A stretch of 51,739 nucleotides of DNA, taken from the NCBI RefSeq assembly GCF_016862515.1, contig NZ_BONC01000057.1:1-51739 (forward strand). The letters run 5' to 3'. Every line of letters starts with the position of its first letter. The first letter of the stretch is position 1. The notes beneath the pieces are model-generated. The model had not been told where the DNA came from. It ran no database searches and saw only the letters and a program-made list of their open reading frames with translations. This stretch comes from Asanoa iriomotensis. GTDB lineage: Bacteria; Actinomycetota; Actinomycetes; Mycobacteriales; Micromonosporaceae. The translations under genes were made by a program, and so were the position numbers. Below, piece by piece: positions 1 to 51,739 of this stretch.

Positions 1-123
1 GCCGGGGCCGACCAGCAGGCCGACGATGATGAGCACGATGCCCCAGAGGAGCTGCCGCCGGAACAGCGCGAAGATGCCGGCGACGACGAGGATCACTGCG
101 AGGATCCAGAGAAGTAGGTCCAT
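1..123 (-). CDS. Small GPGG-motif membrane protein, 3' end cut by the window
   Basis: Reverse-strand reading from the ATG at 123 gives 41 codons and runs off the left edge. The visible product starts MDLLLWILAVILVVAGI, has a second hydrophobic stretch (LWGIVLIIVGLLVG), and is entering a GPG motif at the edge. This layout, two short hydrophobic segments around FRRQLLWG with a terminal GPGG, matches a family of about 45-residue actinobacterial membrane proteins of unknown function. It lies 5 bp downstream of the metallophosphoesterase stop on the same strand, so it may be the last gene of that transcript. The stop codon is not seen. The family name is from memory and the function is unknown. 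Confidence 0.6.
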   Translation of the reverse strand, partial: MDLLLWILAVILVVAGIFALFRRQLLWGIVLIIVGLLVGPG

Positions 124-128
124 GCTGA

Positions 129-875
129 TCAAATACCCGATGCCGCCGAAGAAGAAACGTTGTCGGCCGCGAGGTTGAACACGCTGTACGCCTGTTTGAT
201 GACGGGGTGGGCCACGTTGCGCACCCGCACGCCGCCGGGCGTGCGCCCGCGCTCGCTGCCGTGGTGCGCGTGCCCGTGCACCGCCAGCGCGGTCGGCGCC
301 GAGTCGATGGCCTGACCGAGCAGATAGGACCCGAGGAACGGGTAGATCTCCAGCGGCTCGCCGGCCAGCGTGTCCGGCACGGGGGAGTAGTGGGTCAGTG
401 CCACCCGCACGTCGCAGTCCAGGTCGCGCAGCGCGGCGCCGAGCCGCTCGGCGACCGCGCCCGTGGTGCGCACGAACGCCTTCATCTCCGGCTCGCCGAA
501 CTCGCTCGCGCAGCGGCCCGCGAAGCCGCCACCGAAGCCCTTGACCCCGGCCACGCCCAACCGCACGCCGTCGACCCGGACCACGGTGCTGTCGCCTTCC
601 AGCACCGTGATGCCGGCGTCGCCCAACGCGGCCAGCACGCCGGGCACCTCGTCGCAGTGGTGGTCGTGGTTGCCGAGCACGGCGATCACGGGTACGCCGA
701 GCCCGCCGAACTCCGTCGCCACGCACTTGGCCTCCGCCTCCGTGCCGTGCCGCGTCAGGTCGCCGGCGAGCAGCAGCACGTCGGCGTGCTCGGGCAACTC
801 CTCCAGCGCCGGCCGGAACCGGCCCAGCACGTCGCGGTCGATGTGGACGTCGCCGACGGCAGCGATCCTGATCAC
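129..875 (-). CDS. Metallophosphoesterase (calcineurin-like phosphatase)
   Basis: A 248-residue protein with the metallophosphatase motifs in order: GDVH near residue 8, GDLT near 39, GNHDHH near 68, a THYSP motif in the middle and GHAHHG near 200. These supply the Asp, His and Asn ligands of a dinuclear metal centre. It is a soluble, single-domain enzyme with no signal peptide. Substrates of such stand-alone proteins are usually unknown; phosphodiesters or phosphomonoesters are likely. The ATG overlaps the stop of the upstream BON-like gene by 4 bp (ATGA), so the two are co-transcribed with the nucleotidyltransferase further upstream. Family call is firm; substrate is not. Confidence 0.85.
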   Translation of the reverse strand: MIRIAAVGDVHIDRDVLGRFRPALEELPEHADVLLLAGDLTRHGTEAEAKCVATEFGGLGVPVIAVLGNHDHHCDEVPGVLAALGDAGITVLEGDSTVVRVDGVRLGVAGVKGFGGGFAGRCASEFGEPEMKAFVRTTGAVAERLGAALRDLDCDVRVALTHYSPVPDTLAGEPLEIYPFLGSYLLGQAIDSAPTALAVHGHAHHGSERGRTPGGVRVRNVAHPVIKQAYSVFNLAADNVSSSAASGI

Positions 876-1114
876 GCGAGCTCCTCCGCCTCGGTCGGCG
901 CGGCCGCGCGGGTCACCCCGATGTCGGCCGCGATCTCGATGCCGGGGAAGCGTTCGTGCACCAGGCGCACGATCTCGTCCCGCCGGTGCGGGCTCTCCAC
1001 CTCGCCGCAGAGCACCAGGCCCGGCTCGGTGCGGACCACGGTGATGCCCTGCTCCGCGACGCCGAGATCCTCGGCCAGCGCGCGCTGCACCTCGGCCTCC
1101 GTGTAGTCGTTCAT
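872..1114 (-). CDS. Small BON-domain-like protein
   Basis: An 80-residue protein. The central part reads ITVVRTEPGLVLCGEVESP followed by RRDEIVRLVHERFPG, which has the beta-beta-alpha-beta look of a BON domain (G-V-x-L-x-G-x-V-x-S, then a helix and a final strand). BON domains often bind phospholipids or small ligands, but this protein has no membrane anchor. It sits in the middle of a three-gene operon with 4-bp ATGA overlaps on both sides, and GGAGGG precedes the ATG at 1114. The BON assignment is pattern-based and moderate; the role with the phosphatase and nucleotidyltransferase is unknown. Confidence 0.6.
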   Translation of the reverse strand: MNDYTEAEVQRALAEDLGVAEQGITVVRTEPGLVLCGEVESPHRRDEIVRLVHERFPGIEIAADIGVTRAAAPTEAEELA

Positions 1115-1689
1115 GAGTCCCTCCGGTAACCGGGGTAGGGCACGACGTCGAGGCGGTCCAGCAAAACCAGGAACGCCTCCGCGTACGGCGACTGCGCGGT
1201 CTCCTTGCGCACCCGGTCCCAGTCGATCTGCTCGCGCAGGGACCGGGCCAGCGGCAGGCCGCGGGCGAAGTCGCAGTAGTGCTGGGAGAAGCTGAGCAGC
1301 TTGTGCACCATCAGCCCGGTCGCGGAGAGCACCGGCATCTGGATCGCGTCGACCGTGCGGGTCACGGTGTCGCCGAACGTCTCGTCGGTCACCGGGCTCT
1401 CGATCGGCCGGTGGATCAGGTCGACCAGGTGACCGTCCTCGTCGTAGACCTTGACCAGCCAGTCCTCGGGCGGCCGCTCGGCCGTGAAGCCCGCCTCGAC
1501 CAGGGCTGCCAGCGCCCGCTCGGCGTCCTCCTCCTTGATCAGGAAGTCGACGTCGTGGTCGCTGGAGTGGCCGCCGTGCGCGTACACGGCGAAGCTGCCG
1601 GCCAGCGCGAACGGTATCTCCGTCTGCTTGAGGACGGCCGCGACCCGCTTGAGGGTCAGCAGCAGCGAATCGTCCCCGTGCGATGCCAT
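1111..1689 (-). CDS. Nucleotidyltransferase-fold protein
   Basis: Starting at the ATG at 1689 the product has 192 residues. An in-frame ATG lies 10 codons upstream at 1719, but GGGAG eight bases before 1689 favours the shorter form. The motif GSFAVYAHGG followed by DHDVDFLI is the GS-x10-DxD signature of polymerase-beta-like nucleotidyltransferases, the same fold as AbiEii-type and aminoglycoside-modifying enzymes. The substrate is unknown. It is the first gene of the operon with the BON-like protein and the phosphatase. Because AbiEii-like toxins share the fold a toxin role is conceivable, but there is no adjacent antitoxin-like gene. Confidence 0.7.
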   Translation of the reverse strand: MASHGDDSLLLTLKRVAAVLKQTEIPFALAGSFAVYAHGGHSSDHDVDFLIKEEDAERALAALVEAGFTAERPPEDWLVKVYDEDGHLVDLIHRPIESPVTDETFGDTVTRTVDAIQMPVLSATGLMVHKLLSFSQHYCDFARGLPLARSLREQIDWDRVRKETAQSPYAEAFLVLLDRLDVVPYPGYRRDS

Positions 1690-1812
1690 ATCGCCATCTC
1701 CCGTCGTGTCAGGAACCATCCCCGTACCCGTGGGTCCAGGGCCTCACACCTGTAACGGGGGTGATTCCACCCAGTTCATCCCGTTAGTGCGGGCCAGCGT
1801 GCCCGGGACCGC

Positions 1813-1818
1813 TACCGT
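1813..1818 (+). promoter_or_regulatory. -10 box for a leaderless start
   Basis: TACCGT fits the actinobacterial TANNNT -10 consensus and ends 8 bases before the ATG at 1827, so transcription would start at or next to the start codon. No convincing -35 element is seen. It favours 1827 over the in-frame TTG at 1818. Confidence 0.4.
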
Positions 1819-1826
1819 TGTCCGGC

Positions 1827-2543
1827 ATGGCGGTTGAGCGGCTGCGCACGGTCGCGCTGGTGGGCATCGACGGGTCGGGCAAAACCACCCAGGCCAACCG
1901 GCTGGCGGCCGTGCTGTCGGACGCCGGCCTGCCCGCCACCTACCGGCAGAACGCCGGCGGCCGGGCCTGGTTCGGCCACTTCGCCCGCCGGTTCGGCCTG
2001 GCCGACGGTCCGGCGCTGTTCGGCCGCCGCGGCATGCTGCTGGTCGAGTCGGTGCTGCGGTGGCTCGCGATCGCCCGCACCCACCTGCGCTCGCGGTTCG
2101 CCCGCGACCTCGCGGTGATGGACCGGCACGCGGTCGACCAGTACGTGAGCATCCGCGCGCACGCCGGCGGCCGGGGCGAGCGGTTCGCCCGGCTGGCCTA
2201 CGGGCTGTTCGCGGCGCCGGACGTGACCGTGCTGCTGGCCGTCGACCCGCGCGACGCGTACCGCCGGATCGAGGACCGCGGCACCGACCACGAGAGCCTC
2301 GAATATCTGGCCGCGGCCGACGCCGCCTTCCGCTCGCTGCCGGAGTCACCGGGGTTCGTCGTGGTTGACGCCGGCGGCGCGCCGGACGAGGTGACCACCG
2401 CGGTGCTGGCGGCGCTGAAACCCTGGCTGCCGCCGCTGCACCTGCCGCCGGACCTGGACCCGGACGGTGACGTCACGCCCGCCCGTACACCGGAATCGCC
2501 GCACCGCTCGTCGGCGCCGACTCGTCGCTCGCCAGGAACCTGA
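1827..2543 (+). CDS. Thymidylate kinase-like P-loop kinase
   Basis: A 238-residue protein beginning MAVERLRTVALVGIDGSGKT. GIDGSGKTTQ is a P-loop identical in style to dTMP kinase, and DRHAVDQY is the DR motif that binds the nucleotide. It probably phosphorylates a nucleoside monophosphate using ATP. The LID region is less typical, so the exact substrate is open, and the main tmk may be elsewhere. A TANNNT box 8 bp upstream suggests a leaderless start. The last 24 codons overlap the convergent SDR gene by 71 bp and are low-complexity (Pro, Ser, Arg), so the conserved domain ends before the overlap. Confidence 0.7.
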   Translation: MAVERLRTVALVGIDGSGKTTQANRLAAVLSDAGLPATYRQNAGGRAWFGHFARRFGLADGPALFGRRGMLLVESVLRWLAIARTHLRSRFARDLAVMDRHAVDQYVSIRAHAGGRGERFARLAYGLFAAPDVTVLLAVDPRDAYRRIEDRGTDHESLEYLAAADAAFRSLPESPGFVVVDAGGAPDEVTTAVLAALKPWLPPLHLPPDLDPDGDVTPARTPESPHRSSAPTRRSPGT

Positions 2544-3153
2544 TCACCGGCGCGATCTCGGCGGGCTTCACCCACTTGGTGAAGTCGGCGTCCGGCGACT
2601 CCCGGCGGTTGAACGGCGTGTCGATCACGCTCGGCAGCACCGCGTTGCAGCGCACGCCGCGGTTCTTGTAGTCCGCCGCGATCCCGTTCGAGAGCGCGAG
2701 CACGGCGGCTTTCGAGAGCGCGTACGCGCTGCCGGTGGCGAACGGGGCGAGCGCCGCGCGGGCCGAGAGGCAGACCACCGCACCGCCCTCGCGGAGCAGG
2801 TGCGGAAGTGCGGCCGAGGTGACCAGGAACGTGGGCCGGACGTTGAGCGACAGCAGTCGCTCGACCTCCTCGACCGGGGTCTCGTGCACGAGCGTGCCGC
2901 CGCCGTACCCGCCGACGAGGTTGACCACCGCGCGCAACGGCGCGTCCGGATCGCCGGAGGCGACGTCGACCGCGGCGGACACCGCGGCCGGGTCGGTGAG
3001 GTCCGCGGCCACCTCGAGAACCTCGGTGCGGCCCGTCTCCATCGGGCTGCGCACCGGGGCGACCACCCGCCACCCGTGGCCGACGAACTCGTCGACCACG
3101 GCGCCTCCGAGGCCGCCGTGTGCGCCGGTCACAATCACCGTCCGACCGCTCAT
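2473..3153 (-). CDS. Short-chain dehydrogenase/reductase
   Basis: A 226-residue classical SDR. TGAHGGLG near residue 9 is the TGxxxGxG dinucleotide-binding loop, NVRPTFLVTSAALPHL is the N-x-R helix region, and YALSK near residue 150 carries the catalytic Tyr and Lys, with the Ser in CLSARAAL. It would oxidise or reduce a hydroxyl/carbonyl using NAD(P). The length is slightly short for the family (about 250), and the C-terminus is reduced. It is divergent from the epimerase at 3228 and convergent with the kinase gene. The substrate cannot be read from the sequence. Confidence 0.85.
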   Translation of the reverse strand: MSGRTVIVTGAHGGLGGAVVDEFVGHGWRVVAPVRSPMETGRTEVLEVAADLTDPAAVSAAVDVASGDPDAPLRAVVNLVGGYGGGTLVHETPVEEVERLLSLNVRPTFLVTSAALPHLLREGGAVVCLSARAALAPFATGSAYALSKAAVLALSNGIAADYKNRGVRCNAVLPSVIDTPFNRRESPDADFTKWVKPAEIAPVIRFLASDESAPTSGAAIPVYGRA

Positions 3154-3227
3154 GGCCTCACCGTAACGGTTCCGCTGTCAGTGAAAGCCCCTGTTGCGGC
3201 GCGCCACGCCCCTTGGATGATCGGGCG

Positions 3228-4241
3228 ATGCGACTTCTCGTACTCGGTGGAACGGTCTTCCTCGGTCGTGCGGTGGCCCGGCTCGCGCAGGCGGCCGGCC
3301 ACGACGTGACCTGCCTGGCCCGCGGCGAATCCGGCGGCGCGATCGACGGCGTGCGGTTCGTCACCGGCGACCGGGACCGACCCGACGGTCTGTCCGCAGT
3401 GGATGGTGAGACGTTCGACGCGGTGGTGGACGTCACGATCCGGCCCAGCCACGCCCGGCACGCGGTCGCCGCGCTGGCCGGCCGCGTCGGGCACTACTCG
3501 TTCGTGTCGACCTGCAACGTCTATCCCGACGACGCCACGCCGGGGCAGCGCGCCGACACCGCCAAGCTGCACGACCCGGCACCGCCGGAGGTCGACAACC
3601 CGCGCGACGGACAGATGGACATGTACGGGCCGTGCAAGGTGGCCGCCGAGAACGCGATCCGGGACGGGATCGGCGCCGACCGGGTGTTCCTCTGCCGGGC
3701 CGGGCTGATCGTCGGTCCCGAGGACCGCAGCGACCGGTTCCCGTACTGGGTCGCGCGGATGCGCCGGGGCGGCGAGGTGCTGGCGCCCGGCTCGCCCGAC
3801 GATCTGGTGTCGTTCGTCGACGTGGACGACCTGGCCGAATGGCTGCTGCTCGCCGGCACCACGGGACTCGCGGGCGCGTACGACGGCGCGGGTCTGCCGA
3901 TGCCGCGTTCGCGTTTCCTGACGGAGCTGCGGGACGCGCTGGCGCCCGACGGCACGACGCTCACCTGGGTCGACCAGGAGTTCCTGGTCGAGCAGGACGT
4001 GCGGCCCTGGTCGGGCGAGCGGGCCCTGCCGCTCTGGCTGCCCTTGCCCGAGTACGCCGGGTTCATGACCCGCGACACGGCCCGCTCGGTGGATGCCGGT
4101 CTGACGGCCCGTCCGATTGCCGACACCGCCCTGCGTACGGCCGACTGGATGCAAGCGTTTCCGCAGGACGTGAAGGCCGGCGGGCTGGTCGCCGACGACG
4201 AGGCATCCGTGCTGCGGGAGTGGCACGTCCGGTCGGTCTGA
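3228..4241 (+). CDS. NAD-dependent epimerase/dehydratase family protein
   Basis: A 337-residue protein starting MRLLVLGGTVFLGRAVA, where GGTVFLGR is the GGxxFxG loop of atypical extended SDRs related to isoflavone-reductase-like and RNA-binding epimerase relatives. STCNVYPDD and MYGPCK supply the Ser and the Tyr-x-x-x-Lys pair. The central region contains the usual GP-E-D-R-S-D-R-FPYW block for substrate binding. An ATG at 3228 right before the Rossmann strand is the natural start; longer in-frame versions have no homologous-looking sequence. It is transcribed away from the SDR at 2473 and runs toward the RpiR/murQ pair. The substrate is unknown, probably a sugar nucleotide or related molecule. 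Confidence 0.75.
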   Translation: MRLLVLGGTVFLGRAVARLAQAAGHDVTCLARGESGGAIDGVRFVTGDRDRPDGLSAVDGETFDAVVDVTIRPSHARHAVAALAGRVGHYSFVSTCNVYPDDATPGQRADTAKLHDPAPPEVDNPRDGQMDMYGPCKVAAENAIRDGIGADRVFLCRAGLIVGPEDRSDRFPYWVARMRRGGEVLAPGSPDDLVSFVDVDDLAEWLLLAGTTGLAGAYDGAGLPMPRSRFLTELRDALAPDGTTLTWVDQEFLVEQDVRPWSGERALPLWLPLPEYAGFMTRDTARSVDAGLTARPIADTALRTADWMQAFPQDVKAGGLVADDEASVLREWHVRSV

Positions 4242-4259
4242 CACCCTGATTTCGGGTAG

Positions 4260-4292
4260 TTGACGGCGCTCGGCGCGTGAAAGTAAGTTTCA
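4260..4292 (+). promoter_or_regulatory. Promoter with RpiR-type operator over the -10 box
   Basis: TTGACG (4260-4265) and TAAGTT (4284-4289) are separated by 18 bp and form a good -35/-10 pair, with transcription predicted at the GTG start 4296. A perfect dyad, TGAAA-GTAAG-TTTCA (4278-4292), lies exactly over the -10 box. RpiR/MurR-type regulators bind such TGAAA/TTTCA dyads, so binding by the adjacent gene product would block RNA polymerase. Autoregulation is inferred from position. Confidence 0.6.
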
Positions 4293-4295
4293 TGC

Positions 4296-5201
4296 GTGGC
4301 GAAGACAGCGAAGGTTTCTGCGATGCCCGAGCCGGGCCTGATCGTCCAGATCAGCGGTCTGCTCCCGGCGCTGTCTCCGGCCGAGCAACGGGTCGCGCGG
4401 CTCGTCGTGGCCGATCCCGCCGACGCGGCCCGGCGGACCATCACCGACCTGGCGACGGCGGCGGAGACCTCCGAGGCGACGGTGATCCGGTTCTGCCGGT
4501 CCGTCGGCCTCGAAGGCTACCCGCAGCTGCGGATCCGGCTCGCAGCCGAGGCCGCCCGCCGGGTCGAGCCGCCGGACGCCCGCGTGGTCGGCGGCGACAT
4601 CCCGCCGGGCGCCGACTTCACCCAGATCATCGCCACGATCGCGTTCAACGACGCTCGCGCGGTCGAGGAGACCGCGCAGCAGCTCGACCCCGAGGTCTGC
4701 GAGGCGGTCGTCGAGGCGCTCAACGGCGCGAGCCGCATCGAGATCTACGGCGCCGGCGCGAGCGGCTTCGTCGCCTCCGACTTCCAGCAAAAGCTGCACC
4801 GGATCGGCCGCACCGCCTACTACTGGCCCGACGTGCACTCGGCGCTGACCTCGGCCGCGCTGCTCGGCAAGGGCGACGTGGCGATCGGCATCTCGCACAC
4901 CGGCACCACCGGCGACGTGCTCGACGTGCTCGAGGTGGCCCGCTCCCGCGGCGCCACCACGGTCGCCCTGACCAACTTCCCGCGCTCGCCGATCGCCGAC
5001 GTGGCCGACCACGTGCTGACCACCGCGGCCCGCGAGACCACCTACCGTTCCGGCGCCACCGCCAGCCGGCTGGCCCAGCTCACCGTCGTCGACTGCCTCT
5101 TCGTCGGTGTCGCGGCCCGCAACCGGGCCAAGGCGAGAAAGGCGCTGGAGGTCACCGCCGAAGCGGTGCGCTCCCGCCGGGTCGTGCGGCGGCGCGGGTG
5201 A
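4296..5201 (+). CDS. RpiR/MurR-family transcriptional regulator
   Basis: A 301-residue protein with an N-terminal HTH_6 domain (TITDLATAAETSEATVIRFCRSVGLEGYPQL split around residues 45-80) and a C-terminal SIS sugar-phosphate isomerase domain (GAGASGFVASDFQQ near 150, GISHTGTTGDVL near 195). SIS domains of such regulators bind phosphosugars. It overlaps murQ by 4 bp (GTGA), so the ligand is most likely N-acetylmuramic acid 6-phosphate or a product of MurQ. The GTG at 4296 fits a leaderless promoter with a -10 box at 4284; an ATG nine codons later is an alternative. An operator-like dyad covers the promoter. Confidence 0.9.
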   Translation: MAKTAKVSAMPEPGLIVQISGLLPALSPAEQRVARLVVADPADAARRTITDLATAAETSEATVIRFCRSVGLEGYPQLRIRLAAEAARRVEPPDARVVGGDIPPGADFTQIIATIAFNDARAVEETAQQLDPEVCEAVVEALNGASRIEIYGAGASGFVASDFQQKLHRIGRTAYYWPDVHSALTSAALLGKGDVAIGISHTGTTGDVLDVLEVARSRGATTVALTNFPRSPIADVADHVLTTAARETTYRSGATASRLAQLTVVDCLFVGVAARNRAKARKALEVTAEAVRSRRVVRRRG

Positions 5202-6109
5202 GCGGTCCCGAGGTGGTCCGGGTCGTGGCGCCCACCGAGCGGCGCAACCCGGCCTCGTACGACCTCGACCTGCTGCCGACCCGCGAGGTGTTGCAGCTCA
5301 TCAACGACGCGGACCAGACCGTGCCCGGTGTGGTCGCCGGCGTGCTCGACGCGGTCGAGGCGGCCGTCGACCTGGCGGTCGAGGCGCTGCGGGCCGGCCG
5401 CCGGGTGCACTACTTCGGCGCCGGCACGTCCGGCCGGGTCGGCGTGGTCGACGCCGCCGAGCTGCCGCCGACGTTCGGCTCGCCGGTCGACTGGTTCTGC
5501 CCGCACCTCGCCGGCGGTCGCGACGCGATGTGGGGCGCGGTCGAGGATGCCGAGGACGACGTGGCCGCGGGCGCCGAAGAGGCCCGTTCCTGCGTGCGGC
5601 CGTTCGACCTGGTGGTCGGCCTGGCGGCCTCGGGCCGCACGCCCTACGTGCTGGGCGCGTTGCGCGCGTCTGCGGCGCTGGGTGCGCGCACCGCGCTGGT
5701 CGCGGCGGACCCGGATGCGGCCGCCCAGGCCGACGTCGACCTGTTCATCGGGCTCGACACGGGTCCCGAGGTGGTCACCGGCTCGACCCGGATGAAGGCG
5801 GCCAGCGCCCAGAAGCTGGTGCTGCACGCGTTCTCGACGACCGTGATGGTGCGGCTCGGCCGCGTCTACTCAAACCTGATGATCGACATGTCGGCGACCA
5901 ACGCGAAGCTGCGCGGCCGGATGATCTCGATCCTGGTCGAGGCGACCGGATGCCCGGCAGCCGACTGCACGCGCGCCCTGACGGCCGCGGACGGCGATCT
6001 CAAGACGGCTCTGGTGTCGCTGGTCTCAGGCGCAGCCGTCCCGGAAGCACGCGCCGCCCTCGCGCGTTCCCAACAACAGGTGAGGGACGCGCTCGCGCTG
6101 CTCGCCTGA
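5198..6109 (+). CDS. murQ: N-acetylmuramic acid 6-phosphate etherase
   Basis: A 303-residue protein matching MurQ along its length: TERRNPASYDLDLLPTREVL near the start, the SIS-domain loop GAGTSGRVGVVDAAE (containing the catalytic Glu region), the TGPEVVTGSTRMKAA block, and MIDMSATNAKL near the C-terminus. MurQ splits the D-lactyl ether of MurNAc-6-phosphate to give GlcNAc-6-phosphate and D-lactate during cell-wall recycling in the cytoplasm. The GTG start overlaps the TGA of the RpiR gene (GTGA), so the two form one translationally coupled operon. No MurNAc kinase or transporter is adjacent. Assignment is strong. Confidence 0.95.
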   Translation: MSGPEVVRVVAPTERRNPASYDLDLLPTREVLQLINDADQTVPGVVAGVLDAVEAAVDLAVEALRAGRRVHYFGAGTSGRVGVVDAAELPPTFGSPVDWFCPHLAGGRDAMWGAVEDAEDDVAAGAEEARSCVRPFDLVVGLAASGRTPYVLGALRASAALGARTALVAADPDAAAQADVDLFIGLDTGPEVVTGSTRMKAASAQKLVLHAFSTTVMVRLGRVYSNLMIDMSATNAKLRGRMISILVEATGCPAADCTRALTAADGDLKTALVSLVSGAAVPEARAALARSQQQVRDALALLA

Positions 6110-6441
6110 GGTGTTCTTCGAGTGAACCATGGCGCTCTGTGGTGCGTGTCACTACGCAGTGACGCGAATCCCATCGGAGCAGTGGTCTACGTCGCTGCGG
6201 AAGAACAGTCGGAAATGGTGTGATAAATACGGCGCGCGGACGGCCAACGGGGGTGGGCCCGCGACGCGATCTCAGAACCCTGAGAGCTAGCAGAGTGAAT
6301 ATGACACTCACTCTCAGGAACTACTCAGGCATTCGTGACAGTTTCGACTCGCAAGACGGAATCCCCGGAGCGTCTCAACTGTTGTGTAGGTGTCAGCACC
6401 GATGAGGCATCTCACGAGTTACCGGGGAGAGGCAGGTCGGT
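6110..6441 (+). promoter_or_regulatory. Tandem SigR/ECF-type promoters upstream of the sigma gene
   Basis: This 332-bp gap holds two matches to the SigR/SigH promoter pattern. The proximal one is GGAAT (6358-6362), an 18-bp spacer, then GTT (6381-6383). The distal one is GGAAC (6317-6321), a 19-bp spacer, then GTT (6341-6343). Both point toward the sigma factor at 6442; the proximal one would give a leader of about 50 nt. In Streptomyces, hrdD is driven by SigR and SigE promoters, and mycobacterial sigB by SigH/SigE, which supports the reading. The first 180 bp of the gap show nothing else I can identify. Confidence 0.65.
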
Positions 6442-7428
6442 GTGAAGCACGAGAACGTTGGGGTTACCGAGGGGACAGTGGGCAACGTGGAGAACAACAT
6501 CGTGATGCGCACGGACGAGGTCGCCGAAGAGCGCGACCTGGTCGGCGTCTACCTGCACGAGATCTCCCGCACGCCGTTGCTCGACGCGGCCCGGGAGGTG
6601 GAGCTCTCCAAGTCGATCGAGGCCGGCCTCTACGCGGAACACCTTCTCGACGAGGACAAGATTCCTTCCGGCGTCGAGCGCGAAGAGCTCGAGCGGCTGG
6701 TCGTCGAGGGTGACCGGGCCAAGGACCTGTTCATCCGCGCCAACCTGCGGCTGGTCGTGTCGATCGCACGGCGCTACGTGCGGTCCGGCATGCCGATGCT
6801 CGACCTGATCCAGGAAGGCAACACGGGCCTGGTCCGCGCGGTCGAGAAGTTCGACTACGAGCGCGGCTTCAAGTTCTCCACCTACGCGACCTGGTGGATC
6901 CGCCAGGCGATCAGCCGGGCGATCGCACAGCAGGAGCGCACGGTGCGGCTGCCGGTGCACCTCGTCGAGGACGTCAACCGGATGCGCAACGTCGCCCGCC
7001 AGCTGACCCGCGAGCTCGGCTCCGACCCCGAGCCGGAGCAGATCGCGGCGGCCCTGGGCGTGCCGGTGGAGCGGGTGCACGAGCTGGTCCGCTGGTCGCA
7101 GGACACGGTGTCGCTGGACACCCCGGTCGGCGACGACGGCGACACCAACCTCGGTGACCTGGTCGCCGACAACGACGCGCCGTCGCCGGAGGACGTCGTC
7201 CTCTCGACGCTCGAGCGGCAGCGCATCGAGAGCCTGCTCAACCACCTCGACGACCGGTCGGCCGGCATCATGCGGGCGCGGTACGGCCTCGAGGACGGCC
7301 GCGAGCACTCGCTGACCGAGGTCGCGTCCCGGTTCTCGCTCTCCCGGGAGCGGATCCGGCAGCTCGAGATCCAGGCGCTCGGCCGGCTGCGCGAGCTGGC
7401 CCGCGCGGAGGGCCTGCAGGCCGCGTAA
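6442..7428 (+). CDS. Group 2 sigma-70 factor (HrdD/SigB-like)
   Basis: A 328-residue primary-like sigma factor. Region 1.2 spans about residues 31-68 (DLVGVYLHEISRTPLL), region 2 about 94-172 with the -10-recognition segment FSTYATWWIRQAISRAI, region 3 about 173-250, and region 4 ends with the HTH SLSRERIRQLEIQALGRLREL. It lacks the long acidic region 1.1 of the housekeeping sigma, so it is a group 2 factor that would recognise promoters like the principal sigma and act in stress or stationary phase. The GTG at 6442 has GGAGAGG upstream; GTG 6478 and ATG 6505 are possible shorter starts. Upstream SigR-like promoters suggest control by oxidative or disulphide stress. Confidence 0.9.
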   Translation: MKHENVGVTEGTVGNVENNIVMRTDEVAEERDLVGVYLHEISRTPLLDAAREVELSKSIEAGLYAEHLLDEDKIPSGVEREELERLVVEGDRAKDLFIRANLRLVVSIARRYVRSGMPMLDLIQEGNTGLVRAVEKFDYERGFKFSTYATWWIRQAISRAIAQQERTVRLPVHLVEDVNRMRNVARQLTRELGSDPEPEQIAAALGVPVERVHELVRWSQDTVSLDTPVGDDGDTNLGDLVADNDAPSPEDVVLSTLERQRIESLLNHLDDRSAGIMRARYGLEDGREHSLTEVASRFSLSRERIRQLEIQALGRLRELARAEGLQAA

Positions 7429-7440
7429 CACAATTCATCG

Positions 7441-7477
7441 AAACGGCTGGCGTCCGGTAGGGGGACGCCAGCCGTTT
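7441..7477. terminator. Bidirectional hairpin terminator
   Basis: A perfect 15-bp stem (AAACGGCTGGCGTCC and its complement) with a 7-nt loop sits between the converging sigma gene and the 7486-7953 gene. The A and T runs at the stem ends make it suitable in both directions. Confidence 0.9.
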
Positions 7478-7485
7478 CTGTATGT

Positions 7486-7953
7486 CTACGCCGTCCGGGT
7501 GATGGTGAAGTCGAGCCCCTGTGCGGGGTCGTAGGTCCAGGTGGCGCGGAAGCCCGGCCAGGTGCCCTCGACCTTCCCGTCGCGGGTCCGGGTGCTGAAC
7601 ATCCGCTGCTTGATGTCCTCGGGCACCTTCGTCTCCTCGAGGATGCACTCGAGCCCGGTCAGGCTGACCCCGCTCGTGTCCTTGGTGCCGGTGTTGTCGA
7701 CGACGAGCGTCGCGCCGTTGTCCTGCACCTTCGTGCCCTGGCCGTCGGCGTCGCACACGCGCTGCGACTGCGCGAGGAGGTCCGTCGAGGGTCCCGCCGG
7801 CGCACTGCCGGAGGGTGCCAGCGTCACCGCGGCGACGCCGAGGGCCACCAGCATGAGCACGGCCCCACCGCCGATCACCAGCGCGGCCCGCCTGGTTCGC
7901 CGGGTCTTGGCCTCAGGGTCGTCCTCCGGCGCGGTCTGTAGGTCGTCGAGCAC
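7486..7953 (-). CDS. Membrane-anchored extracytoplasmic protein, unknown function
   Basis: A 155-residue protein. Residues 1-23 are charged and cytoplasmic (acidic, then KTRRTRR), followed by one membrane segment at about 24-46 (AALVIGGGAVLMLVALGVAAV). The remaining 110 residues should lie outside the membrane. They contain two cysteines (in VCDADGQG and GLECILEE) that could form a disulphide. No known domain is recognised. The gene converges with the sigma factor across a strong terminator. It could be a small secreted or anchored sensor-like protein, but there is no evidence for a specific role. Confidence 0.65.
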   Translation of the reverse strand: MLDDLQTAPEDDPEAKTRRTRRAALVIGGGAVLMLVALGVAAVTLAPSGSAPAGPSTDLLAQSQRVCDADGQGTKVQDNGATLVVDNTGTKDTSGVSLTGLECILEETKVPEDIKQRMFSTRTRDGKVEGTWPGFRATWTYDPAQGLDFTITRTA

Positions 7954-8099
7954 GGTGGCCTCCTTGCGATGACTGCCGCCGGGTGCCCCCGTCCCTCGCC
8001 CCGGCCGGTCGATCGCGCAACGACCAGCGCAGCCCGCCGGTTACGGACCGGCCCCGGCCGGGGGACCGAACCGGTCCGCCTGCCGGGGCCTGCCGAGGA

Positions 8100-9056
8100 T
8101 CAGCGCACTCGGCCGTAGCCGTAGGGCGTCATCATGGTGACCGACGCCAGCTTGACCGACTCGCCGAAGGTGGGTGCGTGGATCACCTGGCCGCCGCCGA
8201 CGTACAGGGCGACGTGCCCCAGCCCGCTGTAGAAGACCAGGTCACCCGGAGCGAGCTCGCTGCGGGAGATGTGCGCGACCTGGTCCCATTGCATCGCGGC
8301 GTTGTGCGGCAGACTCTTGCCCGCCGCGCGCCAGGCCGCCAGGGTCAGGCCCGAGCAGTCGTAACCGTTCGGACCCTCGGCCGCCCAGACGTACGGCGTG
8401 CCGATCGCGTTGTACGCGTACCGGACCGCCACGCCCGCCTTGCCGGACACCGACGGGATCTTCCCGCTGTACGCGGACCCGCTCGACGTCGACGAGCCGT
8501 AGGCCTGCTTGCGCAGGTCGTACAACTTGTCGAGGTCTGCCTGGATCTTCTTCTTGCGGGCCTGGAGCTCCTTGGCCTGCGCGTCCTGCTGGGCCCGCGC
8601 GGTGGCCAGGCGCTGCTGGTCGGCGGTCAGCTGTTCCCGGGTGGCCTGGAACGCGTCGATCTGCGTCTGACGTTCCCGGGCGAGCGCGTCCAGCGCCGAC
8701 ATCCGGTCCAGCAACCCTGAGCTGTCACCCAGCAGGGCGCCGGCGGTGCCGAGCCGACCGGTCTGGTAGGCCGCGACCGCGATGTCCCCGACCTCGGCCT
8801 GCGCCGCGTCGAGCTGCTGCTGCAGCGGAGCGAGGCGACCTTGCACCTTGCCCGCTTCCGCCTTGGTTGCCTTCGTCTCCTCGTTGAGCTTGTTGTAGGC
8901 CTCGACGACCTTCTCCAGCTCGGCAGACGACCTGTTGATTTTGGTGGTGAGCTCACTGGCCGACGGTTCCGCCGACGCCGCGCCCGCGGGCACGGCAACG
9001 ACCACCGCCATGGCGACCAGCACGAGCGCACGCAGCGACATCCGTGCTGACGACAA
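8100..9056 (-). CDS. NlpC/P60 peptidoglycan endopeptidase (RipA-like)
   Basis: A 318-residue secreted protein. A signal peptide occupies about residues 1-29 (ALVLVAMAVVVAVPAGAASA). Residues 35-190 are a long coiled coil rich in Glu, Gln, Lys and Ala. The last 115 residues are an NlpC/P60 domain with the catalytic Cys in YDCSGL, the His in GHVALYV and a third polar residue in VIHAP. Such enzymes cut the stem peptide of peptidoglycan (D-Glu to diaminopimelate) and help daughter-cell separation; the coiled coil usually controls access. A TTG start at 9056 has AGAAGGG seven bases upstream; the ATG at 9041 lacks a ribosome-binding site. A c-di-AMP riboswitch precedes it. Confidence 0.9.
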   Translation of the reverse strand: MSSARMSLRALVLVAMAVVVAVPAGAASAEPSASELTTKINRSSAELEKVVEAYNKLNEETKATKAEAGKVQGRLAPLQQQLDAAQAEVGDIAVAAYQTGRLGTAGALLGDSSGLLDRMSALDALARERQTQIDAFQATREQLTADQQRLATARAQQDAQAKELQARKKKIQADLDKLYDLRKQAYGSSTSSGSAYSGKIPSVSGKAGVAVRYAYNAIGTPYVWAAEGPNGYDCSGLTLAAWRAAGKSLPHNAAMQWDQVAHISRSELAPGDLVFYSGLGHVALYVGGGQVIHAPTFGESVKLASVTMMTPYGYGRVR

Positions 9057-9071
9057 GGGCAGACCCTTCTT

Positions 9072-9220
9072 CGCGGCCGCCTACCGGGTTAGCTGACGGG
9101 TTCGGACGAGAAGGACGCCCTACCGCGCGCCACGCGCGCGGATTCACCCCAGTGCTCGGTTGGGTCCCCGATTCGCCATGTGGCCAGGCAGTCGTCGTTG
9201 CGGGGCGCTCGGCTAGGACC
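9072..9220 (-). ncRNA. c-di-AMP riboswitch (ydaO-yuaA class)
   Basis: On the reverse strand the leader of the NlpC/P60 gene has the conserved blocks of the ydaO-yuaA riboswitch in the right order: GGGGACCCAA (about 9160-9169), GGGGTGAATCC (9140-9150), then CGAACCCGTCAGCTAACC and GGTAGGCG (9078-9105). The last block ends 22 bases before the TTG start. This class senses cyclic di-AMP and in actinobacteria typically controls cell-wall hydrolases such as RpfA and RipA relatives, turning expression down when c-di-AMP is high. The 5' boundary is approximate; closing helix P1 was not folded. Confidence 0.9.
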
Positions 9221-9541
9221 GGGCGCGGCGCGGGCCGGCGATTCGGCGGCACCGGCGGGGTGCCATCCGGGGGGATGGCTTGAGGAACCTCACCGGCGCC
9301 TCACCGTAACCCCGCACCCCACCCGCACAAAGCGTCTCAGGGGTTATCCGCCCTTTATCAGCCGAATGATCCGCACCGAAAGCAGGACAGCTCACACCTG
9401 CGGGCAAAGAAATTTCATTGGCAGTGCAAAAATCTTGGGCCCGGCTCTAGCGACGGTCGGTTACTACGTAGTTAAATGTGTTTCACCTTGTGACCCACAC
9501 CACACTCACACGCATCCAGACGCACAAAGTGGGGCGCCCCG
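9221..9541. other. Intergenic region upstream of the ABC operon
   Basis: This stretch has no credible gene. It contains a perfect 7-bp hairpin with a 4-nt G loop (9262-9279), lying upstream of the riboswitch on the reverse strand. It also contains a 10-bp palindrome ACTACGTAGT (9463-9472), about 70 bp before the first ABC gene. The palindrome may be an operator for the transporter operon, but I see no second copy. Confidence 0.4.
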
Positions 9542-10336
9542 GTGCTGCAAGTCCGAAATCTCGAGGTCGTCTACGACGACGTGATGCTTGTCTTACGCGG
9601 TGTCTCGCTCGACCTCCCGAGCGGCGCCGTCGTCGCCCTGCTCGGCGCCAACGGCGCGGGCAAGACGACCCTGCTGCGGGCCCTGACCGGCCTCCTCGAC
9701 GTCCACGACGGCGCGGTGACGAAGGGCTCGGTGACCCTCGACGGCGACCCGATCCACGGCCTGCGGCCGGCCGCCATCGTGCGGCGCGGTGTCAGCCAGG
9801 TCATGGAGGGCCGCCGCATCTTCGGCGAGCTGAGCGTGGAGGACAACCTCCGCGTCGGCGGCCACACCAACGCCGGCGCCGTCGGCGAGCGGCTCGACCA
9901 CGTCTACGGCCTGTTCCCGGTGCTCAAGGACCGCCGCCGGAAGCTGGCCGGCTACCTGTCCGGGGGTGAGCAGCAGATGCTCGCGATGGGGCGGGCGCTG
10001 ATGGCGAAACCCCGCTACCTGCTGCTCGACGAGCCGAGCCTCGGCCTCGCGCCCCGCCTGGTCGACCAGGTCCGCGAGATCATCGTCGAGATCAACAAGT
10101 CGGGCACCGCGGTGCTGCTGGTCGAGCAGAACGCGGCGATGGCGCTGTCGATCGCGAGCCACGGGTACGTGCTCGAGACCGGCAAGGTCGTCCTCGACAA
10201 GCCCGCCGACCGGCTGCTGGCCGACGACGACGTGCGCGAGTTCTACCTGGGCCTCGGCGCCGCCGACACGGGCGCCGCGCGCCGCTCGTTCCGCGACGTC
10301 AAGCACTACAAACGGCGCAAGCGGTGGTTGTCATGA
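9542..10336 (+). CDS. Branched-chain-type ABC transporter ATP-binding protein (LivF-like)
   Basis: A 264-residue ATPase. GANGAGKT near residue 38 is the Walker A loop, QVMEGRRIFGELSVEDNLRVG is the LivF-type Q-loop region, LSGGEQQ near 140 is the signature, and YLLLDEPS is Walker B. The E in MEGRRIF and the short C-terminus are typical of LivF rather than LivG. A basic tail (KHYKRRKRW) extends the usual end. With LivG-, LivH- and LivM-like proteins it would power import of a substrate delivered by the lipoprotein at 14986. It is the first gene of the operon; the start is GTG and overlaps downstream by ATGA. Confidence 0.9.
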   Translation: MLQVRNLEVVYDDVMLVLRGVSLDLPSGAVVALLGANGAGKTTLLRALTGLLDVHDGAVTKGSVTLDGDPIHGLRPAAIVRRGVSQVMEGRRIFGELSVEDNLRVGGHTNAGAVGERLDHVYGLFPVLKDRRRKLAGYLSGGEQQMLAMGRALMAKPRYLLLDEPSLGLAPRLVDQVREIIVEINKSGTAVLLVEQNAAMALSIASHGYVLETGKVVLDKPADRLLADDDVREFYLGLGAADTGAARRSFRDVKHYKRRKRWLS

Positions 10337-11109
10337 GCGGCGATATCCTGGCCTTCGAGGACGTGCACCTGAGCTTCGCCGGTGTGAAGGCGATCGACGG
10401 CATCAGCTTCACGGTCGGCGAGCGCGAGCTGTTCGCCATCATCGGGCCCAACGGCGCCGGCAAGACGTCGATCTTCAACGTGCTCTCCGGCGTCTACCGC
10501 CCGCAGCGCGGCCGGGTCGTCTTCGACGGCGCCGACCTGATCGGTCGCCGCCCGCACCAGATCGCGGCCCGCGGCATGGCCCGCACCTTCCAGAACGTCG
10601 AGCTGTTCGCGAACCTCACGGTCCTCGACAACCTGATGCTCGGACGACACCACCACATCGGGTACGGGACGCTGGCGGCCCTCGCCTGGCTCGGCAAGGC
10701 CCGGCGGGCCGAAGTCGCGGCGCGCGCGCGGGTCGAGGACATCATCGACTTCCTGGAGCTCGAGCAGTGGCGCCGGCTGCCGGTCGGCCTGCTGCCCTAC
10801 GGCGTGCAGAAGCGCGTCGAGCTCGGCCGGGCCCTGGCGATGGAGCCCAAGCTGCTCCTCCTCGACGAGCCGGTCGGCGGCATGAACGTCGAGGAGACCG
10901 AGGACATGGCCCGCTACATCCTCGACATCCGCGACGAGCTGGACATCCCGATCGTGCTCGTCGAGCACGACATGGGCCTGGTGATGGACCTGGCCGACCG
11001 GGTGATGGTGGTCGACTTCGGCCACCCGGTGGCGACCGGCGCTCCGGCCGAGATCCAGCACGACCCCGACGTGATCCGCGCCTATCTGGGGGAGGTGGAT
11101 CGGGCATGA
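10333..11109 (+). CDS. Branched-chain-type ABC transporter ATP-binding protein (LivG-like)
   Basis: A 258-residue ATPase starting MSGDILAFEDVHLSFAGVKA. GPNGAGKTS is Walker A, ARTFQNVELFANLTVLDNLMLG is the LivG-type Q-loop, LPYGVQKRVELGRAL replaces the normal LSGGQ signature with the LPYG form common in this family, and LLLLDEPVGGMN is Walker B. The C-terminus DPDVIRAYLGE is the LivG tail. It pairs with the LivF-like protein. The ATG at 10333 overlaps the previous stop (ATGA); an in-frame GTG three codons earlier is less likely. Confidence 0.9.
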   Translation: MSGDILAFEDVHLSFAGVKAIDGISFTVGERELFAIIGPNGAGKTSIFNVLSGVYRPQRGRVVFDGADLIGRRPHQIAARGMARTFQNVELFANLTVLDNLMLGRHHHIGYGTLAALAWLGKARRAEVAARARVEDIIDFLELEQWRRLPVGLLPYGVQKRVELGRALAMEPKLLLLDEPVGGMNVEETEDMARYILDIRDELDIPIVLVEHDMGLVMDLADRVMVVDFGHPVATGAPAEIQHDPDVIRAYLGEVDRA

Positions 11110-12977
11110 CGCTGGCACCGACCCGCACCGACACGGTGACCACGATCGCGTCCCGGATCCGCGACCGGGCCGCGGCGACGCCACACGGTGTCGCGATGCG
11201 CGAGAAGCACCACGGCATCTGGCGGCAGTACACCTGGTCCGACTACTGGGACCAGGCGCTGACCGTCGCGCACGGCCTGCTCGCCCTCGGCGTGCGGCCG
11301 GGCGACCGGGTCGCGGTGCACGCCGACAACCGGCCCGAGTGGCTGTTCACCGACGTGGCCACGGTCGCGGTCCGGGCGACCACCGTCGGGCTCTACCCGA
11401 CCAACCCGGCACCGGAGGTCGGTTACCTGCTGTCCCACTCGGGCGCCAGGGTGCTGGTCGCCGAAGACCAGGAGCAGGTCGACAAGGCGCTCGAGGTGAT
11501 CGGCGAGTGCCCCGACCTGGAGCGGGTGATCTACCTCGAGCCGCGCGGCATCCGGCACCGCTACGACCACCCGGCGCTGCTCGGCTGGGACGACCTGCTG
11601 GCGCTGGGCCGCGAGCACCGGGCCGCGCACGCCGAGGCGGTCGACGACCTGATGGCGACCACGACGCTCGACGACATCGCCACGCTGATCTACACGTCGG
11701 GCACGACCGGTCCGCCCAAGGGCGCGATGCTGTCGGTGGCCAATGTGGACTTCGCGGTGCGCACGATCAGTGCCGGCCGGGGTTTCGCCGGTGCCCCGCC
11801 GGGCCCGCGCGACCTGCTGGTGTCCTACCTGCCGCTGTGCCACGTCGCCGAGCGGATCTTCACGATCTGGTTCAACGCCGGCGCCGGCATCCAGGTCAAC
11901 TTCGCCGAGTCGATCGCCACCGTGCAGGCCAACCTGCGCGAGGTGCAGCCGACGATCCTGTTCGGCGTGCCGCGCATCTGGGAGAAGATGCTGGCAACGG
12001 TGCAGATCAAGCTGGCCAACGCGTCGCCCGTCAAGCGGCTCAACGCCCGGCTCTGGCTGCGGGTGGCCGACCGGATCGGCGCCACGCTGGTGCGCACCGG
12101 CGGGGTGCACACGTTCGGCACCCGACTCGCGTACGCGACCGGTTGGCTCTTCTTCTACCGCGCCCTGCGCGAGCGGGTCGGCATCGGCCGGGTCCGGTTC
12201 GCGGCTTCCGGCGCCGCGCCGATCGCGCCCGACGTGCTGCGCTTCTTCATGGGCATCGGCGTGCCGATGTACGAGGTCTACGGCATGACCGAGAGCTCGG
12301 CGATCGCGACGGGCAACCGGCCGCGGCGGGTGCGGCTCGGCACGGTCGGCGAGGCCGAGGACGACACCGAGCTGCGGCTCGACCCGGCCACCGGCGAGAT
12401 CCAGCTCCGGCACGCGGGCGTGTTCGTCGGCTACTTCAACGACCCGGCGGCGACGGCGCGGGCCAGGACCGACGACGGGTGGCTGCGCACCGGCGACATC
12501 GGCGAGTGGTCCGGCGACGGCCACACGCATCTGCGAATCACGGACCGGGCCAAGGACATCATGATCACCGCGGGCGGCAAGAACATCGCGCCCAGCGAGA
12601 TCGAGAACGCGCTCAAGGCGTCGCCGTACATCAAGGAGGCGATCCTGCTCGGCGATCGCAAGCCGTTCCTGGCCGCGCTGATCGGCATCGAGTGGGACAC
12701 GGTCGGCGAGTGGGCGCAGCGCCGTGGCGTCGGCTACACCACCTACCGCGACCTGTCCGACAAGGACGAGGTGCGCGCGCTGGTGCAGTCGGTGGTCGAC
12801 GACGTCAACCGGCGGCACGCCCCGGTCGAGCACGTGCGCGAGTTCCGGATGCTGCCCAAGGAGCTCGACCACGAGGACGGCGAGCTGACCGCGACCCAGA
12901 AGGTCCGCCGCTCCGCGGTGGCCGACCTGTTCGGCGACCTGGTCGACGACATCTACAAGGCGAAGGCAGCGGCATGA
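11106..12977 (+). CDS. Long-chain-type acyl-CoA synthetase (AMP-binding)
   Basis: A 623-residue adenylate-forming enzyme. LIYTSGTTGPPKGAM is the P-loop-like AMP-binding motif, VPMYEVYGMTESS near residue 395 is motif A5, and DGWLRTGDIGEW followed by ITDRAKDIMITAGGKNIAP is the hinge and A8 motif; the catalytic Lys lies near the C-terminus. It belongs to the long-chain/very-long-chain fatty-acid type, converting a carboxylic acid plus CoA and ATP to acyl-CoA and AMP. It is placed between the ATPase and permease genes with 4-bp overlaps on both sides, so it is part of the transporter operon. This suggests the imported substrate is a carboxylic acid trapped as its CoA ester. Confidence 0.9.
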   Translation: MTLAPTRTDTVTTIASRIRDRAAATPHGVAMREKHHGIWRQYTWSDYWDQALTVAHGLLALGVRPGDRVAVHADNRPEWLFTDVATVAVRATTVGLYPTNPAPEVGYLLSHSGARVLVAEDQEQVDKALEVIGECPDLERVIYLEPRGIRHRYDHPALLGWDDLLALGREHRAAHAEAVDDLMATTTLDDIATLIYTSGTTGPPKGAMLSVANVDFAVRTISAGRGFAGAPPGPRDLLVSYLPLCHVAERIFTIWFNAGAGIQVNFAESIATVQANLREVQPTILFGVPRIWEKMLATVQIKLANASPVKRLNARLWLRVADRIGATLVRTGGVHTFGTRLAYATGWLFFYRALRERVGIGRVRFAASGAAPIAPDVLRFFMGIGVPMYEVYGMTESSAIATGNRPRRVRLGTVGEAEDDTELRLDPATGEIQLRHAGVFVGYFNDPAATARARTDDGWLRTGDIGEWSGDGHTHLRITDRAKDIMITAGGKNIAPSEIENALKASPYIKEAILLGDRKPFLAALIGIEWDTVGEWAQRRGVGYTTYRDLSDKDEVRALVQSVVDDVNRRHAPVEHVREFRMLPKELDHEDGELTATQKVRRSAVADLFGDLVDDIYKAKAAA

Positions 12978-13858
12978 GCTCTTTCGTCGAGGGCTTCTTG
13001 CGGGGGATCGGCGTGGGAAGCGTGTACGCGCTGCTCGCGCTCGGTTTCGTGATCATCTACAAGGCGACGCGGGTGATCAGCTTCGCCCAGCCGGCCCTGA
13101 TGCTCGCCGGCGTCGTGCTGGTCAGCCACCTCGCCGTCCCGCTCGGCTTCTGGGGCGCGCTGCCGGTGGCCGCCCTGCTCACCGCGCTGCTCGGGCTCGG
13201 CATCGAGCGCGGCGCGGTGCGCCCGATGATCGGCCGCCCGGCGTTCGTCGTCGCGATCATCACGCTCGGCGTCGACGTGGCCATCCGGGTCGTGGTCAAC
13301 ATCTTCATCGGGCTCGACGTGCGCAACGTGCACGACCCGTGGGGGCTGGGCACTCTGGTGATCGGCGACGTCCACATCGAACACCGGCACATCGCGGCGT
13401 TCCTGTGCGCGGCGGTGCTGGTGGCGGGGCTGTTCGCGTTCTTCCGGTTCACCCGGATGGGCCTCGCGATGCGGGCCGCGGCCGACGACCAGGAGGCCGC
13501 GCTCGCACAGGGCGTCTCGGTCGGCGCGGTGTTCGCGCTGAGCTGGGCACTGGCCGGTGCGCTGGCCGCGGTGGGCGGCACGTTCGCGGCCGCGGGCGGC
13601 AGCTTCGACGGCACGCTCTGGCTGACCGCGCTGGTCGCGCTTCCCGTGATCATCCTCGGCGGGCTCGACTCGCTGCCCGGCGCGGTGGTCGGCGGCCTGG
13701 CCGTCGGCGTCGCGCAGGAGCTGGTCGCCACCTACCAGAACCACACGCCCTGGCTCGGCGGCAACGTCTCGGTGATCACGCCGTACGTGCTGATGCTGCT
13801 TGTCCTGCTCGTGCGCCCCTACGGGCTGTTCGGCACCCGGGAGGTCGAACGGGTATGA
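12974..13858 (+). CDS. Branched-chain-type ABC transporter permease (LivH-like)
   Basis: A 294-residue membrane protein starting MSSFVEGFLRGIGVGSVYALLALGF. It has about eight hydrophobic helices. The ATRVISFAQPALMLAG segment corresponds to the N-F-x-x-G/A-x-x-x-M motif of LivH proteins, and TRMGLAMRAAADDQEAALAQGV is the cytoplasmic coupling loop. The C-terminus VRPYGLFGTREVERV is typical. It forms the inner-membrane pore with the LivM-like partner. The start overlaps the acyl-CoA synthetase stop by 4 bp. Confidence 0.9.
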   Translation: MSSFVEGFLRGIGVGSVYALLALGFVIIYKATRVISFAQPALMLAGVVLVSHLAVPLGFWGALPVAALLTALLGLGIERGAVRPMIGRPAFVVAIITLGVDVAIRVVVNIFIGLDVRNVHDPWGLGTLVIGDVHIEHRHIAAFLCAAVLVAGLFAFFRFTRMGLAMRAAADDQEAALAQGVSVGAVFALSWALAGALAAVGGTFAAAGGSFDGTLWLTALVALPVIILGGLDSLPGAVVGGLAVGVAQELVATYQNHTPWLGGNVSVITPYVLMLLVLLVRPYGLFGTREVERV

Positions 13859-14976
13859 CGGTTGCCACCAAGGCCCCGCGCGGAAGGCCGTTGCTGTTCA
13901 CGTCGTACTCCCGCGAGATGGGCCTGTTCCCGACGACCACCCGCAAGGTGGCGTTCGGCGTGCTGCTCGCGGTGACGGCGCTGCTGCCGTTCATGCTCGC
14001 CGACGCCGAGCTGCAACTGCTGGCGACGTGCTGCATCGCCGCGATCGGCGCGATCGGGCTCGGCCTGGTCACCGGCTATGCGGGCCAGGTGTCGCTCGGG
14101 CACGCGTTCTTCCTCGGCATCGGCGCGTACACCGCCTCCGTGATCAGCGGTGACCCCGACGGCCGCACCCTCGGCCTCGGTGTGACCAACCTGCTCGTCT
14201 GGTTGCCGGCCGCGGGCCTGGTCGCCGGGCTGTTCGGCGTGATCGTCGCGCCGCTGGCCACCCGGCTGCGCGGTCTCTACCTGGCGATCGTCACGCTCGG
14301 CCTGGTCTTCATCGGAGCGCACATCTTCAACGAGTGGTCGAGCGTGACCGGCGGCGTCGGCGTCGGCCGGCCCGCGCCGACCCTCGAGGTCTTCGGCTGG
14401 TCGCTGACCGAGACGACCGCGTCGGCCACCCGCGACCAGAAGCTGTTCTGGCTGATGGCCGGGCTGCTGCTGGTGTTCGCGCTGGCGGCGCGCAACCTCG
14501 CCCGGTCGCGGGTCGGCCGGGCGTTCACGGCGATCCGCGACCGCGACATCGCGGCCGGCGTGATCGGCGTCAACCTGGCCCGCTACAAGACGATCGCGTT
14601 CGCGGTCTCGTCCTTCTACGCCGGCTGTGCGGGAGCGCTGCTGTTCACGGTGACGGGGTTCATCGAACCCAGCTCGTTCAGCCTGCTGCTGTCGGTCCAG
14701 TACATCGCGATGGTGTTGATCGGCGGCGCCGGCACCATCTCCGGTGCGATCGCCGGGGCGTTCTTCATCACCCTGCTGCCGCGGATCATCCGCGAGCTGC
14801 AGGCCTTCCTACCGTTCATCAGCACCGACGCCAACGAGGTGCCCAATGTGCTGCAGGTCGAGTCGATCCTCTACGGCGTCCTGATCATCGTTTTCCTGAT
14901 TTTCGAACCGCGGGGGCTCTTCGGCCTGTGGGTCCGCGCGCGCAACTACTGGAAGTCCTGGCCCTTCTCCTACTAA
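13855..14976 (+). CDS. Branched-chain-type ABC transporter permease (LivM-like)
   Basis: A 373-residue membrane protein with a roughly 40-residue cytoplasmic N-terminus and about nine to ten hydrophobic helices. GLVTGYAGQVSLGHAFFLGIGAY is the classic LivM signature near residues 70-95, and RSRVGRAFTAIRDRDIAAGVIGVN is the coupling loop that contacts the ATPase. The end, FEPRGLFGLWVRARNYW, is also typical. It forms the translocation path with the LivH-like protein. ATGA overlap with the preceding gene. Confidence 0.9.
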   Translation: MTVATKAPRGRPLLFTSYSREMGLFPTTTRKVAFGVLLAVTALLPFMLADAELQLLATCCIAAIGAIGLGLVTGYAGQVSLGHAFFLGIGAYTASVISGDPDGRTLGLGVTNLLVWLPAAGLVAGLFGVIVAPLATRLRGLYLAIVTLGLVFIGAHIFNEWSSVTGGVGVGRPAPTLEVFGWSLTETTASATRDQKLFWLMAGLLLVFALAARNLARSRVGRAFTAIRDRDIAAGVIGVNLARYKTIAFAVSSFYAGCAGALLFTVTGFIEPSSFSLLLSVQYIAMVLIGGAGTISGAIAGAFFITLLPRIIRELQAFLPFISTDANEVPNVLQVESILYGVLIIVFLIFEPRGLFGLWVRARNYWKSWPFSY

Positions 14977-14985
14977 GAGGTGCGC

Positions 14986-16269
14986 ATGAAACGACTGGCA
15001 TCCGGTGCCGCGGTCGTTCTCCTCGCGGTCGCCCTCGGCGGCTGCCGCGGAAGCGACACGGAGACCGGTGAGTCCGGCGTCAAGACCGACGTCGGTGTGA
15101 CGGCGGAGCCTTGCCCCGAGGCCGTCAACAAAGACAAGGGCTGCATCTATCTCGGCATCATCTCCGACCTCACCGAGGGCCCGTTCCGGGCGTTGGCGGT
15201 GCCGATCACCGATGCCCAGAAGGCGTTCTGGAAGCGGGTCAACTCCAACGGTGGGATCGGCGACTACGAGGTCGACGTCACCAAATATGTCCGGGACAAC
15301 AAGTACAACCCGCAGGTGACCAACCAGGTGTACCAGGAGATCAAGCCCAACATCCTGGCGCTGGCGCAGACGCTGGGCTCGCCGACGACGGCGGCGATCC
15401 TGCCCGACATGAAGGCCAGCAACGTGGTCGGCTCGCCGGCGGCGTGGACCTCGGCTTATGCGTTCGAGGACGTGATCATCGAGTCCGGTGCCAACTACTG
15501 CATCGAGTCGATGAACGCGCTCGACTACGCCAACGAGGTCTACAAGCCCAAGAAGGTCATGGCGGTGCACCTGGCCGGTGACTACGGCGACGACGCCGCA
15601 GCGGGCGCGAAGCTCGCTTCCGAGAAGCTGGGCTTCGAGTTCGCCGACGTGAAGACCGACACCGGCACCGACAAGCAGGCCGGCGCGGTCGGGGCGATCC
15701 TGCAGCAGCAGCCCGACGTGGTCATCCTGACCACCGGCCCGGCCGACGCGGCCGCGGTGATCGGCGGCGCGGCGGCCCGGGGCTTCAAGGGCCGCTTCAT
15801 CGGCACCAGCCCGACCTGGAACCCGGCGTTGCTGCAGAGCCCGGCGGGCCCGGCGCTGACCGCGCTGTACGAGCAGAGCGGGCCGTGGGGCTCGTGGGGC
15901 ACCGACTCACCGGGCCACAAGGCGATGCGGGACGCGCTGCCCGGCAAGACGCCGTCCGACGGGTACACCTCCGGTTGGGTCTGGTCGTACCCGGTGAAGG
16001 CCGCCCTGGAGAAGGCCGTCGCCAACGGTGACCTGACCCGGGCCGGCGTGGTGGCCGCGGTCAAGCAGCTCAGCTCGGTCGACTACGAGGGCATGCTGCC
16101 GGCCGGCGCGGGCAACTTCGCCGGTGGACCCGGCGGCACGTTCAAGCAGACCCAGATCTCCAAGGTGGACGCGACCGCGCCCACCGGCGTGACGAAGGTG
16201 CGCGACATGTTCGAGGGCCCGACGGCCAAGGCGTTCACCCTCGACAAGCCCTGCTTCGAACAGCTCTGA
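14986..16269 (+). CDS. ABC transporter substrate-binding lipoprotein
   Basis: A 427-residue periplasmic-binding-protein type I (Leu/Ile/Val-binding-like). The N-terminus MKRLASGAAVVLLAVALGGC ends in a lipobox (L-G-G-C), so the mature protein is lipid-anchored outside the membrane. Domain features include GIISDLTEGPFRALAVPITDA and YVRDNKYNPQVTNQVYQEI, a ligand-cleft pattern of this family. It captures the substrate for the LivHM-FG-like importer encoded just upstream. The ATG at 14986 has AAGAGG at optimal distance. The ligand is unknown; the operon's acyl-CoA synthetase suggests an organic acid rather than an amino acid. Confidence 0.9.
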   Translation: MKRLASGAAVVLLAVALGGCRGSDTETGESGVKTDVGVTAEPCPEAVNKDKGCIYLGIISDLTEGPFRALAVPITDAQKAFWKRVNSNGGIGDYEVDVTKYVRDNKYNPQVTNQVYQEIKPNILALAQTLGSPTTAAILPDMKASNVVGSPAAWTSAYAFEDVIIESGANYCIESMNALDYANEVYKPKKVMAVHLAGDYGDDAAAGAKLASEKLGFEFADVKTDTGTDKQAGAVGAILQQQPDVVILTTGPADAAAVIGGAAARGFKGRFIGTSPTWNPALLQSPAGPALTALYEQSGPWGSWGTDSPGHKAMRDALPGKTPSDGYTSGWVWSYPVKAALEKAVANGDLTRAGVVAAVKQLSSVDYEGMLPAGAGNFAGGPGGTFKQTQISKVDATAPTGVTKVRDMFEGPTAKAFTLDKPCFEQL

Positions 16270-16282
16270 CGCTCCACTCTCG

Positions 16283-16318
16283 GCGGCCGTCGCGTCCCCC
16301 GGACGCGGCGGCCGCTTT
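16283..16318 (+). terminator. Rho-independent terminator of the ABC operon
   Basis: A 15-bp stem (one G-T pair) with a CCC loop starts 13 bases after the stop codon of the substrate-binding protein gene and is followed by TTTG. Confidence 0.85.
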
Positions 16319-16599
16319 GTCGCATTTTCCGAGTCCCGCCTACAGGATCGCGCGGCCATACCGGGCGCAACCTGGGTAAAGACCTGGCCACACCCCCACC
16401 CGCCGCATCCCGAAGTGCCAGGTGGCGGATTGCGGCACTTCCCTCAACTAGCTCGCGTTTCGCACAATGGCAGTAGAGCTTTCCGCCGCACGTCAGCGGG
16501 CTCTCCGCGGTTCAGCGCGACCTGCCTTCGCCCTCACCGGAAGGCCGATCGGGAAACGGCACGTCACCACAGCCCGCACGGAGTTGCTGGAGGCACCCC
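16319..16599. repeat. Intergenic region with an 8-bp inverted repeat
   Basis: No gene is seen here. GAAGTGCC (16412-16419) and GGCACTTC (16434-16441) are perfect inverted copies separated by 14 bp. They could be an operator or an RNA hairpin upstream of the 16600 gene, which starts 158 bp further on. Confidence 0.45.
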
Positions 16600-17097
16600 G
16601 TGAAAACAGCCCGCCCGCAGCCCATCACCTCGGCCAGCCCACCGCCCACCCCGCTCTACCGGCAGCCCGGCATCCTGGTCACCAGTGAGTCGTTCGTGGT
16701 CGCCGGCCGGCGGTTCCCGGTCCGCGACCTGTCCAACCTCCGCACGGCCCGCGGCCCCCACGACCGGCTCACGATGCGGTCGGTGCTGGTCAGCGGCGCG
16801 GTCCTGGGCAGTGTCGGCGTCGCACTGAGCTTCAGCGGCGCGCGCCTGAGCCCGACGGCGTTCCTTCTGCTAGGCGCGGCGGCCTTCGTGCCGATCGCTC
16901 TGGTGTCCTTCGGACACCGGATGCGCCCGCGGGCCTACGAGCTGTGGGGCGACTACCGCGGCATGACGGTGCTGCTGTTCAGCTCAGACGAGGAGCGGGA
17001 ATACGGCCAGGTCACCCGGGCACTGCTCCGCGCACAGGAGGTCGACCGCATGGGCGGCCTGGCCTCGACACCCCTGGTCAACGTCTACCCCTGGTGA
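16600..17097 (+). CDS. Small two-helix membrane protein, DUF6232-like
   Basis: A 165-residue protein with a GTG start preceded by GGAGG. Residues 20-55 read like a small beta-rich domain (GILVTSESFVVAGRRFPVRDLSNLRTA). Two hydrophobic helices follow (about 63-82 and 87-106), and then a cytoplasmic tail with GMTVLLFSSDEEREYGQVTRALLRAQE. This layout matches actinobacterial DUF6232-type proteins, whose function is unknown. It stands alone between terminators on both sides. The family label is from memory. Confidence 0.6.
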   Translation: MKTARPQPITSASPPPTPLYRQPGILVTSESFVVAGRRFPVRDLSNLRTARGPHDRLTMRSVLVSGAVLGSVGVALSFSGARLSPTAFLLLGAAAFVPIALVSFGHRMRPRAYELWGDYRGMTVLLFSSDEEREYGQVTRALLRAQEVDRMGGLASTPLVNVYPW

Positions 17098-17136
17098 GAC
17101 TTTCCGAATAGAGCGCCCGCACGGCGGGCGGGCGCG

Positions 17137-17172
17137 GGTCGCCGGCGAACTCCCTAGGGTTCGCCGGCGACC
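17137..17172. terminator. Bidirectional hairpin terminator
   Basis: A perfect 14-bp stem (GGTCGCCGGCGAAC and complement) with an 8-nt loop lies between the converging 16600 and 17183 genes. Confidence 0.85.
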
Positions 17173-17182
17173 TTCATTTGAC

Positions 17183-18043
17183 CTACAGCTCGCCCGCGAC
17201 TTTTTCGATGAAGGACGTTGAGTCGGTGGGGGAGAGGGCGATCGAGCTCAGCCATTTGAACTCGGAGTGGTAGGGGGCTGTCTCCATCGGACGTTCGATG
17301 AAGTTTTCCAGCAGCGCGCTCTCGAGGTAGACCACGTCGTCGTCGGCGTCGTCCGGGAACTGGAGGATGACGAACGAGCCCGCGGCGGTCATCGCCCCCG
17401 CGGAGAACGGGACCACCTGGATCGTGATCGTGGGGGAGGCGGCCAGGGCGACCAGGTGTTCGAGCTGTTCCCGGTGGACGTGGGCGCCGCCGATCGCGCG
17501 GCGGAGGACCGCCTCGTCGAGGATGATGTCGAACTCCGGGGGCTCGTCGCGGCCCAGGATCTCGGTCTTGCGGCGCATGCGGACGTCGACCCGGGTGTCG
17601 AGCTCGTCCGGGCGGATCTGGCCCGGGGTGCGGTTGGTGACCACCGCGCGCGCATAGTCCTTGGTCTGCGCCAGGCCCGGGATCACACTGGACTGGAAGC
17701 AGCGCATGGCCGACGCCTCGACCTCGAGGCCGATGTATTGGGCGTAGTGGGCCGGGATCGCGGCCCGGGAGTCCTGCCACCACGGCTTCTGCCGGGCGAC
17801 GCGGGCCAGCGCGATCAGCTCGTCGGCTTCCGGTGAACCGTCGATGCGGTAGAGGCTGAGCAGCGCGCGGACGTCATTGGTGGAGATGCTGACCCGGCCT
17901 GTTTCGATGCGGATCAGCTTGCTCAGCGACCAGTCCATCGCCTCGGCGACGAATTCCTGGGTCAGTTCGGCTTTTTCCCGGGCGGCCCTCAGCGCCGTGC
18001 GCAGTCGACGCCGGCTGGCGGTGGGCCCTTGGACCGTCGTCAC
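17183..18043 (-). CDS. XRE-family regulator with DUF5753 (Scr1-type)
   Basis: A 286-residue protein. Residues 12-65 are a helix-turn-helix (RTALRAAREKAELTQEFVAEAMDWSLSKLIRIE in part), and the rest is a DUF5753 domain with the usual PGLAQTKDYARAV, EFDIILDEAVLRRAIGG and VQVVPFSAGAM blocks. Such proteins pair with DUF397 proteins and act in development or antibiotic control in actinomycetes, sometimes likened to toxin-antitoxin modules. A DUF397 gene lies 179 bp upstream on the same strand but is separated by a strong hairpin, so the two are probably separate transcripts. A TACTCT box at about 18124-18129 is a candidate -10. Confidence 0.85.
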   Translation of the reverse strand: MTTVQGPTASRRRLRTALRAAREKAELTQEFVAEAMDWSLSKLIRIETGRVSISTNDVRALLSLYRIDGSPEADELIALARVARQKPWWQDSRAAIPAHYAQYIGLEVEASAMRCFQSSVIPGLAQTKDYARAVVTNRTPGQIRPDELDTRVDVRMRRKTEILGRDEPPEFDIILDEAVLRRAIGGAHVHREQLEHLVALAASPTITIQVVPFSAGAMTAAGSFVILQFPDDADDDVVYLESALLENFIERPMETAPYHSEFKWLSSIALSPTDSTSFIEKVAGEL

Positions 18044-18172
18044 GCCCGCCTCCGGTCGGGGGGAGATGTCGTCTCAGGCTGGCCAAGTGGCACGTTGCGA
18101 TTTGCCAGGTTGCACCTTGCCCAAGAGTACACCCGTCGATGGGCCCCAACCATCTATCCAGCGCTATATGTG

Positions 18173-18203
18173 CGGCACGCCGGCCTGGTCGGCCGGCGTG
18201 CCG
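18173..18203 (-). terminator. Strong hairpin after the DUF397 gene
   Basis: A perfect 13-bp stem (CGGCACGCCGGCC and complement) with a 5-nt loop begins 20 bases after the DUF397 stop. There is no T-run, but the stem is very GC-rich. It separates this gene from the XRE gene downstream. Confidence 0.7.
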
Positions 18204-18222
18204 AAATGGACTGTCGCGATGT

Positions 18223-18426
18223 TCAGCGGGGCAGGTCGAACTCTCCGGCCGCCACGCCGGCGATGAAGCCGCGCCAGTTGGCGGCGTCGAAGAACAGCCG
18301 GGTGTCGGGTGCGGTGGAGTTGCGCAGGATCGCACCGTCACCGACCGTAGCGACTTCGGCGCAGTTCACCGCTTCGCAGCGTGAGCTACGGCGGAAAACG
18401 GGCATGGTTGTCTTGCTGTCGGACAT
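18223..18426 (-). CDS. DUF397 protein
   Basis: A 67-residue protein. VFRRSSRCEAVNCAEVA, then GAILRNSTAPDTRLFF and FIAGVAAGEFDL follow the DUF397 pattern (W/F-R-x-S-S, C-V-E-V, R-x-S-K, W-x-x-F, G-E-F-D). These small proteins are partners of XRE-DUF5753 regulators. The ATG at 18426 has GGAG seven bases upstream. The XRE-DUF5753 gene at 17183 lies downstream on the same strand. Confidence 0.85.
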   Translation of the reverse strand: MSDSKTTMPVFRRSSRCEAVNCAEVATVGDGAILRNSTAPDTRLFFDAANWRGFIAGVAAGEFDLPR

Positions 18427-18684
18427 TCGGATCTCCGCAGGCTCGGGGCTTGATTAAGGCACCAAAAGAGCGCGGCCTTTTGAACGCCACGTAGGGCCGC
18501 GCCAGCATTGGAACTTAGCGGCCGAACGTCCACAATGGAAGCCGAATCGCCCGGTCGGGAACCAAGTGTTAACCCCATTGATAAACAAGATCACCAAGAG
18601 ATGAAAGGTGAATCACCGTGAGTGATCGCGCTCATGGCACGGTCACTCTTCGCAAACATCGCCGGGCTATGCGAGATTGCATTG
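18427..18684. other. Intergenic region with hairpins
   Basis: This is an AT-richer stretch between two divergent DUF397 genes. It has an 11-bp dyad GGTGA-A-TCACC (18607-18617) and directly after it a 9-bp hairpin, GAGTGATCG paired with CGGTCACTC (18620-18649, one G-T pair). The dyad may be an operator for the XRE regulators. No other gene is supported. Confidence 0.4.
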
Positions 18685-18864
18685 ATGGAAATGACTCTCG
18701 ACTGGCGTCGCAGCAGTCACTGCGAATCAAACCAGTGTGTCGACGTCGCGGTTACGGCCGACGGCGTGCTCGTTCGGGGGAATCAGCGCGGCCCGGTGTT
18801 GCACTTTCCCCCGGAAGCATGGCGGGCCCTCTGCGTCGCCCTGAAGGCGGACGCTACGAGGTGA
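18685..18864 (+). CDS. DUF397 protein, orphan
   Basis: Starting at the ATG at 18685 the product has 59 residues: MEMTLDWRRSSHCESNQCVD, then VRGNQRGPVLHFPPEAWRALCVAL, a shortened but recognisable DUF397 pattern. Longer in-frame starts (18622) add residues unlike the family. No strong ribosome-binding site is visible. There is no XRE partner on this strand; the nearest is the 17183 gene on the other strand. Its last 11 bp overlap the convergent DUF3817 gene. Confidence 0.65.
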   Translation: MEMTLDWRRSSHCESNQCVDVAVTADGVLVRGNQRGPVLHFPPEAWRALCVALKADATR

Positions 18865-19186
18865 CGGCCACCGGCTCGTCGCTGGTCTCCGCCGCGGCCC
18901 GAGCCCAGCCGACGACCTTGCGCTCCGCATAGAACGAGATGAACGGGATCGTGCCCGCCAGCATGACCAGCAGCATGCGCCCGAGCGGCCACCGTGCCCG
19001 CCGGCCCAGGTCGAAGACCGCGACCAGGTAGACCATGTAGAGGAAGCCGTGCGCCGGCCCGACGGTCTCGACGATCGTCGGGTTGTCGCCGAGGTACTTC
19101 AGCGGCATGCCGATCGCCACGAGGACGATCAGCACGACGCCGACCACGTACGCGATGATCCGGTAGCGGGTGAGGGCTGCGCGCAT
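18854..19186 (-). CDS. DUF3817 membrane protein
   Basis: A 110-residue protein with three hydrophobic helices. RYRIIAYVVGVVLIVLV, GPAHGFLYMVYLVAVFDL and GRMLLVMLAGTIPFISFYAERKV match the DUF3817 pattern, common in actinobacteria and of unknown function. GGAAGGA precedes the ATG. It is the second gene after the 19208-19687 gene, 21 bp apart, so the two are likely an operon. Confidence 0.85.
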   Translation of the reverse strand: MRAALTRYRIIAYVVGVVLIVLVAIGMPLKYLGDNPTIVETVGPAHGFLYMVYLVAVFDLGRRARWPLGRMLLVMLAGTIPFISFYAERKVVGWARAAAETSDEPVAVTS

Positions 19187-19207
19187 GGTGCGGGGGATCC
19201 TTCCTGA

Positions 19208-19687
19208 TCAAGCAGGACCGCGGCGGCGGCCCGGGTACTGGGACGCCTTGGCGCCCGGGTTGGCGTTGAGCCAGGCGAGATAGTCGTTGTATTCGTCGAG
19301 CGTCGGGTCGGGCGCGGGTGTGGCGGTGGCCACGGCGGCGCGGCGCGGCACGAGCACGGGGCGCCGGAAGCCGGAACCCATCTTGGGCGCCTTCGTGCCG
19401 AGCACGGGCGGCCGGACCGGGGTCGGCGCCGGTTCCGGAGCGGCGGCTGCGGCGGCCGCAGCGGCCCCGGCGGCTTCGGCCGGGCGGAGCGCCTCTTTGA
19501 TCTCGCGGTACCAGATGAAAACCACGAACCCCGCGAAAACCGGCCATTCGATCGCGTACGCCCAGCTCAGCGTGTTGCCCGCCGACGCCCGGGAGATCTG
19601 CCACCAGCCCAGCGCGAGGAAACCGCCGATCAGGGCGATCGCGAGCACATGCTTCGCGATCATCGGTGGGGTGACCAGACGCCTCAT
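19208..19687 (-). CDS. Two-helix membrane protein with an Ala/Pro-rich tail
   Basis: A 159-residue protein. Two hydrophobic helices (VLAIALIGGFLALGWWQISRA and AIEWPVFAGFVVFIWY) flank a short outside loop. The rest is a cytoplasmic, low-complexity tail with alanine runs and P-x-P repeats. The N-terminal half resembles a conserved actinobacterial membrane protein that commonly sits next to a DUF3817 gene, as here. Function is unknown. TACCCT 8 bases before the ATG suggests a leaderless start. Confidence 0.65.
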   Translation of the reverse strand: MRRLVTPPMIAKHVLAIALIGGFLALGWWQISRASAGNTLSWAYAIEWPVFAGFVVFIWYREIKEALRPAEAAGAAAAAAAAAPEPAPTPVRPPVLGTKAPKMGSGFRRPVLVPRRAAVATATPAPDPTLDEYNDYLAWLNANPGAKASQYPGRRRGPA

Positions 19688-19786
19688 GTCGAACGAGGGT
19701 ACCGGCGTCCGCTGAGCACTCCGACAGCGCGTCGTAGTCGGGGCGAATCTTGGTTACCCAGCGCCGGAAATGGGCAGTATCGAACC

Positions 19787-20068
19787 ATGACCGAATCTTC
19801 TGGGCGCCGCGAGGCGACCGAGTCCGTCGACGTGACGGTGTCGGTCGTCGGCGAGGACGTCGGTGTCGACCCGAGCGAACTCTCCGACGACGACGTGATC
19901 CGCGAGCTGCACAGCTTGCACCGGACCCGGCTCGACACGCTCCGGCACGGTTCGGACCCGGCGCTCGCGAACCACCTGCGGCGCACGGCCGAGCTGGAGA
20001 CCGAGTACCTGGCCCGGCACCCGGGCCGCGAGGTCGACCCGCACCGGCTGCGGGACGGGGTCGCCTGA
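19787..20068 (+). CDS. Small conserved actinobacterial protein, DUF6158-like
   Basis: A 93-residue acidic protein. The C-terminal half, LSDDDVIRELHSLHRTRLDTL followed by HLRRTAELETEYLARHPGRE, is a helical pattern (H-x-x-R-x-D-T-L, E-L-E-x-E-Y-L-x-R-x-P) seen in short actinobacterial proteins I associate with DUF6158. No catalytic motif is visible. It lies two bases before another small acidic gene, so the two are probably co-transcribed. Confidence 0.6.
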   Translation: MTESSGRREATESVDVTVSVVGEDVGVDPSELSDDDVIRELHSLHRTRLDTLRHGSDPALANHLRRTAELETEYLARHPGREVDPHRLRDGVA

Positions 20069-20070
20069 TC

Positions 20071-20265
20071 ATGAGCGCACGGGAGCCGCTCGGCCGGGCG
20101 CCCGGCGACACGGACCCGGCCGACACCGGCGAGGCCGACGACTTCGCCACCGAGCACGAGGACACCGCCGTCGACCCGTCGATCATCGAGGGCCGGGCGC
20201 GCGGCGAGCCGGAGAGCCCGCGCGGCTGGGCCGGCCTGGAAGCGCACGATCACTCGGGAAACTAA
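20071..20265 (+). CDS. Small acidic protein, unknown
   Basis: A 64-residue, acidic, likely disordered protein (many Asp, Glu, Gly, Pro). Its ATG follows the stop of the DUF6158-like gene by two bases. No domain is recognised. The coding call rests on the tight spacing and on codon usage like that of its neighbours. Confidence 0.5.
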   Translation: MSAREPLGRAPGDTDPADTGEADDFATEHEDTAVDPSIIEGRARGEPESPRGWAGLEAHDHSGN

Positions 20266-20322
20266 CAAAATGCTGGCCCGCTCCATCCCTCCAGCGAGCC
20301 TGGAACGGAGAGGAGCCGCCGC

Positions 20323-21525
20323 ATGTCCGCCGCCGAGGTCCGTCCCTTCACCGTCACGATCCCAGCACGCGATCTCGAGGACCTGCGCGACCGGATCGAC
20401 AACGCCCGGTGGCCCGAGCGGGAGACCGTACCCGACCTGACCCAGGGGGTACAGCTCGAGACCATGCAGGAGCTGGCGCGGTACTGGGCCTCGGACTACG
20501 ACCTGCGGCGGGTCGAGGCGCGGCTCAACGAGCTGCCCCAGTTCATGACCGAGATCGACGGCCTGGACATCCACTTCATCCACGTGCGGTCCCGGCACGA
20601 GGACGCGATGCCGCTGATCCTCACCCACGGCTGGCCCGGCTCGGTCGTCGAGTTCCTCCAGACCATCGACCTGCTCACGGACCCCGAGACGCACGGCGCG
20701 AGCGCCTCGGACGCCTTCCACGTGGTGGTGCCGTCCCTTCCCGGGTACGGGTTCTCCGGGCGCCCCGAGAGCACCGGCTGGGGACCCGACCACATCGCCC
20801 GGGCCTGGGTGACGCTGATGAACCGCATCGGCTACCAGCGGTTCGCGGCGCAGGGCGGGGACTGGGGCGCGATCATCACGGACCTCATGGGTGCCCAGGC
20901 GCCCGACGGGCTGATCGGCGTGCACACCAACATGCCCGGCACGGTGCCGCCGGACGTCTTCAGGGTGCTGACGCAGAACGTGCTCGGCTCGGGCGAGCCC
21001 AAGCCGACCGACCTCACCGACGACGAGAGCCGGGCCTACGACCAGCTCAGCTTCCTTTACACCAAGGGCATCGGGTACGCGCTGGAGATGGCGCTGCACC
21101 CGCAGACGCTGTACGGGCTCGCCGACTCGCCGGTCGCGCTCGCGGCCTGGATGATCGACCACGACCAGCGCAGCTACGAAGACATCTCGGCGGCGTTCGT
21201 GCAGAAGGAGCCCGTCGGCATGCTCAGCCGGGACGAGGTCCTCGACAACGTGACGCTGGCGTGGCTGACCAACACGGGCATCTCGTCGGCCCGCCTCTAC
21301 TGGGAGAGCCCGGTCGGCTTCTTCGACGTCAAGGGCGTGCTGACGCCGGCCGCGGTCAGCGTGTTCCCGCACGAGCTGTACCAGGCGCCGAGATCGTGGA
21401 CCGAGCGCGCGTACCCGAACCTCGTCTATTTCAACGAGGTCGACGCCGGCAACCACTTCGCGGCCTGGCAGGAGCCCGAGCTGTTCGCCGCCGAGGTCCG
21501 CAACGGCCTGCGGCCAGTCCGCTAG
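20323..21525 (+). CDS. Epoxide hydrolase (EHN domain plus alpha/beta hydrolase)
   Basis: A 400-residue protein with an N-terminal epoxide-hydrolase domain (PFTVTIPARDLEDLRDRIDNARWPE) and an alpha/beta-hydrolase core. LTHGWPGSVVEFL is the oxyanion-hole HGWPG motif, GGDWGA near residue 188 holds the nucleophilic Asp, and NHFAAWQEPELFA near the end holds the catalytic His. It would open an epoxide to a diol through a covalent ester. GAGGAG precedes the ATG. Substrates of the family range from lipid epoxides to xenobiotics, and none is indicated here. Confidence 0.9.
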   Translation: MSAAEVRPFTVTIPARDLEDLRDRIDNARWPERETVPDLTQGVQLETMQELARYWASDYDLRRVEARLNELPQFMTEIDGLDIHFIHVRSRHEDAMPLILTHGWPGSVVEFLQTIDLLTDPETHGASASDAFHVVVPSLPGYGFSGRPESTGWGPDHIARAWVTLMNRIGYQRFAAQGGDWGAIITDLMGAQAPDGLIGVHTNMPGTVPPDVFRVLTQNVLGSGEPKPTDLTDDESRAYDQLSFLYTKGIGYALEMALHPQTLYGLADSPVALAAWMIDHDQRSYEDISAAFVQKEPVGMLSRDEVLDNVTLAWLTNTGISSARLYWESPVGFFDVKGVLTPAAVSVFPHELYQAPRSWTERAYPNLVYFNEVDAGNHFAAWQEPELFAAEVRNGLRPVR

Positions 21526-21573
21526 AGGCGCCTGGACCTTCGGTCGGCGCAAAACCCGAGAAGGGGGTGTGCG

Positions 21574-22515
21574 ATGACCGCCATGCCGACGCTGACCGGC
21601 GCGACCGAGTGGATCAACTCCGAGCCGCTGGGTCCAGGTGAGCTCGCCGGCCGCGCGGTGCTCGTCGACTTCTGGACGCTGACGTGCATCAACTGGCTGC
21701 GCACCGAGCCCTACGTCCGGGCCTGGGACCGCGCCTACCGCGACGACGGGCTGGTCGTCGTCGGCGTGCACACGCCCGAGTTCACCTTCGAGCGCGAAAC
21801 CGATCTCGTCCGGCACGCGATCGAGGAGCGCGAGATCGAGTACGCGGTCGCGGTGGACAACGACTACGAGGTCTGGACGGCCTTCGACAACCATTTCTGG
21901 CCGGCGCTGTACCTGGTCGACGGGGACGGCGTGGTCCGCGACCACCAGTTCGGCGAGGGCCGCTACGCCGAGTCGGAGCGGTCGGTCCAGCGGCTGCTCG
22001 GCCTCGACCGGGAGCTGGTCACGGGCGCGGTCGAGGGTGGTGGCGTGGAGGCGGAGGCCGACTGGGAGACGCTGCGGACACCCGAGAGCTATCTCGGGTA
22101 CGGGCGGGGTGGCGGCTTCGCGTCCGCGGGGCCGGCGCTCGACGAGCGGCGGGACTACGCGTTCCCGGGCTACCTGCCGCAGGACCGGTGGGCGCTGGAC
22201 GGCGAGTGGACGATCGAGCGGGAGAAGGTCCGGCTGGACGGTGAGGGCGGCAGCATCGCGTTCCGGTTCCAGGCGCGGGACGCCCACCTCGTGCTGGCCA
22301 ACCCGACCGGGCGACCGATCCCGTTCCAGGTGTTCCTCGACGGCGCCAAGCCCGGGGCGGCGCACGGGGTCGACGTGGACGCCGAGGGTGTCGGGGTGCT
22401 CCGGGAGGGCCGGCTCTACCAGCTCATCCGCCAGCCGGGCCCGGTCGCCGAACGCATCCTGGAGATCACGTTCAACGAACCGGGCGCGGAAGGTTACGCC
22501 TTCACCTTCGGTTAA
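21574..22515 (+). CDS. Thioredoxin-fold protein, DipZ-type, lacking the second active-site Cys
   Basis: A 313-residue cytoplasmic protein. Residues 1-150 are a thioredoxin-like fold (LVDFWTLTCINWLRTEPYVRAW, then VVGVHTPEFTFE), and residues 160-313 are a beta-rich C-terminal domain as in DipZ/CcdA-linked redoxins. Family members normally read FWTYTCINC; here the resolving Cys is Trp (CINW), so only one active-site Cys remains. It could be a one-Cys reductase or a binding protein. AAGGGGG precedes the ATG seven bases away. It has no membrane segment or signal peptide. Confidence 0.75.
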   Translation: MTAMPTLTGATEWINSEPLGPGELAGRAVLVDFWTLTCINWLRTEPYVRAWDRAYRDDGLVVVGVHTPEFTFERETDLVRHAIEEREIEYAVAVDNDYEVWTAFDNHFWPALYLVDGDGVVRDHQFGEGRYAESERSVQRLLGLDRELVTGAVEGGGVEAEADWETLRTPESYLGYGRGGGFASAGPALDERRDYAFPGYLPQDRWALDGEWTIEREKVRLDGEGGSIAFRFQARDAHLVLANPTGRPIPFQVFLDGAKPGAAHGVDVDAEGVGVLREGRLYQLIRQPGPVAERILEITFNEPGAEGYAFTFG

Positions 22516-22517
22516 GG

Positions 22518-22563
22518 AACGGTCCGTTGTTAACGCTTTCCGCATAGGAACGGTCCGTTCCTA
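22518..22563. promoter_or_regulatory. Two TetR-like operator dyads between convergent genes
   Basis: AACGGTCCGTT (22518-22528) and TAGGAACGGTCCGTTCCTA (22545-22563) share one core, with centres 31 bp apart, about three helical turns. The second is a 19-bp dyad imperfect only at its centre. This looks like a TetR-family operator, yet it lies downstream of both flanking genes and no TetR gene is in the window. Confidence 0.55.
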
Positions 22564-22605
22564 ACTCTCGGCGGGCCGGGCGGCTTCGCGTCGGGCGAGG
22601 GCGCG

Positions 22606-25062
22606 TCAGTTGGCGTCGAAGAGTTGGCCGATGATGGTGTCGGGCGGGCGGGCGTCGTTGTTGGGGCCGGGGCCGCCGGTCCGGCCGTTCGGGTTGTCGG
22701 TCGGGTTCGCCGGGGGCGGCGAGCCGCCGCTGATCTTCAGCGTGACGATCGCGCCCTCGGCGCTGCGGCCGTTGGGGTCGCTGTAGGCGACCGAACCCGC
22801 CGGGCAGTTCGACGGCACCGGGGCGTTGTCGACCTTGACGTTGAAGCCGGCCTCCTGGAGGCGGGTCCGCGCGGTGTCGACCGACGCGCACGACACGTCC
22901 GGGATCGACTTCTGGTTGCCGTACGCGGTCTTCTGGGACGGCGCCGGGAAGTCGACCTTCGGCTTGCCCTTCATCGCGTCCGCCAGCGTCTCGTACACCG
23001 CCGGGTTGATCTTGTTGTGGTCCATGTTCTCGGGCGTTTCCGGGAAGTCGGGGTCCGCCATGATGCCGGCGACCGCCAGCGTCGTCGTGGTGACCACCAG
23101 CGAGGCGGTGCGGTCGCTGTCGGTGGTGCCCGTCTTGCCGGCGACCGGGTGGTCGACCACGTCGTGCACGCCGCCCGCGGTCGAGCCCCGGCACTTGCCG
23201 AACGCCGACTGGTCGCCGACCGGGCACCGGGCGATGTCGATCGCGCCGCGCGCCACCTCGACGGGCACGGCCTGGTCGCAGTGCGGCGCCCCGGCGTCGA
23301 TCTTGGCGCCTTCGGGGTCGACGATCTGCTCCACCGGCGTCGGCTCGCAGTGCTTGCCGTCGGCGGCCAGCGTCGCGTACGCGTTGGCCAGGTCGAGCGG
23401 CGTGGTCGCCGAGACGCCCAGCGTGAACGAGCCCCAGGTGTCGGCCTGCTCCTTGTTGGCGGCGTGCGCCGCCTCGGTCGGCTCCAGGAAGCGGATGCCG
23501 AGCGCCTTGGCTGCCTGGATCGTGTTGTAGGCGCCGGCCTGCTCCTCGAGCGGCACGAAGTACGTGTTGACCGAGCGCCCGAAAGCGCTCCACATGTCGT
23601 GCCGGCCGGCCATGCCCGGGTTGTCGTTGGTCGGGCAGTAGCGCGGGATGTCGGAGCAGCTACCCGGCTCGCCCTGCGGCGCGTAGTAGCCCGACCGGTA
23701 GACCTGCGGCGCGTTCATCTCCGTGGCCATCGGCATGCCCTTCTGCAACGCCGCCACGGCCGCGAAGATCTTGAAGGTCGAGCCCGCCTGGTAGCCCCGG
23801 ACCCCGCCGCCACCGGTGATCAGCGGGTTGGTGGTGATCGGGTACGTGCCGCGCACCCCGCGGTCGGCTTCGTTCGGGTTGCTGTGCGGCTTGTTCTTCG
23901 GGTTGGCCGGGTTGTCGATGCCGAACGTCCGGTTGGTCGCCAGGGCCCGCACCTTGCCGCTGCCGGGCTCCACCGCGGCCACCATCAGCGCTTCCTTGTT
24001 GTTGACGCCGAGTTGGTCGGTCACGTTCTTCTGGGCGGCCTTCTGCACTACCGGGTCGAGCGAGGTGACCACCCGGTAGCCGCCGCCGCGCAGCCGCCGC
24101 TCCCGGTCGTAGGTGGTGCTGCCGAACGTCTCCTGCGCGAGCCACCAGCGCTGGAAGTAGTCGCAGAAGAAGCCGTAGTCGTTGGGCCGGGTCGCGGTGC
24201 AGCCGTTGCTCGGCGTCTTGCCGACGAACTTGAGCTGGACGGCCTTGGCCTCGGTCGCCTGCGCCGTGGTGATCGCGCCGGTCTTGACCATCTGGTCGAG
24301 CACCCAGTCGCGCCGCTCCAGGGTCTGCGCGCGCAGGCCCTCGTCCATCGGGTCGTAGTCGCTGGGCGCCCGGATCACGCCGGCCAGCAGTGCCGACTCC
24401 GACAGGCTGAGCTTGTCGGGCGTCTTGCCGAAGTAGTACATCGACGCCGCGTAGATGCCGTAGGTGCTGTGCCCGAACGGCGCCATGTTGAGGTAGCGCT
24501 CCAGCACCCCGTCCTTGCCCAGCTCCTTGTCCAGCGCGAGGGCCTGCCGGCTTTCCTTGATCTTGCGGCTCGTGCTCTTCTCGGTCGCCTCGACGACCTG
24601 CTGGGGGTCGGTGGCGGCATAGGTGGCCAGCATCCGGACCAGCTGCATGTCCAAGGTCGAGCCGCCCTGCTGCGCCCCGGTGGTCTTGTTGACCACCACG
24701 GCCCGGGCCAGGCCACGCACGTCGACGCCGTTGTGCTTGTAGAACGACTGGTCCTCGGCCGCGACCAGGGCCTGCGGCATGGTCGGCGCGATCGCCTGGA
24801 GCGTCACGTCCTTGCGGTTCTCGTCGAAGAACGTGGCCAGCTGGGTCCGGCCGTCGCGGGCGAAGACCTGGGTGGCCTGGGGTGCCTGCTTGACGGTGAA
24901 GCTCGCCGGCAGCTCGTCGAAGGAGACCGCGCCCGCCTTGGCGATCAACCCGGATGCCGCCGCCAGGGGGAAGGCCGCTGCCGCCACGATCACGCCGGAT
25001 AACACACCGACCGCGGCCAGTGTGGCCACGTTCCGAAACCGGCTGTTTTCGTGCGCGCGCAT
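22606..25062 (-). CDS. Bifunctional penicillin-binding protein with PASTA domain (PBP1A class)
   Basis: An 818-residue peptidoglycan synthase. One N-terminal membrane helix (about 10-40) is followed by a GT51 glycosyltransferase with catalytic Glu103 in EDQSFYKHNG and a variant second motif QGGSTLDMQLVR in place of GGSTITQQ. The transpeptidase domain has S428-T-F-K431, S497-V-N and KTG at 643-645. A PASTA domain lies at about 715-790 (IPDVSCASVDTARTRLQEAG), then a disordered Pro/Gly/Asn tail. It polymerises and cross-links peptidoglycan outside the membrane. Eight or more Cys in the extracellular part could form disulphides. Confidence 0.93.
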   Translation of the reverse strand: MRAHENSRFRNVATLAAVGVLSGVIVAAAAFPLAAASGLIAKAGAVSFDELPASFTVKQAPQATQVFARDGRTQLATFFDENRKDVTLQAIAPTMPQALVAAEDQSFYKHNGVDVRGLARAVVVNKTTGAQQGGSTLDMQLVRMLATYAATDPQQVVEATEKSTSRKIKESRQALALDKELGKDGVLERYLNMAPFGHSTYGIYAASMYYFGKTPDKLSLSESALLAGVIRAPSDYDPMDEGLRAQTLERRDWVLDQMVKTGAITTAQATEAKAVQLKFVGKTPSNGCTATRPNDYGFFCDYFQRWWLAQETFGSTTYDRERRLRGGGYRVVTSLDPVVQKAAQKNVTDQLGVNNKEALMVAAVEPGSGKVRALATNRTFGIDNPANPKNKPHSNPNEADRGVRGTYPITTNPLITGGGGVRGYQAGSTFKIFAAVAALQKGMPMATEMNAPQVYRSGYYAPQGEPGSCSDIPRYCPTNDNPGMAGRHDMWSAFGRSVNTYFVPLEEQAGAYNTIQAAKALGIRFLEPTEAAHAANKEQADTWGSFTLGVSATTPLDLANAYATLAADGKHCEPTPVEQIVDPEGAKIDAGAPHCDQAVPVEVARGAIDIARCPVGDQSAFGKCRGSTAGGVHDVVDHPVAGKTGTTDSDRTASLVVTTTTLAVAGIMADPDFPETPENMDHNKINPAVYETLADAMKGKPKVDFPAPSQKTAYGNQKSIPDVSCASVDTARTRLQEAGFNVKVDNAPVPSNCPAGSVAYSDPNGRSAEGAIVTLKISGGSPPPANPTDNPNGRTGGPGPNNDARPPDTIIGQLFDAN

Positions 25063-25211
25063 GGGACCCCCGGGCTGTTTGGCGTGTATTGGACCAGACG
25101 CGTCAATCGCCCTTCCGGTTGCGGGTCGGGATGCGTGAATCCCGTCACCACCGGCGCGACACGCGGCCTAGCCTCCATATGAAAGGGGCAAAAGCCGGAT
25201 ATGGAGCGGGG

Positions 25212-25610
25212 ATGGATCTGGACGAGATTACCAAGCTGGCGCAGAACGAGCGCGTACGCCGCTTGCTGGTCAGCGTGCTGACCCGCGCGGGTGACGGGCT
25301 CGACCTGAACCGGCTGCTCGACCAGCTCCAGCAGGGCGGACTCCAGCAGCAGGTGCAGTCCTGGATCGACAACGGGCCGAACCGCGAGATCACCGACGCG
25401 CAGATCCGCGACGCGCTCGGCGCGGCCAACCTCGACCGGGCGGCCGACGACGCCGGCCTGGCGCCGAAGCAGGCGGCCGGGACCCTGGCCGAGGTGCTGC
25501 CCCAGCTCGTCGACCGGGCCAGCCCCAGCGGCGCGCTGCCCGACGCCACCACGCTCGAGGAAGCCTTCAACCAGCTCCTGCTGGGTGACGCGAGGGGGGA
25601 CAACCCATGA
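25212..25610 (+). CDS. YidB/DUF937-like protein
   Basis: A 132-residue protein. LNRLLDQLQQGGLQQQVQSWI followed by ITDAQIRDALGAANLDRAADDAGLAPKQAAGTLAEVLPQLVDRASPSG is the YidB/DUF937 helical repeat pattern. The function of the family is unknown. The ATG at 25212 has GGAGCGGGG just upstream; an in-frame ATG at 25179 is less likely. It overlaps the next gene by 4 bp, so the two are co-translated. Confidence 0.8.
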   Translation: MDLDEITKLAQNERVRRLLVSVLTRAGDGLDLNRLLDQLQQGGLQQQVQSWIDNGPNREITDAQIRDALGAANLDRAADDAGLAPKQAAGTLAEVLPQLVDRASPSGALPDATTLEEAFNQLLLGDARGDNP

Positions 25611-25891
25611 TCGCCACACTGCTCTGGGCACTCATCGGCGGCGTGATCATCGGCGCGCTGGCCCGGCTCATCCTGCCCGGCCGCCAGAACATTTCGATCT
25701 GGGCCACGATCGCCATCGGCTTCATCGCCGCGCTGGTCGGGGGCGTGATCGCCGAGTTCCTCGGCGTCGGCGAGACCCGCGGCATCGACTGGATCCGGCA
25801 CGGCATCCAGATCGGCCTGGCGATCCTGTTCGTCTGGATCTTCACCCGGCTGGCCACCCGCGACGCGGCGAAACGGTCACTCGAGCGGTAG
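25607..25891 (+). CDS. GlsB/YeaQ/YmgE-family stress-response membrane protein
   Basis: A 94-residue protein with three hydrophobic segments. LWALIGGVIIGALARLILPGRQNISIWATIAIGFIAALVGG contains the G-x-x-x-G-x-x-A-R-x-x-x-P-G-x-Q pattern of the transglycosylase-associated family. These proteins are induced by stress in many bacteria; the mechanism is unclear. The ATG overlaps the YidB-like stop (ATGA), and the 3' end overlaps the convergent phosphatase gene by 15 bp. Confidence 0.85.
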   Translation: MIATLLWALIGGVIIGALARLILPGRQNISIWATIAIGFIAALVGGVIAEFLGVGETRGIDWIRHGIQIGLAILFVWIFTRLATRDAAKRSLER

Positions 25892-27274
25892 CTCGTCGAA
25901 CAGGACCGCCGGCTGGGTGGGGTGGCGGGTGTCGAAGCGGTACGAGCGGACCACCGCCGCGGCCGAGTCGAGCACCGAGAACACCGTGACGTCGTTGTCG
26001 GCGACATAGGGCAGCGGGTTGCCGGCCGGGTCGGTCAGCGGCGCGACCGTGGGCACCACCGGTGTCAGGCCGCCCGGGTCGCCGCGGTGGGGGAACGCGC
26101 CGTACGAGTTGCCGACGTTGGAGCTCTCCAGCCAGTTGACGCCGGCCGGGTCAAGGAACCTGTTCCACAGGTGGGAGTGCCCGTTGACGACCAGGTCGAC
26201 GCCGGCCGACGCGAACAGCGGCGCCAGGTCGCGCAGGACGATGTCGTCGGGATACTCGTAGCCCGCACCGGTGAACACCGGATCGGTGTACGGCGGCACC
26301 GCGTGGGCGCCCAGCCCGTGGCTCGCGTGGTGGAACACCACCACCCGGAACCGGGCGCCGCGGGCCGCCGCCGAGCCCAGCTCACCGGTCAGCCACGCGT
26401 GCTGCGGCGAGCCCGCGTCGACCCGCTCGAACAGGAACTGCCCGCCCATCGGGTCGCCGAGCCGCTCGACCGGCTCGGTGAAGGTGGTCACCGCGTCCCG
26501 CCACGCCCGGGTGACGAACAGCCCGACCACGAACACGTCGCCGACCGTCCGGGACCACCAGCGTGGTCCGCCCGGCCCGGCCGGCACCGGGAACAGCGCC
26601 TCGTAGCTGGCCGTGTCCCAGGCGCCGGGCGCCGGGTCGTTGAACCGCTCCTGGAGCGTGTGGTGCCGTCGCCGGCGACCCATCACCTCGTGGTTGCCGA
26701 TCACCGGAAACAGCGGTGCGTGCTGCAGCAGCGGCGCACCCCGGTAGCGCCGTCCCGCGATCACGGTGTCGGCCCGGCCGGTCATGCTGGCGAAGAAGCC
26801 CCGCCCGGTCGGGTGGTCGAACCAGTCGCCGGCCCGGTCGGGCACACCGACCATGTCGCCGGCGAACAGCACGCCGTCGAGCTCCACACCGACCGTCTCG
26901 GCCACCATCGCGATGTTGGCCGGGGTCATCCGCCACATCTGGTGGTCGCTGGAGAGCAGCAGGCGCACCGGCGTGTGCGGTGGGACGGCGGGCGCCAGGG
27001 AGTATTCGGGCGATTCCTGCACTGCGCCGTTCGCGAACGTCGAGACCACGCGGTACGGGGTGCGGCCCGCCCCGAGCCCGTCCACGTACGACCAGTGGCG
27101 GTGCACCGTCGCGCGTACACCATCGTCGTCATGCAGGGTGACCAGCGCGGAGCTGGTCGCTGCGACGCGCCGCCCGCCGCCGAGCAGCACCGCGCCGGTG
27201 GCCGGCGCGCCGGTGTGCCAGAGCACGTGCACCCCGTCGGGGGAGGGGTCGAGAAGATACGGCTCGCTGTGCAC
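25877..27274 (-). CDS. Metallophosphoesterase with an N-terminal fibronectin-like domain
   Basis: A 465-residue protein. Residues 1-95 form a beta-rich, fibronectin III-like or purple-acid-phosphatase N-terminal domain (VHVLWHTGAPATGAVLLGGGR). The catalytic domain follows with SSDHQ, GDMVGVPDR, GNHE near 215, VFHHASHG and VNGHSHLWNRF near 380, the metal-binding Asp, Asn and His set. There is no signal peptide, so it acts in the cytoplasm unless exported by another route. GTG 27274 is supported by a GATACT -10 box six bases upstream (leaderless). Its substrate is unknown. Confidence 0.8.
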   Translation of the reverse strand: MHSEPYLLDPSPDGVHVLWHTGAPATGAVLLGGGRRVAATSSALVTLHDDDGVRATVHRHWSYVDGLGAGRTPYRVVSTFANGAVQESPEYSLAPAVPPHTPVRLLLSSDHQMWRMTPANIAMVAETVGVELDGVLFAGDMVGVPDRAGDWFDHPTGRGFFASMTGRADTVIAGRRYRGAPLLQHAPLFPVIGNHEVMGRRRRHHTLQERFNDPAPGAWDTASYEALFPVPAGPGGPRWWSRTVGDVFVVGLFVTRAWRDAVTTFTEPVERLGDPMGGQFLFERVDAGSPQHAWLTGELGSAAARGARFRVVVFHHASHGLGAHAVPPYTDPVFTGAGYEYPDDIVLRDLAPLFASAGVDLVVNGHSHLWNRFLDPAGVNWLESSNVGNSYGAFPHRGDPGGLTPVVPTVAPLTDPAGNPLPYVADNDVTVFSVLDSAAAVVRSYRFDTRHPTQPAVLFDELPLE

Positions 27275-27280
27275 CGGACA

Positions 27281-27309
27281 AGTATCCCGGTGAGCGGATC
27301 CGATAACGT
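27281..27309. promoter_or_regulatory. Back-to-back leaderless promoters
   Basis: GATACT on the reverse strand (27281-27286) ends six bases before the GTG at 27274. TAACGT on the forward strand (27304-27309) ends six bases before the ATG at 27316. Both fit TANNNT-like boxes with transcription starting at the codon itself. Confidence 0.55.
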
Positions 27310-27315
27310 CACTTC

Positions 27316-28608
27316 ATGTCCGAGACGGGTTTTCCCTGGCCGATCGAGACCACCCGGCTCGCCAACGGCATGCGCGTGGTGGTCAGCGAGGACCGCAGCG
27401 CACCGGTCGTGGCGGTCAACCTCTGGTACGACGTCGGGTCGCGGCACGAGCCCGAAGGGCAGACGGGCTTCGCGCACCTGTTCGAGCACCTGATGTTCGA
27501 GGGTTCGGTCAACGTGCCGAAGACCGAGCACATGCGACTCGTGCAGGGCAACGGCGGCTCGCTCAACGCGACCACCAACCCCGACCGGACCAACTACTTC
27601 GAGACGCTGCCGGCCGAGCACCTCGAGCTGGCGCTCTGGCTGGAAGCCGACCGGATGGGCGGGCTCGTGCCGGCGCTGGTGCAGGAGACGCTCGACAACC
27701 AGCGTGACGTGGTCAAGAACGAGCGGCGGCAGCGCTACGAGAACGTGCCCTACGGCGACGCCTGGCTGCGGCTGCTGCCCCTGCTCTATCCGGACGGTCA
27801 TCCCTACCACCACCCGACGATCGGCTCGATGGCCGACCTCAACGCCGCCGAGCTGGCCACGTTCCAGGCGTTCCACCGCAGCTACTACGTGCCCGACAAC
27901 GCGGTGCTGACCGTCGCGGGTGACGCGGCGCCGGCCGAGGTGTTCGCGCTGGCGGAGAAATACTTCGGCCGGCTGGACTCCGGTGGTGCGCGGCCGTCGG
28001 CGCCCGAGGGGTCGCTGGCCGGCTGGGCCGGTCCGGTCTCGTCGGTGGTCGCCTCCGAGGTGCCGGCGCCCCGGGTCTACCTGGCGCACCGGACCTATCC
28101 CTACGGCACGCCGGAGTACGACGCCGTCACGGTGCTGGCCACGGTGCTCGGCCAGGGCCGGGGCTCCCGGCTCTACCGGTTGCTGGCCGACGGCGCCCGG
28201 CTCGCCCAGCCCGACACGGTCTCGGCGTACGGGGTCGATCTCGCCTACGCGCCCGCGCCGCTGATCGCCTCCGCCACGGCCCGCCCGGGTGTCACCGCCG
28301 CCCGGCTCGGCTCGGCGCTGGCCGAGGTGGTCGACGAGCTGGTCACCGGCGGCGTCACCGAGGAGGAGCTGGCCCGCGCCAAGGCGCTGCTGGAGACCGA
28401 CTGGTGGACGGGGGTCGCCACCGTGGACGGCCGGGCCGACCTGCTCAGCCGCTACGCCACCCTGTTCGGTGACCCCACCCTGGTCGGCAGCCGGCTGCCG
28501 GGTTGGCGCGCCGTGACCGCGTCCGCGCTGGCCGACGTGGCCCGCGAGGTGCTCCGCCCCGAAGACCGCGTGACGCTGGTCTACGAGCCCATGGAGGCAG
28601 TGGCATGA
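27316..28608 (+). CDS. M16 zinc peptidase, catalytic subunit
   Basis: A 430-residue member of the inverzincin family. HLFEHLMFEG near residue 54 is the HxxEH motif (His and His as zinc ligands, Glu as base), and the distal Glu is in ERRQRYENVPYG near 138. The N-terminal and C-terminal halves each have the M16 fold. With the 28605 protein it should form a heterodimer resembling the processing peptidase or the E. coli-type paired M16 enzymes. It has no signal peptide, so it is probably cytoplasmic. Its stop overlaps the next start (ATGA). Confidence 0.9.
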   Translation: MSETGFPWPIETTRLANGMRVVVSEDRSAPVVAVNLWYDVGSRHEPEGQTGFAHLFEHLMFEGSVNVPKTEHMRLVQGNGGSLNATTNPDRTNYFETLPAEHLELALWLEADRMGGLVPALVQETLDNQRDVVKNERRQRYENVPYGDAWLRLLPLLYPDGHPYHHPTIGSMADLNAAELATFQAFHRSYYVPDNAVLTVAGDAAPAEVFALAEKYFGRLDSGGARPSAPEGSLAGWAGPVSSVVASEVPAPRVYLAHRTYPYGTPEYDAVTVLATVLGQGRGSRLYRLLADGARLAQPDTVSAYGVDLAYAPAPLIASATARPGVTAARLGSALAEVVDELVTGGVTEEELARAKALLETDWWTGVATVDGRADLLSRYATLFGDPTLVGSRLPGWRAVTASALADVAREVLRPEDRVTLVYEPMEAVA

Positions 28609-29954
28609 CGCAGCTCATCGCTCAGCGACCGGAGCCCGGCACGCCGCGCCCGTACCGCTTCCCGGCGGTGGTCCGGCGTTCCGTCGCCGGTGGCTCGGTC
28701 GTCGCCGCGGACGTGCCGGGTCACAACCTGGCGGTCGCGACGCTGCTGCTCGACGCGGGCGGCGGCCGCGAGACGATCGGTGTCGAGGGTGTCGCCGAGG
28801 TCCTGGCCAAGGCGCTCGAGGAGGGCACGACGGCGCGGTCCGCCGCCGATTACGCGGTCGCGCTCGAGTCGCTGGGCACCGACCTGTCGCTGTCGGTCGA
28901 CTGGGACTCGTTCTCGGCGACGGTCCAGGTGCCGGTCGCGTCGCTGCCGGCCGCCGTCGAGCTGCTGGCCGAGGCCGTGCGCCGGCCCAAGCTGGACCCG
29001 GCCGACGTGGCCCGGGTCCGCGACGACGAGGCCGAGTCGCTGCGGCTCTACTGGGCCAACCCCGGCCCGCGGGCCGACGCGGTGCTGCGGGCAGACCTGT
29101 TCGGTGCCGAGGTGCGGCACGGCCGGCCGCTCTCCGGCGACCCGCACTCGGTGGCCGGGCTGTCGGTCGACGAGGTGCTGGCCTTCCACCGCTCCTGGTT
29201 CGCGGCGCCGGGCACGCTGCTGGTGGTCGGCGACCTGTCCCGGCTCGACCTCGACGCGCTGGGCCGGGCGGCGTTCGCGGGCGCCACGGAGGCCGCGGCG
29301 GTGGCGGGCGAGCCCTTCCCGGTCGCGGCGCGGTCGACCCGGCGGATCGTGCTGGTCGACCGGCCCGGTTCGGTGCAGTCGACGCTGCGGCTGGGTCACC
29401 AGGCGCCGCACCGGTCGCACCCGGACTACGTGCCGATGACGCTGGGCGCGATCGTGCTCGGTGGCGCGTTCACGTCGCGGCTCAACCACCTGCTGCGCGA
29501 GGTGCGCGGCTACACGTACGGGATCCGCGCCGAATACGGCCTGGCCCGGCGGTTCGGCCGGTTCGTGGTCAGCGCGGGCGTGCAGACCGCGGTGACGGCG
29601 CCGGCCCTGGTCGACGCCGTGGGCGAGATCGCCCGCACCCAGGCCGACGGGGTCACCGAGCCGGAGCTGGCGGTGGCCCGGGACTGGCGGGCGGGGCAGC
29701 TCTCGGTCGGCCTGCAGACGCCGCGGGCCTACGCGAGCGCGCTGTCGACGCTGGTGGTGCACGACCTGCCCGACGACTACCACGCCCAGCTGCGCGAGTC
29801 ACTGCTGAGCGCGACGGTGCCTTCGGTGTCGGCGGCCACGGCGGCCCACCTCAACCCGGACGGCATCACGCTGGTCATCGAGGGCGACGCGGAGAAGATC
29901 CGCGGCGAGCTGGAAGCGACCGACCTGGGCGAGGTGGTCGTCGCCGCGATCTAG
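28605..29954 (+). CDS. M16-family protein, non-catalytic subunit
   Basis: A 449-residue partner of the upstream peptidase. At the position of HxxEH it reads GVAEVLAKALEEG, so both zinc-binding His residues are missing. LLREVRGYTYGIRAEY near residue 300 keeps the R-x-Y pair that contacts substrate in the catalytic partner's active site. This division of labour (one subunit with zinc, one with R/Y) is known for bacterial M16B peptidases. The start overlaps the preceding gene and has GGAGG upstream. Confidence 0.9.
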   Translation: MTQLIAQRPEPGTPRPYRFPAVVRRSVAGGSVVAADVPGHNLAVATLLLDAGGGRETIGVEGVAEVLAKALEEGTTARSAADYAVALESLGTDLSLSVDWDSFSATVQVPVASLPAAVELLAEAVRRPKLDPADVARVRDDEAESLRLYWANPGPRADAVLRADLFGAEVRHGRPLSGDPHSVAGLSVDEVLAFHRSWFAAPGTLLVVGDLSRLDLDALGRAAFAGATEAAAVAGEPFPVAARSTRRIVLVDRPGSVQSTLRLGHQAPHRSHPDYVPMTLGAIVLGGAFTSRLNHLLREVRGYTYGIRAEYGLARRFGRFVVSAGVQTAVTAPALVDAVGEIARTQADGVTEPELAVARDWRAGQLSVGLQTPRAYASALSTLVVHDLPDDYHAQLRESLLSATVPSVSAATAAHLNPDGITLVIEGDAEKIRGELEATDLGEVVVAAI

Positions 29955-30373
29955 CTGCGTGGCCAGCCGTAGAGGCGTTCGACGTGCAGGGTCAGGGCGA
30001 TCCGCTGCTCGGCGACCATCGCCGTGCGGAACTCGGACCAGTCCGGGTGTTCGCCGGCGATCCGGCGGTAGATGTCGACCAGTTCGTCGACCGTCGGGTC
30101 GGCCGGGTCGGCGGCGACGGGCGAGAGCGCGGCGCGGGCCTCGGCGACCACGAACCGGCCCAGGTCGGGTGTCGTCACCTCGAAGCTGGCCCGCGGGTCG
30201 CGCCGCAGGTTGACCGTCTTCTGGCGGTAGTCGGTGATCGAGACGCGGATCGTGGCCGCCGACCGGTCGTAGACGTAGTTGACGTTGGACAGGTGCGGGC
30301 GTCCGTCGCGCTGGATCGTCGCCAGGACGCCGGCGTCGCGGGATTCGAGCAGTTCGTGGAAGACCTCGGTCAC
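29951..30373 (-). CDS. PPOX-class (pyridoxamine oxidase-fold) F420- or flavin-dependent enzyme
   Basis: A 140-residue split-barrel protein. GVLATIQRDGRPHLSNVNYVYD and ITDYRQKTVNLRRDPRASFEV are the signature strands of the PPOX/F420-dependent family, and LYGWPRS is the common C-terminus. In actinobacteria these usually bind F420 and reduce a small molecule; biliverdin-like or xenobiotic substrates are known. The start is GTG at 30373. It converges with the M16 gene (4-bp overlap at the stops). Confidence 0.85.
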   Translation of the reverse strand: MTEVFHELLESRDAGVLATIQRDGRPHLSNVNYVYDRSAATIRVSITDYRQKTVNLRRDPRASFEVTTPDLGRFVVAEARAALSPVAADPADPTVDELVDIYRRIAGEHPDWSEFRTAMVAEQRIALTLHVERLYGWPRS

Positions 30374-30408
30374 GGCACCATTCTCGCCCCGGTGGCAGAG
30401 TGGGGATC

Positions 30409-32981
<2,573 letters not shown>

Positions 32982-32988
32982 CAGGGCG

Positions 32989-33891
32989 TTATACCTCGGC
33001 GGCCGGATCGCGGCGGCGGAGGACCTCGGCGAAGTCGATCGGCGGGTGTCCGGCGATCCGCTCGACGCAGTCGCTGACCTCGGCCAGGTCGCCCCGGGCG
33101 ATCGCCGTGTAGGTGCTGACCCAACCGTCGACCTGCCAGGCGGGCGCGCCGTAGCCGGCCCGCGACGCGTACGCCTGCTCGACGGTCTCCGGCTCGTAGC
33201 GGACGGCGCGGTTGAACACCGCCGTCATCGTGGCGGCCGCCTCCTCCAGCGTGATCGCGAACGGCCCGGTCAGGTCGTAGGTCTCACCGGCGTGCCGACC
33301 GGGCTCGCCGAGCACCGCCACCGCCACGTCCGCGACGTCGTCGCGGGCGACCCCGGCCAGGCGGCCCTCGCCGGCCGGGCCGCGGATCACGCCGTCGACG
33401 GCCAGGTTGGGCAGGAAGTCGAGGTAGAGGTTGTCGCGCAGGATCGTGTGGGAGATGCCGCTGGCGTGCACGTGCTGCTCGGTCGCGTAGTGGTGGCGGG
33501 CCAGCGTGAACGTCGAGTCCGGCGCCGCGCCCACGAACGACGTGTAGACGAGGTGCTTGACGCCGGCGGTGATGGCCGCGTCGATGAAGGTGAGGTGCTT
33601 GGTCACCCGGTCGGCTTCCTCGGCGGCGGAGACCATGAACAGGGTGTCCACACCGGACAGCGCCGCCCGGGCGGCGTCCGCGTCGCCGTACTCGGCCTCC
33701 ACCACGGTCGCGCCCGGCAGCCGCGGGGCGCGGTCGGCCGTGCGGACCACGAGCCGCTGCGGCCGGCCCGCGTCGGCCAACCGCGCAGCGACCCGGCTGC
33801 CCAGCCCGCCGGTCGACCCGGTCACGGCGAGCACGCCCGGTCCGGGTGCCTGGCTCTGGCCGGCCGCGCGGGCCGGCGTGTGGCTGGTCAT
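32989..33891 (-). CDS. NmrA-like NAD(P)H-binding protein
   Basis: A 300-residue Rossmann-fold protein. VTGSTGGLGSRVAARL is the dinucleotide loop (G-x-T-G-x-x-G), followed by LVVRTADRAP and VVEAEYGDADAARAAL. KHLVYTSFVGA and HHYATEQHVHASGISHTILRDNLYLDFLP are typical of the quinone reductase QorB/NmrA branch. It is likely a NADPH-dependent quinone oxidoreductase or redox sensor. It overlaps the TfoX-like gene by ATGA. Confidence 0.8.
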   Translation of the reverse strand: MTSHTPARAAGQSQAPGPGVLAVTGSTGGLGSRVAARLADAGRPQRLVVRTADRAPRLPGATVVEAEYGDADAARAALSGVDTLFMVSAAEEADRVTKHLTFIDAAITAGVKHLVYTSFVGAAPDSTFTLARHHYATEQHVHASGISHTILRDNLYLDFLPNLAVDGVIRGPAGEGRLAGVARDDVADVAVAVLGEPGRHAGETYDLTGPFAITLEEAAATMTAVFNRAVRYEPETVEQAYASRAGYGAPAWQVDGWVSTYTAIARGDLAEVSDCVERIAGHPPIDFAEVLRRRDPAAEV

Positions 33892-34220
33892 TTCGGGGGC
33901 AGTGTGCGCGCGTACGCCACGCCCCGCTCCACCCAGCCGCGGACGTCCTTCTCCTTGGCCAGCCCGGCGTGGCCGACCACCACCCAGCCGGCGGGCCGGC
34001 GGCCGCCACCCATCTCGAACGGCGTCACGTGGGGCTCCGCCAGCGCGGCGTCGGTGGCGTCCCTGCCGACCCGCACGAGCAGGCCGTCGTCCCGGACTCC
34101 GCAGGCCATGTTGCCGCCCACCATGAAGATCAGGCTGCCGAACATCCGGCGCTCGTCGACGTCGGGGGCGTCGCCGACCAGTTCGCGCACCTGGGCGACC
34201 AGGTGATCGTCACGCACCAT
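33888..34220 (-). CDS. TfoX N-terminal-domain protein
   Basis: A 110-residue protein. ERRMFGSLIFMVGGNMACGVRDDGLLVRVG is the TfoX/Sxy N-terminal domain (MFGG-x-x-F-x-x-x-G-x-M). In proteobacteria TfoX regulates competence; actinobacterial single-domain versions have no known role. AGGA lies seven bases before the ATG at 34220; an immediately preceding ATG (34223) is also possible. It is the first gene of a two-gene operon with the NmrA-like protein. Confidence 0.85.
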   Translation of the reverse strand: MVRDDHLVAQVRELVGDAPDVDERRMFGSLIFMVGGNMACGVRDDGLLVRVGRDATDAALAEPHVTPFEMGGGRRPAGWVVVGHAGLAKEKDVRGWVERGVAYARTLPPK

Positions 34221-34292
34221 CATCCGATCCTGCCACGCACCCGGTCGCGGACAGGCCGGAACGCAATCGGCCCGCGGATCGTCAGAACCGGT

Positions 34293-35177
34293 ATGGGACG
34301 TTCGTCGTGGGCGGCTGTGGCCGCCGTACCGCTGCTGGTGCTCCTTTCCTCCTGTGGCACCGTGCCCGCCGCCGATGCCGCGCCACCCGCGGCCGAGGCG
34401 TTCGGAGCCGACGAGGTGGTGCTGCGCGTCACCCATGTTGGCGGCTTCGTGACCCCGCAGTCGATCCCGGCGCGGGTCCCCGCACTGTCGATCTACGGCG
34501 ACGGCCGGGTGATCACCGAGGGTCCCGTGCCGGCCATCTATCCCGGCCCGGCGCTGCCCAACCTGCAGCAGGCGCGGATCTCCGAGGCCGACGTCGACGC
34601 CCTGGTGAAGCGCGCGCTCGACGCGGGCGTCGGCACGAGCGCCGACCTGGGCCAGCCCGGTGTCGCCGACGCGGCCACGACCCGGTTCGTCGTGCGGACC
34701 AACGCCGAGACCCGCCAGACCGACGCGTACGCGCTGGAGATGCCCGACGACGGCGGCATGCTCGACGCCCAGCAGAAGGCGGCCCGCAAGAAGCTGTCCG
34801 ACCTGCTGGCGTCGCTGCAGGACCTGCCGACGACGCTCGGCGCCGGCGCGGTCAAGGAGGAGGGCGGCTACGCGGCCAAGGCGGTCGCGGCGATCGCCAC
34901 CCCCTACGTCAAGCCCGACAACGTGGCGGACCTCGGCGGCCAGCCGGCGCCGGTCGACTGGCCCGGCCCGGCGCTGCCCGGCGACCAGCTCAACGCCTCC
35001 ATCGTCGACGTCACCTGTGTGACCGCGACCGGCGACGAGGCCACGGCGGCGCTCGCCGCGGCCGCCAAGGCCAACGCGATGACGCCGTGGTTCTCCGGCG
35101 GCAAACAGTGGTCCCTGTTGCTGCGCCCGCTGCTGCCCGACGAGACCGGCTGCGTCGACCTGGCGAAGCAGAGCTGA
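34293..35177 (+). CDS. Putative lipoprotein, unknown function
   Basis: A 294-residue protein starting MGRSSWAAVAAVPLLVLLSSC, a signal peptide with a lipobox (L-S-S-C), so it should be lipid-anchored outside the membrane. The mature part has LRVTHVGGFVTPQSIPARVPALSIYGDGRVIT, a pattern seen in actinobacterial lipoproteins of unknown role. Two Cys near the C-terminus (in DVTCVTATG and ETGCVDLAKQ) could pair. It stands alone, divergent from the TfoX operon. Confidence 0.75.
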   Translation: MGRSSWAAVAAVPLLVLLSSCGTVPAADAAPPAAEAFGADEVVLRVTHVGGFVTPQSIPARVPALSIYGDGRVITEGPVPAIYPGPALPNLQQARISEADVDALVKRALDAGVGTSADLGQPGVADAATTRFVVRTNAETRQTDAYALEMPDDGGMLDAQQKAARKKLSDLLASLQDLPTTLGAGAVKEEGGYAAKAVAAIATPYVKPDNVADLGGQPAPVDWPGPALPGDQLNASIVDVTCVTATGDEATAALAAAAKANAMTPWFSGGKQWSLLLRPLLPDETGCVDLAKQS

Positions 35178-35190
35178 CGCACAACCCTTA

Positions 35191-35196
35191 TAAACT
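35191..35196 (+). promoter_or_regulatory. -10 box for a leaderless start
   Basis: TAAACT within the AT-rich stretch TTATAAACT ends seven bases before the ATG at 35204. Confidence 0.5.
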
Positions 35197-35203
35197 GTCG
35201 AAC

Positions 35204-35839
35204 ATGGACTTTCTGGACGCGATCAAGGCCGTAACCCGCGAGGTGGGCCAGCAGAACCTGCCCGAAGGCCCGGCGCGCTCGGTGGTCCTGCGGCGCAGCT
35301 TCCCGGCGCCGGCCGACGACGTCTGGGACGCGCTGACCGACCCGGTGCGGGTCGGCCGCTGGTTCCTGCCGATCACCGGCGACTTCCGGGTGGGTGGGCT
35401 CTACCAGATGGAGGGCAACGCCGGCGGCCGGATCCTGCGCTGCGAGCGGCCGACCGAGCTGGTCGTCACCTGGATCTTCGGTGCCGACATCGCCACGACG
35501 ACCGGCAGCGAGCTGCACCTGACGCTGTCGCCGGAGCCCGACGGCGGCACGGAGCTGCTGCTGCGGCACGTCGCGGTGGTCGACCCCCAGCTCTGGGCGC
35601 AGTACGGCCCCGGCGCCACCGGGGTCGGCTGGGACCTGTCGTTCCTCGGGCTCGGCCTGCACCTGGCCGGAGGCGGGCTCGAGGACGCCGAGGGCTGGGA
35701 GGAGTCGCCCGAGGCCCGGTCGTTCATGGTGGCCAGCGCGGAGAGCTGGGGCGCGGCGCAGCTCTCCGACGGCGCGTCACCCGAGGAGGTCACCGCGGCG
35801 GTGGCCAACACCATCGCGTTCTACGCGCCCGAGGACTAA
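35204..35839 (+). CDS. SRPBCC-family protein (AHSA1-like)
   Basis: A 211-residue START-like protein. SVVLRRSFPAPADDVWDALTDPVRVGRWFLP and GGRILRCERPTELVVTWIFG are the AHSA1 pattern (E-R-x-x-x-A-P-x-x-x-V-W-x-x-L-T-x-P-x-x-x-x-x-W), giving a hydrophobic ligand cavity. The C-terminal 60 residues are an extension past the usual domain end. Such genes often sit with an ArsR regulator; none is here. Ligand unknown. Confidence 0.85.
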   Translation: MDFLDAIKAVTREVGQQNLPEGPARSVVLRRSFPAPADDVWDALTDPVRVGRWFLPITGDFRVGGLYQMEGNAGGRILRCERPTELVVTWIFGADIATTTGSELHLTLSPEPDGGTELLLRHVAVVDPQLWAQYGPGATGVGWDLSFLGLGLHLAGGGLEDAEGWEESPEARSFMVASAESWGAAQLSDGASPEEVTAAVANTIAFYAPED

Positions 35840-36396
35840 CGCGGGATGCGAGTGTCGACCAGCGGGGCCAGGCGCGCCGCGGCCTGGCAGACGGGCTCGC
35901 CCAGCGGCAGGCGCTCGACGGTGTAGCCCACCTGCACGGCGCGGTCCGGTCGCACCGCGAACAGCCGCTCGCAGGTGGGCTCGCCGAGCCGCGTGCCCTC
36001 CCGCTGCAACACGCCGTCGGGCGCGGCGGCGAACGCCGACATCCGGCCGGCGGTGAACAGGCCGCGGTTCTCGACGGTCTCCAGGGCCCGCCGGGCGAGG
36101 TCGAGCGTGGTCGGCAGGAACGTGACCGAGACGCTGTCGACGTACGCGTCCCGTCCCGCGCCCGGCTCGGCCTCGCGGTAGACGCACTGCGTCGTCTCCG
36201 CGCCACCCTCGAGCCCGGGCGCCGTGGTCAACGCGCCCGGCCCGAGGCCGAGGTCGTCGCGTTCGGCGTCGCGGAGGAACCCGCAGGGGCTCGCCAGGCT
36301 GGCGAGGTCGGGCGGCGGCGGTGCCTGCTCGCGCCTCGCGGACGTGCACCCGGCCAATGCGAGCAGGACGCAAGACATCGACAGCCATCGTCGCAT
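35836..36396 (-). CDS. DUF3558-like lipoprotein
   Basis: A 186-residue protein. MRRWLSMSCVLLALAGC is a lipoprotein signal peptide with lipobox (L-A-G-C). The mature region has PCGFLRDAERDDLGLGPG, TQCVYREAEPG and PTCERLFAVRP, matching the DUF3558 pattern of secreted actinobacterial lipoproteins (P-C-x-L-L, C-x-W). The function of the family is unknown. An upstream in-frame start (36426) would hide the signal peptide, so 36396 is chosen. Confidence 0.7.
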   Translation of the reverse strand: MRRWLSMSCVLLALAGCTSARREQAPPPPDLASLASPCGFLRDAERDDLGLGPGALTTAPGLEGGAETTQCVYREAEPGAGRDAYVDSVSVTFLPTTLDLARRALETVENRGLFTAGRMSAFAAAPDGVLQREGTRLGEPTCERLFAVRPDRAVQVGYTVERLPLGEPVCQAAARLAPLVDTRIPR

Positions 36397-36426
36397 GCCG
36401 CAACTGTAGCGTGCGGCCGCCCGCAC

Positions 36427-36672
36427 TCAGGTGTCGGTGACGCCGAACGGACCGTGTCCGTCGCGGACGTCGGACCACACTCCACTGCGGTCGATGCGGC
36501 GCTGCGCCTCGCCGAGGTCGATGTCGTAGATGTCGCACAGGGCGCGGGCGGACGGGAGCAGTTGGAGGCCGCCGTCGCGCAGCCGGCGCAGGACCGCCGT
36601 TTCGGTGGCACCGTCGCGCGCTTCGGCGGAGGCCTGTTGGACCAGATCGGCATAGCCGGTAGGGAGCGGCAT
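36427..36672 (-). CDS. Small helical protein, unknown
   Basis: An 81-residue protein, MPLPTGYADLVQQASAEARDG onward, mostly alpha-helical with a charged C-terminus (RIDRSGVWSDVRDG). No domain is recognised. GATACT six bases before the ATG supports a leaderless start. It is divergent from the XRE-DUF5753 gene, and such small genes often accompany these regulators in Micromonosporaceae. Confidence 0.55.
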   Translation of the reverse strand: MPLPTGYADLVQQASAEARDGATETAVLRRLRDGGLQLLPSARALCDIYDIDLGEAQRRIDRSGVWSDVRDGHGPFGVTDT

Positions 36673-36835
36673 GATCGCAGTATCCACCGATAGGGTGGTG
36701 CGCGCTTCACCCGTACCTCCTGGATCGATCTTTCGGATTTGATCCTTCGGATGGTGTAACTGGACTGGTACCGCCGGTAAGGTGTCGGGCGTTGACATGG
36801 CGTCGCGGGGGCGCAATGCATGGGAGGTCGGGAAA

Positions 36836-37648
36836 GTGCCGGTCACTGGCCAGCGGGTGGTTCGGCGTGCTCTCGGGCGGCGCTTGACCAAGTTGCGGCT
36901 CGCCAACGGCAAGTCCCGTCGGGAGGTCGCGGAGGCCAAGCTCGGCATCTCGGAGCCGACGCTGCACCGCATCGAGACCGGCAAGGTCCCGGTCACGGGT
37001 GCCAACGTGCGCGCGCTGTGCTGGCTCTACGGCGCCGACCAGAGCGTCACCGACGCGCTCGCCGAGTTGGCGCTCGGCACGTCGCGCGAGGAGTGGTGGG
37101 ACGGCAGCCCGGTCATCCCGGACTGGTTCAAGCTCTACGTCGGCCTGGAGGCCAGCGCCTCGAAGATCTGCACCTACGACGGCGAGATCATCCCGGGCGA
37201 GTTGCAGACGGAGCAATACGCCCTGGCGGTCTTCGGCGCCGAGCAGCCTCGCGACGACGAGGCCGTGCACCGGCAGGTGAAGCTGCGCATGCAGCGCCAG
37301 CGCGCCCTACTAGCCCGCGCTCCCCGCCTGGTGACGGTGCTGGGCGAGGGGGCGCTGAGCCGACCGGTCGGCGGCAAGACGGTGCTCGACGGGCAGATCG
37401 AGCACCTGCGGCGCACGGCCAAGCGCGACAACGTCGAGATCCGGGTGCTGCCCTTCACCGTCGGGGCCCACGCCGCGATGGCCGGCGCGTTCCGCATCCT
37501 CGACTTCGACGACCCGGACGACCCGGACGTGGTCTACCTCGAGTCCCACGTCGGCGCCCTCTACCTGGAGGAAGAGCACGAGGTCGCCGAGTACCGCCGG
37601 GTCTTCGACCTGGTGATGAAGTCCTCCGTCGCGCTCGAGGCCTTCTAG
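36836..37648 (+). CDS. XRE-family regulator with DUF5753
   Basis: A 270-residue protein starting at GTG 36836 (reading MPVTGQRVVRRALGRRLTKL). GGGAGG eight bases upstream decides this start over ATG 36797. The helix-turn-helix is at about residues 10-60 (SRREVAEAKLGISEPTLHRIETGK). DUF5753 follows with FKLYVGLEASASKICTYDGEIIPGELQTEQYA, RQRALLARAP and VRVLPFTVGAHAAMAG-like blocks. TAAGGT at 36778-36783 is a candidate -10. It is followed by a DUF574 methyltransferase; the DUF397 partner may be the 38627 gene. Confidence 0.85.
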   Translation: MPVTGQRVVRRALGRRLTKLRLANGKSRREVAEAKLGISEPTLHRIETGKVPVTGANVRALCWLYGADQSVTDALAELALGTSREEWWDGSPVIPDWFKLYVGLEASASKICTYDGEIIPGELQTEQYALAVFGAEQPRDDEAVHRQVKLRMQRQRALLARAPRLVTVLGEGALSRPVGGKTVLDGQIEHLRRTAKRDNVEIRVLPFTVGAHAAMAGAFRILDFDDPDDPDVVYLESHVGALYLEEEHEVAEYRRVFDLVMKSSVALEAF

Positions 37649-37700
37649 CTTCCCCCGGGGCGACAAGGTCCGGTGCCTTCGGGCATAGTGGACCTTGACG

Positions 37701-38540
37701 GTGAATGAACCCTGGGGAGGGCTCGTGTCTGGTGTCGCGCACGATGGCAACAACAAGCCCGCGACCGCGGCACGCATCTACGACTTCCACCTTGGCGGCA
37801 CGCACAACTTCGCGGCCGACCGGGCGGCGGCGCAGGCGATCACCCAGATGTTCCCGTTCGTGCCGCTGCTGGCCCGCACCAACCGCGCCTTCCTGGGGCG
37901 CGCCGTGCGGCACCTGGCGAGCCAGGGCATCACCCAGTTCCTCGACGTCGGCTCCGGCATCCCGACCGAGGGCAACGTCCACGAGATCGCCCAGGAGATC
38001 GTCCCCGAGGCCCGGGTCGTCTACGTCGACATCGACCCCGTCGCCGTCTCGGAGAGCCTCGACCTGCTGGCCGGCAACGACAACGCGACCGCGATCCGGG
38101 CCGACCTGCGCGACCCGCAGTCCATTCTCGACCACCCGCAGGTCCGCAAGATCATCGACTTCGACCAGCCGGTCGGCCTGCTGATGGTGGCCGTGCTGCA
38201 CTTCGTCTCCGAGGACGACCTCGCCAGCCGGGCGGTGCGCGAGCTGCTGACCCCGCTGCCGCCGGGCAGCTACCTGGCCATCTCGCACGGGTCGGCCGAG
38301 GGCATGCAGCGCGATCTGGCCAACCTGGACAACGCGCAGGACGTCTACAAGCGCGACACCGCGACGCCGTTCGTGCTGCGGACCAAGGCCCAGGTGGCTT
38401 CCTACTTCGACGGGCTCGACCTGGTGGAGCCCGGCGTCGTGTGGCTGCCCGAGTGGCGGCCCGCGCCCGGTGACCCGCAGGACTTCGCCGACCGGCCCAC
38501 CGAGAGCGGTGGGATCTGCGCGGTGGGGAAGGTGCGCTGA
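37701..38540 (+). CDS. SAM-dependent methyltransferase, DUF574 family
   Basis: A 279-residue protein. KPATAARIYDFHLGGTHNFAADR is the hallmark of actinobacterial DUF574 methyltransferases (A-R-x-Y-D-x-x-L-G-G-x-x-N-F-x-x-D). FLDVGSGIPTEGNVHEIAQ is the SAM-binding motif and VYVDIDPVAV the acidic loop. ILDFDQPVGLL and AISHG are also typical. Substrate is unknown; many copies occur in actinomycete genomes, often near XRE/DUF397 genes as here. Starts TTG 37695, GTG 37701 and GTG 37725 are all possible. A strong terminator follows. Confidence 0.85.
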   Translation: MNEPWGGLVSGVAHDGNNKPATAARIYDFHLGGTHNFAADRAAAQAITQMFPFVPLLARTNRAFLGRAVRHLASQGITQFLDVGSGIPTEGNVHEIAQEIVPEARVVYVDIDPVAVSESLDLLAGNDNATAIRADLRDPQSILDHPQVRKIIDFDQPVGLLMVAVLHFVSEDDLASRAVRELLTPLPPGSYLAISHGSAEGMQRDLANLDNAQDVYKRDTATPFVLRTKAQVASYFDGLDLVEPGVVWLPEWRPAPGDPQDFADRPTESGGICAVGKVR

Positions 38541-38557
38541 CCCGCACCGACACGCGT

Positions 38558-38594
38558 GCGCCGGGCCGGTTCCACCGGCCCGGCGCTTTTCTTT
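38558..38594 (+). terminator. Rho-independent terminator
   Basis: A perfect 13-bp stem (GCGCCGGGCCGGT and complement), TCC loop and TTTTCTTT tract, 17 bases after the methyltransferase stop. Confidence 0.95.
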
Positions 38595-38626
38595 GTGTGT
38601 AGCCAGGTCAGGCTCTGCTCGCTCGC

Positions 38627-38833
38627 TCAGTCCTTGAGCAGCTGATCGAACTCGCCGCCCTTGGCGCCGAAGAGGAACGAGTCCCATTCCTCGGTGGTGA
38701 ACCGCACCAGGCCGCCGGAACGGTTCTTGCTGTTGCGCACCTCGATCCATCCTTCGTGGCGGCGCGCTTCCACGCAGCTGCCACCGTTGCCCGTCGATCG
38801 GCTGGACATGATCCATCCCGTGCTGTCCGGCAT
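38627..38833 (-). CDS. DUF397 protein
   Basis: A 68-residue protein. GWIMSSRSTGNGGSCVEARR, then VRNSKNRSGGLVRFTTEEWDSFLFGAKGGEFDQL is a full DUF397 pattern. The ATG at 38833 is chosen because the family starts there; the frame stays open upstream to 39040 but those residues match nothing. The nearest XRE-DUF5753 gene is 36836, on the other strand and one gene away. Confidence 0.85.
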   Translation of the reverse strand: MPDSTGWIMSSRSTGNGGSCVEARRHEGWIEVRNSKNRSGGLVRFTTEEWDSFLFGAKGGEFDQLLKD

Positions 38834-39207
38834 GGGGTTGTCCCTTCTGGTCATTTGACGTGGAAACTGGCGCCCACCACGGTTTCCGGCGAACCGGACA
38901 CCCGCGCGGTCGAAATCCAGAAGTTGCTCTGGGTAGTCGAAGATCGGCACCGCGTGCCTGTTTCGAGCTGCCATCGCTGCACTTGCTCCTGGTAGAGACC
39001 GATATTGGTTGTACGGCCGGCGGCTTGCTTCTTTCACCATGAAACCGCGAGGTACATAGCGTAACTGAAACTCGCCGCGATGGATGACCTCAGGATGTTA
39101 AAGATCGCCGTGAAATCTTGCACGCTGATCGGCCGGCTGAGATGCTCATCTACATAAGACCTCCCGCGAGCTCCCCCAAGCACCGACCCGCGACGGAGTT
39201 GATCCAC
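38834..39207. other. Intergenic region, lower GC
   Basis: This 374-bp stretch holds no gene I can support. It is noticeably less GC-rich than its surroundings. The reverse-strand frame of the DUF397 gene stays open through 39040, but the sequence is not recognisable. Promoters for the DUF397 gene and for the 39208 gene must lie here. Confidence 0.5.
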
Positions 39208-39480
39208 ATGGCCGCGCCGCTGCTCGACCCCAACCTCCGCACGGAACCCGAAACCGTTCCCGGAGCCGGCTTCCAGCCCGGCACCTGGGTGTGGGTGCAC
39301 ACGTCGGGCAGTTGGCGCCCCGGGATCGTGCTCCACTCCTCGCCGCACGCGGCGACGGTCCGCTACCGGCCCGCGGAAGGTCGAGGCACCAGCGTGGACA
39401 CCGTGACCAGCCACTCGCTCGCCGCGCGGAAGGACGAGGACCCTTTCCTCGACGGCGCGCCGATGCGCGCCCTCCGCTGA
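39208..39480 (+). CDS. Small SH3-like protein, unknown
   Basis: A 90-residue protein starting MAAPLLDPNLRTEPETVPG. The core GTWVWVHTSGSWRPGIVLHSSPHAATVRY is a short beta-barrel pattern (W-V-x-x-x-x-W-R-P-G-x-V) like small SH3-type domains in actinobacterial proteins. No catalytic residues are visible. GGAG ten bases upstream supports the ATG at 39208. Function unknown. Confidence 0.6.
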   Translation: MAAPLLDPNLRTEPETVPGAGFQPGTWVWVHTSGSWRPGIVLHSSPHAATVRYRPAEGRGTSVDTVTSHSLAARKDEDPFLDGAPMRALR

Positions 39481-39555
39481 CCGCACGTTCGTCCACATTG
39501 GATTAGATGCTCTGGGGCGCCGCCAGGTTGCCTCGATCGGCTGAGAGTTTTTCCA

Positions 39556-40224
39556 CTATCCGTCGCCGGGAGTGACGAGGCCCGTCTCGTAGGCCAGCAC
39601 CACCGCCTGCGCCCGGTCGCGTAGGCCCAGCTTGGCGAAGATGCGGGCGACGTGGGTCTTCACCGTCGCCTCACTGAGCGTGAGGGCGCTCGCCAGCTCC
39701 GTGTTGGACAGTCCGCGGCCGAGCAGGGCCAGCACCTCGCGTTCCCGCGGCGTCAGCGGTGCCAGGTCCTTCTCGTTCTGGGCCGGAACGTCCCGCCGGT
39801 CCTCGACGGCGAACCGCTGCACCAGCCGCCTCGTGATCGACGGTGCGAGCAGCGCGTCGCCGGTGGTGACCAGGCGCACCGCGTTGGCCAGGTGGTCGGC
39901 CGTGACGTCCTTGAGCAGGAAGCCGCTCGCGCCGATCGACAGCGCGGCGTAGACGTACCGGTCGAGGTCGAAGGTCGTCAGCATCAGCACCCGGCAGCCG
40001 CCGTCGTCGTCCAGGATGCGCCGGGTCGCGTCGAGGCCGTTCATCGTCGGCATCCGGATGTCCATCAGCACGACGTCCGGCCGCAGCCGCCGGGCGGCCG
40101 CCACCGCCTCGGCGCCGTCGGCGGCCTCACCGACCACGTCGATGCCGCGGGCGGTCAGGATCAGCCGGAAACCGGTGCGGATCAGCTCCTGGTCGTCGGC
40201 GATCAGCACCCGGGGGGCCGTCAC
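39556..40224 (-). CDS. NarL/LuxR-type response regulator
   Basis: A 222-residue protein starting at GTG 40224. Residues 1-120 are the receiver domain: DD near 9-10, phosphoacceptor Asp in VLMDIRMP near 55, and the Lys in FLLKDV near 105. Residues 150-215 are the LuxR helix-turn-helix (LTPREREVLALLGRGLSNTELASAL, then SEATVKTHVARIFAKL). It would be phosphorylated by the kinase encoded just upstream (GTGA overlap) and probably controls the divergent ABC exporter genes. Confidence 0.9.
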   Translation of the reverse strand: MTAPRVLIADDQELIRTGFRLILTARGIDVVGEAADGAEAVAAARRLRPDVVLMDIRMPTMNGLDATRRILDDDGGCRVLMLTTFDLDRYVYAALSIGASGFLLKDVTADHLANAVRLVTTGDALLAPSITRRLVQRFAVEDRRDVPAQNEKDLAPLTPREREVLALLGRGLSNTELASALTLSEATVKTHVARIFAKLGLRDRAQAVVLAYETGLVTPGDG

Positions 40225-41021
40225 GGGTACTCCACCGGGATGCGGGCGCGGACCCGGTAACCGCCGCCGAGCCGCCGCCGCGCGTCGAGGTCGCCGCCGT
40301 AGACCGCGACCCGCTGGCGCAGCCCGACGAGTCCGCGCCCGGCGCCCGCTCTGGCGTGCGGTTCCGGCCGGGCGCCGGTCAGCACGCTCGGGCCGCTGGT
40401 GAGCACCTCGACCCGCAGCGAATGCTCGGCGTACCGGACGGTGACCTCGGCCTTTCCGCCCGTGCCGTGCTTGAGCGCGTTGGTCAGCGCCTCCTGGACG
40501 ATCCGGTACGCGGTGACGTCGACGCCGGAGGGCAGCGGCTTCGGCTCGCCGGAGATCCGCACCTCGACCGGCAGGCCGGCGAAGGCGATCCGGTCGACGA
40601 GGGGGCTGAGCCGGCTGAGGCTGGGCTGCGGGGCGTCCGGGGTGTCCGGCTCGCCGTCGGCCGACGGCGCGAGCAGGCCGAGCAGGTGTCTGAGCTCGGT
40701 CATCGTCGTGCGGCCCGCGCCCTCCACGGCGTCGAGCGCCCGGGCGGCGTCGTCGGGCAGCGTGGTCAGCACCTCGCGGGCCGCGGTGGCCTGCACGACC
40801 ATGAGGCTCACGTTGTGGCTCACGATGTCGTGCAGCTCCCGGGCGATCCGGGCCCGTTCCTCCTCGACGGCCTTGTGCGCGGCCGTCTCCCGCTCGCGTT
40901 CGAGCAGCCAGCCGCGCTGCTCCATCGCCCGGCTGTGCCGGTTCCGGGCGCGCAGCCACGCCACGCACAGGCCCGCCGCGACCGCGGTCGCGAGGGCGGC
41001 CACCAGCCAACCCACCCACAC
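40221..41021 (-). CDS. Sensor histidine kinase, HisKA_3 type, short form
   Basis: A 266-residue kinase. One N-terminal membrane helix (about residues 2-24) is followed by the HisKA_3 segment with the phosphorylated His in ARELHDIVSHNVS near residue 64. The ATPase domain has YRIVQEALTNALKHG (N box) and GRGLVGLRQRVAVYGG (G box). The multi-helix N-terminal sensor typical of NarL-linked kinases is missing, so it may sense through the membrane itself or a partner such as the adjacent ABC transporter. It is the first gene of the two-component operon. Confidence 0.9.
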   Translation of the reverse strand: MWVGWLVAALATAVAAGLCVAWLRARNRHSRAMEQRGWLLERERETAAHKAVEEERARIARELHDIVSHNVSLMVVQATAAREVLTTLPDDAARALDAVEGAGRTTMTELRHLLGLLAPSADGEPDTPDAPQPSLSRLSPLVDRIAFAGLPVEVRISGEPKPLPSGVDVTAYRIVQEALTNALKHGTGGKAEVTVRYAEHSLRVEVLTSGPSVLTGARPEPHARAGAGRGLVGLRQRVAVYGGDLDARRRLGGGYRVRARIPVEYP

Positions 41022-41139
41022 ACCATGGCAGAACGCATGGCGCGCCGCGTCATCCGCGGGGCCAGCCGCCTACATCCCGGGTATGACGGCGGCGCCGGGT
41101 TGCATCCAGCGGCCGACGCCGTCCTGGTCGGTGGGTGGA

Positions 41140-41145
41140 TAACTT
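41140..41145 (+). promoter_or_regulatory. -10 box for a leaderless start
   Basis: TAACTT ends six bases before the ATG at 41152. It lies 119 bp from the divergent kinase start, so control by the response regulator from this gap is plausible. Confidence 0.5.
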
Positions 41146-41151
41146 GCTGCC

Positions 41152-41835
41152 ATGACCACAGTCGTGCGGCTGGAGAACGTCCGCAAAGAGTACGGCGACA
41201 CGACCGCGCTGGCCGGTGTGTCCCTGGAGATCCGGGCCGGCGAGGCGGTGGCGGTGATGGGACCGTCGGGGTGCGGCAAGTCCACCCTGCTCAACATGAT
41301 CGCCGGGCTGGACCGGCCGACGTCCGGCTCGGTGTGGGTGCAGGACCAGGACCTCGGCCGGCTCAACGAGACCAAGCTGGCGCTGTTCCGCCGCCACCGG
41401 ATCGGCATGATTTTCCAGTTCTTCAACCTGCTCGACGACCTGCCGGCGCTGGACAACGTGGCGCTGGCCGCGCAGCTGACCGGCTCGCGGGTGGCCACCG
41501 CCCGGCAGCGGGCGATGGAACTGCTCGACGAGCTGGGCATCGCGGACCGGCGCAACATCTACCCGGCGGCGCTCAGCGGGGGCGAGCGACAGCGGGTGGC
41601 GGTCGCGCGGGCGCTGATGAACCGGCCCGGGTTGTTGCTGGCCGACGAGCCGACGGGGGCGTTGGACAGCCGGTCCGGCGAGCAGGTGATGGACCTGCTG
41701 CTCGACCTCAACCAGATCGGCCAGACCCTGCTGATCGTCACGCACGACGAGCGGCTCGCCACCCGCTGCGCGAGCCGCGTCGTCGAGCTCGCCGACGGCC
41801 GCGTCACCAACGAGCGCGCCCTGGAACGGGCATGA
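41152..41835 (+). CDS. MacB/LolD-type ABC transporter ATP-binding protein
   Basis: A 227-residue ATPase. GPSGCGKST near residue 38 is Walker A, RIGMIFQFFNLLDDLPALDNVAL is the Q-loop typical of the MacB/LolD/FtsE group, LSGGERQRVAVARAL is the signature and LLLADEPTGALDS is Walker B. It energises the FtsX-type permease encoded by the next gene (ATGA overlap). The pair probably acts as an exporter or mechanotransmitter, often for antimicrobial peptides or lipids. Confidence 0.92.
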   Translation: MTTVVRLENVRKEYGDTTALAGVSLEIRAGEAVAVMGPSGCGKSTLLNMIAGLDRPTSGSVWVQDQDLGRLNETKLALFRRHRIGMIFQFFNLLDDLPALDNVALAAQLTGSRVATARQRAMELLDELGIADRRNIYPAALSGGERQRVAVARALMNRPGLLLADEPTGALDSRSGEQVMDLLLDLNQIGQTLLIVTHDERLATRCASRVVELADGRVTNERALERA

Positions 41836-44192
41836 GTGCGGTCTGGCGGGCGGCGCGGGCGGCCGTGCGGCGCCGGCGGGTGCAGACGTTCGTGATCGGG
41901 CTCGTCGTGCTGCTGTCGACGACGACCATCGTGGTGGCGCTGTCGTTGTTGTCGGCGACGTCGGCGCCGTTCGACAAGGCGTTCGCCCGGCAGGCCGGGC
42001 CGCACGCGATCGCGGAGTTCGACCCGGCGGTCGTCTCCGCCGAACAGCTCACCGCCGCGAAGACCGGGGTCGCGGCCGTCGCGGGGCCGTTCCCGCTGAC
42101 GGTCCTCGAACCCGCCATCCGCACCGGGCCGGGACCGCGCGGTCCGCTGACCGTCGTCGGGCGCGGCGACCCGGGCGGCCCGGTCGACAAGCTCGACCTC
42201 TGGGACGGCCGCTGGCCGGCCGCGCCGGGGGAGATCGTGCTCAACGAGCCCGTGCACCCCACGGACCGGGTCCCGCCGGACCCCGACTCGATCACCCTCG
42301 ACGGGACGACCTTCACGATCGTCGGCCGGGCCTACGGCCTCGCGGGTTCGGCCGACGCCTGGGTGACGCCGGAGCAGATGGCCGCGCTGCGGCCGACCGG
42401 GATCCAGATGCTCTACCGGTTCACCGGTGACGTGTCGAGCGCCGCGGCCGTCGAGGACTCCCTGGCCGCCGTCACCGCCGGCCTGCCGGCGAAAGCCCTG
42501 GTCGCCTCGCAGGCGTACACCGTGGTCAAGGAACGCATCTCCACGGACATCGCGGTGTACGTGCCGTTCCTCGCGACGTTCGGCGTGCTCGGACTGGTCG
42601 TCGGGATCGTGATCGTCGGCAACGTCGTCAGCGGAGCGGTCGTGTCCGGCTACCGGCACATCGGCATCCTCAAGGCGGTCGGCTTCACGCCGCGCCAGGT
42701 CGTCGGGGTCTACCTGGTCATGGTGTCCGTGCCGGCCATCGTGGCCTGCGTGCTCGGCACGGTGCTGGGCACCCTGGCCGCGCAACCGCTGCTGCGGGAG
42801 GGTTTCCAGGGGCTCGGGCTCGATCCCGGCATCGGCGCCGGCGGCGGCATCTGGCTGGCCGTGCTCGTCGGCGTGCCGTTGACGGTGCTGCTGGCGGCGT
42901 TCGTCCCGGCGACCCGGGCGCACCGCCTGTCGGCGGCGGAGGCGATCACCGCGGGCAGCGCGCCACGGGCCGGTCGCGGCACGCGGGTGCAGCACCGGCT
43001 GGCCGGCGTACGCCTGCCGCGTGCCGTGTCGTTGGGTCTGGGTCAGCCGTTCGCGCGGCCCGGGCGCACCTGGTTCACCGTCGCCGCCGTGCTGCTCGGC
43101 GTGACAACCGTGACGTTCGCGACCGGGCTCGCCGACACGCTCGTGCGGGTCTCCACGATCCAGGACCGGTCCGACGGGCAGATCGTGGTGCACGCGTCCG
43201 ACGGACGCAGCCGGATGGCGCCCGACGGCGCGCCGCCGCCGGGCCAGCCCGTGGCCACCACCCGCACCGACGCGCAGGTCGAGGAGCTGCTCCGCGGACT
43301 GCCGGGCGCGGCGCGGGTCGCCGCCCGGTACAGGCTGCCGGTGTCCGAGGTCGGGCAGACCGAGAACCTGGACGTCAACTTCTTCCGCGGTGACTACTCG
43401 ACGATGGGGTACGCGGACGAGCTCACGGCCGGGCGCTGGATGGCCGGCCCCGAGGAGACCGTGGTGCCGGCGCAGCTCATGCGGGAGCGCGGCCTGTCGA
43501 TCGGTGACCGGTTGACGCTGCGGCTCGGCTCCGCGTCGCGGTCGCTGACCGTGGTCGGCGAGGTGATGGACGGTCCCGACGGGCCGCCGGGCATCGTCGC
43601 GGACTGGAGCGTGCTCACGTCACTGGCGCCGGAGCGGGTGGTCCCTGCGCACGAGGTGCTCTACCAGGTCCAGCTCGTCGCGGGCTTCGACGTCGCGTCG
43701 TATGTTCGGGCGGTTGCCGCCGCCGACGCCAGCCTGGACGCCTGGGACACCTCGCAGCTCAGCGACCTGCTGGTGACGGTGGTGGGCTTCTCGTCGGCGT
43801 TGGCGCTGCTGCTGTCCACTGTGGCCGCCCTGGGCGTCTTCAACACGGTCGTGCTCAACGTCCGGGAGCGCCGGCGCGACCTCGGCATGCTCAAGTCGAT
43901 CGGGATGACGCCGCGTCAGGTGGTCACGATGGTGCTGTCGTCGATGCTGGTCGTGGGTCTGGCAGGCGGGCTGCTCGGCATCCCGCTGGGTGTGCTGGCG
44001 CACCGGTTCATCCTGCCGCAGGCCGCGGACGCCAGTCAGGTGTCGTTGCCGTCGAGCGTCATGGCGGTCTGGCACGCGCCGACGTTGGCGTTGTTGGCCC
44101 TCTCCGGGGTGGTGATCGCGCTGCTCGGGGCGCTGGTGCCGGCCGGCGGCGCGGCCCGGCTCACGATCGCCGAGGTGCTGCACAATGAATGA
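41832..44192 (+). CDS. FtsX/MacB-type ABC transporter permease
   Basis: A 786-residue membrane protein with two FtsX domains. The first helix is at about residues 18-40, followed by a large outside domain (about 45-240). Helix groups with GYRHIGILKAVGFTPRQVVGVYL (about 275-300) and RRRDLGMLKSIGMTPRQVVTMVL (about 680-700) are the two FtsX signatures. A second outside domain lies at about 440-620. With the ATPase it forms an exporter-like complex; the gene order with a divergent two-component system is common for peptide-stress modules. Confidence 0.9.
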   Translation: MSAVWRAARAAVRRRRVQTFVIGLVVLLSTTTIVVALSLLSATSAPFDKAFARQAGPHAIAEFDPAVVSAEQLTAAKTGVAAVAGPFPLTVLEPAIRTGPGPRGPLTVVGRGDPGGPVDKLDLWDGRWPAAPGEIVLNEPVHPTDRVPPDPDSITLDGTTFTIVGRAYGLAGSADAWVTPEQMAALRPTGIQMLYRFTGDVSSAAAVEDSLAAVTAGLPAKALVASQAYTVVKERISTDIAVYVPFLATFGVLGLVVGIVIVGNVVSGAVVSGYRHIGILKAVGFTPRQVVGVYLVMVSVPAIVACVLGTVLGTLAAQPLLREGFQGLGLDPGIGAGGGIWLAVLVGVPLTVLLAAFVPATRAHRLSAAEAITAGSAPRAGRGTRVQHRLAGVRLPRAVSLGLGQPFARPGRTWFTVAAVLLGVTTVTFATGLADTLVRVSTIQDRSDGQIVVHASDGRSRMAPDGAPPPGQPVATTRTDAQVEELLRGLPGAARVAARYRLPVSEVGQTENLDVNFFRGDYSTMGYADELTAGRWMAGPEETVVPAQLMRERGLSIGDRLTLRLGSASRSLTVVGEVMDGPDGPPGIVADWSVLTSLAPERVVPAHEVLYQVQLVAGFDVASYVRAVAAADASLDAWDTSQLSDLLVTVVGFSSALALLLSTVAALGVFNTVVLNVRERRRDLGMLKSIGMTPRQVVTMVLSSMLVVGLAGGLLGIPLGVLAHRFILPQAADASQVSLPSSVMAVWHAPTLALLALSGVVIALLGALVPAGGAARLTIAEVLHNE

Positions 44193-44268
44193 TCTTTTTA
44201 TTCCGTTGCTCTGTCGCGGCGTGCGGCTTACCTTTGATACAGACACCAACGAGCAAGGAGACCCGGAG

Positions 44269-44391
44269 ATGATGCGGCAGATGGATTCGCGACCGTGGCG
44301 GCAGACGCCGCGCGGATGCGCGTTCCTGCCCGGTCTCGCTGGGCTATCCGGTCTCGAAGCCAAGCCCAACGCGGGTCGGTGGCTGACGTAG
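44269..44391 (+). CDS. Short ORF with strong ribosome-binding site, possible leader peptide
   Basis: A 40-codon ORF starting with two ATGs, the first at 44269, with AAGGAG eight bases upstream. The product, MMRQMDSRPWRQTPRGCAF then LPGLAGLSGLEAKPN, has five Arg and two Trp and one Cys. It matches nothing I know. A terminator starts 19 bases after the stop. It could be a leader peptide of the tRNA island, a small peptide linked to the exporter just upstream, or a chance ORF with a good start. Confidence 0.45.
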   Translation: MMRQMDSRPWRQTPRGCAFLPGLAGLSGLEAKPNAGRWLT

Positions 44392-44410
44392 CGCTCATTC
44401 TCGAGCGCTG

Positions 44411-44449
44411 ACGCCGCCCACCCGTAAGGGACCGGGCGGCGTTTCTTTT
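44411..44449 (+). terminator. Rho-independent terminator
   Basis: A 9-bp stem (ACGCCGCCC and complement), 14-nt loop and TTTCTTTT tract after the short ORF and ahead of the tRNA island. Confidence 0.9.
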
Positions 44450-44505
44450 GCACTCTTATTCTCCTACCGCGCCAATGGGCGCGGTTGGGATCGTGATTTG
44501 AGAAC

Positions 44506-44523
44506 TCCACAGTGGATGGCATT
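44506..44523 (+). repeat. Left copy of an 18-bp inverted repeat
   Basis: TCCACAGTGGATGGCATT here is the exact reverse complement of 47564-47581. The two copies bracket about 3 kb with most of the tRNA genes and both endonuclease genes. The first 11 bases are themselves a small palindrome. The same gap (44450-44562) also has an 8-bp hairpin at about 44467-44486. Confidence 0.7.
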
Positions 44524-44562
44524 TGTTTGTCCCTCGGCCTCTGTTGTTTGGTCGAGGGCTTT

Positions 44563-44635
44563 CGGGAACGACCGGCTCGGTGACCGGACCTGCTTTGGGT
44601 GCAGGAAGCGCGGGGTTCGACTCCCTGGTTCCCGA
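44563..44635 (+). tRNA. tRNA-Pro (UGG), unusual D arm
   Basis: The fold is complete: 7-bp acceptor CGGGAAC/GTTCCCG, 4-bp D stem CCGG/CCGG, anticodon stem CCTGC/GCAGG with anticodon TGG at 44596-44598, five-base variable region, and T arm with TTCGACT loop. Position 8 is G rather than T, and the D arm does not have the usual A-G-x-T-G-G layout, so it is a divergent gene. No CCA is encoded. Confidence 0.7.
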
Positions 44636-44640
44636 CACAC

Positions 44641-44713
44641 GCGGATGTGGCGCAGTTGGCAGCGCGGCACCTTGCCATGGTGCAGGTCACCGGTTCGAGC
44701 CCGGTCATCCGCT
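44641..44713 (+). tRNA. tRNA-Gly (GCC)
   Basis: A regular cloverleaf: acceptor GCGGATG/CATCCGC, D arm GCGC/GCGC with GG in the loop, anticodon GCC in loop TTGCCAT, variable AGGTC, T arm ACCGG/CCGGT with TTCGAGC. It starts five bases after the tRNA-Pro, so they are probably one transcript. No CCA is encoded. Confidence 0.9.
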
Positions 44714-44748
44714 CAACGCAGTCGTTCTGACAACGAAAGGAGGACCCG

Positions 44749-45189
44749 GTGGACGTCCTGGTCATCAACGCCGACCTCGGCCCGCTCCACCGGGTCAGTT
44801 TGCGGCACGCCGTGCGGATGCTCGTCCGGCAGGTCGCCGAGGTTCACGAGGCACGGCCCGACAGCCTGATCGGCGTCTATCCGGTGCCGACCGTCGTGCG
44901 CCTCGTGCGTTATGTGGTCACGAGGTGGCGCTACACCTCGGTGCCGGGTTGGTCGCGGCAGGGCGTGCTGATCCGCGACGGGCGCCGGTGCGCCTACTGC
45001 GGCGGCCACGCCACCACGGTCGACCACGTCCTGCCCCGCTCCCGCGGCGGCCGCAACACGTGGACCAACACCATCGCGGCCTGCGACGGCTGCAACCAGC
45101 GCAAGGGTGACCGCACCCCGGCCGAGGCCGGGATGATCCCGCGGCACGAGCCGACGACCCCGTCGTGGGCGTCGCTCACCCAGCGCTGA
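44749..45189 (+). CDS. HNH endonuclease
   Basis: A 146-residue protein. The C-terminal third is an HNH domain with two zinc-type Cys pairs: RCAYCGGHATTVDHVLPRSRGG, then NTIAACDGCNQRKGDRTP. The His in VDHVLP and the Asn in W-T-N are the catalytic HNH residues. Residues 1-70 are a helical N-terminal domain typical of free-standing actinobacterial HNH enzymes. It cuts double-stranded DNA and, within a tRNA island, may act as a homing-type nuclease. AAAGGAGG precedes the GTG start. Confidence 0.88.
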   Translation: MDVLVINADLGPLHRVSLRHAVRMLVRQVAEVHEARPDSLIGVYPVPTVVRLVRYVVTRWRYTSVPGWSRQGVLIRDGRRCAYCGGHATTVDHVLPRSRGGRNTWTNTIAACDGCNQRKGDRTPAEAGMIPRHEPTTPSWASLTQR

Positions 45190-45190
45190 C

Positions 45191-45222
45191 CGCGGCCGGC
45201 GGTCTCCCTGCCGCCGGCCGCG
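45191..45222. terminator. GC-rich hairpin after the HNH gene
   Basis: A perfect 12-bp stem (CGCGGCCGGCGG and complement) with an 8-nt loop follows the HNH stop codon by one base. It has no T-run, so termination could be partial and allow transcription into the tRNA-Gln gene. Confidence 0.65.
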
Positions 45223-45226
45223 TCCT

Positions 45227-45297
45227 TCCCGGATCGTCCAACGGCAGGACGGCTGGTTCTGGCCCAGCAAATCGAGGTTCGAATCCTTGTCCGGGAG
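45227..45297 (+). tRNA. tRNA-Gln (CUG)
   Basis: Acceptor TCCCGGA/TCCGGGA, anticodon stem GCTGG/CCAGC with CTG in loop TTCTGGC, T arm CGAGG/CCTTG with TTCGAAT. The D arm GTCC/GGAC has a seven-base loop with GG. 71 nt, no CCA encoded. Confidence 0.88.
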
Positions 45298-45339
45298 CGC
45301 CACACACCCCAACGTCGACGCGCGGGGAGGTTCGCGTCC

Positions 45340-46149
45340 ATGCCGAGGCCGAGATCTTGGACTGACGACCAACTTCGAGAAGCGCTCTCGAAATCGTCCA
45401 CCTGGAACGAGGTTGTGCGTGCCCTAGGTCGCCGGGCGTCGCGACAGGCGACGTTGACGGTTCAAGGCCACACACTCCGGCTCTGCGTCGACGCAACTCA
45501 CTTGCCGCCGATACCACCGGAGACGCCAGTGCTCCATGATCAGGCACGAGAGCGCCTCAATCTGCTTCCCGGTGCGATAAGGGAGGCGTCGTCGTGGGCC
45601 GATGTGGCGCGAAGGCTTGGGTACGGCGGCTCGTCCGGATCCGCTTACGCCACGATGAAACGCGCTGCGGTTCAACTCGGCGTGGACACATCGCACCTGC
45701 CCGATGCCGCGAACGCTCGGGTCATCCATCCTAGCTCCGCAATTCCCTTCGCTCGCCAGGCGGCGGACGAGCGATTGCGGTCCGCTGCTATCGGCGAGGC
45801 TGTCTCGTGGTTCCTCCGGCGCGGCTACACTCCGTCGCTCCCGGTGGAGCCAACCCGCTACGACATCGTCGTGGAGTCCGACGAGGGCCTCAAGAAGGTT
45901 CAGGTCAAGACCACGACGCGTCAGAAAGGGGGCCGCTTCCAGGTCGGAGTGTCGAGGATGGAGTATCGCGCGGTGGCCGCATCGACAACCAATGTTCGAC
46001 GCGTCCGTGCCACGTACACGTGTGAGGATGTCGACTTCTTTTTCGTCATTACCAGCGGTGGGGATCGCTACCTCATACCCACCAGAGTGGTTGGCGGCCA
46101 CACGGTAATTTCGTTGGGGGAAAAGTACAGAGCCTTTCTGGTCCCCTGA
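45340..46149 (+). CDS. PD-(D/E)XK endonuclease with duplicated N-terminal module
   Basis: A 269-residue protein. Residues 1-55 and 70-125 are two copies of one module: WTDDQLREALSKSSTWNEVVRALG ... DATHLPP and LLPGAIREASSWADVARRLGYG ... DTSHLPD, each probably a helical DNA-binding unit. The C-terminal domain has GEAVSWFLRRGYTPSLPVE, YDIVVES and KKVQVKTTT, a PD-(D/E)XK active site (E, D, Q-x-K) of the kind linked to introns and homing. Third-position GC is lower than in neighbouring genes, which suggests recent transfer. It lies between tRNA-Gln and tRNA-Leu genes. Confidence 0.75.
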   Translation: MPRPRSWTDDQLREALSKSSTWNEVVRALGRRASRQATLTVQGHTLRLCVDATHLPPIPPETPVLHDQARERLNLLPGAIREASSWADVARRLGYGGSSGSAYATMKRAAVQLGVDTSHLPDAANARVIHPSSAIPFARQAADERLRSAAIGEAVSWFLRRGYTPSLPVEPTRYDIVVESDEGLKKVQVKTTTRQKGGRFQVGVSRMEYRAVAASTTNVRRVRATYTCEDVDFFFVITSGGDRYLIPTRVVGGHTVISLGEKYRAFLVP

Positions 46150-46160
46150 GCAAGAACGAT

Positions 46161-46233
46161 GCCCTCGTGGCCCAACGGCAGAGGCAACGGTCTGAGGGAC
46201 CGTACGGTGCGCGTTCGAATCGCGCCGAGGGCA
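46161..46233 (+). tRNA. tRNA with Leu anticodon GAG but short variable region
   Basis: Acceptor GCCCTCG/CGAGGGC, anticodon stem ACGGT/ACCGT with anticodon GAG at 46194-46196, variable region of only five bases (ACGGT), T arm GCGCG/CGCGC with TTCGAAT. Leucine tRNAs normally have a long variable arm, which is absent here, so the identity is uncertain although the anticodon is clear. No CCA. Confidence 0.75.
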
Positions 46234-46293
46234 CGACGCGGCGGGCTCGGGCCTGGCCGAGGTCGCAGCCAAAGCGGCGGAGCTGGGTGGCTC

Positions 46294-46362
46294 GGGGTGG
46301 GCGCAGGTGCGCAGCGTTGCCTTGCAAGCTTCGCGTGCGCGGTTCGATACCGCGTCACTCCA
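46294..46362 (+). tRNA. Degenerate tRNA-Cys-like gene (GCA)
   Basis: A T arm (CGCGG/CCGCG, loop TTCGATA) and an acceptor GGGGTGG/TCACTCC with two G-T pairs are present. The D arm is collapsed to GCGC-AGGT-GCGC with no linker bases. The anticodon region CTTGCAA would read GCA (Cys), but its stem has two T-T mismatches. It may be a decayed or tRNA-like RNA rather than a working tRNA. Confidence 0.45.
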
Positions 46363-46376
46363 CCTGGGGGGTTGGG

Positions 46377-46414
46377 CCGGGGCCGGGCCGCGCTGGGGAG
46401 CAGCCCGGCCCCGG
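46377..46414. terminator. GC-rich hairpin between converging units
   Basis: A perfect 12-bp stem (CCGGGGCCGGGC and complement) with a 14-nt loop separates the Cys-like tRNA from the reverse-strand secreted protein gene. No T-run is seen. Confidence 0.6.
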
Positions 46415-46426
46415 TGCTGGGGACGG

Positions 46427-46855
46427 TTACGGCACTCTGCCCTGGGTCAACGTTCCGCAACTTTCCGGGAGGCTGCCGGACACCGACCCGTTGCGCAGGC
46501 AGGCCCGCATGGAGAACCACTGGCCGGACGGAATGGGATAGTCCCTCTGCACGCAGGTGCCGCTGCCGGACGAGGCCTCGAGGTTGAGCTGCCCGCTCGC
46601 CCACCAGATCTCGCCGCGTGCGCGGCGGCTGTCGCCCGGGCCGTTGTCGCAGACGGTGAACGTGGCGTTGTACGTCCCGATCTTGGCGAAGTACGCGGTG
46701 CCGTAACCGCCCTTCGCACTGTTCAGCGATCGCGCGGAGAAGTTGAAGTCGATGGCGAACGCCGCGCCGGGTGCGACGACGAGGCCGCCGACGGCCAATG
46801 CCAGCGCCAGCAGCGTGCGGCCCGCCCACCGCGCGACCGATCTGTTTCGGTTCAT
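46427..46855 (-). CDS. Small secreted protein with four cysteines
   Basis: A 142-residue protein. Starting at ATG 46855 (GGGGAGG upstream) it has a signal peptide, MNRNRSVARW then LLALALAVGGLVVAPGAAFA, cleaved around residue 34. The mature part of about 108 residues is beta-rich (GGYGTAYFAKIGTYNATFTVCDN) and has four Cys (VCDNG, TCVQR, ACLRN, SCGTL), probably two disulphides. No family is recognised. It is the only reverse-strand protein gene inside the tRNA island and shares a divergent promoter region with tRNA-Leu(CAG). Confidence 0.7.
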   Translation of the reverse strand: MNRNRSVARWAGRTLLALALAVGGLVVAPGAAFAIDFNFSARSLNSAKGGYGTAYFAKIGTYNATFTVCDNGPGDSRRARGEIWWASGQLNLEASSGSGTCVQRDYPIPSGQWFSMRACLRNGSVSGSLPESCGTLTQGRVP

Positions 46856-46936
46856 GCTCGACCTCCCCTTCGGGCGACGACCCGAATGGCCGTCATCGAC
46901 GATCGTCGAGCCCTGAGCCGCTCGCGTCACGGGGTA

Positions 46937-46974
46937 CGAACATTCTCGAACATCTTCGTACAGTCTCGAACGCG
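46937..46974. repeat. Four 10-bp phased direct repeats
   Basis: CGAACATTCT, CGAACATCTT, CGTACAGTCT and CGAACGCG start at 46937, 46947, 46957 and 46967, an exact 10-bp period. GTACGAA (46934-46940) and TTCGTAC (46955-46961) also form a dyad across them. They lie between the divergent secreted protein gene and the tRNA-Leu gene, where a regulator could bind repeatedly on one face of the DNA. Confidence 0.65.
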
Positions 46975-46986
46975 TTTGTATGTCAT

Positions 46987-47060
46987 GCCCGCGTAGCCCA
47001 ATTGGCAGAGGCGCCCGGTTCAGGGCCGGGAGGTTGGGGGTTCGAATCCCTCGGCGGGCA
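46987..47060 (+). tRNA. tRNA with Leu anticodon CAG but short variable region
   Basis: Acceptor GCCCGCG/GGCGGGC (last pair mismatched), D arm with AATTGGCAGA loop, anticodon stem CCCGG/CCGGG with CAG at 47021-47023, variable AGGTT, T arm with TTCGAAT. As with the GAG gene, the long leucine variable arm is missing. No CCA. Confidence 0.75.
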
Positions 47061-47074
47061 CTGGTGGTTTGCTT

Positions 47075-47147
47075 GCCCCTGTAGCTCAGCGGAAAGAGTG
47101 TCCGATTACGAATCGGAAGGTCGGAGGTTCGATTCCTCCTAGTGGCA
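47075..47147 (+). tRNA. tRNA-Arg (ACG)
   Basis: Anticodon stem TCCGA/TCGGA with ACG at 47108-47110, D arm GCTC/GAGT-like with GG in the loop, T arm GGAGG/CCTCC with TTCGATT. The acceptor GCCCCTG/TAGTGGC has one mismatch and one G-T pair, so it is slightly degraded. No CCA. Confidence 0.8.
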
Positions 47148-47152
47148 CACCA

Positions 47153-47187
47153 CGGGATGTGGCGCGGTTCAAATCCGGCCAGCCCGA
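47153..47187 (+). pseudogene. tRNA-Pro minihelix (acceptor plus T arm only)
   Basis: CGGGATGTGGCGC, the 5' start of a typical tRNA-Pro, runs directly into a T-loop sequence (GGTTCAAATCC) and the 3' acceptor strand CAGCCCG. The acceptor pairs at six of seven positions. The D arm's 3' side, the anticodon arm and the variable region are gone, leaving 35 nt. It looks like an internal deletion product; whether it is transcribed is unknown. Confidence 0.6.
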
Positions 47188-47191
47188 CCGA

Positions 47192-47279
47192 GGAGGATAG
47201 CGCGGCATGGTGCCGCAGCCGGTCTCGAAAACCGGAGCCGGCCGAAAGGCCGCGGGTTCAAGTCCTGTGTCCTCCGCCA
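47192..47279 (+). tRNA. tRNA-Ser (CGA) with encoded CCA
   Basis: Acceptor GGAGGAT/GTCCTCC, anticodon stem CCGGT/ACCGG with CGA at 47226-47228, a long variable arm (GGCC-GAAA-GGCC), T arm with TTCAAGT, discriminator G and CCA at 47277-47279. The D arm is short and lacks the usual T8. It is the only array member with an encoded CCA. Confidence 0.85.
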
Positions 47280-47280
47280 T

Positions 47281-47354
47281 GCGCCGTTAGCTCAGCCTGG
47301 CAGAGCGGTGGCCTCTTAAGCCATTCGTCGGGGGTTCGAATCCCTCACGGCGCA
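47281..47354 (+). tRNA. tRNA-Lys (CUU)
   Basis: Acceptor GCGCCGT/ACGGCGC, D arm GCTC/GAGC with loop AGCCTGGCA, anticodon stem GTGGC/GCCAT with loop CTCTTAA (CTT), variable TCGTC, T arm GGGGG/CCCTC with TTCGAAT. It begins two bases after the tRNA-Ser CCA. A regular cloverleaf. Confidence 0.9.
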
Positions 47355-47372
47355 CACGTTCCTCAACATCAT

Positions 47373-47445
47373 TTCCCCGTAGCTCAATCGGCGGAGCAGG
47401 CGACTGTTAATCGCAAGGCTGCTGGTTCGAATCCAGCCGGGGAAG
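47373..47445 (+). tRNA. tRNA-Asn (GUU)
   Basis: Acceptor TTCCCCG/CGGGGAA, D arm GCTC/GAGC, anticodon loop CTGTTAA (GTT at 47406-47408) on a four-pair stem with an outer G-A mismatch, T arm GCTGG/CCAGC with TTCGAAT. No CCA encoded. Confidence 0.88.
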
Positions 47446-47451
47446 CGCACG

Positions 47452-47557
47452 TGCCCGGTGCGCAGGTGACGGCTACTTCTGGTGACGACCTTCCGGTCGG
47501 CGGGTTCAAGCCCCGCATCGCCGTCGCCGACTTGAACTCGGGTTCAGCTCCCAGGCA
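47452..47557 (+). ncRNA. Structured RNA, possible second Y-like RNA
   Basis: The first 16 bases (TGCCCGGTGCGCAGGT) are identical to the start of the Y RNA at 47594. A basal helix TGCCCGG/CCAGGCA (one mismatch) closes it. Inside are GACGGC/GCCGTC (47468-47473 with 47520-47525) enclosing a CGACC-TTCC-GGTCG hairpin and a full T arm (GCGGG-TTCAAGC-CCCGC), then a 6-bp hairpin (47532-47546). No anticodon arm or D arm is found, so it is not a tRNA. Identity as a Y RNA is inference from the shared sequence and the position. Confidence 0.5.
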
Positions 47558-47563
47558 GGCCTC

Positions 47564-47581
47564 AATGCCATCCACTGTGGA
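47564..47581 (-). repeat. Right copy of an 18-bp inverted repeat
   Basis: AATGCCATCCACTGTGGA on the plus strand is the exact reverse complement of 44506-44523. It lies between the two structured RNAs. Confidence 0.7.
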
Positions 47582-47590
47582 CCAGACACG

Positions 47591-47730
47591 TGTTGCCCGG
47601 TGCGCAGGTTCGGAGTTCTTCCGCTGATAACGGGGTGGTTGCGGGTTCGAGTCCCGCCGTCGGCCGCGGCCGGCGTAGCTCAAGTGGCAGAGCGCCTTTG
47701 ACCGCCGGACCGATTCGATCTCGGGCAGCG
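47591..47730 (+). ncRNA. YrlA-type Y RNA (permuted tRNA-like) in the ro60 leader
   Basis: Ends pair over 10 bp (TGTTGCCCGG with TCGGGCAGCG). Inside, GGTTCGGAG (47607-47615) pairs with CTTTGACC (47696-47703), an exact match to the remembered Ro60-site strand CNUUGACC. The core reads as a tRNA in permuted order: an anticodon-like hairpin (TTCCG-CTGATAA-CGGGG), T arm (GCGGG-TTCGAGT-CCCGC), 3' acceptor CGTCGGC, a short CGCG loop, 5' acceptor GCCGGCG, TA, and D arm (GCTC-AAGTGGCA-GAGC). A loop-capped acceptor with the Ro60 stem replacing the anticodon connection is the YrlA design. It ends 18 bases before the Ro60 start codon. Confidence 0.72.
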
Positions 47731-47748
47731 AACGGAGGGATCAAAGCA

Positions 47749-49320
47749 GTGTCGAAGTTCAACAGCACGAAGAACCGCGTGGCCACCGGCTCGAGCCCGG
47801 TCGCCGCCGGCGCGGTGCCGGCGGGCGTCACGTTCGAGGGCGCGCCGGGGTACGCGCGCGACCAGAAGTCCGAGCTGTTCCTGCTCGCCGTGACCAACAT
47901 GGTCGGCGAGTCGACGTTCTACGAGGCCGCCGGCGACCGCGACAGCCGCTACGCCGCGCTGGTCCGTGCCGTCGCCGTCGCCGACCCGCAGTGGCTGGCC
48001 GGGTTCCTCGGCTGGCTGCGGACCGATGCAAACCTGCGCTCAGCGTCGCTGGTCGGCGGCCTGGAGGCGGCGAAGGCGATGGTCGCCGCCGGCGTGCCCG
48101 GCGGTCGGCAGATCGTCGCCTCGGTGCTGCGCCGCGCCGACGAGCCGGGCGAGGCCCTGGCCTACTGGACCTCGCGATACGGCCGCGCGATCCCGAAGCC
48201 GGTCAAGCGAGGCGTCGCCGACGCGGTCGCCCGTCTCTACACCGAGCACGGCCTGCTGAAGTACGACACCGCGAGCAAGGGCTTCCGGTTCGCCGACGTC
48301 ATCGACCTGGTGCACCCGACGCCGGCCGCACCGTGGCAGGGTGACCTGTTCCTGACGGCGCTGGAGCGCCGGCACAACCGCGACGAGGTGGTCCGGGCGT
48401 CGCTGCCGATGGTGGCCGCGAATGCCGCACTCCGCCGGGCGGCGGCCGACGATCCGGGCGTTCTCCTGGCCGCGGACCGGCTGCGCGCGGCGGGCATGAC
48501 GTGGGAGGACGCGCTGTCGCTGGCCGGCGACCGGCTCGACAAGGCAGCACTGTGGACGGCGCTGATCCCGGGGATGGGTTTCATGTCCCTCTCGCGCAAC
48601 CTGCGCAACTTCGACCGGGCCGGTGTCTCGGACGAGGTCGCCGCGTCCGTGGCCGCACGAATCGCGGATCCGGGCCAGGTCGCCACGTCGCGCCAGTTGC
48701 CGATGCGTTTTCTGTCGGCATACCGGGCCGCTCCGTCGCTGCGCTGGGCGTACCCGCTGGAACAGGCGATCGGGCACGCGCTCGCGTCTGTCCCGCGGCT
48801 GGCCGGCCGTACCCTCGTGCTGGTCGACACGTCGGGATCGATGCACTCGACGTTCAGCAAGGACGGCACGCTGCTCCGCTGGGACGCCGCGGTCGTGTTC
48901 GGGGTCGCACTCGCGCAGCGCTGCGCGTACGCCGATGTGGTGTCGTTCTCGACCGGAAGCAGGGTTTTTCCGCTGCGGCCGGGCGAGTCGCTGCTGCGGT
49001 CGATCGAGCGCTGGAAGACGGACGGCTTCTTCATGGGGTACGGCACGGCGACGGCGGAAGCGCTCCGGGCACACTTCGCGGGCCATGACCGCGTGGTCGT
49101 GGTGACCGACGAGCAGGCGTCGGCCGGCGGCGTTGTCGACACGGCCGTGCCGCCGACGGTGCCGATGTACACGTGGAACCTGGCGGGCTACCGGTTCGGC
49201 CACGCGCCGTCCGGCACCGCCAACCGGCACACCTTCGGCGGCCTCACGGACCAGGCGTTCCGGATGATTCCGCTGCTGGAGGGCGGTCGCGACGCCGACT
49301 GGCCCTGGGCGGTGGGCTGA
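47749..49320 (+). CDS. TROVE/vWA RNA-binding protein (Ro60/Rsr orthologue)
   Basis: A 523-residue protein. Residues 25-345 are the TROVE HEAT-repeat ring (ELFLLAVTNMVGESTFYEAAGDRDSRY, GWLRTDANLRSASLVGG, WTALIPGMGFMSLSRNLRNFDRAG). Residues 350-523 are a vWA domain with MIDAS D360-T-S-G-S364, Thr near 433 and D454. Ro60 binds Y RNAs on its outer surface and misfolded RNA ends in its hole; in Deinococcus it works with PNPase and in rRNA maturation. GGAGGG lies nine bases before the GTG. A Y RNA gene precedes it and the tRNA island lies upstream. Confidence 0.92.
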   Translation: MSKFNSTKNRVATGSSPVAAGAVPAGVTFEGAPGYARDQKSELFLLAVTNMVGESTFYEAAGDRDSRYAALVRAVAVADPQWLAGFLGWLRTDANLRSASLVGGLEAAKAMVAAGVPGGRQIVASVLRRADEPGEALAYWTSRYGRAIPKPVKRGVADAVARLYTEHGLLKYDTASKGFRFADVIDLVHPTPAAPWQGDLFLTALERRHNRDEVVRASLPMVAANAALRRAAADDPGVLLAADRLRAAGMTWEDALSLAGDRLDKAALWTALIPGMGFMSLSRNLRNFDRAGVSDEVAASVAARIADPGQVATSRQLPMRFLSAYRAAPSLRWAYPLEQAIGHALASVPRLAGRTLVLVDTSGSMHSTFSKDGTLLRWDAAVVFGVALAQRCAYADVVSFSTGSRVFPLRPGESLLRSIERWKTDGFFMGYGTATAEALRAHFAGHDRVVVVTDEQASAGGVVDTAVPPTVPMYTWNLAGYRFGHAPSGTANRHTFGGLTDQAFRMIPLLEGGRDADWPWAVG

Positions 49321-49346
49321 TCCTCGCACCGGGCGGTGCGGGGATC
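49319..49346 (+). terminator. Hairpin terminator after ro60
   Basis: A 12-bp stem (one T-G pair) with a 4-nt loop overlaps the end of the stop codon. No T-run. Confidence 0.65.
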
Positions 49347-49368
49347 GGCCCCACGGCTCTTGATCTTG

Positions 49369-49444
49369 TGGTGCGCTCGGCAGGATTCGAACCTGCGACC
49401 CTGGGCTTAGAAGACCCCTGCTCTATCCACTGAGCTACGAGCGC
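49369..49444 (-). tRNA. tRNA-Arg (UCU) with encoded CCA
   Basis: On the reverse strand: acceptor GCGCTCG/CGAGCGC, D arm GCTC/GAGC, anticodon loop CTTCTAA (TCT), T arm with TTCGAAT, discriminator A and CCA (49369-49371). This is a regular housekeeping-type gene, unlike several members of the island, and faces the ro60 gene. Confidence 0.93.
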
Positions 49445-49531
49445 CGGGCGGTGATGTCGCGCCCTGTGTCGGTGGAATTGACGGACAGCCAGGGCGTGAC
49501 GATCTCGCCTGCACATATTAGGTTTCCACGC

Positions 49532-50257
49532 GTGCAGGTGACGAGCACCCGCTTTCTGCCCGTCCTGGTGTCGACCGACGACCGGGCGGTCGACGACGGG
49601 CACGTGCGCGACGAGTTCACGGAGGGTATCGCGGTCGCCTACTCCTTCGGTCCACCGTTCGGGGAAAGAATGATCAGCTGGTCGGATCTCGACCGGCTGG
49701 CCATCAACCGCCGTACCTTACGCCGGTTGGCGATCGACCACCTCTACGACAACCTGCGCCGGGCGCAGATCCACGGGCGGCCGCCCGCGTTGATGCTCTC
49801 GTTCGAGGGGCTCGAGTCCAGCGTGCTGCTCGCGGAGGAGTTCTGGGACGAGCTGGCGCCGCGCGTACCCGGTGAACTGGTTGTCGGGGTGCCTGCTCGG
49901 GATGTCGTGATTATCACGGGTAGTGAGTCGCCGCCGGGTCTGTCCAAGGCGCGGCGGGCGGTCGAACGGGTGTTCATGGCCGGTGACCGGCATCCGCTCA
50001 GCCGTGAGCTGCTGGTGTGGCGGCACGGGGAGTGGCTTCCGATGCCGGACGGGCGGCGGCCGGCGGGGCCGCGGCCGCCGGAGCCGGGGTGGCGTCCCTC
50101 GGGGCCGCGACAGGTCAGCTCGGCACCGGACCCGGACGCGCGTCGCTGGCAGCCGCCGCGTCAGCGGCCGGAACCCGACTATCCGCCGCCTCCACCACCG
50201 GCGGGGCCCCGTCCGTGGGAGTCACGTACGCGTCGATCCAGCGCCCCACCTCGGTGA
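49532..50257 (+). CDS. DUF1444-like protein with Pro/Arg-rich tail
   Basis: From GTG 49532 the product has 241 residues. GERMISWSDLDRLAINRRTLRRLAIDHLYDNL and FWDELAPRVPGELVVGVPARDVVIITG resemble DUF1444 (YtpQ-like) proteins. Residues 175-241 are a disordered Pro/Arg-rich tail. An ATATTA box 11-12 bases before GTG 49532 suggests a leaderless start; ATG 49454 (26 codons more) is the alternative. The tail overlaps the convergent hydrolase gene by 143 bp, with both overlapping ends low-complexity. Confidence 0.6.
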   Translation: MQVTSTRFLPVLVSTDDRAVDDGHVRDEFTEGIAVAYSFGPPFGERMISWSDLDRLAINRRTLRRLAIDHLYDNLRRAQIHGRPPALMLSFEGLESSVLLAEEFWDELAPRVPGELVVGVPARDVVIITGSESPPGLSKARRAVERVFMAGDRHPLSRELLVWRHGEWLPMPDGRRPAGPRPPEPGWRPSGPRQVSSAPDPDARRWQPPRQRPEPDYPPPPPPAGPRPWESRTRRSSAPPR

Positions 50258-51158
50258 ACAGGCGCTCCCGGGGCTGCGGGCCCGAGAGCGTGAGGTCGTG
50301 GATGCCGCCGTCGATGCGGACCAGCGTGACGTGCTGCCCGAGGCGGGGCGCGTAACGGACGATGTGGTCGACGTCCAGCACCGCGTCGGCCACGTTGATG
50401 CTTTCGTGCCATTTCGCGCCGCGGAAGGTGCGCGTCGAGCAGGCGACCAGGATCGGGGCAGGGATCTCCAGGCCGGCCCATAGCTGGCGGTGCGCCTGTC
50501 GGATGGCGCCCACCCAGCCGGCGAAGATCGGGAAGGCCTCGATCGGCTTCCAGGCCAGGTTGTAGTCCCACTCGCCGCGGTAGTTCACGTGCAGGCTCTG
50601 CCCGTAGAGGCTCTCCAGGCCGCGGGGGACCGCTCGGCGAGGTCGGCGGCGGCCCATCCGGGCGACCCCGGCGAGCACCGGGCCGCGCATCAGCCAGGGC
50701 ATGTTGAACTCGAAGAACGGACTGTTCAAGAAAAGACCATCGATCATTTTTCGGTCACGCCGGGCGTGTGCCCACAGCGACGCGACCAGGCCGCCGGTCG
50801 AGTGGCCGTTGACGAGCAGGGTGTCCGCGCCGATCAGCTCGGCGGCGATGTCGAGCTCGGTGAAGTACTCGCTGAGGTCCGTGGTGAAGTTCGGCGTCTG
50901 GTGGGGGAGCAGGCTGCGGCCGTAGCGGCGCAGGTCCAGGGCGTGGAAGTCCCAGCCGCGCTCGACGTAGAAGTCGGCCAGGTGGGTCTGGAAGAAGTAG
51001 TCGACGAAGCCGTGCACGTACAGGACGGCGCGGCCGGTCGGGTGCGCGGTGCGGCGGCTGACCAGCGTCGCGACCAGCGGTCCCTCGTCGTCGTGCCCGA
51101 GGTCGATGATCCGGCGCTCGTACGGTTCGCCGAGGACGTCTATCTCCACGTCTGCCAC
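50115..51158 (-). CDS. Alpha/beta hydrolase (serine lipase/esterase-like)
   Basis: A 347-residue protein starting at GTG 51158, with TAGCGT seven bases upstream (leaderless); longer in-frame starts exist at 51188 and 51224. VLYVHGFVDYFF is the oxyanion-hole region, NGHSTGGLVAS near residue 125 holds the nucleophilic Ser, and RIDGGIHDL near 290 the catalytic His. The pattern is that of monoacylglycerol-lipase-like hydrolases. The last 35 residues are Ala/Pro/Asp-rich and overlap the convergent gene. Confidence 0.82.
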   Translation of the reverse strand: MADVEIDVLGEPYERRIIDLGHDDEGPLVATLVSRRTAHPTGRAVLYVHGFVDYFFQTHLADFYVERGWDFHALDLRRYGRSLLPHQTPNFTTDLSEYFTELDIAAELIGADTLLVNGHSTGGLVASLWAHARRDRKMIDGLFLNSPFFEFNMPWLMRGPVLAGVARMGRRRPRRAVPRGLESLYGQSLHVNYRGEWDYNLAWKPIEAFPIFAGWVGAIRQAHRQLWAGLEIPAPILVACSTRTFRGAKWHESINVADAVLDVDHIVRYAPRLGQHVTLVRIDGGIHDLTLSGPQPRERLFTEVGRWIDAYVTPTDGAPPVVEAADSRVPAADAAAASDARPGPVPS

Positions 51159-51163
51159 GATCC

Positions 51164-51206
51164 AGACGCTACCGCGCGTGTAGCACATCCGAACTTGATC
51201 GTTCGG
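51164..51206. promoter_or_regulatory. Divergent promoter region with a 6-6-6 dyad
   Basis: CCGAAC-TTGATC-GTTCGG (51189-51206) is a perfect dyad with a six-base spacer. On the reverse strand it adjoins the promoter of the hydrolase, whose -10 box TAGCGT ends seven bases before its GTG. It resembles an operator; the six-base spacing does not fit the LexA box (four-base spacer). Confidence 0.5.
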
Positions 51207-51233
51207 TTTTCCACAGCCGCCCACTTATCCACA
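51207..51233 (+). promoter_or_regulatory. Two DnaA-box-like sequences
   Basis: TTATCCACA (51225-51233) is identical to the consensus DnaA box, and TTTTCCACA (51207-51215) differs at one position. They lie 18 bp apart in the same orientation, about 100 bp before the ssb start. Confidence 0.55.
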
Positions 51234-51327
51234 GGCATCAGTCCGTCCGTGGCTTTCCCCCTCGCCTCCCGGCAGGCTGGTGTTCCGAGTCGACTCCCTC
51301 TTTGTTCACTCTGCTGTGGAGATGTCA

Positions 51328-51739
51328 ATGTTTGACACGTATGTGACTTTGGTTGGCAATATTCTGACGGCGCCGGAATGGCGCCGGACCACGAACACGA
51401 ACACGCTCGTGGCCAGCTTCCGGGTCGCCTCGACGGCCCGGCGGTTCGACCGTGACAGCAACCGCTGGGTTGACGGCAACAGCCTGCGCGTTCGCGTGAC
51501 CTGTTGGCGTCGGCTCGCGGAAGGCGTCGCGTCCTCGGTGATGACCGGCGACCCCGTGGTCGTGGTGGGCCGGCTCTACACGCGCGACTGGGCTGACGTC
51601 GACGGCAACAACCGCACGTCGTACGAGGTGGAGGCGGTGGCCGTCGGCCACGACCTGTCGCGGGGCAAGGCGCGGTTCGCCCGCACCCGGGCCGCCGGGG
51701 CGACCAGTGAGATCGAGGACGACGAAGGCCTGCGCGCCC
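51328..51739 (+). CDS. ssb: Single-stranded DNA-binding protein, 3' end cut by the window
   Basis: The visible 137 codons start MFDTYVTLVGNILTAPEWRR, an OB-fold SSB N-terminus (V-x-x-x-G-N-x-x-x-x-P). FRVASTARRFDRDSNRWVDGNSLRVRVTCWRRLAEGVASSVMTGDPVVVVGRL is the conserved core, with W-R in place of the usual W-x-x-x-A-E-N. The acidic start of a tail (IEDDEG) is visible at the edge. It binds single-stranded DNA as a tetramer. It is not in the rpsF-rpsR operon, so it is probably the second SSB paralogue. GGAG precedes the ATG. Confidence 0.85.
   Translation, partial: MFDTYVTLVGNILTAPEWRRTTNTNTLVASFRVASTARRFDRDSNRWVDGNSLRVRVTCWRRLAEGVASSVMTGDPVVVVGRLYTRDWADVDGNNRTSYEVEAVAVGHDLSRGKARFARTRAAGATSEIEDDEGLRA

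Follow-up and report, generated by a model that had tools for sequence, protein, structure and literature searches.

The leader of the ro60 gene in Asanoa iriomotensis carries what looks like a tRNA with its two halves in reversed order, which raises the question of what this leader encodes and how it might serve Ro60, the protein of RNA quality control encoded next to it. The window, i.e., the whole stretch of 51,739 nucleotides that was analyzed (contig NZ_BONC01000057.1), was read at 46800-49600. The initial annotation had proposed a Y RNA of YrlA type at 47591-47757. The RNA proper lies within this span, at 47592-47729, and the end that had been given falls 9 nt into ro60. A second Y RNA just upstream (47448-47549) had been missed. 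We consider it probable, at roughly 0.8, that the ro60 leader encodes two tandem Y RNAs that bind Ro60 by the outer stem, with the tRNA-like head as the effector part.

Parts of the ro60 leader

The features are given below, R1 denoting a covariance model.

46987-47446, +: tRNA genes Leu(cag), Arg(acg), Ser(cga), Lys(ctt), and Asn(gtt) of a tRNA array (ARAGORN)
47448-47549, +: second, half-type Y RNA (R1 match of 50.1 bits; same outer motifs)
47592-47729, +: full-type Y RNA with a permuted-tRNA head (covariation; R1 match at 47590-47732 with 136.2 bits, the window itself being one of the 21 training rows of R1)
47592-47599, +: P1, 5' strand of the outer stem, pairing with 47722-47729
47600-47606, +: internal-loop strand GTGCGCA, 5' side of the putative Ro60 site; near-invariant columns in both alignments
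47607-47614, +: P2, 5' strand, pairing with 47704-47711
47619-47635, +: anticodon-like arm TTCCG CTGATAA CGGGG, 5 bp, with the 7-nt loop CTGATAA at 47624-47630
47641-47657, +: T arm GCGGG TTCGAGT CCCGC; 100% of cells paired in both alignments
47658-47675, +: acceptor-like hairpin, 3' strand first, closed by a 4-nt loop (47665-47668)
47678-47693, +: D arm; 97.6% and 100% of cells paired in the two alignments, varying little
47694-47703, +: linker holding CTTTGACC (at 47696-47703), not conserved
47704-47711, +: P2, 3' strand, pairing with 47607-47614
47712-47721, +: internal-loop strand GATTCGATCT (consensus GACTTGATCT), 3' side of the putative Ro60 site; conserved
47722-47729, +: P1, 3' strand, pairing with 47592-47599
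47734-47739, +: likely ribosome-binding site of ro60, GGAGGG, 4 nt past P1 (read from the sequence)
47749-49320, +: ro60, a TROVE and vWA-type protein of 523 aa with a GTG start (Pfam, PDB match, predicted fold)

Inspection of the full-type RNA showed that all the arms described in the initial annotation (anticodon-like hairpin, T arm, acceptor, and D arm, in permuted order) are present in the sequence. The acceptor strands, CGTCGGC (47658-47664) and GCCGGCG (47669-47675), pair at 7/7 positions with one G-U, exactly as annotated, and the dinucleotide TA separates the second strand from the D arm. The outer ends form the claimed 10 bp in the minimum-energy fold, as compared with 8 bp in the comparative structure. 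The adjacency to the gene was also borne out, the gap from the end of P1 (47729) to the GTG start (47749) measuring 19 nt rather than 18 bases. The half-type Y RNA bears, on the same outer motifs, a short hairpin (47486-47499) and a T arm (47500-47516), without the acceptor stem or the D arm. It holds an exact motif match (47457-47479), the sole one in the genome, and its fold has a z value of -1.62. A counterpart occurs in two relatives (L014 and L015), with a hairpin loop of 7 or 8 nt. Both Y RNAs and ro60 run in the same direction and would probably form one transcript, which would then be processed or terminated.

For the neighboring gene, the Pfam TROVE match to the product reached 55.3 bits (cut-off 23), and the search against PDB sequences gave a match at 2.8e-26. 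The predicted structure (pLDDT 83.7, pTM 0.80) was compared using Foldseek, where 13/13 matches with E up to 0.001 were Ro60 or TROVE structures. These included 1yvp, a structure of Ro with RNAs (TM 0.75 on the query), the Rsr structure 2nvo from Deinococcus, and a Ro60 from a Thermus phage. The family match and the predicted fold both identify the product as Ro60. The claim that the Y RNA sits in the leader of a true ro60 is supported by these results and by its conserved place just before the gene.

Further elements were observed. An HNH endonuclease gene (44749-45189, +) and a PDDEXK_5 endonuclease gene (45340-46149, +) lie within the tRNA array. A tRNA-Arg(tct) gene (49369-49444, -) is found just past ro60 on the opposite strand, and the same tRNA follows ro60 in L014 and L015. 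The window also holds a c-di-AMP riboswitch (9063-9200, -) with 70.3 bits, well above the cut-off.

Comparative support and linkage to ro60

The folding energy of the full-type copy was unremarkable (z = +0.63; 150/200 shuffles folded as well or better), and we rejected it as evidence for being uninformative. The decisive support for an RNA structure is comparative, and comes from the covariation in two alignments of different sequences. For the first alignment (21 full-type sequences, window included), 92.4% of the cells were paired, as compared with 76.8% in the shuffles. Both sides had changed in 110 cells against 34.6 +/- 4.9 in the shuffles, with 0/500 as high and slid controls at 17-27. 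The second alignment (33 other sequences and the window) yielded 94.2% paired cells against 76.7%, and 188 both-side changes against 55.7 +/- 6.9, with 0/500 shuffles as high and slid controls at 17-40; its 33 sequences were found via the R1 model, and are hence biased towards it, and were aligned without structure.

The individual helices contributed to different extents. P1 had 92.3% and 93.0% of its cells paired in the two alignments, and P2 86.3% and 89.7%; for each, both-side changes occurred in 5/8 and 7/8 pairs. The acceptor-like hairpin reached 97.3% and 99.2%, with both-side changes in 7/7 and 6/7 pairs. The anticodon-like arm had 83.7% and 85.7% of its cells paired, and both-side changes in 2/5 pairs in each alignment. 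Its covariation support is real, yet weaker than that of the other five helices when judged by cells paired.

A junction between two tandem tRNA genes, with the 3' half of one ahead of the 5' half of the next, would show the arms in exactly this order, and the window copy lies inside a tRNA array. The element could thus be read as a chance or decayed junction without function. In addition, the partial R1 matches (model positions 30-107 or 30-114), tried as further Y RNAs, were rejected because 4/4 of those fetched turned out to be neighboring tRNA gene pairs. The covariation of P1 and P2, which are absent from tRNA junctions, already contradicts the reading as a functionless junction. Full-length matches track ro60 across genomes, and sister copies retain the outer stem without the tRNA part. 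We therefore consider a functionless junction extremely improbable as the present state of the head, although such a junction may have been its origin.

Searching genome contigs with the protein yielded 19 relatives, which are actinobacteria according to the organisms named in the record titles. The same RNA motifs were found upstream of ro60 in 19/19. Counting the window, there are 20 loci, and the motif search detected two or more copies in 17 of them, i.e., in all but L007, L011, and L018. R1 matched upstream of ro60 in 20/20 loci, i.e., the window and the 19 relatives used in building the model. The nearest copy ends 22-60 nt ahead of the ro60 start, by the motif ends used, and the window has the shortest distance.

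As a blind test, one set of 394 genomes of the class was then searched with both R1 and the TROVE family. Full-length R1 matches of at least 65 bits numbered 83 and were spread over 49 genomes, all 49 of which carry TROVE, a family present in 53/394 genomes overall. For most of these strong matches (75/83), a TROVE match follows at less than 3 kb on the same strand. The remaining eight comprise one at 3.1 kb, one near a contig end, and six elsewhere (G330:C7, G291:C4, G101:C5, G356:C4, G361:C1 near 1211120, and G182:C1 near 7011382), in genomes that all carry TROVE at another place. Seen from the protein side, a strong R1 match is near 50/60 TROVE loci; among the 10 loci with no strong match nearby, G031 and G371 had matches of 51.9 and 46.3 bits on the TROVE contig. 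At E 0.001, any R1 match was found in 232/394 genomes, many of these being weaker partial matches in genomes without TROVE. The Y RNA unit is closely tied to ro60.

This position also suits a cis-acting leader, in which Ro60 would bind a Y-like element in its own mRNA and set its own translation or transcription, with no free Y RNA. P1 is only 4 nt from the ribosome-binding site, and the copy is close to the start in 20/20 loci. Moreover, the best hairpin after the Y RNA has a ribosome-binding-like motif in its 3' arm in 10/20 leaders (a count without a shuffle control), and for five of these ten hairpins, the 7 nt that follow include at least 4 T. Such a hairpin is absent from the window, six strong copies lie away from TROVE, Bifidobacterium plasmid copies stand downstream of ro60, and a switch needs no multiple copies per locus. 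As a replacement for two Y RNAs, we judge a cis-acting leader unlikely; it may hold in addition to them. The leaders with the hairpin are L003, L004, L007, L009, L010, L012, L013, L014, L017, and L019, where termination or a translation switch is possible.

The two tandem Y RNAs have parallels on mobile elements. Using tblastn, we found relatives of Ro60 in 88 records of phages and 46 of plasmids, among which four phages and four plasmids were examined. R1 matched upstream of ro60 in 4/4 phages (BRock, pSt2308, Neville, and Frankenweenie), with 52.7-76.2 bits for the best copy. As in the window, BRock and pSt2308 have tRNA genes, ending with tRNA-Asn, ahead of the Y RNAs and ro60. For the plasmids, matches upstream of ro60 were obtained in Rhodococcus (100.5 bits), Deinococcus gobiensis (78.5 bits; YrlA 49.6 bits), and, weakly, Streptomyces (20.6 bits); the Bifidobacterium plasmid has its copies downstream of ro60 (40.2 bits).

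Individual loci showed additional features. The Rhodococcus plasmid (L025, 1784-2452) holds four Y RNA matches in tandem before ro60 (100.5, 67.4, 30.3, and 23.7 bits). In D. gobiensis (L096, 1798-1945), a T run directly follows the Y RNA stem before ro60, as if it were a self-terminator. In the Streptomyces phage Frankenweenie, an annotated tRNA-Pro(tgg) (L027, 2245-2335) overlaps the Y RNA match (2258-2422) before the Ro-like gene, and is probably a misannotated Y RNA.

The outer stem and the tRNA-like head

The strand following the D arm, CTTTGACC, had been put forward as the Ro60-binding site. It is present at 47696-47703, within a linker that varies in length and sequence, and it is missing in the closest relatives aligned, which have CTAATGTTCG (L014), CTAATGACCG (L015), and CAAACGACCG (L016). 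We rejected it as the Ro60 site, as it is conserved in neither alignment. The conserved strands are found in the outer stem instead, with CCCGGTGCGCAGG at the 5' end and, at the 3' end, GACTTGATCTCGGG, which the window has as GATTCGATCTCGGG. These strands are common to the full, half, and minimal copies, including those without the tRNA part, and the GTGCGCA strand (47600-47606) likewise recurs in the minimal and half-type copies. The shared strands thus point to the outer stem as the predicted Ro60 handle. This agrees with the binding of Rsr at the lower stem reported in PMC4726728.

The Rfam model RF01656 (nematode stem-bulge RNAs) gave no match to the window copies at E up to 5. It does match two RNAs beside ro60 in G031 (L061, 2219-2327 and 2346-2476, -) with 37.7 and 29.4 bits, the cut-off being 38. 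The near-threshold match supports placing the Ro60 site in the outer stem.

Sequence comparison shows the full copy to consist of an outer stem, whose internal-loop strands are conserved, and, on top of it, a circularly permuted tRNA with four arms and a sealed acceptor end. The full-type motif filter was passed by 69 of the 119 distinct matches. In these copies, the acceptor stem is paired at 7/7 positions in 60/69 heads, and the loop that seals it measures 0-13 nt. Many copies have an altered anticodon-like arm or none, with the acceptor, T, and D arms of the head retained.

Circularly permuted tRNA genes are processed into working tRNAs in some algae, and ARAGORN called a tRNA in 59/68 heads rearranged to the tRNA order, a count without a control and with arms chosen by motif. 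A functional tRNA has an open acceptor end for CCA and the amino acid, while the acceptor strands here are joined by a loop. The head therefore cannot be charged as a tRNA, and we rejected a working permuted tRNA on account of the sealed end. The loss or change of the anticodon-like arm in copies that keep the other head arms, and the tracking of ro60 by the strong copies, also speak against such a gene, which we deem extremely improbable. An attempt to trace the head to one tRNA species gave no outcome; with the anticodon masked, the best match was Asp in 36/68 heads, and the rest were distributed over 15 others.

The anticodon-like arm was inspected at the level of its loop. A 7-nt loop was the best reading in 46/69 filtered copies. 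The loop finder favored a loop of 5 nt in three copies from phages (L022, L023, and L024), where 3-4 bp with a 7-nt loop fits too by eye. In the filtered set, 43 Y RNAs had a 7-nt loop closed by at least 4 bp, and 30 of these 43 had U36-A37-A38, as compared with 28/99 local tRNAs (Fisher p = 6e-6). We did not accept this statistic as strong evidence; it is weak because the sequences are related and were selected by motif, and C36 loops occur too. The position entropies, calculated for the 38/43 copies chosen for U33 and a purine at 37, were 1.88 bits at position 35 (almost random), 1.09 at 34 (mostly G or C), and 0.18 at 38 (nearly fixed). The other copies have C36, an altered arm, or no arm.

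For two tandem Y RNAs, the mechanism would be as follows. Both RNAs would bind the neighboring Ro60 through the outer stem, and the tRNA-like head, as an effector part open to exchange, would dock or gate a partner. This partner, named by analogy only, may be PNPase or enzymes acting on tRNA. Ro60 would thereby be steered to structured or damaged RNAs. A fixed Ro60 stem with exchangeable heads is suggested by the comparison.

A more specific function can be offered as a speculation that is more likely wrong than right. Some actinobacterial and phage Y RNAs may mimic an entire tRNA, down to an anticodon loop that is often CUNNYAA, where position 35 is almost random and its flanks are kept. They would act as exchangeable decoys or sensors for anticodon-loop enzymes, and pass damaged tRNAs to Ro60. 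The enzymes, as part of the same speculation, might be tRNA-cutting defence or toxin nucleases, or loop-modifying enzymes. If this were true, an arms race would have left its mark in the mobile tRNA arrays and in the tandem modular copies. Phage tRNAs are reported as an escape from tRNA-cutting defences.

Relation to known Y RNAs

The Rfam YrlA model (RF02553) matched 47610-47727 over its full length (1-114) with 40.8 bits (E = 6.8e-7, 3-kb search). The gathering score of 69 bits was not reached by the window copy, nor was it reached in any of the 19 relatives. The model also matched tandem tRNA gene junctions with lower scores (20.7 bits at 47222-47337; 31.7 bits in L014). As tandem tRNA genes score too, we rejected the sub-threshold value as decisive evidence. 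The YrlA search and folding proposed in the initial annotation thus returned the predicted closing stem together with a match below the threshold; the assignment to YrlA held for the layout and not for the score. The full-type RNA is a Y RNA of YrlA layout, though under the Rfam YrlA threshold. R1, which is supported by covariation, picks up copies that fall short of that threshold, both in Actinomycetota and among the examined phages and plasmids.

The layout is already known from YrlA, in which a Y RNA stem encoded next to ro60 bears a permuted tRNA. The outer stem, the head with its permuted T arm, acceptor hairpin, and D arm, and the place beside the Ro60 gene are shared with Salmonella YrlA, the structure of which is 6CU1 (PMC8394870). 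What is new relative to the Rfam YrlA consensus is the anticodon-like arm and the tandem modular copies, also present in the phages and plasmids examined. The consensus has a three-hairpin head with no anticodon arm, whereas the Asanoa RNA has a fourth hairpin that partly covaries; bacterial Y RNAs are thereby extended to a four-armed tRNA mimic. An anticodon-like arm on a Y RNA was not found in the titles and abstracts searched. The four-armed, multi-copy form looks like an unusual variant of a known Y RNA type.

The known systems also provide precedents for a binding stem and an effector head. In Yrl RNAs, the lower stem is reported to be the part bound by Rsr (PMC4726728), and the head the part that binds PNPase (PMC4726728 and PMC8394870). 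According to PMC8394870, DusA and TruB also modify the YrlA head. The precedents are thus the Rsr-Y RNA-PNPase assembly of Deinococcus and the YrlA of Salmonella (PMC4726728, PMC8394870, and PMC7790460). PMC7790460 raises the idea that the tRNA-like domain of Salmonella YrlA competes for an anticodon nuclease, which the anticodon-like arm makes directly testable. The gene order differs: the Asanoa RNA is part of a tRNA array and precedes ro60, whereas the operon of Salmonella reads rsr-yrlBA-rtcBA, and the RtcB genes of the A. iriomotensis genome sit on contigs other than that of ro60.

Mobile tRNA arrays of mycobacteria are reported to carry HNH genes, and the array units of mycobacteria and their phages, whether on phages, plasmids, or chromosomes, likewise combine densely packed tRNA genes with endonucleases of the HNH type (PMC5966550 and PMC12803027). 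The terms TROVE, Ro60, and Y RNA were absent from the main text of these two papers in a term search. The Mycobacterium smegmatis Y RNA is also actinobacterial and is reported to be bound by Rsr at the lower stem (PMC4726728); Y RNAs of this species and other bacteria were published by Chen et al. 2014, as cited there. Vertebrate Y RNAs and nematode stem-bulge RNAs (RF01656) have a Ro60-type stem as found here, and the RF01656 consensus GGUCCGG AG and ACUUGACC is near the GGUGCGCAGG and ACUUGAUC of the RNAs described here. Unlike the Asanoa full-type copy, they carry no tRNA-like head.
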